From the NCBI GenBank assembly GCA_945786965.1, contig CALZFZ010000143.1, positions 1 to 40,889 on the forward strand: a stretch of 40,889 bases of DNA, read 5' to 3'. The position numbers and the translations under genes were made by a program. This document shows positions 1-40,889 of this stretch, piece after piece. The notes beneath the pieces were generated by a model. The model was not told where the DNA came from. It searched no databases and saw only the letters and a list, made by a program, of their open reading frames with translations. The number at the start of each line of letters is the position of its first letter. Position 1 is the stretch's first letter. Source of the stretch: an uncultured Muriicola sp. (lineage in GTDB: Bacteria > Bacteroidota > Bacteroidia > Flavobacteriales > Flavobacteriaceae).

Positions 1-970
1 TCAGGTACAGGGCATAGGCTACAAAGGAGAACATAGTAACTGCCCGTACCACAGAGGCTGACAATCCGGTAATAAACGCATATCCCCAAAGTAGCAGTAC
101 AACCAAAGCCAACGATAACATCTTCCCATTTTTAATTCGTTCTAATGGCCGAAAAAGAAATTGGAGGATAAGCAGTATGATCCCGATATGCAAGCCCGAA
201 ACGGCCAGGATGTGCACGGCACCTGCATTTTTATAATCCTCATAGATCGCAGTGTCAATATCGTTTCGCTGCCCCAAGAGAATGGCTTGTATGATCCCTA
301 ATGCTGCCGGTTCTATAGTGGTTTTCTCTAACTCATCAACGATGTGGATGCGAAGTGTAGCTGCCATCCCTCTCAGGGTGGCACCATCTTTATTCTGTAC
401 CAGATAATTTGAGGCCTGGAGCCTTCCCTGGTCATACACCCCCAGTGTTTTCATGTACGCATCGTAGGCAAACTGATGCGGATTCGCAGGACGTGCAATG
501 GGTTCTATGAGACCCCAAAATAATAAAACATCATCTGGTTTCAGTGTTGTTGAAACACTATCCTTGGGTATGCTTGCAAGGAGACGGCCAGTAGCCCGCT
601 GTTCATTGACACTACTGACCTCCAAAATGTAACGATCCGAATAAACTGTTGGTTTTAATACCTCCCGTACCTGTAACTGCCAGGTGGCGTTTTCTAGAAT
701 ATGTAATTTGGAATAGTGCGAAGCCAGATTCCTCGGTTGGGCAAGGGTTACCGAAACCAACCCCAGGGCAACAGTTCCCAGCAATGCAAAAATCCCGAAC
801 ACAATTCGAGTTCTCGATTTCTCAATGGCTATCAAAAGCCCAAGGATAAGCAGAAAAACCCCGAAAATATAAAAGGAATAAATAGGGGATATTTTAAAAT
901 AATAACCCAAAAGTATGCCCAGTACCAAACCAATGGTGAGCTTTACGGATATGAAATCGAAGATTTTCAT
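1..970 (-). CDS. comEC: ComEC/Rec2-family DNA uptake membrane protein, N-terminal part (cut by window edge)
   Basis: This reading frame starts with ATG at 968-970 and stays open for 323 codons to the window edge, so the C-terminal half is missing. The N-terminus has about three membrane segments (residues 11-78), then a soluble OB-like stretch (about 85-195), then the start of the Competence domain. The signature AVHILAVSGLHIGII lies at residues 251-265 and is followed by the membrane motif ITGLSASVVRA (300-310). Both are typical of ComEC, the inner-membrane channel that takes single-stranded DNA into the cytoplasm during natural transformation. The gene begins 1 nt after the stop of the NlpC/P60 lipoprotein gene, so the two are probably co-transcribed. 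The beta-lactamase-like C-terminal domain found in many ComEC proteins cannot be judged here. The family call is firm; competence of the organism is an inference. Confidence 0.9.
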   Translation of the reverse strand, partial: MKIFDFISVKLTIGLVLGILLGYYFKISPIYSFYIFGVFLLILGLLIAIEKSRTRIVFGIFALLGTVALGLVSVTLAQPRNLASHYSKLHILENATWQLQVREVLKPTVYSDRYILEVSSVNEQRATGRLLASIPKDSVSTTLKPDDVLLFWGLIEPIARPANPHQFAYDAYMKTLGVYDQGRLQASNYLVQNKDGATLRGMAATLRIHIVDELEKTTIEPAALGIIQAILLGQRNDIDTAIYEDYKNAGAVHILAVSGLHIGIILLILQFLFRPLERIKNGKMLSLALVVLLLWGYAFITGLSASVVRAVTMFSFVAYALYL

Positions 971-971
971 A

Positions 972-1529
972 TCATAGGATTCTGGTGGCTTTTACAAAAG
1001 CATAATTCCAATACCCTTCCTGAAGTGAAGAAACAATAACGCCTCTTGAGGTGGTAGCGTGAATAAATTTAACATCATCTCCCTGCACGGCCACCACCAG
1101 CCCTACATGATTAATTTTCTTACCGCGTTTACTCGTTTTAAAGAACAACAGGTCTCCTTTGGTGACCTCCGTAATTTGTATCCTGTTTCCCTCGTTGGCC
1201 ATTTGGTAGGAGATCCTGGGAAGTGGAACATTGTGCTCCAGAAACGAAACGTACAATAGTCCCGAACAATCCATTCCTTTCCTGGAGGTACCTCCGTATC
1301 GGTAACGCACTCCGGAATAGGCTAGGGCGGTGCTTATAACATCTTCAGCTTTTTCAAGAACGGGCAGCTCGTGTAATTCTTCCATCACTTCAACCTCCCC
1401 GGAAACGATGGTGTCTTCAGCGGCTTCTACGGTGATGGTCCTTTGTTTTCCATAGGAAGTTCTTTTCTTAACCACCCCACAGGAGGCGATTATGAATATG
1501 AGCAGAGCAGCTATGGTTTTTCGCAACAT
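972..1529 (-). CDS. NlpC/P60 peptidoglycan endopeptidase lipoprotein
   Basis: The 185-residue protein opens with a lipoprotein signal peptide ending in the lipobox IIASC, with C17 as the lipidated residue. An NlpC/P60 domain fills the C-terminal half (about 62-185). It shows the expected Cys-His-His triad: C88 in the motif DCSGLLYVSF, H141 in HVGLVV and H157 in FIHATT. Such enzymes cut D-gamma-glutamyl-diaminopimelate bonds in stem peptides of peptidoglycan and, as lipoproteins, act in the periplasm. The short mature linker (18-60) is rich in acidic residues and carries no SH3 domain. The gene is followed after 1 nt by comEC. That is sensible, because DNA uptake machinery must cross the wall, but a role in competence is only inferred. 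A TAATTTTG box and a small hairpin lie upstream. Confidence 0.92.
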   Translation of the reverse strand: MLRKTIAALLIFIIASCGVVKKRTSYGKQRTITVEAAEDTIVSGEVEVMEELHELPVLEKAEDVISTALAYSGVRYRYGGTSRKGMDCSGLLYVSFLEHNVPLPRISYQMANEGNRIQITEVTKGDLLFFKTSKRGKKINHVGLVVAVQGDDVKFIHATTSRGVIVSSLQEGYWNYAFVKATRIL

Positions 1530-1557
1530 TGAATTGAAGATAGGAGGATCCTTCCTC

Positions 1558-1565
1558 CAAAATTA
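1558..1565 (-). promoter_or_regulatory. Candidate -7 promoter box (TAATTTTG) for the NlpC-comEC operon
   Basis: Read on the minus strand the sequence is TAATTTTG, a full match to the TAnnTTTG -7 box of Bacteroidota. It ends 28 nt before the ATG of the NlpC/P60 gene. I see no TTG at the expected -33 distance, so this rests on the -7 box alone. A 6-bp perfect hairpin (GGAGGA/TCCTCC, 1543-1558) sits between the box and the start codon. Confidence 0.45.
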
Positions 1566-1647
1566 ACGAATATTTTTAAAGTCTATTTTATGGGGTGCGC
1601 GAATTAGATAGTATTACGCTCTGAATGAAGGCGAATGATATTAGTTA

Positions 1648-2772
1648 TTAAACAGCTTTGGGAAGGCCGGTCACGATGAGAGAGGCTGCTTTTTTGCTGG
1701 CTCCGGAACCTCCTAATTTCTGTTCAAGGACATCGTAATCCAATAACAAAGATGCTCTTTTGGGGCCGGAAAGGATCTGCTCAAGTTGCGTAGTAAGGGA
1801 TTTTGTAGTGAGATCATTTTGGATCAGCTCTTTAACCACTTCTTTATCCATAATCAGGTTTACCAGGGAGATATATTTGAGGGTAATGATACGTTTGGCG
1901 ATCTGGTAAGAAACCCAACTTCCCTTATAACACACCACTTGTGGAATCTTAAAAAGTGCTGTTTCCAGGGTTGCTGTTCCACTGGTAACCAATGCGGCAT
2001 ATGAACAACTGAGAAGGTCGTATGTTTGATTCGATATAAAATGCACCTGCGATTCTTTTAAAAAGGGCGAATAAAAATCATCATTAAGGCTGGGTGCCCC
2101 TGCAATGACAAATTGATACTCGGGAAAGGCGGGAGTTACCGAAAGCATTACCGTTAGCATTTTCTCTACTTCCTGTTTACGACTACCCGGGAGCAATGCG
2201 ATAATTGGTTTCTCGGGGTCAAGTCCATTTCGCCTCCTGAATTCGGTTTCGTTGGTCGGCTTGCGAGATGCCAGGGCATCGATCAGGGGGTGCCCTACAA
2301 AATGTACCGGAACCCGGTGTTTATTTTCATAGAATTCCTTTTCGAAGGGGAGGGTAACGTACATCGCATCAATATCTCGTTTTATATTCTTGATCCGTCC
2401 CTCTCGGGATGCCCAAATTTGGGGAGCTATATAATAATTGGTGTGGTATCCTTCTTTTTTAGCCCAGGACGCGATGCGGAGATTAAAACCGGAAAAATCA
2501 ATAAATATGATCGCATCCGGTTTAAAAGCTGAAATATCTTCTTTGCAGAATCGAACATTTTTAAAAATGGTTCTAAGGCTTCCCAAAACTTCTAAAAACC
2601 CCATAAAGGCCATTTCATTGTAATGTTTTACCAGGGTACCGCCTGCTTTTTGCATCAGGTCGCCTCCCCAGCATCGAATCGATGCTTCCGGATCCTCTTC
2701 CCTGAGTGCTTTGATCAGGTTAGAACCATGTAAGTCCCCGGAGGCCTCCCCGGCAATGATATAATACTTCAT
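1648..2772 (-). CDS. lpxB: Lipid-A-disaccharide synthase
   Basis: This 374-residue GT19 glycosyltransferase condenses UDP-2,3-diacylglucosamine with lipid X to give lipid A disaccharide 1-phosphate, on the cytoplasmic face of the inner membrane. Family signatures are clear: the N-terminal GEASGD motif (8-13), D92 in FIDFSGFN (the position of the conserved catalytic Asp), GHPLID (160-165), LLPGSR (193-198) and the C-terminal nucleotide-sugar loop SGTATLE (264-270). The length is normal for the family. It lies 1 nt downstream of a small membrane protein gene, which itself overlaps surE, so the three form one operon. The gap of 118 nt to the next gene suggests that the transcription unit ends here, although I see no clear terminator. 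Confidence 0.96.
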   Translation of the reverse strand: MKYYIIAGEASGDLHGSNLIKALREEDPEASIRCWGGDLMQKAGGTLVKHYNEMAFMGFLEVLGSLRTIFKNVRFCKEDISAFKPDAIIFIDFSGFNLRIASWAKKEGYHTNYYIAPQIWASREGRIKNIKRDIDAMYVTLPFEKEFYENKHRVPVHFVGHPLIDALASRKPTNETEFRRRNGLDPEKPIIALLPGSRKQEVEKMLTVMLSVTPAFPEYQFVIAGAPSLNDDFYSPFLKESQVHFISNQTYDLLSCSYAALVTSGTATLETALFKIPQVVCYKGSWVSYQIAKRIITLKYISLVNLIMDKEVVKELIQNDLTTKSLTTQLEQILSGPKRASLLLDYDVLEQKLGGSGASKKAASLIVTGLPKAV

Positions 2773-2773
2773 A

Positions 2774-3058
2774 TCAGAAAAGCTTGTAATACAAAATCAC
2801 CATAGCGGTTAGCAAGGTAGCCATTAAGACCCCTTTGGCCCGTTGGTCTCGTCGTAGTCTTAAAAAAGCAAAAAACGCCACCAGGTTCAGGATGGCTCCC
2901 AGAGCCAATAAACTCCCTATATGCCCCTGTTCTATGGCTACATTGAAGGTTTCGGTGATCCCAAAATCTGAGAAGAAGATAATGTACAATAAAGTACCAA
3001 TGGTATTGGCAATTAGGCCCACTACAAATCCTATGAGTATTTCTTTCTTAGTATTCAT
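2774..3058 (-). CDS. Small three-helix membrane protein of unknown function
   Basis: I do not recognise a named family. The 94-residue product has three hydrophobic segments: about 7-29 (IGFVVGLIANTIGTLLYIIFF), 46-66 (IGSLLALGAILNLVAFFAFL) and 76-92. They are separated by a short polar loop and by a basic loop (RLRRDQRAK). There is no signal peptide cleavage site and there are no cysteines. Its start overlaps the end of surE by 11 nt and its stop lies 1 nt before the lpxB start, so it is translationally placed between two housekeeping genes and is very likely real. A role linked to the inner membrane or lipid A synthesis is possible from context only. Confidence 0.85.
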   Translation of the reverse strand: MNTKKEILIGFVVGLIANTIGTLLYIIFFSDFGITETFNVAIEQGHIGSLLALGAILNLVAFFAFLRLRRDQRAKGVLMATLLTAMVILYYKLF

Positions 3059-3830
3059 TCAATTTCCAGTTATTTACGTCTTGTATTACATGATGCGCTG
3101 TAAGATCAAATTGTGTGGGCACTATGGATACAAAGCCATTGGCCAGCGCCCATTCGTCCGTATCTTCCCCTTTATCCAGCAGTTGAAATTCCCCTGTAAG
3201 CCAATAGTAATTTTTCCCTGACGGATTGGTTCGCTTATCAAATTTTTCCTTCCAGTTGGCACGGGCTTGCCTGCATACCTTGATCCCCTTAATTTCCGAA
3301 TGGTTAGATTTGGGAATATTCACATTCAACACTACCCCTTTGGGGATTCCATTGGCAAGTGCTTCCCGGACTATTCTTTTTACGCTTGCCTCACAAGGTA
3401 TAAAATCTGCCTCCCAGGAATAATCGCATAAGGAAAAACCAATGGCCGGAATACCTTCAATGCCTGCTTCAATGGCAGCACTCATAGTGCCCGAATAAAT
3501 AACATTGATAGAAGCGTTAGAACCGTGATTGATACCACTCACACAAATATCAGGTCTTCTGTCCAATAATTCCTGCAGTGCCAGTTTAACACAATCGGCC
3601 GGGGTGCCGCTGCAGCTATATTCACGAGGAGCACCCTTTTCATCGTCGATGATCACCCTTTTGGAGTATAACGTATTGTCGAGGGTAATGGCATGTCCCA
3701 TGCCTGATTGCGGACTGTCCGGAGCCACAACCACCACCTCCCCGATCTCTTTCATACAGCGAACCAGGGACCTAAGGCCGGGAGCGGTTATGCCATCATC
3801 ATTCGTCACTAAAATCAAAGGTTTGCGCAT
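3048..3830 (-). CDS. surE: 5'/3'-nucleotidase SurE
   Basis: SurE is a metal-dependent survival-protein phosphatase that removes phosphate from nucleoside 5'- and 3'-monophosphates. The 260-residue protein shows the metal-binding motif VTNDDG with D11 and D12, S42 in the SPQSGMG loop, and N101 in SGINHGSN. These align with the four metal ligands of the family. The loop YSGTMSAAIEA (112-122) is also typical. The length is standard. The gene is the first of a three-gene operon with the small membrane protein (11-nt overlap) and lpxB. Upstream, a divergent 194-nt region separates it from the prc protease gene. It holds a 7-bp inverted repeat (3848-3865) but no clear TAnnTTTG box in the right orientation. 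Confidence 0.96.
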   Translation of the reverse strand: MRKPLILVTNDDGITAPGLRSLVRCMKEIGEVVVVAPDSPQSGMGHAITLDNTLYSKRVIIDDEKGAPREYSCSGTPADCVKLALQELLDRRPDICVSGINHGSNASINVIYSGTMSAAIEAGIEGIPAIGFSLCDYSWEADFIPCEASVKRIVREALANGIPKGVVLNVNIPKSNHSEIKGIKVCRQARANWKEKFDKRTNPSGKNYYWLTGEFQLLDKGEDTDEWALANGFVSIVPTQFDLTAHHVIQDVNNWKLNEY

Positions 3831-4024
3831 GCTGCATACTTTACCGCGTAAAAATACGTTTTTACACAGGAATTACCCATGATTGCCTTTAACAAAAAAT
3901 TAATGCTAATGACAATATATGGCATGGTTTTTTCTATATCTTAGGGAATTCATTATTTTTATGAAGAGTGGCACGTATTTATGGTTTTTGTAACCAAACA
4001 GCGGTCAGAAAGAAAAAAACGTAT

Positions 4025-6154
4025 ATGAAAAAGAATTTAATACTAGGCTTTTTAGCAGTTCTTATTGCGGTTGCTTCTTGTAGTTTTACCAACAAGAGTT
4101 TTGAGAACGATGATAAAGACAAACTTCTATTAGATATTATAACCTACATTCTCGAGAAGGGACATTATGCACCTAAAGACATTAATGATGAATTTTCGGT
4201 AAGTGTTTTCGAGGATTTTATTGATGTTTTGGATCCTACCAAACGGTATTTCATGGCAGAGGACCTTCAAGATTTTGAACAATACAAATATCAGATCGAT
4301 GACCAGATCAGGAATACAGATATAAGTTTTTTTAACCTGGTCCACGAACGTTATACAATGCGAATGGATGAGGTTAGAGGTATCATCAAGGATGTGTTGG
4401 ATGATCCCTTTGACTATTCTATTGAGGAGACGATCAATTCGGACTATGATAAAAGGCCATTTACTAACTCTAGGGCAGAACTTAAAGAACGCTGGAGAAA
4501 GCAATTGAAACTTTGGACCATCAACACCTTTGACACCAAGTTAAGGGACGAAATAGAAAAGAAAAAGGACGATTCAAATTACCGGGCTAAAGATATAAAT
4601 GAAATTGAGAAAGAAGCACGTGAGACCACTCGCAAGACCTTAGATGAGTTTTTTGCTTTTGTGGATAATCTGGAGCGTAAAGACCGGTTTGTTCAATTCA
4701 TCAATACCATTGTAGACAAGTTTGACCCGCATACGGCTTATTTTGCACCGGACGATAAAGAATATTTTGATCGCCAAATTTCAGGTCGATTCGAAGGGAT
4801 TGGAGCCAGATTGTCACCGGAACCGGAAGGTGCAAAAATAGTTGAAATCATTTCCGGAGGACCCGTTTGGAGGGGCCAGCTTTTGGAAGTAGGAGATGAG
4901 ATCATCAAGGTAGGACAAGATGGGGAAACACCAGTGAATATTGTGGGAATGCCTCTGGACGATGCAATTAAACTTATAAAAGGACCCAAAGGAACCGTTG
5001 TAAATTTAACGGTGCGGAAGGTAGATGGCACTATTGATGAAGTATCCATTATACGGGATGTAGTAGAGATCGAGGAGTCCTATGCCAAATCGGCTAATGT
5101 GATCCGGAAAGATGAAAAATTTGGCCTGATACATCTCCCTGGTTTTTATGCAGATTTTAAAGATTATACAGACCGGAATGCCGCCAGTGATGTGGCCAAG
5201 GAAATTGAACGATTGAAAGAAGAAGGTATGGAAGGCCTTATCCTGGATCTGAGAGATAACGGAGGAGGATCTCTACGTACCGCTATTGATATGGCAGGTT
5301 TGTTCATTAAGGACGGGCCTATTGTACAGGTTCGTGCTTCTGATAATGACAAAATGGTGTACGAGGATAAGGACGAACGCGTACAGTGGGATGGACCACT
5401 CGTTATTCTTGTAAACGAATTTTCGGCTTCTGCCTCAGAAATTCTGGCAGCTGCCATGCAGGATTACAAACGAGCAGTGGTTATTGGAAGTAACCAGACC
5501 TTTGGTAAAGGTACTGTTCAAACAATGTATCCGCTGGAAAATGTGGTCCATGTAAATGAATACGGAGATCTGGGAGCCATCAAGGTCACGATTCAGAAAT
5601 TTTACAGGATCAATGGAGAATCCAATCAGCTCGAAGGGGTGAAAAGTGATGTGGTTATACCGGACCGCTATCGGTACATAGTCCTTGGAGAAAAAGGTCA
5701 GGCCAACGCTTTGGATTGGGATAAGATAGAGCCTGCCAAATACAAGGTATGGGACGGGTATATAGATTATGAGTCCACCATAGCAAGCAGTAACAAACGA
5801 ATCGCCTCTAATTCTCAGATGAAACTGATCGAAGAGAATGCCAAATGGTTAAAAGAACAGCAAGACGAAATGTCGGTTTCTTTAAACTATGACATGTATA
5901 AGGCGCGTAATAAAGCAAGCAAGGAAAAATCAGATTATTTTAAGAGACTTTCTGAATACGATTCAAAACTTACGTTCGAATCCCTAAAATACGAAAAGGA
6001 GCTCTTTACGCAAGATTCCGTACTTCGTGAAAAAAGAGATCGCTGGCATATTAATTTGGCTAAGGATGTGTACGTTGAAGAAGCAATTAATGTCTTGCGG
6101 GATCTTAAAATGAATAACATCAAGAATAATAAGTTAGCACACGTTAAAGGCTAG
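4025..6154 (+). CDS. prc: Carboxy-terminal (tail-specific) processing protease, Prc type, lipoprotein
   Basis: This is a periplasmic S41 serine protease of the long Prc/Tsp type, 709 residues from the ATG at 4025. An upstream in-frame GTG at 3968 exists, but only the ATG gives a proper lipoprotein signal (MKKNLILGFLAVLIAVASC). Order of domains: the Tsp N-terminal domain (about 30-220), a PDZ domain (about 235-330, with GRFEGIGARL at its start), the S41 peptidase domain, and the C-terminal Tsp domain (about 560-709). The Ser-Lys dyad motif is visible as FSASASE (S469 by alignment) and FGKGTVQ (K495, with Q499 four residues on). The E. coli homologue trims or degrades periplasmic proteins and helps control cell-wall hydrolases. 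A strong terminator follows. Confidence 0.94.
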   Translation: MKKNLILGFLAVLIAVASCSFTNKSFENDDKDKLLLDIITYILEKGHYAPKDINDEFSVSVFEDFIDVLDPTKRYFMAEDLQDFEQYKYQIDDQIRNTDISFFNLVHERYTMRMDEVRGIIKDVLDDPFDYSIEETINSDYDKRPFTNSRAELKERWRKQLKLWTINTFDTKLRDEIEKKKDDSNYRAKDINEIEKEARETTRKTLDEFFAFVDNLERKDRFVQFINTIVDKFDPHTAYFAPDDKEYFDRQISGRFEGIGARLSPEPEGAKIVEIISGGPVWRGQLLEVGDEIIKVGQDGETPVNIVGMPLDDAIKLIKGPKGTVVNLTVRKVDGTIDEVSIIRDVVEIEESYAKSANVIRKDEKFGLIHLPGFYADFKDYTDRNAASDVAKEIERLKEEGMEGLILDLRDNGGGSLRTAIDMAGLFIKDGPIVQVRASDNDKMVYEDKDERVQWDGPLVILVNEFSASASEILAAAMQDYKRAVVIGSNQTFGKGTVQTMYPLENVVHVNEYGDLGAIKVTIQKFYRINGESNQLEGVKSDVVIPDRYRYIVLGEKGQANALDWDKIEPAKYKVWDGYIDYESTIASSNKRIASNSQMKLIEENAKWLKEQQDEMSVSLNYDMYKARNKASKEKSDYFKRLSEYDSKLTFESLKYEKELFTQDSVLREKRDRWHINLAKDVYVEEAINVLRDLKMNNIKNNKLAHVKG

Positions 6155-6180
6155 TCTTTAAATAAACAATAAATAAAAAA

Positions 6181-6205
6181 GCCCTATGTAAATAGGGCTT
6201 TTTTT
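6181..6205 (+). terminator. Rho-independent terminator after prc
   Basis: A perfect 7-bp stem (GCCCTAT/ATAGGGC) with a GTAA loop is followed by seven T residues and preceded by six A residues. It can therefore act in both directions, ending prc from the left and possibly transcripts of the convergent msrB-msrA operon from the right. Confidence 0.88.
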
Positions 6206-6308
6206 ATGGCTCCTTATTCCCAGGAGGAGGTATATCTGTTTACGCTTCCATCTCATTTTCTTTACAGAGGTCTAGGGGCCATCACAATATCCTAACTAAA
6301 TGCAGCCT

Positions 6309-6854
6309 TTAGCTGCTAACCAGTTTATCTGCATGAAGCTTTCTCAACTTAGATAGCTTAGGTGAGATAACGTAATTGCAGTACCCCTGACTGGGATTGT
6401 TTCGGTAATAGTTCTGATGGTATTCCTCTGCCTCATAGAAGGTTTCCAAGGCACTAATTTCTGTCACAAGTGGGCGGTCGAACGAATCGGCGACTTCCTT
6501 AAGAACATCGAGCGCTGTAGTATGTTGGTCTTTATCATGGTAATAAATAACAGAACGATATTGCGTACCTACATCGGCTCCCTGGCGATTTAAGGTGGTA
6601 GGATCGTGGGTAGTCATGAATATGACCAATAAGTCGTGGTAGGAGAGTACCTCAGGGTCAAATGTAATTTGAACCACTTCGGCATGCCCAGTTAGTCCTG
6701 AACAAACCTCCCGATAGGTTGGTCGGCCAGGGGCTTTTCCACCTGTATAGCCGGAGACAATTTTTTCTATACCTATTACTTTCTGAAAGATCGCTTCGGT
6801 GCACCAAAAACAGCCTCCGCCCACTGTTGCAATTTCATATCTTTTATCACTCAT
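6309..6854 (-). CDS. msrA: Peptide-methionine (S)-S-oxide reductase
   Basis: MsrA repairs the S-diastereomer of methionine sulfoxide in proteins. I place the start at the ATG of MSDKRYE (6854), giving 181 residues. The longer frame to 6941 would add 29 residues lying inside msrB and unlike the family. The catalytic motif GGGCFWCTE puts the active-site Cys at C15. Other signatures are the GYTGG loop, YREVCSGLTGHAEVV, and the C-terminal segment ending in the SQGYCNYV region with a likely resolving Cys. There is no signal peptide, so it is cytoplasmic. The start codon overlaps the end of msrB by 8 nt (ATGAGTGA), which indicates translational coupling. Confidence 0.95.
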   Translation of the reverse strand: MSDKRYEIATVGGGCFWCTEAIFQKVIGIEKIVSGYTGGKAPGRPTYREVCSGLTGHAEVVQITFDPEVLSYHDLLVIFMTTHDPTTLNRQGADVGTQYRSVIYYHDKDQHTTALDVLKEVADSFDRPLVTEISALETFYEAEEYHQNYYRNNPSQGYCNYVISPKLSKLRKLHADKLVSS

Positions 6855-7308
6855 TCGTTTGTACCTCTTTAAGTAATTCCATGGATTCTGAGTTGATGCA
6901 ATAGCGAAGTCCGCTGGGTTCAGGACCATCGGGGAATACATGACCTAAATGGGCATCACAGGTATTGCACATAACCTCTACCCGCACCATGCCATAAGAA
7001 GTATCCTTAAAATATTGGATCGCATTCTCTTTTATAGGTTGTGTAAAGCTGGGCCAACCTGTACCGGACTCAAACTTTATGGTTGAATCGAATAACGGTG
7101 TACCACAACAAACACAAGCGTATTTTCCCGCTTCGTGAATACTGCACAAGGCGCCTGAATGTGGTGCTTCTGTTCCTTTTTTGCGTGTAATCCTGAATTG
7201 TGAAGGTGTTAAGACATCTTTCCACTCAGATTCTGTTTTCTCTACTCTTTTATCGGGTTTCGGATTGCCCTGAACCGCATAGTGGATAACATCTTTCCAG
7301 TTAATCAT
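6847..7308 (-). CDS. msrB: Peptide-methionine (R)-S-oxide reductase
   Basis: MsrB reduces the R-diastereomer of methionine sulfoxide, complementing MsrA encoded just downstream in the same operon. The 153-residue protein has the two zinc-binding CxxC pairs, C65/C68 (in ACVCCG) and C114/C117 (in MCNTCDAH), the HLGHVFPDGP motif, and the catalytic Cys C137 in RYCINSESM. There is no signal peptide, so it probably works in the cytoplasm. It is the first gene of the pair. The 129-nt divergent region towards the nuclease gene holds an AT-rich 8-bp perfect inverted repeat (7337-7356) about 29 nt upstream of the ATG, a possible operator. No TAnnTTTG box in this orientation was found. Confidence 0.96.
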   Translation of the reverse strand: MINWKDVIHYAVQGNPKPDKRVEKTESEWKDVLTPSQFRITRKKGTEAPHSGALCSIHEAGKYACVCCGTPLFDSTIKFESGTGWPSFTQPIKENAIQYFKDTSYGMVRVEVMCNTCDAHLGHVFPDGPEPSGLRYCINSESMELLKEVQTNE

Positions 7309-7336
7309 AGTATTATTTTTTAAGGGTGATAAACCG

Positions 7337-7356
7337 TATTAATTTACGAATTAATA
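7337..7356. promoter_or_regulatory. Inverted repeat upstream of msrB, possible operator
   Basis: TATTAATT and AATTAATA form a perfect 8-bp inverted repeat around a 4-nt centre (TACG). It lies 29 nt upstream of the msrB start. There is no T-run after it, so it is not a terminator, and its position suits a repressor or activator site near the msrB promoter. The function is inferred; the arms are very AT-rich, so chance is possible. Confidence 0.35.
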
Positions 7357-7416
7357 GTCGTATAAATCAAGGATTCCTTACCCAATAAAGGTAGTTTATA
7401 CTCCTAAAATTTAAAG

Positions 7417-7424
7417 TACTTTTG
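7417..7424 (+). promoter_or_regulatory. Candidate -7 promoter box (TACTTTTG) for the nuclease gene
   Basis: A full TAnnTTTG match that ends 13 nt before the ATG at 7438. No TTG is present 17-23 nt upstream, so only the -7 element supports it. The same octamer occurs upstream of topA and mreB. Confidence 0.5.
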
Positions 7425-7437
7425 CCCTATTAATTGA

Positions 7438-8268
7438 ATGGTAAAATCTTCCTTCATGCTGTCCAGAAAAAAGTCCAGGGTCATTTATACTTCGTTGCTA
7501 ATATTTTTTATTGTTGTATTCTGGGCTGTTGAGAATTTTTATACCCCCGGTATTGATTCCAATCCTGAGGACATCGCGTATAAAACAGAAGTGCCGTTGG
7601 TGCTCAGACCCACTTCGACCACCAACGATATTATTGAACACCGTCATTTTGTACTGTCTTATAACGAGGATTACGAACAGGCAGAATGGGTTGCCTATAT
7701 CTTGAAGAAAGGTCACCTAACATCTCAGGAAAGGAAACGCCCCTATTTTATTGAAGATCCAAAAGTACGGACCAAGTCGGCAGATTGGAAGAACTATAAG
7801 AATTCTGGTTATGATCGTGGACATCTTTGTCCTGCAGGAGATAGACGGTTCTCTGAGTTTGCCTATGATGAGACGTTTTATACCAGTAACATCACACCTA
7901 TGAATAATGATTTTAATGCGGGTGTCTGGAACCGATTGGAGTTGCAGATACGTTCCTGGGGTAAAAAATACGATTCAGTTTTTGTTGTTACCGGTGGTAT
8001 TCTTAAAAAGGGATTATACAGCATTGGTGAAGAAGATGTGGCTATCCCAGATGTATTCTACAAAATTGTGGCAAAAGGACCCATTGATAATATGGATGTA
8101 GCAGCTTTTCTGATTCCGCATGAAGAATCTCATAAACCCTTGCGGACTTTTCTGGTGCCGGTAGATCGAATAGAACAATTAACGGGTATCGATTTTTTCA
8201 AAGAAATGCCGGATTCAATCGAAAATAGACTGGAGGCTGAAATAAACGTCCGAAAATGGAAATTCTAA
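7438..8268 (+). CDS. DNA/RNA non-specific endonuclease (NUC1 family), membrane-anchored
   Basis: The 276-residue protein has one N-terminal hydrophobic segment (about 15-34, VIYTSLLIFFIVVFWAVENF) followed by a Serratia-nuclease-type beta-beta-alpha-metal domain. The catalytic motif DRGHLCPAGD puts the general base at H129, and N160 in the block NITPMNNDFN before GVWNRLE fits the magnesium ligand. The enzyme should cut DNA and RNA outside the cytoplasm while tethered to the inner membrane, unless the segment is cleaved as a signal peptide. An alternative start is the ATG at 7456, which would shorten the basic N-terminus by six residues. Its stop codon overlaps the stop of the convergent rodA gene by 4 nt. 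A nutritional or DNA-processing role is inferred; no immunity gene is adjacent, which argues against a toxin. Confidence 0.88.
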   Translation: MVKSSFMLSRKKSRVIYTSLLIFFIVVFWAVENFYTPGIDSNPEDIAYKTEVPLVLRPTSTTNDIIEHRHFVLSYNEDYEQAEWVAYILKKGHLTSQERKRPYFIEDPKVRTKSADWKNYKNSGYDRGHLCPAGDRRFSEFAYDETFYTSNITPMNNDFNAGVWNRLELQIRSWGKKYDSVFVVTGGILKKGLYSIGEEDVAIPDVFYKIVAKGPIDNMDVAAFLIPHEESHKPLRTFLVPVDRIEQLTGIDFFKEMPDSIENRLEAEINVRKWKF

Positions 8269-9554
8269 ATCCATTCTTTCAGCCGGTTGGCATCTAGTTT
8301 TAAGAAAATAAAAAGCAAGGCCGTAAAACCAATAAGAGCAGAACCACCATAACTAAAGAAAGGCAATGGAATACCGATCGTAGGCAACACTCCTATAACC
8401 ATTCCAATGTTTATGAAATAGTGGAGAAGCAGGATTGAAATAACGCCATACCCATACATACGGCTAAAATCGCTTCGTTGCCGTTCTGCCAGATACACCA
8501 ACCGCAATAATAAGATCGAAAAAAGCAACACAACAGTAGCGGATCCCACAAAGCCCCATTCCTCACCAACGGTACTAAAAATATAATCTGTGTGCTGTTC
8601 TGGTACAAAGTCGCCCTTGGTACGGGTTCCTTCCAAAAATCCTTTTCCGAAGAAACCGCCAGATTCTATAGCCTTTTCGGATTGGTAAGTGTTATAGCCT
8701 ATTGTTTTTCTGATTTCTTCCAGCTTTTCGGGATCCTTTTCCAAACGTAACCATAAACTAAACCGGTCCCTATGTCTTTGTTCAAAGACATTTTCAAAGA
8801 CGAAATTTACGGATAGGGAAAAGACGACTGCAATTACAAAAAATAAGCTAAGGGGCAGGATGGGAACTTTAAAAGTTGCCCTTTTAAGCAAAAGAAAAAT
8901 GGCAATAAGAAGAATCAAACTGATACTGACCCAAATAGTGCCAAACATCAGGGTAGTGATAAATATCAAAACGGCCATAAAAAAGATCCATAAATATATA
9001 AGGGGTAATCCTTCCCTGAAGAGGACAAACACCAAAGCAAAAAATACAAGTGCACTCCCCGGATCGGGCTGTGGTATGACCAATAGTACCGGAATAATTA
9101 TGATCACAAAAGCAAAGAGCTGATCTTTTCTACGCTTAATATCTGTTTGGATATCACTTAAATACTTGGCCAGTGCCAGGGCAGTTGCAAATTTCGCCAA
9201 CTCGGATGGCTGTAGATTAAAAAATCCGAGATCGTACCAGGAGGTTGCCCCGGCAATGGTTTTACCAAAGACAAAAAGTCCCAGTAAAAGCACCATTGTG
9301 ATGATATACAGGACGCTCGAAAAGCGCTCATAAAAATTAGCTTCCAGGGATAATAAAATAAATATCGCAACCAGACTTATGCCTATAAAGAACAATTGTT
9401 TGCCGTAAAGGGTGCTAAAATCTAAAATGGATTTATTTTCTTCAGAAAAAGTGCTGGAATATATATTGAGCCATCCTATGGAAATGAGTAAAAGGAATAT
9501 AAAAATGGTGAACCAATCTACCCTTCTGAGTACGCTTTTACCAGACATACTCAT
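8265..9554 (-). CDS. rodA: Rod-shape SEDS peptidoglycan polymerase RodA
   Basis: RodA polymerises lipid II glycan strands during side-wall elongation together with the PBP2 transpeptidase. The protein is almost entirely hydrophobic with about ten membrane segments. It has SEDS landmarks such as the early loop GATSWYDLGFFNLQPSE with the LAKF motif following, the large periplasmic loop around GYNTYQSEKAIESGG, and the C-terminal stretch GVLPTIGIPLPFFSYGGS. I chose the ATG at 9554 (MSMSGKSV, 429 residues). A further ATG six bases on (9548) is equally possible, and the open frame to 9590 would add family-atypical residues. The start lies inside the end of the PBP2 gene (17-nt overlap), so the two are translationally linked. 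It is the last gene of the mre operon. Confidence 0.94.
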   Translation of the reverse strand: MSMSGKSVLRRVDWFTIFIFLLLISIGWLNIYSSTFSEENKSILDFSTLYGKQLFFIGISLVAIFILLSLEANFYERFSSVLYIITMVLLLGLFVFGKTIAGATSWYDLGFFNLQPSELAKFATALALAKYLSDIQTDIKRRKDQLFAFVIIIIPVLLVIPQPDPGSALVFFALVFVLFREGLPLIYLWIFFMAVLIFITTLMFGTIWVSISLILLIAIFLLLKRATFKVPILPLSLFFVIAVVFSLSVNFVFENVFEQRHRDRFSLWLRLEKDPEKLEEIRKTIGYNTYQSEKAIESGGFFGKGFLEGTRTKGDFVPEQHTDYIFSTVGEEWGFVGSATVVLLFSILLLRLVYLAERQRSDFSRMYGYGVISILLLHYFINIGMVIGVLPTIGIPLPFFSYGGSALIGFTALLFIFLKLDANRLKEWI

Positions 9555-11406
9555 TGATCTTGAATTCCTCCCCACTATACGGTTTGGCATATTCGGCCTC
9601 CAAGGTCTTTTCTAACATACGTCTTTCCAGATCCGTACGGGTAATTTTCCCTTTTATGTATTTTTCGATTAGGAGAGAGGCCATATGACCGGCATACCTG
9701 GCACCATAATAACCGTGTTCTATGTAAACGGCTATGGCTATTTTGGGATTTTCAACAGGCGCGAAAGCCACAAACACCGAGTGATCTGTAAGTTGTGTCC
9801 GTATGCCGTCAATTTTTGTATAATTTTCAACGGTACCGGTTTTTCCTGCAATTTCAATTCCGGGAATTCGCAACCATTTAGCAGTACCTATTTTGTAGAC
9901 ATTGGCCATTCCCTTCACAATTGGATCGAAGTTTTCTTTGTCGATAGTGGTGTAATTAGGGTTGGTAAACTTTGGATTCGTGATAGGTTCTCCCGAGATG
10001 GTTTTAATGATATGAGGAGTGTAGTAATATCCCCTGTTCGCAATGGCAGCCGTCATATTTGCAAGTTGTATAGGGGTTGCCGCTACTTCTCCCTGTCCAA
10101 TTGCATTTGAAATTATATAAGATGAAGCCCACCGATTATCGCCATATACCCGGTCGTAATATTCTTTATTGGGAATCCTGCCTTTTCTACCGGTAGGCAG
10201 GTCATACCCTAGAAAATCCCCCATGCCAAAACTTTTCATATGTTTTTCCCAAACATCCATTCCTTCATCCGTTGTGGGGTACTTATCATAAATTTTCCTG
10301 AAGGTACCTGCAAAATATGCATTACAAGATTTGTAAATTCCCGAATTCATGTTGCGCAATCCACCTCCGCAATGACATCCTCTTTTCTTGTTACCCACAT
10401 AAAAGCCATTGTAACACCGAATGGTTGTTTCCGGTTTAATAACCTTTTCCTGAAGGGCTATAAGGGCATTGAGTGTTTTAAAAGGGGATCCAGGGGACGG
10501 TTGTGCCAGTAATGCCCGATCCCAGGTGGGTTTGGAAATAGTATCGTAATGAAGTTTACTATAGTTTTTAGACCGTTCCCGGCCTACAAGTAAGGCAGGA
10601 TCGTATGTAGGGCCCGAAATTAAGGTCAGGATCTCACCGGTACCTGGTTCAATAGCAACTATTCCTCCACGTTTCCCATGCATTAATTTTTCTCCATATT
10701 CCTGGAGGACCTTGTCAATCGTAACATGAATTTCCTTTCCCTGTTCGGGTAGTGTATCCAGTGACCCTTCTTTGTAAGGTCCAATGACGCGGTTAAACCG
10801 GTCTTTCTGTATAAATTTCACCCCTTTTATTCCCCTAAGCACATCTTCATATTGTTTTTCGATCCCTGTCCGTCCGGTTAGTTCTCCCTGCTTATAATAA
10901 GGATTTCTTTTGATGTCAGATTCGTTAACTTCGCTAATATAGCCCAGGACATTAGCCCCGCTGTTGGTTGCGTAGAACCGTAATGACCTTTTTTGAATAT
11001 AAAAGCCTTCATATTTGCGCATCTTTTCCTGTAATCGCGCATAGTCCTCTTTAGAAAGTTGAGGTACCAATACGGACGGAAGTCTTGGAGAATAGACCCG
11101 GGCTTTTTTTAATTGATCTACAAATTGTGTTTTCCTGATCCCCAAAAGAGAACAAAATTCCAAGGTGTCCAGGGCCTTTACTTCTCTTGGGATTACCATG
11201 ACATCATAGGCTGGCTGGTTGGCCACTAACAATTCCCCATTACGGTCGTAAATGTATCCACGTTCGGGATAATCATAAATTGCCTTGATGGCAGTATCTT
11301 CCAGTACCTGATTGGGTGAAAAGCTAAAAATTTGCAAATAGGATAGTCTGCCGATAAAAGTAATTCCGACAATTACAATAATGGAAGAGAGTAATAACTT
11401 TTTCAT
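9538..11406 (-). CDS. mrdA: Penicillin-binding protein 2, elongasome transpeptidase
   Basis: This class B PBP cross-links peptidoglycan during elongation and partners RodA. The 622 residues comprise an N-terminal membrane anchor (5-27), the PBP dimerisation/pedestal domain (about 45-215) and the transpeptidase domain. All three catalytic motifs are visible: SPFK with the nucleophile S307 and K310, SCN at 360-362, and KTG at 522-524. A Cys/His cluster (C331, C344, H345, C346) sits just after the SxxK helix, in the region where PBP2 proteins carry a metal site. The start ATG overlaps the mreD stop by 4 nt (ATGA), and its own stop overlaps the rodA start. Length and order fit a standard mreBCD-mrdA-rodA operon. 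Confidence 0.96.
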   Translation of the reverse strand: MKKLLLSSIIVIVGITFIGRLSYLQIFSFSPNQVLEDTAIKAIYDYPERGYIYDRNGELLVANQPAYDVMVIPREVKALDTLEFCSLLGIRKTQFVDQLKKARVYSPRLPSVLVPQLSKEDYARLQEKMRKYEGFYIQKRSLRFYATNSGANVLGYISEVNESDIKRNPYYKQGELTGRTGIEKQYEDVLRGIKGVKFIQKDRFNRVIGPYKEGSLDTLPEQGKEIHVTIDKVLQEYGEKLMHGKRGGIVAIEPGTGEILTLISGPTYDPALLVGRERSKNYSKLHYDTISKPTWDRALLAQPSPGSPFKTLNALIALQEKVIKPETTIRCYNGFYVGNKKRGCHCGGGLRNMNSGIYKSCNAYFAGTFRKIYDKYPTTDEGMDVWEKHMKSFGMGDFLGYDLPTGRKGRIPNKEYYDRVYGDNRWASSYIISNAIGQGEVAATPIQLANMTAAIANRGYYYTPHIIKTISGEPITNPKFTNPNYTTIDKENFDPIVKGMANVYKIGTAKWLRIPGIEIAGKTGTVENYTKIDGIRTQLTDHSVFVAFAPVENPKIAIAVYIEHGYYGARYAGHMASLLIEKYIKGKITRTDLERRMLEKTLEAEYAKPYSGEEFKINEYVW

Positions 11407-11912
11407 TCTTTATCTACACTAAAAAGTGAGGTAAATAAGATACACAATAGGATTGAACCTATACTGGTAAAAACTATTTTCTTCAAAAGTAATAGCAAAT
11501 GTGCCAAACTAAAAATTTCGAGCAAAAAGAAAATGGTATGATGCCCTAGAATTAGTAACGCTAAAAATGTGATTTGTTGTGCCTTCGTTGTATTTGCCAG
11601 TTTAAAACTCTGAAATTCGTAGTTAACACCAAAAACAAATCGCATGATCGTAGGCCTTAGAAAGGCCATGGTAACGCAGGCCACCGTATGAAATGCCAGG
11701 GTATCCGAAAATACATCCACCGTAAACCCTAACAGGAAGCTTATAAGTATAAAAATCGCTCTTCGTTGCTTAATGGGATACCAGTACAAAAAAAGCAGGT
11801 AGACCATCGGATTGATAAAACCTAAAAAATTCAGATTATTGAAAACCAGGACCTGCACCAGTACCAGTAGTATAAATCGTATGGCCGTTGATATATAGAG
11901 ATTATTGGTCAT
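11403..11912 (-). CDS. mreD: Rod shape-determining protein MreD
   Basis: This 169-residue integral membrane protein has about five hydrophobic segments and little soluble sequence, as expected for MreD, which bridges MreC and the RodA/PBP2 machinery in the inner membrane. The sequence itself is poorly conserved across phyla. The call therefore rests on size, hydrophobicity, the block NPMVYLLFLYWYPI typical of Bacteroidota MreD, and its position between mreC and mrdA. It overlaps mreC by 11 nt at the start and mrdA by 4 nt at the end, so translation of the three is coupled. Confidence 0.9.
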   Translation of the reverse strand: MTNNLYISTAIRFILLVLVQVLVFNNLNFLGFINPMVYLLFLYWYPIKQRRAIFILISFLLGFTVDVFSDTLAFHTVACVTMAFLRPTIMRFVFGVNYEFQSFKLANTTKAQQITFLALLILGHHTIFFLLEIFSLAHLLLLLKKIVFTSIGSILLCILFTSLFSVDKE

Positions 11913-12720
11913 TCCTTATCTGATCCTCCAATTCCCGTATTTCAGCACTGTTCATATTATTTATTATGTAAACCTCCTTAATGTTCGTCATATCATTAAA
12001 TAAGCTAACGTCAATGGAATAAAAACTTTCGGAAGCGTTCAGATCAAACTTTTTAATGACCCCAATAGGTATATTTTCCGGAAAAATACTGGACATGGCG
12101 CCGGTTACGATCGTATCTCCGATCGTGAGGGGGACCATTCTTGGGATATCCTCTAACTGCACTACGTCGAATCTGTTAGTATCCCATTTCAAAGAACCAA
12201 AATTATTGGTGTTCTTTATTTTCGCATTGATATTCGACTTGGTATTCAAGAGACTTTGTACCGAAGCAAATTTGTTTGTTGTATGCTCTACAATTCCCAA
12301 TACTCCTTCTGATGTAACGACTCCCATATCTTGTTGTACACCGTCATTTTTACCCTTGTCAATGGTGATATAATTATTTCGCAGTGCGAAGCTATTTTTT
12401 ATCACCTGCGCTGGTACGACTTTAAAATTAAAGGATTCATTCTCAACAGGTAGGGTATCTTGTTCCTCTTCATTGTACAACATTGTCCGAAGTATGGTAT
12501 TTTCCTGTTTCAATTTCTCATTTTCCGCATTCAGATCAAAATAGGAGGTGACCTCGGACTGGGCAGTATAGATGCTCCCGGCAAACCAATTAGCCGAATT
12601 AAAAAATCGTGATCTGTGATACGAATGCGATTGAATACTTAAAGCAAGGCCAAGAGTTACTAAAAAGAGATAAAGTAAGGTGGTTTTGTTGCGTAGGATG
12701 AAGTTGATAATCTGCTGCAT
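11902..12720 (-). CDS. mreC: Rod shape-determining protein MreC
   Basis: MreC is a bitopic inner-membrane protein that scaffolds the elongasome in the periplasm and activates PBP2. The 272-residue product has a single N-terminal membrane helix (about 13-31), a coiled coil just behind it (about 58-75, ENEKLKQENTILRTML), and the beta-barrel MreC domain with the motif GKNDGVQQDMGVVTSEGVLG (about 123-142). It starts 76 nt downstream of mreB and overlaps mreD by 11 nt. The length is typical. Nothing unusual is seen. Confidence 0.95.
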   Translation of the reverse strand: MQQIINFILRNKTTLLYLFLVTLGLALSIQSHSYHRSRFFNSANWFAGSIYTAQSEVTSYFDLNAENEKLKQENTILRTMLYNEEEQDTLPVENESFNFKVVPAQVIKNSFALRNNYITIDKGKNDGVQQDMGVVTSEGVLGIVEHTTNKFASVQSLLNTKSNINAKIKNTNNFGSLKWDTNRFDVVQLEDIPRMVPLTIGDTIVTGAMSSIFPENIPIGVIKKFDLNASESFYSIDVSLFNDMTNIKEVYIINNMNSAEIRELEDQIRNDQ

Positions 12721-12796
12721 TCACTTTATCTATTGGATGCTCTTATCTTCTTAATTTGAGAATTGGCAAGAGCAATTAATGGCTTGGATACATGGA

Positions 12797-13825
12797 CTAC
12801 TTTATGAGAATGCTTTTATAGCGTTCTAAATTTTTCAGGGCAATTCCTGTACCTCTTACAACGGCTCGCAATGGGTCTTCCGCAATATAAACAGGTAGAT
12901 CTGTTTTTTGGGATAAACGACGGTCGAGCCCTCTAAGCATGGAACCTCCACCTGCGAGGTAAATTCCAGTATTATATATGTCTGCTGCCAATTCGGGTGG
13001 GGTTTGTGATAAGGTTTCCATAACCGCATCTTCAACCCTTAAAATAGATTTATCCAGTGCTTTGGCAATTTCCCTGTAGGAAATAGACACCTGCTTGGGT
13101 TTTCCGGTCAGCAGATCCCTTCCCTGAACCGACATCGCTTCTGGCGGAGATTGCAGGTCTTCAGTAGCAGAACCTATTTGAATTTTAATATTTTCGGCGG
13201 TAGTTTCCCCAACATATAAATTGTGTTGGGTACGCATGTAATAAATAATATCGTTGGTAAAAACATCCCCCGCAATTTTAACCGATTTATCACAGACAAT
13301 ACCTCCAAGAGCTATCACGGCGATCTCGGTTGTACCACCACCTATATCCACAATCATATTTCCTTTGGGTTGCATAATATCCAACCCTATCCCGATCGCA
13401 GCCGCCATTGGCTCATGAATGAGGTATACCTCTTTACCGTTTACCCGTTCGGCTGATTCCTTTACAGCACGCATCTCTACCTCAGTGATCCCCGAAGGAA
13501 TACAAATTACCATCCTCAAGGCAGGTGGAAACCATTTTTTCTTTAGGGCCGGGATGTTCTTGATGAACATGTTGATCATCTTTTCCGATGCGTCAAAATC
13601 TGCGATAACCCCATCCTTCAGCGGTCTGATGGTTTTTATATTTTCATGGGTTTTGCCCTGCATCATATTGGCTTCTTTACCAACAGCAATGATCTTACCG
13701 GTTATTCTGTCCCGGGCTACAATTGAAGGACTATCTACTACAACTTTGTCTCCGTGAATGATGAGGGTATTGGCCGTTCCTAAATCGATCGCAATCTCCT
13801 CAGTTAAGAAATCAAAAAATCCCAT
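12797..13825 (-). CDS. mreB: Actin-like rod shape-determining protein MreB
   Basis: MreB forms membrane-bound filaments that orient wall synthesis. The 342-residue protein shows the actin-fold nucleotide motifs: phosphate-1 loop AIDLGTANTLI (12-22), phosphate-2 loop VDIGGGTTEIAVI, and the adenosine motif LAGGGSMLRGL near residue 290. The N-terminal MGFFDF is a short hydrophobic membrane-binding patch. It is the first gene of mreB-mreC-mreD-mrdA-rodA. Although purH ends only 59 nt upstream in the same direction, a TACTTTTG promoter box in that gap indicates that the shape operon has its own promoter. Confidence 0.97.
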   Translation of the reverse strand: MGFFDFLTEEIAIDLGTANTLIIHGDKVVVDSPSIVARDRITGKIIAVGKEANMMQGKTHENIKTIRPLKDGVIADFDASEKMINMFIKNIPALKKKWFPPALRMVICIPSGITEVEMRAVKESAERVNGKEVYLIHEPMAAAIGIGLDIMQPKGNMIVDIGGGTTEIAVIALGGIVCDKSVKIAGDVFTNDIIYYMRTQHNLYVGETTAENIKIQIGSATEDLQSPPEAMSVQGRDLLTGKPKQVSISYREIAKALDKSILRVEDAVMETLSQTPPELAADIYNTGIYLAGGGSMLRGLDRRLSQKTDLPVYIAEDPLRAVVRGTGIALKNLERYKSILIK

Positions 13826-13870
13826 TATTTAGTATTAGTTAGGTTTAGATGAAAGGGTGTATTTCATCGA

Positions 13871-13878
13871 CAAAAGTA
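13871..13878 (-). promoter_or_regulatory. Candidate -7 promoter box (TACTTTTG) for the mreB operon
   Basis: On the minus strand the octamer TACTTTTG is a full TAnnTTTG match, placed in the 59-nt gap between the purH stop and the mreB start and ending 45 nt before the mreB ATG. No -33 TTG is seen at the right spacing, where the purH reading frame limits the sequence. Confidence 0.5.
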
Positions 13879-13884
13879 GTAAAA

Positions 13885-15417
13885 TTAATGTTTAAAATGA
13901 CGTGTGCCAGTCATAACCATAGCAATTTCATTTTCATTGCAATAATCAATACTCAATTGGTCTTTGATAGAACCCCCCGGCTGTATAACGGACGTTATCC
14001 CACTTTTATGCGCGATCTCAACACAATCTGGGAAAGGGAAAAATGCATCGCTGGCCATTACTGCTCCCTTCAGATCGAAATGAAATGATTTTGCCTTGTG
14101 TATGGCCTGATTTAAGGCGTCTACCCTTGATGTTTGGCCAGTACCACTTGCGCATAATTGAAGGTTTTTCGCAAGAACAATCGTATTAGACTTTGTATGT
14201 TTACAAAGTTTGGATGCAAAGATAAGGTCCTGCAATTCACTTTCTGTAGGTTTACTATTGGTTACATAAGATAATCCGGCAACGGAATCTGAGACATGGT
14301 CTTTTTCCTGGACCAAAACACCATTTAAACAAGTGCGTACAGTAGTATCGGGTAATGCAACTTCCTTAAGAATTAGAATAATACGATTCTTTTTACCTTT
14401 TAAAATTTCCAGGGCTTCCTTGGAATAGCTGGGTGCTATGACCACCTCGCAAAATAGTTTGTGAATTTCTTCAGCCGTACTGGCATCAATTTCTACATTG
14501 CTAATGAGGATTCCCCCAAAAGCAGATACAGGATCTCCGGCCAGCGCATCTACATAGGCCTGGTGTACGGTCTCTCTGGTTGCGAGGCCACAGGCATTGT
14601 TATGTTTTAAGATGGCAAAGGTAGGAGCGTCGTTTTTAAATTCGTTCATTAAATTAACGGCGGCATCTACATCTAACAAGTTATTGTAAGACAATTCCTT
14701 ACCATGTAATTTGGTGAACATGGCATCAAAATCGCCGAAAAAGAATCCTTTTTGATGAGGATTTTCACCATAGCGTAAAACTTTGCCCTGTGTTTCACTT
14801 ATTTTTAAAGCTGCCTGTTGGTGATTCTGATTAAAATAATTAAAAATGGCCGTATCGTAATGGGAAGAAATATTAAACGATTTTGCGGCGAATAGCTTTC
14901 TTTGTTGCAGCGTTGTGCTGCCATTTCCGGAAGAGATAACGTCAAGGAATTCATCGTAATCCCGCATGGAAGAAACGCAGAGAACGTCTTTGTAATTCTT
15001 GGCAGCAGCCCGAATTAAAGAAATACCCCCAATATCTATTTTTTCAATAATTTCTTGTTCGGATGCCCCTGTGGCCACTGTTTTTTCGAAAGGATACAAG
15101 TCTACGATCACGATATCGAGCTGAGGAATTTCGAATTCCTCTAACTGGGCTACGTCACTTTCATTATCCTGACGGTTTAAAATACCTCCAAAAACCTTGG
15201 GGTGCAGCGTTTTAACCCTGCCACCCAGGATGGAAGGATAGCTGGTAACTTCCTCTACGGGAATTACTTCAACACCGAGCCCACGTATGAATTTTTCCGT
15301 ACCTCCGGTTGAATATATCGCAATTCCGAGTTCCTGGAATTTCTTAACAATGGGTTCTAATCCATCCTTGTGAAAGACAGATATAAGGGCTGAAGTTGCT
15401 TTTTTTACGGTGCTCAT
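13885..15417 (-). CDS. purH: Bifunctional AICAR formyltransferase / IMP cyclohydrolase
   Basis: PurH catalyses the last two steps of de novo IMP synthesis: formylation of AICAR with 10-formyl-tetrahydrofolate, then ring closure. The 510-residue protein has the N-terminal MGS-like cyclohydrolase domain (about 5-145, with STGGTEKFIRGLGV and GGRVKTLHPKVFGGIL), then the transformylase domain with LRYGENPHQKG, LKHNNACG and the C-terminal KSNTIVLAKN, MASDAFFPFPD and TSVIQPGGSIKD motifs. It is complete and of normal length. A TACCTTTG box lies 34 nt upstream of the start. It stands alone rather than in a purine operon. The next gene downstream, mreB, appears to be separately promoted. Confidence 0.97.
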   Translation of the reverse strand: MSTVKKATSALISVFHKDGLEPIVKKFQELGIAIYSTGGTEKFIRGLGVEVIPVEEVTSYPSILGGRVKTLHPKVFGGILNRQDNESDVAQLEEFEIPQLDIVIVDLYPFEKTVATGASEQEIIEKIDIGGISLIRAAAKNYKDVLCVSSMRDYDEFLDVISSGNGSTTLQQRKLFAAKSFNISSHYDTAIFNYFNQNHQQAALKISETQGKVLRYGENPHQKGFFFGDFDAMFTKLHGKELSYNNLLDVDAAVNLMNEFKNDAPTFAILKHNNACGLATRETVHQAYVDALAGDPVSAFGGILISNVEIDASTAEEIHKLFCEVVIAPSYSKEALEILKGKKNRIILILKEVALPDTTVRTCLNGVLVQEKDHVSDSVAGLSYVTNSKPTESELQDLIFASKLCKHTKSNTIVLAKNLQLCASGTGQTSRVDALNQAIHKAKSFHFDLKGAVMASDAFFPFPDCVEIAHKSGITSVIQPGGSIKDQLSIDYCNENEIAMVMTGTRHFKH

Positions 15418-15451
15418 TTTTAAAACGCTTTATACAAATGGAATAAGGTAC

Positions 15452-15459
15452 CAAAGGTA
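15452..15459 (-). promoter_or_regulatory. Candidate -7 promoter box (TACCTTTG) for purH
   Basis: On the minus strand TACCTTTG fully matches TAnnTTTG and ends 34 nt before the purH ATG, in the 94-nt gap after the GAF-protein gene. A -33 TTG at 17-23 nt is absent. Confidence 0.5.
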
Positions 15460-15511
15460 CTTTTTTAGCAGCTAAGAATACCGATGTCTTATCAACAAAA
15501 AGTATAAAGTT

Positions 15512-15964
15512 TTAAAGAATTTTTGAGACTTCCCGATTTATAAATTCCAGAAATCGTTCGTCTTCTTCTGTAAAAGGATCCGGGGTATTCGAATCGATAT
15601 CGATCTGGCCTATATTCTTTCCATTTACAAACAGAGGTACCACAATTTCGGCTTTAACCGTAATACTGCAGGCAATATAATTGTCCTGGGCCCCAACATC
15701 AGGGACCACAAAATTGGCATTGCTAACAGCAACCTGGCCACAAATACCTTTACCAAAAGGTATGATCGTATGATCCGTTGGGGCTCCGGCATAAGGCCCA
15801 AGTTTAAGTTCTTCTTTATCGCCATTCCTAAAATAAAACCCTACCCAGTCATAATAGGCTATTTGCGTTTTAAGCAATTCACATACCTGAAGGAGTTTGT
15901 CTTCTGTATCACCGCCAGGATTTCTCAGAATGAATTGGATCTGAGGCTTTAGTTTTTCATACAT
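15512..15964 (-). CDS. GAF-domain protein, free-methionine-(R)-sulfoxide-reductase-like
   Basis: The whole 150-residue protein is one GAF domain of the fRMsr (YebR) type, which in E. coli reduces free Met-R-sulfoxide. Matching landmarks include DWVGFYF (39-45), LGPYAG, GKGICGQVAV (71-80), the block DNYIACSI (94-101), EIVVPL and GQIDIDS. Two of the three cysteines used by E. coli fRMsr are present (C75 and C99, 24 residues apart as in E. coli). The third, ten residues before C75, is H65 here. Activity may therefore proceed with fewer cysteines, or the protein may be a ligand-binding GAF relative. It is a single gene in the same orientation as purH and groEL, following the groEL terminator. The family call is good; the enzymatic role is less certain. 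Confidence 0.82.
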   Translation of the reverse strand: MYEKLKPQIQFILRNPGGDTEDKLLQVCELLKTQIAYYDWVGFYFRNGDKEELKLGPYAGAPTDHTIIPFGKGICGQVAVSNANFVVPDVGAQDNYIACSITVKAEIVVPLFVNGKNIGQIDIDSNTPDPFTEEDERFLEFINREVSKIL

Positions 15965-16060
15965 ATTTTTTCTAAAATAAAGAATTAACTGTAGCTATAA
16001 ATATATCCGAAATAATTCTAAATACCATTTTTTGTCATTTGCAAATTGGTAACGGATACA

Positions 16061-16098
16061 AAAGAAAAGAGCCACACTTTAACCTTTGTGCGGCTCTT
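16061..16098 (-). terminator. Rho-independent terminator after groEL
   Basis: On the minus strand AAGAGCCGCAC pairs with GTGTGGCTCTT (11 bp, one mismatch) around a loop of about 10 nt, followed by the T-rich run TTTTCTTT. It lies 38 nt after the groEL stop and ends the groES-groEL transcript. Confidence 0.85.
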
Positions 16099-16135
16099 AA
16101 CATTTTATGACCATTTAGTGTGCCAGGATGGTTTA

Positions 16136-17770
<1,635 letters not shown>

Positions 17771-17804
17771 TTAGTATGTTTTAAAATTTTGTCCCAACGT
17801 ATTT

Positions 17805-17843
17805 ACAATTTTTTGATGATGATTTTGAAGTGATCAAAATTGT
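17805..17843 (-). repeat. Alternative hairpins in the groES-groEL gap
   Basis: Plus-strand TCAAAATTGT (17834-17843) can pair with ACAATTTT..GA (17805-17816, with a 2-nt bulge), or its first seven bases can pair with ATTTTGA (17822-17828) around a 5-nt loop. The two stems share one arm and exclude each other in the mRNA. They could tune RNA processing or groEL translation; this is inference. Confidence 0.35.
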
Positions 17844-17864
17844 TTCTGCTGGAAATTGTTAGTT

Positions 17865-18143
17865 TTATATAATTGCTAAAATGTCACTTTCACGCATCAT
17901 TAGATAGTCTGTACCACCCAACTTTAATTCGGTACCTGCGTATTTTCCGTAAAGGACGGTATCACCGACTTTTACTGTTATTTTTTCATCCTTAGTTCCG
18001 GGTCCTACTGCCACTACTTTACCTTTTTGTGGTTTTTCTTTGGCAGTGTCAGGAATATAAAGCCCGGAGGCAGTTTTTGTTTCAGCTGCCATTGGTTCAA
18101 TCAGAACCCTATCTGCTAATGGTTTAATGTTAAGTTTAGCCAT
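17865..18143 (-). CDS. groES: 10-kDa co-chaperonin GroES
   Basis: GroES caps the GroEL ring. The 92-residue protein shows the family's start [13 protein letters not shown] (5-17), the mobile loop ([19 protein letters not shown], about 21-39), GKVVAVGPG and the [13 protein letters not shown] segment. It is complete and of normal length. It precedes groEL in the usual bicistronic order. I find no CIRCE element upstream and no TAnnTTTG box. Instead there is the inverted repeat ATGGCA-N7-TGCCAT 39-57 nt before the start codon, treated separately. Confidence 0.97.
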
Positions 18144-18181
18144 ATTTATATTGTTTTAAATTTTTAAAATTCCGTTTATAC

Positions 18182-18200
18182 ATGGCAGAAATTATGCCAT
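18182..18200 (-). promoter_or_regulatory. Inverted repeat upstream of groES; also fits -24/-12 spacing
   Basis: ATGGCA and TGCCAT form a perfect 6-bp inverted repeat around 7 nt, 39-57 nt upstream of the groES ATG. Read on the minus strand, TGGCATAATTTCTGCC has the GG-N10-GC spacing of sigma-54 promoters, with a full TGGCA -24 half and a partial -12 half (CTGCC). It would place the transcription start about 30 nt before the ATG. It could instead be an operator for a heat-shock repressor. Either role is inference. Confidence 0.35.
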
Positions 18201-18224
18201 TACACAAAAACTGACATATTGTAA

Positions 18225-18260
18225 AATGAAAATGCCAGCTTGTCATTCTCGCTGGCATTT
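18225..18260 (-). terminator. Rho-independent terminator after secG
   Basis: A perfect 10-bp stem (AAATGCCAGC/GCTGGCATTT, 18230-18239 and 18251-18260) has an 11-nt loop. On the minus strand it is followed by a T-rich stretch (TTCATTTTAC). It lies 22 nt after the secG stop and closes the miaB-to-secG operon. Confidence 0.82.
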
Positions 18261-18282
18261 CTATCTCTGTGCTATCACTATC

Positions 18283-18639
18283 TTACTGGATTGTATCCAG
18301 CGGACTGGTGGTATCTGTAGGGAGTACTTCTTCAGGAACCGATTCCGGTACCGTGGTTTCAATATCATCTCCCTGTAGGAGTTTTGAATCTGCTTCCCCA
18401 AAATTTCCTTTAAGCGCAACATTGGATAATAAGATCAAACCGATCAAGAGCGTTGCCAGGGTCCAGGTACTTTTATCCAGAAAATCACCGGTCTTCTTTA
18501 CACCTCCAACAACCTGGGTGCCTCCACCTCCAAAAGAAGATGATAAACCTCCTCCTTTCGGGTTTTGTACCATTATTACCAAAACCAGTAGAAAACATAC
18601 TACGATTATAAGTACCAAGAATATTGTGAATGTGCTCAT
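18283..18639 (-). CDS. secG: Preprotein translocase subunit SecG
   Basis: SecG is the small accessory subunit of the SecYEG channel. The 118-residue protein has two membrane segments (about 2-22 and 54-73) joined by the conserved cytoplasmic loop MVQNPKGGGLSSSFGGGG (23-40), the family's hallmark. The C-terminal tail is longer than in E. coli and acidic (GDDIETTVPESVPEEVLP), as is common in Bacteroidota. It is the last gene of a tight operon, 3 nt after the TPR protein gene, and is followed by a strong terminator. Confidence 0.94.
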   Translation of the reverse strand: MSTFTIFLVLIIVVCFLLVLVIMVQNPKGGGLSSSFGGGGTQVVGGVKKTGDFLDKSTWTLATLLIGLILLSNVALKGNFGEADSKLLQGDDIETTVPESVPEEVLPTDTTSPLDTIQ

Positions 18640-18642
18640 CCC

Positions 18643-19572
18643 TTACGAGTTTTCCTTTTGTAATTCCTTTACCGCTTTAATTCGGCTTGCAAAGAAACTA
18701 CTTTTTTCCGGATATTTCAAACTTAAAATTCTATAAGCTTGTATGGCTTTTTTGAATTTCTTTTGTTCCAGATAAACCTTGGCCAGTGTTTCGGTCATAA
18801 GCTCATCGGCATCAATTTTGGCAGATTCTTTAATGTCTGCTTTCGAGGCTTCATAATCTTGTGGTACAATCTTGGGATTGTCCTCAATAAATTTATCTAT
18901 TAGCTCAAACTTTTTCTTTTTGACATCGTCTTCTACCAATGGAAATTCTATATCCGCGGGTTTCTTACTCTTTTCTTTTTTGGAGGTCTTTTTCCCCTTT
19001 ATCGGTTTTATGGAAGTTAATTGCAACCATTCGGTAAAGGAATGTTTTTCAGATTTTGTAAAGGGAAGGGGCTGACCCATTTCTAATGCTTCTTTCGCCC
19101 GTTCTTTTTCCTTTGCGATCGTTTTATCTATTTCCGGATCTTTCGAATGGAACAAGGCCGGATCCAATATCGTTTCGGCATCTTTTGTGGTGCGTGGCAA
19201 TGGTTTGTCCAGAGATTCGGCAATAAGGGTCATGTCTGTTGTGGGACTGGGGATCACTTCTACGGCCTCGACATCGTATTCTTCCAGGGCAATAGTTTTT
19301 CCCTGGATGCGATCTGCAATGGTATTTTGAAGGAACTCCTTGGAAGTTATAAAATCGAATAAAACGTCCCTGTCTGCAGTATATGCTGCCGTAACTTTAA
19401 GCGCATTGTTATATTTAAAACTATTCAGGTTTTTAAGACCATTTAAATGTAAAGCCCTGGCTGCCTGGAAATAAGGATATTCATTCAGAACTTCCTCAAG
19501 CTGTTTCGTCTGAATTGGCTCAACCACTTTCTGTGGGTTTTGCAAGAGGTATGTAAAATCAGATACGTTCAT
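18643..19572 (-). CDS. TPR-containing protein of unknown function, conserved next to secG in flavobacteria
   Basis: The 309-residue protein has no signal peptide or membrane segment, so it should be cytoplasmic. The N-terminal part (1-75) looks helical (DFTYLLQNPQKVVEPIQTKQLEEVLNEYP split over two helices). The middle is charged and low in complexity (about 160-215, lysine-rich, KKTSKKEKSKKPAD). The C-terminus (about 255-305) holds a tetratricopeptide motif, with AKVYLEQKKFKKAIQAYRIL and the following KYPEKSSFFASRI. It sits between the LptE-like lipoprotein and secG with 3-nt gaps on both sides. I cannot assign a function. Context suggests a scaffold for envelope biogenesis, which is only inference. 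Confidence 0.8.
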   Translation of the reverse strand: MNVSDFTYLLQNPQKVVEPIQTKQLEEVLNEYPYFQAARALHLNGLKNLNSFKYNNALKVTAAYTADRDVLFDFITSKEFLQNTIADRIQGKTIALEEYDVEAVEVIPSPTTDMTLIAESLDKPLPRTTKDAETILDPALFHSKDPEIDKTIAKEKERAKEALEMGQPLPFTKSEKHSFTEWLQLTSIKPIKGKKTSKKEKSKKPADIEFPLVEDDVKKKKFELIDKFIEDNPKIVPQDYEASKADIKESAKIDADELMTETLAKVYLEQKKFKKAIQAYRILSLKYPEKSSFFASRIKAVKELQKENS

Positions 19573-19575
19573 TTT

Positions 19576-20097
19576 TTACCAATCTGCCAGTGATGCACTA
19601 AATATATCCTGATTAATCCTTTCAAAAATAACCTGGTGCGCCTCATCGCGCACTGAAGCCAATTGGGAAGAGGCCGGATAATCGTAAAAGAATGAGAAAC
19701 GACGTTCAAATTCAGCATCTTCCTTTGTTTTGTTAAAAAAGCGAACATTTACCCCAATGGTAAGCCTGTTCTGAGCGGCCCTTTGTTCTGCAGTAGCAGA
19801 CATGGGAGAAACCCGATACTCAACAATTTCTCCTTCATAGAGCAAGTCTCCATTGGAGGAAACCAGGTCTAAACTGGTTTGGTTTAAAATCAAATCCTGC
19901 AAGGACAAGGTGTATTCCCTGTCTAAACCCGGATCGAAGGTAGAACCCGGACTTTGAGACGCATAATTTTGGAAATAACTTATGGTAAAGGTTTTGGCGG
20001 TTCCTACATCGCCCCCAGTAAAATTATAGACCCCGCAACTCACTACCATGGATAAAATAAGCAGGAATACAATGGGTTTTAATGCTACTCTTCTCAC
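19576..20097 (-). CDS. lptE: LptE-family LPS-assembly lipoprotein
   Basis: LptE plugs the outer-membrane LptD barrel that inserts lipopolysaccharide. The 173-residue protein starts with GTG at 20097, which gives a good lipoprotein signal (VALKPIVFLLILSMVVSC, lipidated C21). Behind it is the family start CGVYNFTGG, then TFTISYFQNYAS, the region SLQDLILNQTSLDLVSSNGDL, and the central strand YEGEIVEYRVSPMSA, all typical of Bacteroidota LptE-like proteins. The GTG shares its G with the TAG stop of the sigma-54 activator gene, so translation is coupled. No usable ATG exists upstream of the signal peptide. The next gene starts 3 nt downstream. Confidence 0.85.
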   Translation of the reverse strand: MRRVALKPIVFLLILSMVVSCGVYNFTGGDVGTAKTFTISYFQNYASQSPGSTFDPGLDREYTLSLQDLILNQTSLDLVSSNGDLLYEGEIVEYRVSPMSATAEQRAAQNRLTIGVNVRFFNKTKEDAEFERRFSFFYDYPASSQLASVRDEAHQVIFERINQDIFSASLADW

Positions 20098-21359
20098 TAT
20101 AAATCGTATTGTTTTATTTTTCGATACAAGGTGCGTTCTGAAATTCCCAATTCTGCTGCTGCAGCTTTACGTTTGCCCCGGTTGCGTTCCAGCGATTTTT
20201 TAATGAGTTCTACTTCCTTTTGCTGTAAAGATAAGGTTTCTTCTTCTTCTATTTCCTCAGCGAAATGGTACTTGTCATCCTTGGGTACCTCGCTGGTTTT
20301 TTCAGACCGGGTTTCATGCGGGGGCAGTAATTCTACTGGGGCAGTTTCTTCTTCTACCTCTTCCCCGTTGGTGCCGTAAATTTTTCGGATCAAGTTTTCG
20401 TTCTCTTCCTGTACTTTATCGGAATCGTCCGAATTAAGTAGTTCCAGGGTTAGTTTCTTCAGGTCGTTCAGATCACTCTTCATATCGAATAACACCTTGT
20501 ACAATATTTCCCGTTCATTGCTGAAATCGCCCTTCTTTGAATCCTTCTCAATGACGGCAGGCAGGTTTGAATCGTTTGCATTGGGCAAATAACTGTTTAA
20601 AGTTGCCAGCGATATTGTTCTGCTTTCTTCGAGTACGGAGATTTGTTCGGCCACATTTCGCAATTGCCGGATATTCCCCGGCCATCGATATTTTGTAAGT
20701 AATTGAATAGCATCGTCTTCTAACCGAATTGTAGGCATTTTGTACTTCTGGCCAAAATCTGAAGCAAATTTTCTGAAGAGCAAATGAATATCTTCCTTGC
20801 GATCCCGAAGCGGGGGAATGTGAATATCAACAGTACTCAATCTATAATAAAGGTCTTCCCTGAATTTGCCTTTTTTTATAGCTTCAATCATATTCAGGTT
20901 GGTAGCTGCTACAATCCTCACATTGGTTTTAAGCACCTGTGACGACCCTACCTTTAAAAACTCACCATTCTCCAAAATCCTTAACAAACGCACCTGTGTG
21001 GTAAGCGGCAGTTCCCCTACTTCATCCAGAAAAATAGTGCCTCCATCTGCTACTTCAAAATATCCACTACGGGTTTGGGTAGCTCCTGTAAAAGAACCTT
21101 TTTCGTGGCCAAACAGTTCACTATCTATGGTTCCTTCGGGTATGGCCCCGCAGTTTACTGCAATATATTTGGCGTGTTTCCTATGCGAAAGGGAGTGTAT
21201 GATCTTTGGTACAGATTCTTTCCCAACGCCACTCTCACCGGTCACCAATACCGAAATATCGGTTGGAGCTACCTGGACTGCTTTTTCGAGGGCACGGTTT
21301 AATTTAGGATCGTTCCCAATGATTCCAAAACGCTGTTTAATTGCCTGAACACTATCCAT
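20097..21359 (-). CDS. Sigma-54-dependent AAA+ transcriptional activator without receiver domain
   Basis: The 420-residue protein is a bacterial enhancer-binding protein that would open sigma-54 RNA polymerase promoters by ATP hydrolysis. The AAA+ domain starts almost at the N-terminus: Walker A GESGVGKE (41-48), the sigma-54 contact loop GSFTGA (88-93, a common GAFTGA variant), Walker B GGTIFLDE (106-113). A Fis-type helix-turn-helix forms the C-terminus (about 385-420, RKAAAAELGISERTLYRKI). There is no N-terminal response-regulator, GAF or PAS domain, so no sensor is built in. An acidic linker (about 320-380) separates the domains. It starts 2 nt after the miaB stop and ends on the lptE start codon. 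Its targets are unknown; control of envelope genes is a guess from context. Confidence 0.92.
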   Translation of the reverse strand: MDSVQAIKQRFGIIGNDPKLNRALEKAVQVAPTDISVLVTGESGVGKESVPKIIHSLSHRKHAKYIAVNCGAIPEGTIDSELFGHEKGSFTGATQTRSGYFEVADGGTIFLDEVGELPLTTQVRLLRILENGEFLKVGSSQVLKTNVRIVAATNLNMIEAIKKGKFREDLYYRLSTVDIHIPPLRDRKEDIHLLFRKFASDFGQKYKMPTIRLEDDAIQLLTKYRWPGNIRQLRNVAEQISVLEESRTISLATLNSYLPNANDSNLPAVIEKDSKKGDFSNEREILYKVLFDMKSDLNDLKKLTLELLNSDDSDKVQEENENLIRKIYGTNGEEVEEETAPVELLPPHETRSEKTSEVPKDDKYHFAEEIEEEETLSLQQKEVELIKKSLERNRGKRKAAAAELGISERTLYRKIKQYDL

Positions 21360-21361
21360 GA

Positions 21362-22807
21362 TTAATTATTTTCAGAATAACCTACAGCTTTACCCAGGAG
21401 GGTAGCCGAGGTGCAATCATTTATTTTTACGTTTACAAATTCTCCTGCCTTGTAATTTTCTTTAGGGAAAACAACTACAGTATTCTGGGAATTACGGCCC
21501 ATCCAGTGAGCATCCGATTTTTTGGAAGGACCTTCGATCAATACCTCTTCGGTTTTCCCAACATGCAGACGCGTTCTGTAAAGACTGTGTTGTAGTTGCA
21601 GGGCGATGATCTCCTGTAGCCTTTTCTTCTTAACGGGCTCCGGAATATCATCTTCCAGTTTTCTGGCCGCCATGGTACCGGGTCGTTCCGAATATCCAAA
21701 CATGAAACCATAGTCATATTTAACAAACTCCATTAAGGAAAGCGTATCCTGATGGTCTTCTTCGGTTTCGGTAGGAAATCCTGTGATCATATCCTGACTT
21801 ATTGCGCAATCGGGAATGATCTTACGAATATCATCAATAAGTTTCTTATACTCGGCCCTCGTATGCAACCGGTTCATGGCTTTCAGGATCCTATCACTCC
21901 CGCTTTGTACTGGGAGATGAATATAGTTGCATATGTTATTGAATTTAGCCATGGTGGTTACAACATCTAGGGTCATATCCTGCGGGTTCGAAGTTGAAAA
22001 CCGAATGCGCATCTTCGGTTGAGCTTCTGCCACCAATTGCAACAGACCTGAAAAATTAACAGCCGTAGCCTTTTGCATTTCCGTGGCTTTGTCAATATCT
22101 TTTTTTAATCCGCCACCGTACCATAAATAACTGTCCACATTTTGCCCCAGGAGGGTAACCTCCTTATATCCATTTTCCCAGAGGGAGTTTACTTCACTAA
22201 CAATGGATTGTGGATCCCGACTGCGTTCCCTGCCACGGGTAAAAGGCACTACGCAGAACGTACACATATTATCGCACCCCCGGGTGATGGAAACAAAGGC
22301 AGTTACCCCATTCGAATTTAAACGGACCGGTGCCACATCCCCGTAGGTTTCATCTTTGGATAAAATCACATTCACCGCACTTCGGCCTTCATCGATCTCC
22401 TGAATGAGATTAGGCAGGTCCTTATATGCATCAGGGCCCACTACCATATCCACAATTTTTTCTTCTTCCAGCAGCTTGTTTTTCAATCGTTCGGCCATAC
22501 ACCCCAATACCCCAACCTTCATGTGGGGTCTTGTTTTTTTAACGGCATTAAATTTCTCGAGACGTTTTCGCACCGTAGTTTCGGCCTTTTCGCGTATAGA
22601 ACAGGTATTAACGAGAACAAGATCGGCTTCCTGGAGCTCTTGAGTGGTATTAAAACCCTCCCCGGCCAGAATAGATGCTACAATCTCACTATCCGAAAAA
22701 TTCATTTGACACCCATAACTTTCAATGTAAAGTTTACGGGTGTTATTTTCTTTGGTATCCAGCGCTAACGCAGCGCCCTGTACCGATTCATCTATTACTT
22801 TCTCCAT
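21362..22807 (-). CDS. miaB: tRNA-2-methylthio-N6-dimethylallyladenosine synthase MiaB
   Basis: MiaB is a radical-SAM methylthiotransferase that converts i6A37 to ms2i6A37 in tRNAs reading UNN codons. In its 481 residues, the N-terminal MTTase domain carries the auxiliary cluster cysteines C33 ([11 protein letters not shown]), C69 (NTCSIREKA) and C103 (GCMAER). The radical-SAM cluster is C178-xxx-C182-xx-C185 (GCDNMCTFC). A TRAM domain forms the C-terminus (from about 415). The fixed pattern YGCQMN with NTCSIR separates it from MtaB and RimO. It is the first gene of the five-gene operon and has the best promoter of the window (TTG-N21-TATCTTTG). Confidence 0.97.
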
Positions 22808-22846
22808 AGTTTGAATACTTCAAATCATCAACTCAAAAGAGGAGTG

Positions 22847-22878
22847 CAAAGATAAGACTTTATACCCATAAGTGACAA
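22847..22878 (-). promoter_or_regulatory. Bacteroidota-type promoter (TTG-N21-TATCTTTG) for the miaB-secG operon
   Basis: On the minus strand a TTG (22876-22878) lies 21 nt before TATCTTTG (22847-22854), a full match to the TTG/TAnnTTTG promoter with a spacing inside the 17-23 nt known from Flavobacterium. The box ends 39 nt before the miaB ATG. Confidence 0.68.
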
Positions 22879-22971
22879 TTTGACAGTAAAATAATTCCAT
22901 TCAAAAAACGCAACTGCCTACTTATATACGTATCTATCATATAACGAGCTTAACCTTAAAACAATCAAATT

Positions 22972-24201
22972 ATGAAAAATAAAACCGCCCTCTTTCTTTC
23001 TTGTATACTCCTTAGTTTCCTTTCCTGTAACGAGGAAGACAATAGCAAGTATGCAGACTACCTGGTAGCTCGACCCTTAACGATGACCAAAGCCGAATTT
23101 AAGAACAGTGTTGATATTATTGCTCCCATCCCTATTAAAGAATCGGGTAAAATATATGCCTACGAAAATTATATTTTCGTGAACGACAAATTCAAAGGTG
23201 TTCATGTCATTGACAATAGCAACCCTGCTTCACCTCAGAAAATATCATTTATTAAAATTGCGGGGAACGTTGATATATCCGTAAAGAACAATTATCTCTA
23301 TGCCGACAGTATTACAGATTTGGTGGTTCTTGACATTTCTGACATCAACAATATTCAAATTGTAAACCGCCTCGAAAATGTATTGAGGGATAATGTTGTA
23401 TGGCCGGCAGAGGCCGATTTTTTTGAATATGAGGAGTGGGACTATGAAAATGAGATCCTGGTTGGATGGGAAGTGGTTACCGAAAGAAGACTTATTGAAG
23501 AGGTAGAGCAGCGCTTTGTAGATATTTTATTTGCAGATGCAGCGGAGAATAGCGTAGGACAGGGGGGGTCATTGGCCCGATTTAAAATTGTGAATGATTT
23601 TCTGTATGCTGTTGATAGCCATTCCATTAATATTTTCGATATCACGGATCTCGCCAATCCACAAGATCTGGAAGATGTGTATGCTGGATTCGACATTGAA
23701 ACTATTTTTAACCGAGATAATCATTTGTTTTTAGGCAGTATGAGGGGAATGTATATCTATGATATCTCATCACCTGCCAACCCAACATTTGTTTCTGAGT
23801 TTCAGCATGGAACGGCCTGCGACCCGGTAGTTGTTGATGGGGATTATGCTTTTGTAACCCTTAGAGGGGGCAATAATTGTGGTGCTACAGAAAGCGGCTT
23901 GTTTATCGTAGATATTTCCAATATTACCAATCCCAGTTTAACATCGTCGTATCCTATGGAAGAACCCTATGGCCTGGGTGTAAAAAATGAAAAATTATTT
24001 GTGTGTGATGGCAGTGCCGGACTAAAGGTTTATGATAAAACCAATGTAGAAGATCTGGTTGAATTACAACACTTTGAGGATATTGTTACTTTCGATGTTA
24101 TTCCCCTTGAAAATAATCTTCTAATGGTGGGAGATGGGGTCCTGTATCAGTATGAATATGAGAACACTAACATCCGCTTAATAAGCTCCATTTCGCTCTA
24201 G
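22972..24201 (+). CDS. LVIVD-repeat beta-propeller lipoprotein
   Basis: The 409-residue product starts with a lipoprotein signal (lipobox SFLSC, C19). It is built of LVIVD-type repeats of about 40 residues, each with a core such as VHVIDNSNPASPQKIS, LVVLDISDINNIQIV, INIFDITDLANPQDL, MYIYDISSPANPTFV and LFIVDISNITNPSLT, ending with LKVYDKTNVEDLVEL. Six visible repeat cores suggest a beta-propeller at the cell surface or in the periplasm. An insertion of about 55 residues (roughly 135-195, acidic, with EYEEWDYENEILVGWEVV) breaks the spacing between repeats two and three. The role is unknown; such proteins are thought to bind proteins or glycans. It stands alone between a divergent miaB operon and topA and is followed by a terminator. 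Confidence 0.82.
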   Translation: MKNKTALFLSCILLSFLSCNEEDNSKYADYLVARPLTMTKAEFKNSVDIIAPIPIKESGKIYAYENYIFVNDKFKGVHVIDNSNPASPQKISFIKIAGNVDISVKNNYLYADSITDLVVLDISDINNIQIVNRLENVLRDNVVWPAEADFFEYEEWDYENEILVGWEVVTERRLIEEVEQRFVDILFADAAENSVGQGGSLARFKIVNDFLYAVDSHSINIFDITDLANPQDLEDVYAGFDIETIFNRDNHLFLGSMRGMYIYDISSPANPTFVSEFQHGTACDPVVVDGDYAFVTLRGGNNCGATESGLFIVDISNITNPSLTSSYPMEEPYGLGVKNEKLFVCDGSAGLKVYDKTNVEDLVELQHFEDIVTFDVIPLENNLLMVGDGVLYQYEYENTNIRLISSISL

Positions 24202-24222
24202 TAAGGGACTCAAAATCAGTGC

Positions 24223-24255
24223 AAGGCATCCTTTAGAAATGGATGCCTTTTTTTT
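24223..24255 (+). terminator. Rho-independent terminator after the LVIVD gene
   Basis: A perfect 9-bp stem (AAGGCATCC/GGATGCCTT) with a 9-nt loop runs into eight T residues, 21 nt after the stop codon. It separates the LVIVD gene from topA. Confidence 0.9.
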
Positions 24256-24296
24256 GCACTTTAGAGGATAAAAGGAAGGGTATCAAAAAATTCCTA

Positions 24297-24304
24297 TACT
24301 TTTG
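24297..24304 (+). promoter_or_regulatory. Candidate -7 promoter box (TACTTTTG) for topA
   Basis: A full TAnnTTTG match that ends 19 nt before the topA ATG and lies just after the LVIVD terminator. No TTG is found 17-23 nt upstream. Confidence 0.5.
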
Positions 24305-24323
24305 TGTCTTCAAAAACCAATGA

Positions 24324-26792
24324 ATGGCTAAAAATTTAGTAATTGTAGAGTCGCCAGCAAAGGCAAAAACGATCGAGAAATTTTTAGGTAAGGATTTTAA
24401 GGTTGAGTCTAGCTTTGGACATATAGCCGATCTTCCTTCCAAGGAATTAGGAGTGGATGTCGACAATGATTTCCAACCCAAATATATTGTTGCTAAAGAT
24501 AAAAAAGCCCTTGTTAAAAAACTCAAGGATCTGTCCAAAAAAGCAGATATGATATGGTTGGCTAGTGATGAGGACCGAGAAGGGGAGGCTATATCCTGGC
24601 ATTTGGCAGAGACACTTAAACTGGATAAGAACAAGACTAAACGAATCGTTTTTAATTCCATCACCAAATCGGCTATTCAGAAGGCTATTGAGAATCCGAG
24701 AAGCATCAATTATGACCTGGTGAATGCCCAACAGGCACGTAGGGTATTAGACAGATTGGTTGGGTATGAGTTATCGCCTGTTCTTTGGAAAAAAATAAAA
24801 CCGGGCCTTTCTGCAGGAAGGGTTCAATCCGTAGCGGTTCGCCTTATCGTGGAAAGGGAACGAGCAATAGAAGAATTTAAGCCGGTTGCTACCTTTAGGA
24901 TCTCAGCGGAATTTAAAACTGTGAATGAAGGGGTATTTAGTGCAAAGCTTAATAAGACCTTTGATACAAAACAAGAGGCAGAAAACTTTTTAAAGCAAAA
25001 CGTTAAGGCCCAATTCTCGGTAGCTTCCCTGGATAAGAAACCCGCTAAGAAATCTCCTGCCGCCCCGTTTACAACTTCTACCCTGCAGCAAGAAGCCTCC
25101 AGAAAATTATATTTTTCGGTGGCAAGGACCATGCAGGTGGCCCAGCGTCTTTACGAGGCCGGGTTAATTACCTATATGAGAACAGATAGTGTAAACCTTT
25201 CAAAAGAGGCTTTGAACGAGGCAAAACAAACTATCATTATTAATTACGGAGAATCTTACAGCAAAGTTCGAAATTATAAGGGCAAGTCTAAAGGCGCACA
25301 GGAAGCGCATGAAGCTATCCGCCCTACCGATATGGGACTCCAATCGCCGAATGTAGAGCGAGATCAGGCTAAATTATATGAATTGATATGGAAGCGTACC
25401 CTGGCCTCCCAAATGGCCGATGCACAGCTGGAGCGTACCAACGTAAAGATCAAAGCTGATAAACATAAGGAAGAATTTACGGCCAACGGGGAAGTAATTA
25501 AATTTGATGGTTTCCTTAAGGTATACCTGGAAGGAAAAGATGAAGAAGACCTTTCTGAAGAACAGGAAGGGATGCTTCCATCCATGAAACTCAATGAGGA
25601 ATTGTACAATAAGTATATCACGGCCACCGAACGATTTACAAGACCACCTTATAGATATACAGAAGCTACCCTCGTGAAAAAATTGGAGGAACTGGGAATA
25701 GGAAGACCGTCTACCTATGCCCCAACTATTTCCACCATCCAAAATAGGGGTTATGTTGAAAAAGGAACTGTTGAGGGAATCGAAAGATCCTACAGCCAGC
25801 TGCTATTGGAGGGCGATACAATTCAGGAAAAAAAATTATCTGAAACAATAGGTTCCGATAAAGGGAAAATGGTGCCGACGGACATAGGACTCATTGTAAA
25901 TGACTTTTTGGTAAACCATTTTGCGAATATTCTCGATTATAATTTTACGGCCAAGGTCGAAAAAGATTTTGATGAGATAGCTTCGGGGGAAGAAGATTGG
26001 CAGAAGGTAATGAAGGATTTTTACAAAGACTTTCACCCCAATGTTGTCGATGTAGAGGAGAATGCAGAACGCGCGAGCGGAGAACGGGTGCTTGGAACCG
26101 ATCCAAAAACCGGAAGACAGGTCTCTGTGCGCCTGGGCCGCTTTGGCCCAATGGTCCAGATAGGTACGGTAGAAGAGGAAGAGAAACCTTTATTTGCGAG
26201 CCTTTTACCAGACCAGTCCATTGCAACGGTTACCTTTGAGGAGGTAATGGAACTTTTTAAGCTTCCTAGAAAACTGGGGGTTTATGAAGGAGAAGATGTA
26301 GAGGCCAATGTTGGCCGTTATGGACCCTATATACGTTTTGGAAAGAAATTTGTTTCCCTCGAAAAAGGGGAAAGTGCCCTGGATATAGATATGGAACGGG
26401 CTATGGAATTGATAAAAGCTAAACAAAAAGCCGATGCTCCTATCGCTACCTACGAGGGAAAAGAGGTGACAAAAGGCACGGGTCGTTTTGGTCCTTTTAT
26501 AAAATGGGACGGCATGTTCATCAATGTCAATAAAAAATATGATTTTGATGATCTTTCCAAGGACGATATTGAAGAACTGATCGAGGCTAAGAAGAAAAAG
26601 GAATCCGAACGGGTCGTGAAAGAATGGTCAGAGGAGGGGATACGGATAGAAAAAGCCCGTTGGGGCAGGCACCATATTATCAAAGGTAAGACCAAGGTAG
26701 AAATAGGGAAGGAAGTAGACGTTACTGCTTATAGCCTGGAAGATGCCAAAAGTCTTTTGGAAAAGAAAAAACCGAAGAAAAAAACGAAATAA
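24324..26792 (+). CDS. topA: DNA topoisomerase I (type IA), cysteine-free C-terminal repeat form
   Basis: TopA relaxes negative supercoils by transient single-strand breakage. The TOPRIM domain shows E9 in VIVESPAKAKTI and the acidic motif SDEDREGE (81-88). The catalytic tyrosine is Y284 in GLITYMRTDS. The 822-residue length is near normal, but the C-terminus has no zinc-finger cysteines; the whole protein contains no Cys. Instead there are four short C-terminal repeats: GRFGP (605-609), GRYGP (664-668), GRFGP (720-724) and ARWGR (778-782). They end in a lysine-rich tail (KKKPKKKTK). This zinc-free form is common in Bacteroidota. The next gene begins 20 nt downstream in the same direction. 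Confidence 0.96.
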   Translation: MAKNLVIVESPAKAKTIEKFLGKDFKVESSFGHIADLPSKELGVDVDNDFQPKYIVAKDKKALVKKLKDLSKKADMIWLASDEDREGEAISWHLAETLKLDKNKTKRIVFNSITKSAIQKAIENPRSINYDLVNAQQARRVLDRLVGYELSPVLWKKIKPGLSAGRVQSVAVRLIVERERAIEEFKPVATFRISAEFKTVNEGVFSAKLNKTFDTKQEAENFLKQNVKAQFSVASLDKKPAKKSPAAPFTTSTLQQEASRKLYFSVARTMQVAQRLYEAGLITYMRTDSVNLSKEALNEAKQTIIINYGESYSKVRNYKGKSKGAQEAHEAIRPTDMGLQSPNVERDQAKLYELIWKRTLASQMADAQLERTNVKIKADKHKEEFTANGEVIKFDGFLKVYLEGKDEEDLSEEQEGMLPSMKLNEELYNKYITATERFTRPPYRYTEATLVKKLEELGIGRPSTYAPTISTIQNRGYVEKGTVEGIERSYSQLLLEGDTIQEKKLSETIGSDKGKMVPTDIGLIVNDFLVNHFANILDYNFTAKVEKDFDEIASGEEDWQKVMKDFYKDFHPNVVDVEENAERASGERVLGTDPKTGRQVSVRLGRFGPMVQIGTVEEEEKPLFASLLPDQSIATVTFEEVMELFKLPRKLGVYEGEDVEANVGRYGPYIRFGKKFVSLEKGESALDIDMERAMELIKAKQKADAPIATYEGKEVTKGTGRFGPFIKWDGMFINVNKKYDFDDLSKDDIEELIEAKKKKESERVVKEWSEEGIRIEKARWGRHHIIKGKTKVEIGKEVDVTAYSLEDAKSLLEKKKPKKKTK

Positions 26793-26812
26793 CCCACGTT
26801 TCCTGAGTAATT

Positions 26813-27970
26813 ATGGCATTCGATTTTTTAGTACCGGTAGAGGACAGGGCCCTGGCTCATTGTGAGCTCCTTCCTCCGCAGTCACTTGGCAAGAATATTT
26901 TTAAACACACCAGCCGGGATGGACTTCCCGTATTGGCCAATGCTTCTTTCGCATTGATGGGCGTGAACGAGTCCAGGAATGCCTTCGAAAAAAAACCAGA
27001 GAAATTAGCCATTGCAGAGATCAGGATTCAGCTTTATAAACTGATGATGGGCAACTGGAATGTGAACATCGTAGACCTTGGGAATGTAGAAGAGGGAGAA
27101 TCCGTAGAAGACACCTATTTTGTAGTAAAAGAAATCGTAGCTGGTTTATTGGAGGAAAATGTTATACCTATTATTATAGGAGCAACTCAGGATATTACCT
27201 ACCCAACATACAGGGCTTTCGATAAACTTAAGAACATGATCAACCTGGTGTCTGTAGACAGCAAGTTCGATTTTGGTGCCGATGAGGAATTGATCTCATC
27301 CAATTCCTATATGAGTAAGATCATTACGGACAAACCTAACAACCTTTTTAATTTCTCCAATATTGGCTATCAGAGTTACTTCAATGCCCAGGAAGAGATA
27401 GATCTGATGGAGCGCCTCTTCTTTGATGCCTATCGTCTTGGGGAAATTGCGTCTGATATTTCCCTGGCAGAACCCGTATTGCGTAATGCCCATATTGTTA
27501 GTCTCGATGCCCGTGCTGTCAGAGCAAGTGAAATGGGGATGTCCTATAATTTTTCGCCCAATGGATTTAGCGGCAGAGAAATATGTGCCATAGCACGCTA
27601 TGCTGGCATTAGCGAGAATGTTTCCGTTTTTGGTATTTACGAAAGCGAGAATACCCCGCAGTCCTTTCAACTGATGGCCCAGATTATATGGTACTTTATG
27701 GAAGGGTTTAATTTTAGGATCAAAGAACGTCCAAGTGCTACCAGCAAAGATTTTACCAAGTTCATCGTTCCAACCGATACCGAAGAACTGGTTTTCTTCA
27801 AAAGCAACCTCACACTGCGATGGTGGGTAGAAGTCCCACCTTTTATGACTTCACATACTAAAACAAATTCACATGCGTTATTACCTTGCACTGAGCAGGA
27901 CTATTTAGATGCATGTGATCAAATTATTCCTGAAAGGTGGTTTAAGGCCTATAAGAAGGGTTTTAACTAA
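26813..27970 (+). CDS. Arginase/formimidoylglutamase-fold protein with degenerate metal site
   Basis: The 385-residue protein has the ureohydrolase fold, and relatives are often labelled formimidoylglutamase. The strands around the metal site align, yet key ligands are replaced. The usual GGDHS motif reads GATQD (123-127, His replaced by Q126). DAHxD reads D149-S-K151-F-D153 (His replaced by Lys). SxDxDxxDP reads SLDARAV (230-236, D232 kept, second Asp replaced by R234). Three of six manganese ligands are thus lost, so hydrolysis of guanidino compounds is unlikely. There is no signal peptide. It lies 20 nt after topA and 117 nt before gldK on the same strand. A structural or regulatory role near the gliding/T9SS genes is conceivable but unproven; no other histidine-degradation gene is nearby. 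Confidence 0.85.
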   Translation: MAFDFLVPVEDRALAHCELLPPQSLGKNIFKHTSRDGLPVLANASFALMGVNESRNAFEKKPEKLAIAEIRIQLYKLMMGNWNVNIVDLGNVEEGESVEDTYFVVKEIVAGLLEENVIPIIIGATQDITYPTYRAFDKLKNMINLVSVDSKFDFGADEELISSNSYMSKIITDKPNNLFNFSNIGYQSYFNAQEEIDLMERLFFDAYRLGEIASDISLAEPVLRNAHIVSLDARAVRASEMGMSYNFSPNGFSGREICAIARYAGISENVSVFGIYESENTPQSFQLMAQIIWYFMEGFNFRIKERPSATSKDFTKFIVPTDTEELVFFKSNLTLRWWVEVPPFMTSHTKTNSHALLPCTEQDYLDACDQIIPERWFKAYKKGFN

Positions 27971-28087
27971 ACACAAATTTTTTTATAAGGAAGACCAGTT
28001 ATATACAATAATTTATTCAAAAAGTAGTTTTAGAGAATAATAATTGTCATTACTGTTTAAAGTCTAAATCGAAATTTAACCTAAAGT

Positions 28088-29443
28088 ATGAAGAAGCTAT
28101 TGTTGTTATCTATAGCGTTTGTTTTTTTACTCACAAGTTGTGGATCAAAAACAAAAGGAGAACTAGTTGGGGTCCAAGGTAAGAAATGGCACCCCGAAAA
28201 ACCATATGGAATGGAGCTTATCCCAAGAGGAGCATTTATCATGGGTAAGAGCGAAGAAGATATGGCTCAAGTTCTCAACGCACCAACAAAAACTGTAACT
28301 GTCCGTTCTTTCTATATGGATGATACAGAAATTACTAACAGTGAATATCGCCAGTTTGTTCAATGGGTAAGAGATTCTATTGTTAGAACCAACCTTGCTA
28401 TTCTTGCAGATGAGTTGGGATTGGTTCCTGAAGATGGAGGAATTGGAGAATTTGCTTTTAAGAGCGCCGATACTACCAGAATGTCCGAATATGACAAATA
28501 TATGATGGATAATTATTCAGGAATGGGTGAAACCGGATATGAGGGATATGCACTCAATATAGAAGAAGATCTAATTTGGGACACTTCAGATTACCCAGAC
28601 GAGTATTATACTGAGGTAATGGATTCATTATATATTCCGGAAGAGGAGTCGTATAATGGGCAACGCATTATTGATGTAACCAAATTAAAGTACAAGTATA
28701 CCTGGATGGATATTGAAGAAGCAGCCAGATCCAGGGATACAAGACGTAAGGAGTTTATTAAAACTGAAGAACTAGAGATCTATCCGGATACTACCGTTTG
28801 GATCCGTGATTTCGAATATTCATATAATGAACCCATGCATAATGATTACTTCTGGCACGATGCCTATAGTGACTACCCTGTAGTAGGTATTTCCTGGAAA
28901 CAGGCCAAAGCATTTTGCCATTGGAGAACAAAATTTAAGAATGACGATCAAAAAAGCAGAGGCCAGCAGTTCGTAAACCAATTCCGTTTACCTACGGAAG
29001 CAGAATGGGAATATGCAGCTCGTGGAGGTATTGAAGGAGGTACTTATCCATGGGGAGGGCCTTATGTGATCAGTGATACCGGTTGCTTTATGGCAAACTT
29101 TAAACCACAACGGGGAGATTATGCAGCCGATGCTGCCCTCTATACGGTGGAAGCAAAGTCGTATGAACCGAATGATTTCAACCTGTATAATATGGCGGGG
29201 AACGTTTCCGAGTGGACCAACAGTAGTTATTTCCCCGGATCCTATGAGTATGCTTCTACCATGAATCCAAATGCAGATTCTGGAGAAAATGCCAGAAAGG
29301 TCATACGAGGAGGTTCCTGGAAAGATGTTGCCTACTTCCTGCAAGTAAGTACCCGGGATTATGAGTACAGAGATTCTGCCCGTAGTTACATAGGGTTCAG
29401 AACTGTACAGGATTATATGGGAGAAGAAGATTCAACACAATAA
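28088..29443 (+). CDS. gldK: Gliding motility / T9SS ring lipoprotein GldK
   Basis: GldK (PorK in Porphyromonas) forms, with GldN, the periplasmic ring attached to the outer membrane that is part of the type IX secretion machine. The 451-residue protein has a lipoprotein signal (lipobox LLTSC, C18) and a formylglycine-generating-enzyme (sulfatase-modifying) fold. Its signatures are MELIPRGAFIMG (about 42-53), TEITNSEYRQF (about 80-90), RLPTEAEWEYAARGG and the C-terminal GNVSEWTNS and RKVIRGGSWKD. Between the first two and the latter ones is an insertion (about 105-240) typical of GldK. It is the first of gldK-gldL-gldM-gldN; the 117-nt gap upstream holds only a partial box (TAGTTTTA). Confidence 0.96.
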   Translation: MKKLLLLSIAFVFLLTSCGSKTKGELVGVQGKKWHPEKPYGMELIPRGAFIMGKSEEDMAQVLNAPTKTVTVRSFYMDDTEITNSEYRQFVQWVRDSIVRTNLAILADELGLVPEDGGIGEFAFKSADTTRMSEYDKYMMDNYSGMGETGYEGYALNIEEDLIWDTSDYPDEYYTEVMDSLYIPEEESYNGQRIIDVTKLKYKYTWMDIEEAARSRDTRRKEFIKTEELEIYPDTTVWIRDFEYSYNEPMHNDYFWHDAYSDYPVVGISWKQAKAFCHWRTKFKNDDQKSRGQQFVNQFRLPTEAEWEYAARGGIEGGTYPWGGPYVISDTGCFMANFKPQRGDYAADAALYTVEAKSYEPNDFNLYNMAGNVSEWTNSSYFPGSYEYASTMNPNADSGENARKVIRGGSWKDVAYFLQVSTRDYEYRDSARSYIGFRTVQDYMGEEDSTQ

Positions 29444-29519
29444 AAGAGAACACTAATAAGGATTAAACAAGAAACCAAATACTTATTATTATTTTAAACT
29501 TAAATTAAATCTTAGAATT

Positions 29520-30170
29520 ATGGCACAGTCAAAATCAACAAAAAAACTATTTAACATGGCCTACGGGCTCGGGGCGTCAGTGGTTATCATTGGTGCGTTA
29601 TTTAAAATCCTTCACTGGGAATTTGGTCCGCTAACAGGTGGATTATTATTGGCAGTAGGTCTTATTACAGAGGCCCTTATTTTCGCCATCAGTGCATTTG
29701 AACCAGTAGACGACGAGTACGATTGGTCTTTGGTATACCCAGAATTATCTGGAGGTCAGTCCATGGGCAAGAACGCTGTGAAAGAAGCGAAAGAAGCCGA
29801 AGGATTATTATCTAAAAAATTAGATCAATTATTAAAAGAAGCAAACATCGATGTTGAATTGATGAACAGCTTAGGGGATAGCATCCGTAATTTTGAAGGT
29901 GCTGCCAAAGGAATTGCTCCTTCTGTAGATGCTATTGAGTCTACTAAGAAGTATTCTGATGAAATGTCCCAAGCTGCCTCTCAAATGGAATCTTTGAACA
30001 GCTTGTATAAAGTACAATTAGATAGTGCCAGCAGACAGGCTTCCATAAATGAGGAAGTTGTTCAGAATGCCGGTGCCCTAAAAGATCAAATGGAATCTTT
30101 AGCCTCTAACCTTTCTTCATTGAATGGTGTTTACGGTGGCATGTTATCTGCAATGAGTCCTAAAAACTAA
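29520..30170 (+). CDS. gldL: Gliding motility / T9SS inner-membrane motor protein GldL
   Basis: GldL and GldM form the proton-driven rotary motor that powers gliding and T9SS export. The 216-residue protein has two N-terminal membrane helices (about 14-31 and 38-58). The second helix carries E51 in LITEALIFAISAFEP, which corresponds to the glutamate shown in Flavobacterium johnsoniae (Glu49) to be needed for proton use. The H/W-containing loop KILHWEFGP joins the helices. The remaining 150 residues are cytoplasmic and largely coiled coil (about 75-210). The length matches F. johnsoniae GldL. It lies 76 nt after gldK and 55 nt before gldM. Confidence 0.96.
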   Translation: MAQSKSTKKLFNMAYGLGASVVIIGALFKILHWEFGPLTGGLLLAVGLITEALIFAISAFEPVDDEYDWSLVYPELSGGQSMGKNAVKEAKEAEGLLSKKLDQLLKEANIDVELMNSLGDSIRNFEGAAKGIAPSVDAIESTKKYSDEMSQAASQMESLNSLYKVQLDSASRQASINEEVVQNAGALKDQMESLASNLSSLNGVYGGMLSAMSPKN

Positions 30171-30225
30171 TTAGTAGAGTAATAAACCCAAATCAAATTA
30201 TTAATCAAGCTAATTAGAAAAAAAC

Positions 30226-31794
30226 ATGGCATCAGGAAACGCAACACCACGTCAGAAGATGATCAACTTAATGTATTTGATCTTTATCGCAATGCTGGCG
30301 TTGAATATGAGTAAAGAAGTTTTAGCGGCTTTCGGTCTTATGAACGAAAAGTTCGAAGCTTCTAACGCAAAAACCACGGAAAGCAATGTAGCTTTTCTTA
30401 GTGGACTAGAAACCAAAGCATCGGAAAATGAGGAAAAATTTGGACCTCTTTATAAAGATGCAGTGAAGATCAAAGAGTTGTCTACAGAGTATTTCAATTA
30501 TATTGAAGACATTAAGACCTCTATGACCAAGGAATTGGATGATCCAAAAGACTACGTGGTCATGGATAAAGCCGATTATCTGGATCAGAAATTCTTTCAG
30601 GGCGACAATCTTGCTCCGGAAGGAAAGGAATTCTTGAAAAGGATTGAGGATTATAAAACTCAGATTACCGCTCTTTTACCGGCAAACTTTACCGAAGTAC
30701 GCAGTGCTGTAGCTGCCAGATTTCAAACTGGTGACGAAAACGGGAAGGTAGAACGTAGAGACGGTGTAAAAGTAGATTGGATCAATTATCATTATGAAGG
30801 ATATCCTTTAGTGGCCTCTTTGGCCAACCTAAGTAAAATGCAATCTGATATTAAGTCTACTGAAGAAGATGCCTTAAAGGCGATGTTACAGGGACAGTTA
30901 ACCTCAGAAGTATCTATGACAAACTATACCACTTTGTTGGAGCAGGAGAAATCTGCGTTCTATACAGGTGAGAAATTTGTAGGATCTGTCGTATTAGGTC
31001 GTAAAGATGCTACTACAAAGCCAAATGAGGTAAATCTTAAGGTCGATGGCAGAACTTTGGTAGAAGGGAAGGATTATGAGATCATTGAAGGTCAGGTAAA
31101 GCTATTGATTAGCGCCGGTGCCCCAGGTGATCATAAGATTGAAGGTAACCTGGTATTTATTCAGGATGGTGAACGTACGGAAGTACCTGTTTCGTCTACC
31201 TTCGCAACCATTACCAAGCCTAATGCGGCCGTAATTTCTGCCGATAAAATGAATGTGGTATATCGTGGGGTAGCAAACCCTATGACCATTTCCATTCCAG
31301 GTATTCCTGATAATAAGGTTTCTGCAAGTGCCAGCGGACTTAAAAGAGTTAGTGGTAGTAAATATATCATGAACCCAAGAAAAGGCAGGGAAGTAACCAT
31401 CAATGCCTCTGGTATATTGCCAGATGGTAAGAGGATTTCCACTCCTGCAACCTTCAGAATTAAGGATATCCCAAGACCGGCAGGTTCGGTTCGTGGGGAA
31501 GCGGGAAGCGCCAAAATGACAAGAAGGAATTTGGATATCTCTACAGTTGGCGCCTTATTAGAAGATTTTGATTTTGATTTGAATCTTGCTGTAAGCGGAT
31601 TTAAATTTAAAGTACCAGGGCAGCCTACCGTTAGTGTGAATGGTAATAAATTGGATTCACGCGCAAAATCGGCCCTTAAAAGAGCTAAAAGAGGCGATGC
31701 CGTCCAAGTCTTTGATATCAATGCGTATATCACGAATAACAAGACTTATAAACTTAAGAAAGTGTCTCCGGTTATTATAGAGATCACAAACTAA
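30226..31794 (+). CDS. gldM: Gliding motility / T9SS motor stalk protein GldM
   Basis: GldM is the periplasmic stalk of the GldLM motor. Its single helix sits inside the GldL pentamer, and its four periplasmic domains reach the GldKN ring. The 522-residue protein starts with MASGNATPRQKMINLMYLIF, giving the conserved membrane helix (about 12-33) with NLMYLIFIAMLALNMSKEVL. A helical domain D1 follows (about 40-220) and then three beta-rich domains, with strands such as AFYTGEKFVGSVVLGRKD and PAGSVRGEAGSAKMTRRNL and the terminal KKVSPVIIEIT. Length and order match the family. It lies between gldL and gldN in the usual order. Confidence 0.96.
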   Translation: MASGNATPRQKMINLMYLIFIAMLALNMSKEVLAAFGLMNEKFEASNAKTTESNVAFLSGLETKASENEEKFGPLYKDAVKIKELSTEYFNYIEDIKTSMTKELDDPKDYVVMDKADYLDQKFFQGDNLAPEGKEFLKRIEDYKTQITALLPANFTEVRSAVAARFQTGDENGKVERRDGVKVDWINYHYEGYPLVASLANLSKMQSDIKSTEEDALKAMLQGQLTSEVSMTNYTTLLEQEKSAFYTGEKFVGSVVLGRKDATTKPNEVNLKVDGRTLVEGKDYEIIEGQVKLLISAGAPGDHKIEGNLVFIQDGERTEVPVSSTFATITKPNAAVISADKMNVVYRGVANPMTISIPGIPDNKVSASASGLKRVSGSKYIMNPRKGREVTINASGILPDGKRISTPATFRIKDIPRPAGSVRGEAGSAKMTRRNLDISTVGALLEDFDFDLNLAVSGFKFKVPGQPTVSVNGNKLDSRAKSALKRAKRGDAVQVFDINAYITNNKTYKLKKVSPVIIEITN

Positions 31795-31818
31795 GAATAG
31801 ACAGTAAAATTGAATTTT

Positions 31819-32721
31819 ATGAATTGGAAGAATGTTTTAATTGTTGGAGCCGTTTCTTTGCTGCCAATGTCTATCATGGCTCAGGCTAATATCCTGAACG
31901 CCAAGAAACCTGAGGAAATCGGGATAAAGACACAGAATCAATTAGCAATGGACGACGATGTTCCTTTAGATTATGGATACGTGGACGACAGAGACATCCT
32001 TTGGTCAAAGACCATATGGGAAGTTATTGACCTGGACGAACGTGTGAACTTTCCACTTTACTATCCAACAGATACAATCGATATTGGTGCCGACAGGAGA
32101 TCCCTTTACGATGTTTTTCTTAAAAACATTAAAAATGGGAAACTGAAGGATGTCTATGTAGATTCGTATTTTACGGAAAGAAGAAAGTTCGAAGATCTAG
32201 CGGCCACCCTAAAAAAGGTAGATACAACAGATCTTGGATACGAACAAATCAATGCCGGGGAACAACTCTCTCAGGAATATGTAAATGAAAGAGAGCTTTC
32301 TGCGGCGGATATTGAAGAATATCGTATCAAAGGTATTTGGTATTTTGACAAGCGCCAGGGAGAGCTTAAGTATCGCCTTCTGGGAATCGCACCCGTTGCG
32401 CCAGACGTTAACTTTATCGATGACGAATCTATGGATCCGGCAGATAATAAAGTAGAGTTGTTCTGGGTTTGGTTTCCAAGTGCCCGAAAAATTCTGCATG
32501 ACGCTAAGGTTTTTAACCAGCGAAATTCAGCGCAACCTATTACGTATGATATGTTATTGAATGCACGTAGGTTTAACGGAAACATCTATAGAGAGGACAA
32601 CGTTCACGGAGACCGCGAAATAGATGATTACATTGCAGATAATGCCTTGTTTCAACTCCTGGAGTCGAATCGTATTAAAGAAGCGATCCGCGACAGGGAG
32701 CAAGACATGTGGGCCTATTAA
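31819..32721 (+). CDS. gldN: Gliding motility / T9SS ring protein GldN
   Basis: GldN (PorN) binds GldK to build the periplasmic ring of the type IX secretion system. I choose the ATG at 31819 (300 residues) over an in-frame TTG nine bases earlier, because it gives a clean Sec signal peptide (MNWKNVLIVGAVSLLPMSIMA, cleavage near AQA). Family features include the early block DDRDILWSKTIWEVIDLDERVNFP, the repeated acidic segments, ELFWVWFPSARKIL, and the C-terminal end RIKEAIRDREQDMWAY. It starts 24 nt after gldM. A strong terminator closes the gld operon 36 nt after the stop. Confidence 0.95.
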   Translation: MNWKNVLIVGAVSLLPMSIMAQANILNAKKPEEIGIKTQNQLAMDDDVPLDYGYVDDRDILWSKTIWEVIDLDERVNFPLYYPTDTIDIGADRRSLYDVFLKNIKNGKLKDVYVDSYFTERRKFEDLAATLKKVDTTDLGYEQINAGEQLSQEYVNERELSAADIEEYRIKGIWYFDKRQGELKYRLLGIAPVAPDVNFIDDESMDPADNKVELFWVWFPSARKILHDAKVFNQRNSAQPITYDMLLNARRFNGNIYREDNVHGDREIDDYIADNALFQLLESNRIKEAIRDREQDMWAY

Positions 32722-32756
32722 AAGACCTATTCGAATTCCAATTCAAGTATAATTTG

Positions 32757-32788
32757 AAAACGCCGCTCTTTTTGAAGCGGCGTTTTTT
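32757..32788 (+). terminator. Rho-independent terminator closing the gldKLMN operon
   Basis: CGCCGCT pairs with AGCGGCG (7 bp), extended by A/T pairs to AAAACGCCGCT/AGCGGCGTTTT, around an 8-nt loop and followed by a T-run. Its T-run overlaps the promoter box of the next gene. Confidence 0.92.
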
Positions 32789-32795
32789 ATTTTTG
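32788..32795 (+). promoter_or_regulatory. Candidate -7 box (TATTTTTG) of the FAD oxidoreductase, fused to a terminator
   Basis: TATTTTTG fully matches TAnnTTTG, begins at the last T of the gldN terminator tract and ends only 4 nt before the ATG at 32800. If used, the transcript would start at or next to the ATG. The T-rich context makes a chance match possible. Confidence 0.4.
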
Positions 32796-32799
32796 TCTT

Positions 32800-33855
32800 A
32801 TGCTAGATTACCTAATTGTAGGGCTTGGACTTGCAGGTATCTCATTTTGTGAAACCCTGGAGCAAAATGGTAAGACGTTCAAAGTACTTAATGATGATTC
32901 CCAACAGGCTTCTGCAGTAGCAGGAGGTTTGTATAATCCTGTTATACTAAAAAGGTTTACGCTTGCGTGGAAAGCCCACGAACAACTGGGAGTAGCCCTT
33001 CCTTTTTACCGAGCACTGGAAAAGAAGTTGGGGGTTACCTTAGATCACAAACTCCGTGTACTTAGAAGATTTGCCAGTATTGAAGAGCAAAACTTGTGGT
33101 TCGAAGCTACCGATAAACCCGGCTTGCAATCCCTCTTGTCTACCACCTTGCTTTCCAATACCAATCCATGTATAAAGGCACCATTAGGATATGGAGAAGT
33201 GCTGGGTACAGGTAGGATAGACACCCCTTTATTGTTAAAAGCCTATAGCCAATATCTTACGGAAAAGCATTTGCTTCTGCGTAGCACGTTCCATTACAAT
33301 GAATTAAGAATTGAAGACTCCTGTCTTTCCTTTATGGGAATTAAGGCAAAATACCTTGTTTTTGCCAATGGGTTTGGTTCCCAGAACAATCCATATTTCA
33401 GCTACCTTCCATTAAACGGGACCAAGGGAGAATTACTAACCATTAAAGCTCCTTTATTGAATGAAGGACATGTTATAAAATCTTCAGTTTTTATTATACC
33501 ATTAGGAGACCAAACATATAGGGTTGGTGCTACATACGCCTGGAAAGACAAAACCAATGATCCTACGCCAGAGGCCAGGTCGGAATTGCTTGATAAACTG
33601 ACTTCCTTTATGACGTGCGACTTTGAAATTATCCGGCACGTGGCGGGAATACGGCCCACTGTGGCCGATAGAAGGCCCCTGGTTGGGAAACACCCTGTGC
33701 ACGCCAATATATTCATCCTGAACGGATTTGGCTCAAGAGGCGTTATGATAGCCCCTTATGCATCGGGGGTCCTTTATGATTGCATTGAAAAAGGAATAGC
33801 CCTTCCTGCTGAAATGGACATAGCCCGTTTTGAAAAACGCCATAAGAAGGCCTAA
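32800..33855 (+). CDS. FAD-dependent oxidoreductase (DAO/glycine-oxidase type)
   Basis: The 351-residue protein starts directly with a Rossmann FAD-binding motif, VGLGLAGISFCETL (7-20, GxGxxG at G8, G10, G13), which fixes the start codon. It continues with the DAO-family segment ASAVAGGLYNPVILKRF (37-53). The C-terminal DAO motif is VAGIRPTVADRRPLVG with FGSRGVMIAPYASGVL. It resembles the FAD domain of MnmC and the glycine/D-amino-acid oxidase group, but has no methyltransferase domain. The substrate is unknown; an oxidative deaminase acting on small amines is the best guess. No signal peptide is present. It follows the gldN terminator, and its stop overlaps the convergent DUF983 gene by 4 nt. 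Confidence 0.85.
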   Translation: MLDYLIVGLGLAGISFCETLEQNGKTFKVLNDDSQQASAVAGGLYNPVILKRFTLAWKAHEQLGVALPFYRALEKKLGVTLDHKLRVLRRFASIEEQNLWFEATDKPGLQSLLSTTLLSNTNPCIKAPLGYGEVLGTGRIDTPLLLKAYSQYLTEKHLLLRSTFHYNELRIEDSCLSFMGIKAKYLVFANGFGSQNNPYFSYLPLNGTKGELLTIKAPLLNEGHVIKSSVFIIPLGDQTYRVGATYAWKDKTNDPTPEARSELLDKLTSFMTCDFEIIRHVAGIRPTVADRRPLVGKHPVHANIFILNGFGSRGVMIAPYASGVLYDCIEKGIALPAEMDIARFEKRHKKA

Positions 33856-34235
33856 TTCTTAGCTTTTACGGGGTCGTACGCAATAAAGATATTGATCCAG
33901 ATATTCCGGGATAATCGAATGATTACAGGTAAGAAACCGATCAAAGTTACCACGATGCTTATGAATGTGGTCACTAAAGAGGTTTTAAGCAATAGGAATG
34001 TGATCACAAAGGCTGCTACGGCAAAAGCGATCCCTACTGCATAACTGACATACATGGCACCATAGAAAAAAGAAGGTTCAATCTTGTATTTCGTACCGCA
34101 ATGAGAACAGCGGTCATGCATTTTAAAAATAGCCCCTAAATAGTATGGGTTTTTATCAATATACATGCTTTCTTGATGGCATTTAGGACAACTTCCTGTT
34201 AAAATACTGTATAGTTTGTTTCCTTTTTTTAACAT
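33852..34235 (-). CDS. DUF983 zinc-ribbon membrane protein
   Basis: I place the start at the ATG of MLKKGNKLYSILTG (34235, 127 residues). The frame opens earlier, at 34262, but that stretch contains the promoter box. The N-terminus carries two cysteine pairs, CPKCHQES (in TGSCPKC) and CSHCGTKY, making a zinc ribbon. Two membrane helices follow (AMYVSYAVGIAFAVAAFVITF and VTTFISIVVTLIGFLPVII), then the motif RNIWINIFIAYDP. This is the architecture of DUF983, a family conserved in Bacteroidota and Alphaproteobacteria. Its function is unknown; a link to haem-copper oxidase assembly has been proposed from gene context elsewhere but has no support here. Its stop overlaps that of the convergent FAD gene. 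Confidence 0.85.
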   Translation of the reverse strand: MLKKGNKLYSILTGSCPKCHQESMYIDKNPYYLGAIFKMHDRCSHCGTKYKIEPSFFYGAMYVSYAVGIAFAVAAFVITFLLLKTSLVTTFISIVVTLIGFLPVIIRLSRNIWINIFIAYDPVKAKN

Positions 34236-34251
34236 TTGCATGAAATTTTTG

Positions 34252-34280
34252 CAAAGGTACATCTTTGCTCATAGTAACAA
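34252..34280 (-). promoter_or_regulatory. Bacteroidota-type promoter (TTG-N18-TACCTTTG) for the DUF983 gene
   Basis: On the minus strand TTG (34278-34280) is 18 nt before TACCTTTG (34252-34259), which meets both elements and the spacing of Flavobacterium promoters. The box lies within the longer open frame, which supports the later ATG (34235 or 34241) as the true start. Confidence 0.65.
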
Positions 34281-34301
34281 TGTAACACCGGTCACACTAA
34301 T

Positions 34302-36209
34302 ATGTTGAATGTTCATAATCTCTCTGTATCTTTTTCAGGAGAATATTTATTCGAAGAAATTGCCTTTCGGCTGAACGCTGGGGATCGTGTAGGTCTTATT
34401 GGTAAGAACGGGGCTGGCAAATCTACGCTGCTTAAACTCCTTGCGAAAGATATGGCCCCGGATTCAGGGACCATTGCATCTGACAAGGAGATCTCTATAG
34501 GGTTTTTACGTCAGGATATTGAATTTGAAGAAGGCAATACGGTTCTCGAAGAAGCGTATAAGGCTTTTGAAGAACTACAGACATTAGAAAGGAAATTAGC
34601 CCATGTCAATGAACAATTGGCAGAGCGTACCGATTATGAGAGCGATGCATACCACCAATTGATGGTAGATCTGAATGATCATACCCACCATTATGAGGTA
34701 TTGGGCGGTTATAACTACCAGGGTGAAACCGAGAAAATTCTGATAGGCCTTGGGTTTAAACGGGACGACTTCCAAAAAAAGACCGACATCTTTTCCGGAG
34801 GGTGGCGTATGCGTATCGAATTGGCAAAATTACTACTCCAAAAGAACGATATACTGCTACTGGATGAGCCAACGAATCACCTCGATATTGAGTCGATCAT
34901 CTGGCTGGAACAATTCCTTACCGGCTTTCCCGGAGCTATTGTAATTGTATCGCACGATAAGATGTTCCTCGACAATGTTACCAACAGAACCATTGAGATC
35001 TCACTCGGAAGGATCTATGATTACAACAAACCGTATTCGGCCTTCCTGGTACTGCGGCAGGAAATTAAGGAGCAGCAATTAAACGCTCAAAAAAATCAGG
35101 ATCGGGAAATTCAGCAGGCAGAACGACTTATTACGAAATTCAGGGCCAAGGCATCTAAGGCATCCATGGCACAGTCCCTCATAAAGAAACTGGATCGTAT
35201 GGAACGCATAGAGGTAGACGAAACAGATAATAGTGTTCTGAAGATACAATTTCCGGTTTCGATTACCCCGGGTAAAGTCGTTGCAGAAATAGAAGGTCTT
35301 TCTAAGAATTATGGCAGTAAAGAAGTCCTGAAAAATATCAATCTCTTATTGGAACGGGATAGTAAAACTGCTTTTGTAGGGCAAAACGGGCAGGGGAAAA
35401 CCACCCTTGCCAAGGTCATAGTTGGCGAACTGGAATATGAAGGGCACCTGAAGCTGGGACATAACGTTCAAATAGGGTATTTTGCCCAAAATCAGGCAGA
35501 ATATCTGGATGGCACCAAGACCGTCCTCGATACTATGATCGATGCCGCCAACGAGAGTAACAGACGCAAAGTAAGGGATATTTTAGGATCCTTTCTGTTT
35601 AGTGGAGAAGATGTTGAAAAATATGTAAAGGTCCTTTCCGGGGGGGAACGCAATAGGTTAGCCCTGGCAAAAATGCTGTTACAGCCGTTCAACGTCCTCG
35701 TAATGGATGAACCTACGAACCACTTGGATATTGCTTCCAAAAATGTCCTAAAACAGGCTTTGCAAAATTTTGAAGGAACGCTGATCGTGGTTTCTCATGA
35801 CCGTGATTTTTTACAGGGACTTACGAATAAGGTCTATGAATTTAAGGACAAGAAGATCAAAGAGTATCTGGGCGACATTAATTATTTTCTGGATCAACGC
35901 AAGGCCGAAGATTTTCGTGAAATTGAAAAGAAGAGTGCTATTCAGGTTCAAAAAGCATTGTTAAAAAAGAATGACAATCAGTACTACGATCAGAAAAAAG
36001 AAAAAGGACTTAAAAACAAGCTCAGTAACCTGGAAAGTGAGATCGCAGCAATGGAAAAAGAGATCTCCGATATAGACCATGAACTTTTGATGAATTACGA
36101 CACCACCATAGCACAACCCAATTTTTTTAATACTTATCAGGAAAAGAAAAGGAAGTTGGAAAGCTTAATGAAAAAGTGGGAAAAACTTACAATAGAGCTC
36201 GAAAAATAG
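34302..36209 (+). CDS. ABC-F family ATP-binding protein (Uup-like)
   Basis: The 635-residue protein has two ABC ATPase domains and no membrane segment, as in ABC-F proteins that act on the ribosome. Domain 1 has Walker A GKNGAGKST (34-42), the signature FSGGWRMR (164-171) and Walker B LLLDEPTNHLD (185-195). Domain 2 has GQNGQGKTT (about 364-372), LSGGERNRLALAK and VLVMDEPTNHLD. A charged linker (about 245-300, with FRAKASKASMAQSLIKKLDR) joins them. The C-terminus (about 550-635) is a coiled coil, like the DNA-binding tail of E. coli Uup. The catalytic Glu after each Walker B is present, so both sites should work. A housekeeping translation role is more likely than antibiotic resistance. Confidence 0.94.
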   Translation: MLNVHNLSVSFSGEYLFEEIAFRLNAGDRVGLIGKNGAGKSTLLKLLAKDMAPDSGTIASDKEISIGFLRQDIEFEEGNTVLEEAYKAFEELQTLERKLAHVNEQLAERTDYESDAYHQLMVDLNDHTHHYEVLGGYNYQGETEKILIGLGFKRDDFQKKTDIFSGGWRMRIELAKLLLQKNDILLLDEPTNHLDIESIIWLEQFLTGFPGAIVIVSHDKMFLDNVTNRTIEISLGRIYDYNKPYSAFLVLRQEIKEQQLNAQKNQDREIQQAERLITKFRAKASKASMAQSLIKKLDRMERIEVDETDNSVLKIQFPVSITPGKVVAEIEGLSKNYGSKEVLKNINLLLERDSKTAFVGQNGQGKTTLAKVIVGELEYEGHLKLGHNVQIGYFAQNQAEYLDGTKTVLDTMIDAANESNRRKVRDILGSFLFSGEDVEKYVKVLSGGERNRLALAKMLLQPFNVLVMDEPTNHLDIASKNVLKQALQNFEGTLIVVSHDRDFLQGLTNKVYEFKDKKIKEYLGDINYFLDQRKAEDFREIEKKSAIQVQKALLKKNDNQYYDQKKEKGLKNKLSNLESEIAAMEKEISDIDHELLMNYDTTIAQPNFFNTYQEKKRKLESLMKKWEKLTIELEK

Positions 36210-36324
36210 GGCATTCAACGGATATTTTACGACACTTGATTTTCTTTCACAACAAAAATTACAGGTTTTACAACAAATATGAACCGTTAATCGATAAAAC
36301 ATACACATTATCAGCCCTTAGGGT

Positions 36325-36332
36325 TATATTTG
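36325..36332 (+). promoter_or_regulatory. Candidate -7 promoter box (TATATTTG) for the LRR gene
   Basis: A full TAnnTTTG match in the 191-nt gap after the ABC-F gene, ending 68 nt before the ATG at 36401. No TTG at the usual -33 distance. The rest of the gap shows nothing else I can name. Confidence 0.42.
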
Positions 36333-36400
36333 TAAGGTAATTCTTAATTAGTTTATAAGATTTAGCTTGAAATAGGACAAATCCTCAAAAACGATATTAT

Positions 36401-37282
36401 ATGAAAAACTTTCTCGTCATTCTTTTTGTATCGCTTAGTACCTGTCTTATGGTTTCTGCCAAAGTAACCAAGGCCGAGAAAAAGGCTCTTGTCGATCTTT
36501 ACGAAAGTACAAACGGTGTCGAGTGGGTTAATACATGGGATCTTGAAGGACCTGTGGAACAATGGTATGGAATAAAGGTAGAGGGTAACCATGTCGTTGA
36601 AATAAATCTTTTCCGAAACAATCTTAAGGGTATCATTCCGGCCAGTATAGGTAAATTGGAATATTTAAAAGTATTGAACCTGGCTTTCAATGGCCTTACC
36701 GGAGAATTCCCGGAATCGATCGCACAATTACAGCAGTTGGAAATACTGAAGATTGAGATGAACCGATTCAAGGGTAAATTGCCTGCTACATTTGGGCAAC
36801 TTGGAAACCTGAAGGAGCTCACTGCATTTAACAATTTCTTTTCTGGAAGCATACCGGAAAGTATGGGGCAATTAAAAAAACTAAAAGTATTGAATCTTTC
36901 CAGCAACAATTTAAAGGGCACCATCCCTGAGGCATTGGGAAATTTAAGTAATTTGGAAAGCCTTGGGCTTTTTGAAAATACACTGGATGGGGGTATCCCT
37001 TCAGAGTTAGGCCAATTGGTGCAACTTAAAGAACTGGTACTTGCCAATAATCAATTAAACGGTGAGATCCCAAAAGAGTTTAGTCAGCTGGCTAGTTTGG
37101 AAATACTTCAAATACAGAATAATAAATTCAATTCGCTAAAGAACCTTGAAACTATGAATACCCGTCAGTTTTTGGTATTCGATTATGATAAAGGAGATCT
37201 GAAATTGAATTTTAAAGAGATAGACTTTAAAAAGACTCGAGTGGCCGAAACAAAATTCGAAGATGACGACGACCATGAATAG
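36401..37282 (+). CDS. Secreted plant-type leucine-rich-repeat protein
   Basis: The 293-residue protein has a Sec signal peptide (MKNFLVILFVSLSTCLMVSA) and an N-terminal cap with ALVDLYESTNGVEWVNTW and WYGIKVEGN. Eight consecutive 24-residue leucine-rich repeats follow (about 65-250) with the plant-specific consensus LxxLxLxxNxLxGxIPxxLGxL; examples are LKVLNLSSNNLKGTIPEAL and LKELVLANNQLNGEIPKEF. The repeats run without gaps, so a regular solenoid is expected, usually a protein- or glycan-binding surface. The C-terminus is short and ends in an acidic stretch (KFEDDDDHE). It has no type IX CTD and no anchor, so it is probably periplasmic or freely secreted. It is a lone gene, bounded by a terminator. 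The ligand is unknown. Confidence 0.9.
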   Translation: MKNFLVILFVSLSTCLMVSAKVTKAEKKALVDLYESTNGVEWVNTWDLEGPVEQWYGIKVEGNHVVEINLFRNNLKGIIPASIGKLEYLKVLNLAFNGLTGEFPESIAQLQQLEILKIEMNRFKGKLPATFGQLGNLKELTAFNNFFSGSIPESMGQLKKLKVLNLSSNNLKGTIPEALGNLSNLESLGLFENTLDGGIPSELGQLVQLKELVLANNQLNGEIPKEFSQLASLEILQIQNNKFNSLKNLETMNTRQFLVFDYDKGDLKLNFKEIDFKKTRVAETKFEDDDDHE

Positions 37283-37304
37283 TTAATTTAAATTAGGTTA
37301 GTTG

Positions 37305-37334
37305 AAAAAGGGATGTAACAACATCCCTTTTTTT
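37305..37334 (+). terminator. Rho-independent terminator after the LRR gene
   Basis: AAAAAGGGATGT pairs with ACATCCCTTTTT (12 bp, perfect) around the loop AACA, with extra T residues behind. The A/T arms make it able to work in both directions. It insulates the LRR gene from the marR efflux operon. Confidence 0.9.
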
Positions 37335-37385
37335 GTTCCATATATATTATGAAAAGTTAAACAAAAATTAAGATTTATTTAACAA

Positions 37386-37403
37386 TAGTTGCATATGCAA
37401 CTA
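37386..37403. promoter_or_regulatory. 18-bp perfect palindrome, probable MarR operator
   Basis: TAGTTGCATATGCAACTA is a perfect 18-bp palindrome. It ends 25 nt before the marR ATG and 13 nt before the TAGTTTTG box, and its TTG could serve as the -33 element (25-nt spacing). Its length and symmetry fit the operators bound by dimeric MarR repressors, so auto-repression of the efflux operon is likely. Confidence 0.7.
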
Positions 37404-37416
37404 ATTAAATAAAGTG

Positions 37417-37424
37417 TAGTTTTG
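37417..37424 (+). promoter_or_regulatory. Candidate -7 box (TAGTTTTG) of the marR efflux operon
   Basis: A full TAnnTTTG match that ends 4 nt before the marR ATG. The only TTG upstream lies inside the palindrome, 25 nt away, slightly longer than usual. The next in-frame Met is residue 45, inside the winged-helix fold, so the start cannot move downstream; the mRNA may be leaderless. Confidence 0.55.
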
Positions 37425-37428
37425 CCCC

Positions 37429-37893
37429 ATGCAAGAAACAGATTTCAAAGTCGATCTGGAAAAGTCCATTGGGCCCTGGATTGGGAAAACCTCAAAAATT
37501 ATAGACTATTATTTGCATGAAGCATTACAGCAACACGGACTGGACGTGACCAAGGAACAGATGATCGTTCTTAAAAAATTGCATCATGAGGATGGTCTCA
37601 ACCAGAACGAACTGGCCTCTTTAACCTGGAGAGACAAATCGTCTTTAGCTCGTTTGTTGGCAAAAATGGAACGCAAAGAATACGTCTATCGAAGACAGCA
37701 TAGCCAGGACAAGCGTATAAATCAGGTTTTTTTAACCGATAAGGGGCGACACATTTTTGAAAGTACCAGGCCTATCATTGAGAAGTTAATAGAGATAATG
37801 GAAAAAGGCCTGGATAAAAAAGAAATAGAACATATGATACATATTTTAAAGCGCATCCAATATAATTTCACTGCTGAAATTTCAGCACTTTAA
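37429..37893 (+). CDS. MarR-family transcriptional regulator
   Basis: The 154-residue protein is a winged-helix dimer of the MarR type. Features are the N-terminal dimerisation helix, the helix-turn-helix GLNQNELASLTWRDKSSLARLL (from about 56), the wing with DKRINQVFLTDKGRHIF (94-110), and the long C-terminal dimerisation helix. The ligand cannot be read from the sequence. It is the first gene of an operon with an RND membrane-fusion protein (10-nt gap) and an RND permease (4-nt overlap), which makes it the likely local repressor of drug efflux. The palindrome directly upstream is its probable binding site. Confidence 0.94.
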   Translation: MQETDFKVDLEKSIGPWIGKTSKIIDYYLHEALQQHGLDVTKEQMIVLKKLHHEDGLNQNELASLTWRDKSSLARLLAKMERKEYVYRRQHSQDKRINQVFLTDKGRHIFESTRPIIEKLIEIMEKGLDKKEIEHMIHILKRIQYNFTAEISAL

Positions 37894-37903
37894 TTTTCCG
37901 ATA

Positions 37904-39037
37904 ATGAGAAAAATAATTTTATCAATAGTAGGGGTCCTAATAATCGTATTGGGGATCTTTTTATCGAAACAGATCGTTGATAGTAAAACCCGGCCAAAAC
38001 CCAGAGTAGAAAAAGTGGTTAAGACCGTATTTACACAAACGGTCACGAACGGTACGGTACCTATCATTGTGCCGGCAAACGGCAATCTTACCGCCAAACA
38101 AAGGGTAGAGCTTTATGCTGAAGTGCAGGGCGTATTTAGGAAAGGGAATAAACTTTTTAAAGCTGGACAGCCGTATCGCGCAGGAGAGACCATCATTCGG
38201 ATCGATGCTTCTGAGTATTATGCAAGCGTACAGTCTGCTAAAAGTAATTTATACAATTTAATTACTTCTATTATGCCGGATCTTCGTTTAGATTATCCGG
38301 AGGTATATCCAAAATGGCAGACGTACCTGTCTAATTTTGATCTTGACAATACTACACCACCACTTCCTGAAATGACAACGGAAACCGAAAAGTATTTCAT
38401 TTCCGGCCGTGGAATTCTGACCAACTATTACAACGTTAAAAATCTTGAACAACGGTTAAGTAAATACACTATTAAAGCACCGTTTAGCGGTATTCTTACC
38501 GAGGTATTGGTGACAGAAGGCACCCTGGTAAGGTCGGGTCAAAAACTGGGAGAATTTATCAATACAGATGTTTATGAGTTAGAAGTTGCCGTAAGCAAAG
38601 CCTACAGTGATCTTTTAAAAGTTGGGGAAGTGGTAGCCTTGGTGAGTCTTGATCGAACGAAAACATATAAAGGAAAGGTTGCAAGGATAAATGGCAGTGT
38701 AGATCAGGCAACGCAAACCATCAAGGCTTTTATTGATGTAAGCGATAGCGATCTAAAAGAGGGAATGTATTTGGAGGCAAATTTAAATGCAAAACAAGAG
38801 ACCAACGCCATAGAAATAGACAGAAACCTGCTTTTGGAAAATGATAAGATATTTGTCGTACGTGATACGATCTTAGATCTTATCGATGTAAAACCCGTGT
38901 ATTTTTCAGAGAAGAAAGTAGTATTAAAAGAAGTGCCGGAGGGCATCACTATCATAACTAAACCGGTAGTAGGGGCATACGCTGGTATGTTGGTAAAAGT
39001 ATATCAGGGAGAGACCGCTCAAAATATTGAACAATGA
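37904..39037 (+). CDS. RND efflux periplasmic adaptor (membrane fusion protein, HlyD/AcrA type)
   Basis: The 377-residue adaptor links the inner-membrane RND pump to an outer-membrane channel. An N-terminal membrane helix (about 4-22) acts as an anchor or uncleaved signal; there is no lipobox. The barrel-sandwich/lipoyl halves are seen around GNLTAKQRVELYAEVQG (about 60-76) and KAPFSGILTEVLVTEGTLV (191-209), with a short helical hairpin between them, and a beta-barrel domain follows (about 225-300, with GKVARINGSVDQATQTIKAF). The hairpin is shorter than in AcrA. It is co-transcribed with the permease, whose ATG overlaps its stop (ATGA). No outer-membrane factor gene is visible before the window ends. 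Confidence 0.92.
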   Translation: MRKIILSIVGVLIIVLGIFLSKQIVDSKTRPKPRVEKVVKTVFTQTVTNGTVPIIVPANGNLTAKQRVELYAEVQGVFRKGNKLFKAGQPYRAGETIIRIDASEYYASVQSAKSNLYNLITSIMPDLRLDYPEVYPKWQTYLSNFDLDNTTPPLPEMTTETEKYFISGRGILTNYYNVKNLEQRLSKYTIKAPFSGILTEVLVTEGTLVRSGQKLGEFINTDVYELEVAVSKAYSDLLKVGEVVALVSLDRTKTYKGKVARINGSVDQATQTIKAFIDVSDSDLKEGMYLEANLNAKQETNAIEIDRNLLLENDKIFVVRDTILDLIDVKPVYFSEKKVVLKEVPEGITIITKPVVGAYAGMLVKVYQGETAQNIEQ

Positions 39038-40889
39038 GAAATATCATCGCTTATTTCATTAAATATCATGTGGCGGTCAATGTCATCATCATAGCCTTTT
39101 TCATATTTGGAATTGTGGGAGCCTTGTCCTTAAAATCTTCCTTCTTCCCACTTACCGATTCAAAGAACGTCTCAATAAATATAACCTATCCTGGAGCTTC
39201 ACCACAAGAGATCGAGGAGGGGATTGTTTTAAAGATCGAAGATAATTTAAAAGGGCTGGAAGGTGTAGATAGAGTCACTTCTACCTCCAGGGAAAATAGC
39301 GGTAGCATCAATGTAGAAATTGAAAAAGGGCGGGATGTGGATTTTATGCTCTTACAGGTTAAAAATGCGGTAGACCGGGTACCAACATTCCCAACGGGTA
39401 TGGAGCCCTTAGTGGTTTCAAAATTGGAAGTAGTACGGCAAACCATCAGTTTTGCGATCAGTGGGGATAACATCCCTTTAGCGACTTTGAAACAGATAGG
39501 ACGTCAAATTGAAAATGATATAAGGGCCATTGATGGGATATCCCAGATCAATATTTCAGGATATCCGGAGGAAGAAATAGAAATTGCGGTTAATGAAAAT
39601 AGCCTTTTGGCGTATGGTATGTCCTTTACTGAAGTGGCACAGGCCGTTTCAAATGCCAATATTCTGGTAACCGGCGGAAACATTAAAACCGATGCAGAAG
39701 AGTATCTTATCAGGGCCAATAACAGGTCCTATTATGGGGACGAACTTTCGAATTTAATCATTCGGGCCGATGTTTCGGGCCAAACAATTAGACTAAAAGA
39801 TGTAGCCATCGTTAGGGATCGTTTTTCTGAAACTCCCAACACATCCTATTTTAATGGGAATCTCTCCGTAAGCACAACCATAACAAGCACAAATACGGAA
39901 GACCTCATTTCTTCAGCTGAAAAAGTAAGAAACTATATTGAGGAGTTTAATCAGAAATATAATAACGTTCAATTGAATGTGGTGAGTGACTTGTCCGTAA
40001 CACTTACGGAACGTACCAAGTTGCTTACGGAAAACGCCATGATGGGGATGGCGCTTGTTCTTATTTTCCTGTCGTTGTTTCTTAATACACGATTGGCCTT
40101 TTGGGTTGCTTTTGGCTTGCCAATATCTTTTTTAGGGATGTTCATTTTCGCAGGGTTCTTCGATGTAACCATCAATGTTTTATCGCTCTTCGGGATGATC
40201 ATCGTGATCGGTATTTTGGTAGATGATGGAATTGTGATAGCTGAGAATATTTACCAGCATTATGAGAAAGGCAAAACACCAGTACAGGCCGCTATAGATG
40301 GCACTATGGAGGTACTTCCCCCCATTGTATCTGCAATTATTACAACCGTATTGGCCTTTTCTATATTCCTTTTTCTGGACGGCAGAATTGGGGAATTTTT
40401 CGGGGAGGTATCAGTCATTGTTATACTCACGCTTGCTGTTTCTTTAATTGAAGCACTGATCATATTACCTGCCCATTTAGCACACTCCAAGGCCATGCAA
40501 CCCGTAGATAATAAGCCCAAGAAAGGAATTGCCAAAGTCTTTTCTAAATTGAGGGTTATCAACAAATCAGGAGATCGGGCCATGGCATGGCTTCGCGATA
40601 AGATGTACAGTCCCACCCTGCATTTTGCACTTAAGTATAAACTGCTGACTTTTTCGTTTTTCGTTTTCGCCCTGTTACTAACCTTTGGCTCTGTTGGAGG
40701 CGGGATTATTCGAACTGCTTTTTTTCCGCAAATAGCGAGCGACAGGGTGCAGGTAACCTTGCAGATGCCCAATGGAACTAATGATAAGGTCACTGATTCC
40801 ATCATAAGCTTAATTGAAGAAAAGTCTGAGATTGTAAATCAGGAGTTGACGGAGCAATATTTAAAAGGAACCGATAAGATCCTCTATGA
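39034..40889 (+). CDS. RND efflux transporter permease, N-terminal part (cut by window edge)
   Basis: The frame starts with ATG at 39034, overlapping the adaptor stop by 4 nt, and is open for 618 codons to the window edge, a bit more than half of the usual ~1000-1050 residues. It shows the first membrane helix (about 10-32), the first porter domain (SFFPLTDSKNVSINITYPGASPQEIEE and following), and helices 2-6. RND motif GILVDDGIVIAENIYQH puts the proton-relay aspartates at D397 and D398. Helix 7 and the start of the second porter domain (TAFFPQIASDRVQVTLQMPNG) precede the cut. The sequence is closer to multidrug/hydrophobic-compound pumps than to heavy-metal pumps. The substrate is unknown. 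No frameshift was seen. Confidence 0.94.
   Translation, partial: MRNIIAYFIKYHVAVNVIIIAFFIFGIVGALSLKSSFFPLTDSKNVSINITYPGASPQEIEEGIVLKIEDNLKGLEGVDRVTSTSRENSGSINVEIEKGRDVDFMLLQVKNAVDRVPTFPTGMEPLVVSKLEVVRQTISFAISGDNIPLATLKQIGRQIENDIRAIDGISQINISGYPEEEIEIAVNENSLLAYGMSFTEVAQAVSNANILVTGGNIKTDAEEYLIRANNRSYYGDELSNLIIRADVSGQTIRLKDVAIVRDRFSETPNTSYFNGNLSVSTTITSTNTEDLISSAEKVRNYIEEFNQKYNNVQLNVVSDLSVTLTERTKLLTENAMMGMALVLIFLSLFLNTRLAFWVAFGLPISFLGMFIFAGFFDVTINVLSLFGMIIVIGILVDDGIVIAENIYQHYEKGKTPVQAAIDGTMEVLPPIVSAIITTVLAFSIFLFLDGRIGEFFGEVSVIVILTLAVSLIEALIILPAHLAHSKAMQPVDNKPKKGIAKVFSKLRVINKSGDRAMAWLRDKMYSPTLHFALKYKLLTFSFFVFALLLTFGSVGGGIIRTAFFPQIASDRVQVTLQMPNGTNDKVTDSIISLIEEKSEIVNQELTEQYLKGTDKILY

Follow-up and report, generated by a model that had tools for sequence, protein, structure and literature searches.

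The gene between topA and gldK in the window (the whole 40,889-nt stretch of DNA analysed) appears to encode a ureohydrolase that has lost half of its metal site and been put to another use. We give the name ARGL to the family of this ORF, 26813-27970. The reading we prefer, to which we assign a probability a little over one half (about 0.55), is that ARGL is a repurposed pseudo-ureohydrolase that acts by binding a ligand or a partner, is expressed with topA, and has gldKLMN downstream through inherited gene order. An ancestral ureohydrolase would have shed the pair of residues that holds metal B, and two-metal hydrolysis of urea or formamide bonds would have gone with them. The protein would be cytosolic, no signal peptide being discernible by eye; a ligand or partner protein would bind the surface made by Q187, E220, R224, G251 and W293 together with a C-terminal extension (RWW, C359, Y364); what is left of the acid pocket may be, depending on lineage, a ligand site or a one-metal site; and expression would be from the topA unit. 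Half of the metal site is lost, yet nearly all relatives keep the gene, which suggests that ARGL probably has another job, inside the cell and not in secretion.

The ORF is real and intact, and lies on the + strand with the neighbours and residues listed in Table 1. The window's miaB also scores above its cut-off. Between miaB and topA, at 22972-24201, lies a gene for an LVIVD-repeat protein; in many deeper loci the stretch from the miaB-like gene to topA has no intervening ORF of at least 90 aa.

Table 1. Positions in the window of ARGL, its neighbours and selected codons (counts for metal-ligand codons are out of the 264 ARGLs outside families f2 and f5, the others out of all 272)
Feature	Position	Strand	Evidence or conservation
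topA, ending 20 nt upstream of ARGL	24324..26792	+	above NCBIfam cut-off
ARGL, putative pseudo-ureohydrolase, 385 aa, ATG start	26813..27970	+	ORF, Pfam, model, fold search, tree
Q126 codon, replaces His of metal site A	27188..27190	+	Q 236, H 25, N 3 of 264
D149 codon, bridging Asp	27257..27259	+	kept 263/264
K151 codon, replaces His of metal site B	27263..27265	+	His kept 6/264
D153 codon, site A Asp	27269..27271	+	D 252, N 12 of 264
Q187 codon	27371..27373	+	invariant 272/272
D232 codon, bridging Asp	27506..27508	+	kept 263/264
R234 codon, replaces Asp of metal site B	27512..27514	+	Asp kept 1/264
G251 codon	27563..27565	+	invariant 272/272
W293 codon	27689..27691	+	invariant 272/272
C-terminal extension, residues 305-385, outside aligned arginase fold	27725..27967	+	fold alignment
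gldK (T9SS ring lipoprotein), 117 nt downstream of ARGL	28088..29443	+	above NCBIfam cut-off
gldL	29520..30170	+	above NCBIfam cut-off
gldM	30226..31794	+	above NCBIfam cut-off
gldN	31810..32721	+	above NCBIfam cut-off

An earlier note on this DNA held that the protein keeps the ureohydrolase fold, and profile and model agree with it. The ORF matches the Pfam Arginase profile PF00491 at 35.5 bits (cut-off 22), and the same profile matches 34 of the 39 members of our alignment A2 at E up to 0.01. An AlphaFold2 model built with 48 close sequences (pLDDT 75.3, pTM 0.82) aligns in VIA-align with T. cruzi formiminoglutamase 4myn at Z 28.7 and rmsd 2.6 A over 262 residues. In Foldseek the top six matches to the model are metformin hydrolase chains, with the formimidoylglutamase of B. 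subtilis and the formiminoglutamase of T. cruzi coming next; a sequence-profile comparison ranks the formimidoylglutamase HutG 3m1r first among solved chains, at 65.0 bits, metformin hydrolase subunit B scoring 38.3. About 80 C-terminal residues extend beyond the aligned fold. They include RWW at 336-338, C359, D363 and Y364, W337 being invariant in 272 of 272 ARGLs. Modelled alone the extension gave pLDDT 70.7 and pTM 0.57; a Foldseek search with it returned nothing reaching E 0.001, the best VIA Z was 3.6, and weak rows to DNA-binding WGR domains carry no evidential weight. The lack of a clear relative for the modelled extension does not show that its fold is novel.

The metal-binding motifs are GATQD, DSKFD and SLDARAV, just as they had been read earlier. 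Aligned with two canonical members from the window's own genome, the six ligand columns read QDKDDR in the window against HDHDDD, so that exactly Q126, K151 and R234 are the replacements, for His, His and Asp, in agreement with the earlier reading. According to the available part of PMC10028609, in the arginase family the GGDHS His and the second DAHxD Asp hold metal A, the DAHxD His and the final Asp hold metal B, and the sites are bridged by two Asp. Taken with the counts in Table 1, this assignment, as far as that part of the source carries it, indicates that the pair for metal B is gone from ARGL and that the set for metal A remains, its His mostly turned to Gln. The counts were made on 272 distinct ARGLs after duplicates, other family rows and rows below 200 bits had been dropped; 264 belong to families other than the divergent f2 and f5, and the counts draw heavily on close relatives, 162 of these rows coming from, or from near, the window's family. 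Among the 264 the quartet Q/H126, D149, D153 and D232 is kept in 248, of which 23 have the original His126 with all three Asp; none has both metal B ligands and none has all six, which extends the three replacements far beyond the close relatives. Family-weighted frequencies are 0.80 for Q126, 0.97 for D149, 0.96 for D153 and 1.0 for D232. On a conservation ranking of the 385 positions, D149, D153 and D232 stand 69th, 72nd and 50th, against 322nd and 212th for the two lost positions. With three ligands replaced and the metal B pair gone family-wide, standard ureohydrolase catalysis would be doubtful for the family as it had seemed for the window's protein.

The two divergent families depart further. 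In f2 (L174-L176, three of three) all ligands are lost except an Asp at 234; Q187, G251, W293, W337 and C359 are kept, and topA adjoins ARGL in L175. In f5, three of five rows lack the greater part of the metal-binding half, and few ligands survive in the remaining two; short ARGLs of 277-335 aa are found at L195:3977-4807, L196:3677-4510 and L197:3554-4558.

Besides the residues that never vary (Table 1, and W337), E220, R224 and C359 are kept in 271 of 272, the sole exception being an f5 row. Invariance at these non-metal positions suggests a shared function seated in a second site and the extension, not in the metal pocket. Against our preferred reading, residues of the pocket-side loops show no significant excess of conservation over the other residues of the core (p 0.24), in a sample that leans on kin.

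ARGL is close to universal in the lineage sampled. An orthologue is present in 59 of the 60 genomes of the window's family (f1), which we infer from the named loci to be Flavobacteriaceae, the sampled class being by the same token Bacteroidia. The one miss, G051, is 88% complete, with SprA found and no GldM match; given the missing GldM, the topA-gldKLMN stretch may be absent from its assembly. In a class sample of 326 genomes with a completeness of 90% or more, the class-wide alignment A2 is matched by 308, 304 of them at E below 1e-50 and four more weakly (G403, G431, G429, G594), these four being perhaps fragments or canonical paralogues. GldK passes its cut-off in 313 of the 326; with both genes so common, finding them together in this sample tells little. 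Among 296 genomes sampled across the phylum, GldK is over cut-off in 71 and alignment A1 is matched by 135; outside the class, among the A1 matches listed, all are weak (best E 3.0e-35), and seven out-of-class matches (L201-L207) keep five or six of the six ligands. A tree of 86 rows limited per family, made by a quick method, separates the 75 ARGL rows from 11 other family members by a branch with SH-aLRT 98; f5 has long branches, and 3 of the 11 non-ARGL rows have one ligand changed. ARGL has probably been inherited vertically. Searches of open-access full text, covering part of the literature, returned neither a class-wide clade with site-B-selective loss and an extension nor a described function for ARGL.

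In three close pairs the dN/dS of ARGL is 0.031, 0.022 and 0.037 (Nei-Gojobori), that of topA 0.037, 0.027 and 0.018, and that of gldK 0.028, 0.025 and 0.009. Values this low mean that ARGL is not decaying, and in the pairs tested the constraint on it resembles that on topA; orthologues in 59 of 60 genomes at dN/dS 0.022-0.037 are more than chance would give. Of the nine genes compared, the one for the LVIVD-repeat protein has the highest value in one of the three pairs (0.074). One might go further and see in ARGL a class-specific core enzyme or sensor of ancient ureohydrolase descent, with metal B shed, a one-metal acid site in most lineages, a new C-terminal domain and an undescribed role in the cytosol coupled to topA expression, needed by most members with or without a T9SS; we put this forward as a tentative suggestion.

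The surroundings of the gene were compared in 51 loci, many of them picked for looking linked. In 23, ARGL adjoins gldK or stands one gene away; the intervening gene belongs to the PorP/SprF cluster in 21 (one member scanned), and in the other two, from the window's family, gldK follows ARGL directly. topA lies directly upstream of ARGL in 21 of the 23, and 15 have a gene of the miaB cluster upstream of topA. With miaB, topA and T9SS genes in company, the block combines housekeeping genes with genes for secretion. Many families (L244-L262) have a PorP/SprF gene separating ARGL from gldK; the window's family lacks it (27970-28088).

Linkage was counted in the 85 genomes with both ARGL and gldK positions among the matches listed. 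ARGL is near gldK in all 12 from the window's family, in 57 of the 73 others and in 20 of 24 other families; the linkage to gldK thus reaches well past close relatives, and the outcome that the earlier note had named as refuting its idea, no such linkage beyond them, did not occur. ARGL is not near gldK in f3 (0/7), f4 (0/5), f57 (0/1) and f91 (0/1), nor in the loci drawn from f2, f8 and f9. From the breadth of the linkage, the order topA-ARGL-porP-gldKLMN is probably ancestral, porP having been lost in f1. Flanking genes in the unlinked families show no coherent theme; they presumably resemble peptidoglycan, thioredoxin-like and epimerase genes.

Spacing separates the two sides of the gene. 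Across 79 close relatives, topA and ARGL are separated by 2 nt at the median (range 0-239), ARGL and gldK at the same loci by 113-127 nt. Outside these relatives, where starts were guessed as the nearest Met, two more f1 loci have 70 and 146 nt between ARGL and gldK; in linked loci of other families ARGL and porP are 95-393 nt apart, and topA and ARGL less than 60 nt in 15 of 19; in the f2 locus L175 the topA-ARGL gap is 147 nt. topA is the tight partner of ARGL. The sequence TAnnTTTG, which we take to be a promoter motif, occurs in 5 of the 79 ARGL-gldK gaps and is absent from the window's.

Position before gldKLMN had suggested to the earlier note a non-catalytic role tied to gliding or type IX secretion. 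The genetic linkage behind this idea has proved wide; the role itself is weakened by what follows. On such a view ARGL would be a cytosolic T9SS or gliding accessory, a partner of the GldKLMN or PorP machine wherever that is present, and we consider it doubtful. The kept gene order is what would be expected of a T9SS helper, and so is the setting in three of five f5 loci, where a short ARGL lies tail to tail with murF and a gldJ-like gene (in L195, 355 bits and over cut-off for murF, 410.4 bits and below the cut-off of 458.2 for the gldJ-like gene); both observations count against our preferred reading. The short ARGL of f5 also lies beside an OmpA-family gene, families having been scanned in L195 only. 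Yet the linkage fails in f3 and f4, the gap on the porP or gldK side is 70-393 nt, in most measured loci 100 nt or above, whereas topA and ARGL are mostly near-contiguous, and miaB and topA, both part of the block, are not known as secretion genes.

Presence and absence bear on the question more directly. SprA and GldM were searched in 27 chosen genomes, not in all 326. Eighteen class genomes give no ARGL match, and in 12 of them both SprA and GldM pass their cut-offs, so the T9SS there does without a recognisable ARGL, which has been lost or has diverged beyond detection. Families with such T9SS-bearing genomes are f10, f96, f105, f11, f66 and f114. Seven class-sample genomes among the 27 lack both SprA and GldM: five of them, three from f11 and two small genomes, lack ARGL too, as a T9SS accessory would predict and our preferred reading would not, but two have it, G544 (99% complete) and G401 (95% complete, with ARGL near a contig end). 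The best GldK-family match in G544 reaches only E 4.5e-27.

The genus of G544, in family f3, is represented by 40 genomes. ARGL is found in all 40 at 468-508 bits, and is intact in the 29 from which SprA is absent. Four have no GldM match: G544, G643 and G664, with a completeness of 95% or higher, and G659, with 85%. In G633 a remnant of GldM is left, and in G665 the gene is split; each of these six genomes has an intact ARGL. GldM passes its cut-off in 35 of the 40, and 24 keep this motor protein without a recognisable SprA translocon. The median pN/pS of ARGL, from pairs uncorrected for distance or relatedness, is 0.194 in SprA-negative and 0.181 in SprA-positive pairs, and 0.206 in pairs of a GldM-negative with a GldM-positive member versus 0.187 in GldM-positive pairs. 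The slight rise with GldM loss goes a small way toward relaxation, against our preferred reading; the GldM losses may be recent. ARGL presence dissociates from the T9SS in both directions.

If catalysis survives in any form it would be in the remnant of site A. ARGL would then be a one-metal enzyme with new chemistry, its single metal held by D149, D153 and D232 with Q126 or His126, and this strikes us as quite unlikely. The quartet's retention in 248 of 264 ARGLs, the 23 that still combine the original His with all three Asp, and the high rank of the three Asp beside the lost positions all speak for it, and the kept quartet could indeed support such chemistry, to the detriment of a purely binding role. 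Against it, Gln is a poor ligand for Mn or Fe, and f2 (3/3) has lost all ligands except the Asp at 234, three of the five f5 rows most of the metal-binding half, both families keeping the second-site residues.

A binding partner of ARGL might be another ureohydrolase, ARGL serving as the non-catalytic subunit of a pair as MetCb does in metformin hydrolase, but we judge this highly improbable. The available part of PMC11271267 describes MetCb/MfmB as a pseudoenzyme subunit that has lost ligands and metal and binds a partner, and the MetCb-clade proteins in it lack three to five of the six ligands; the shared fold and ligand loss, and the six metformin hydrolase chains that head the Foldseek matches, make the resemblance. 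On that partial account MetCb pairs with an adjacent catalytic MetCa, whereas ARGL stands without such a neighbour, is at times found where canonical paralogues are missing and, unlike MetCb, loses site B selectively. In the 51 ARGL loci no second arginase-family ORF was found at E up to 0.001 with either of two profiles, A2 and one built from the 11 other family rows. Six of the 60 f1 genomes (G004, G015, G022, G043, G044, G055) have ARGL without a canonical-strength Arginase match, three of them being at least 93% complete; G055 has no PF00491 match, and G004, G043 and G055 were judged by weak or missing E-values. By sequence profile, moreover, HutG 3m1r is nearer than metformin hydrolase subunit B. 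An obligate pair with a canonical ureohydrolase is rejected on the loci without such a neighbour and the six genomes without a canonical paralogue.

Inactive relatives among the ureohydrolases are already known, as far as the partial sources go, in MetCb and in an arginase-like protein of Trypanosoma brucei. The latter, by the title of Hai et al. 2015, reportedly lacks the manganese cluster; compared by that title only, it is likewise without the binuclear cluster but is eukaryotic. In Zymomonas mobilis arginase the first His of GGDHS is replaced, as in ARGL, there by Cys, and the enzyme binds two metals and is active (PMC6988801, in the part available); it keeps both site B ligands, on that evidence, whereas ARGL is without the pair.

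The automatic name of the gene remains to be dealt with. The best NCBIfam match of the window ORF is hutG (TIGR01227), at 38.8 bits for a cut-off of 229.15; four ARGLs from other families score 45.2-95.8 bits with this profile, all under the cut-off, and that of L195 (f5) gives no match. On contig 79 of the window's genome hutH, hutI, hutU and hutG lie in a row (L142:3008-8879) at 601.4, 362.9, 422.1 and 288.6 bits, all above their NCBIfam cut-offs, this HutG being canonical; another canonical member lies on contig 74, with 175.9 bits as agmatinase against a cut-off of 174.3. The window gene is therefore a third paralogue, encoded apart from hutH, hutI and hutU, and the hutG name does not fit it. 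The earlier note had called the label formimidoylglutamase misleading, and rightly; its remark that histidine-catabolic genes are lacking holds for the window but not for the genome. With HutG (TIGR01227; PDB 3m1r, 4mxr) ARGL shares the ureohydrolase fold and its best profile and fold matches, the HutG-like rows being its neighbours in the tree, but it differs in three of the six ligands, in a score far under the cut-off, in its C-terminal extension and in sitting outside the hut operon. That ARGL should be a working formimidoylglutamase is scarcely credible, for all that hutG is its top NCBIfam match and that its six best VIA rows are T. cruzi formiminoglutamase structures: HutG identity is rejected on the low score, the missing ligands and the complete operon with a true HutG elsewhere in the genome. 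On its sequence features the hutG label is wrong.

A false hutG name lets histidine catabolism be read wrongly into genomes, and, given the dissociation of ARGL from the T9SS, its gldK neighbourhood alone should not be read as a secretion role either. The loss of metal B, the retention of the A acids and the wider loss in two lineages offer a natural series in which to study the change from enzyme to binding protein. A near-universal gene of its class, in the pairs tested under constraint like that on topA, and likely named formimidoylglutamase by automatic annotation, thus probably hides a core function.
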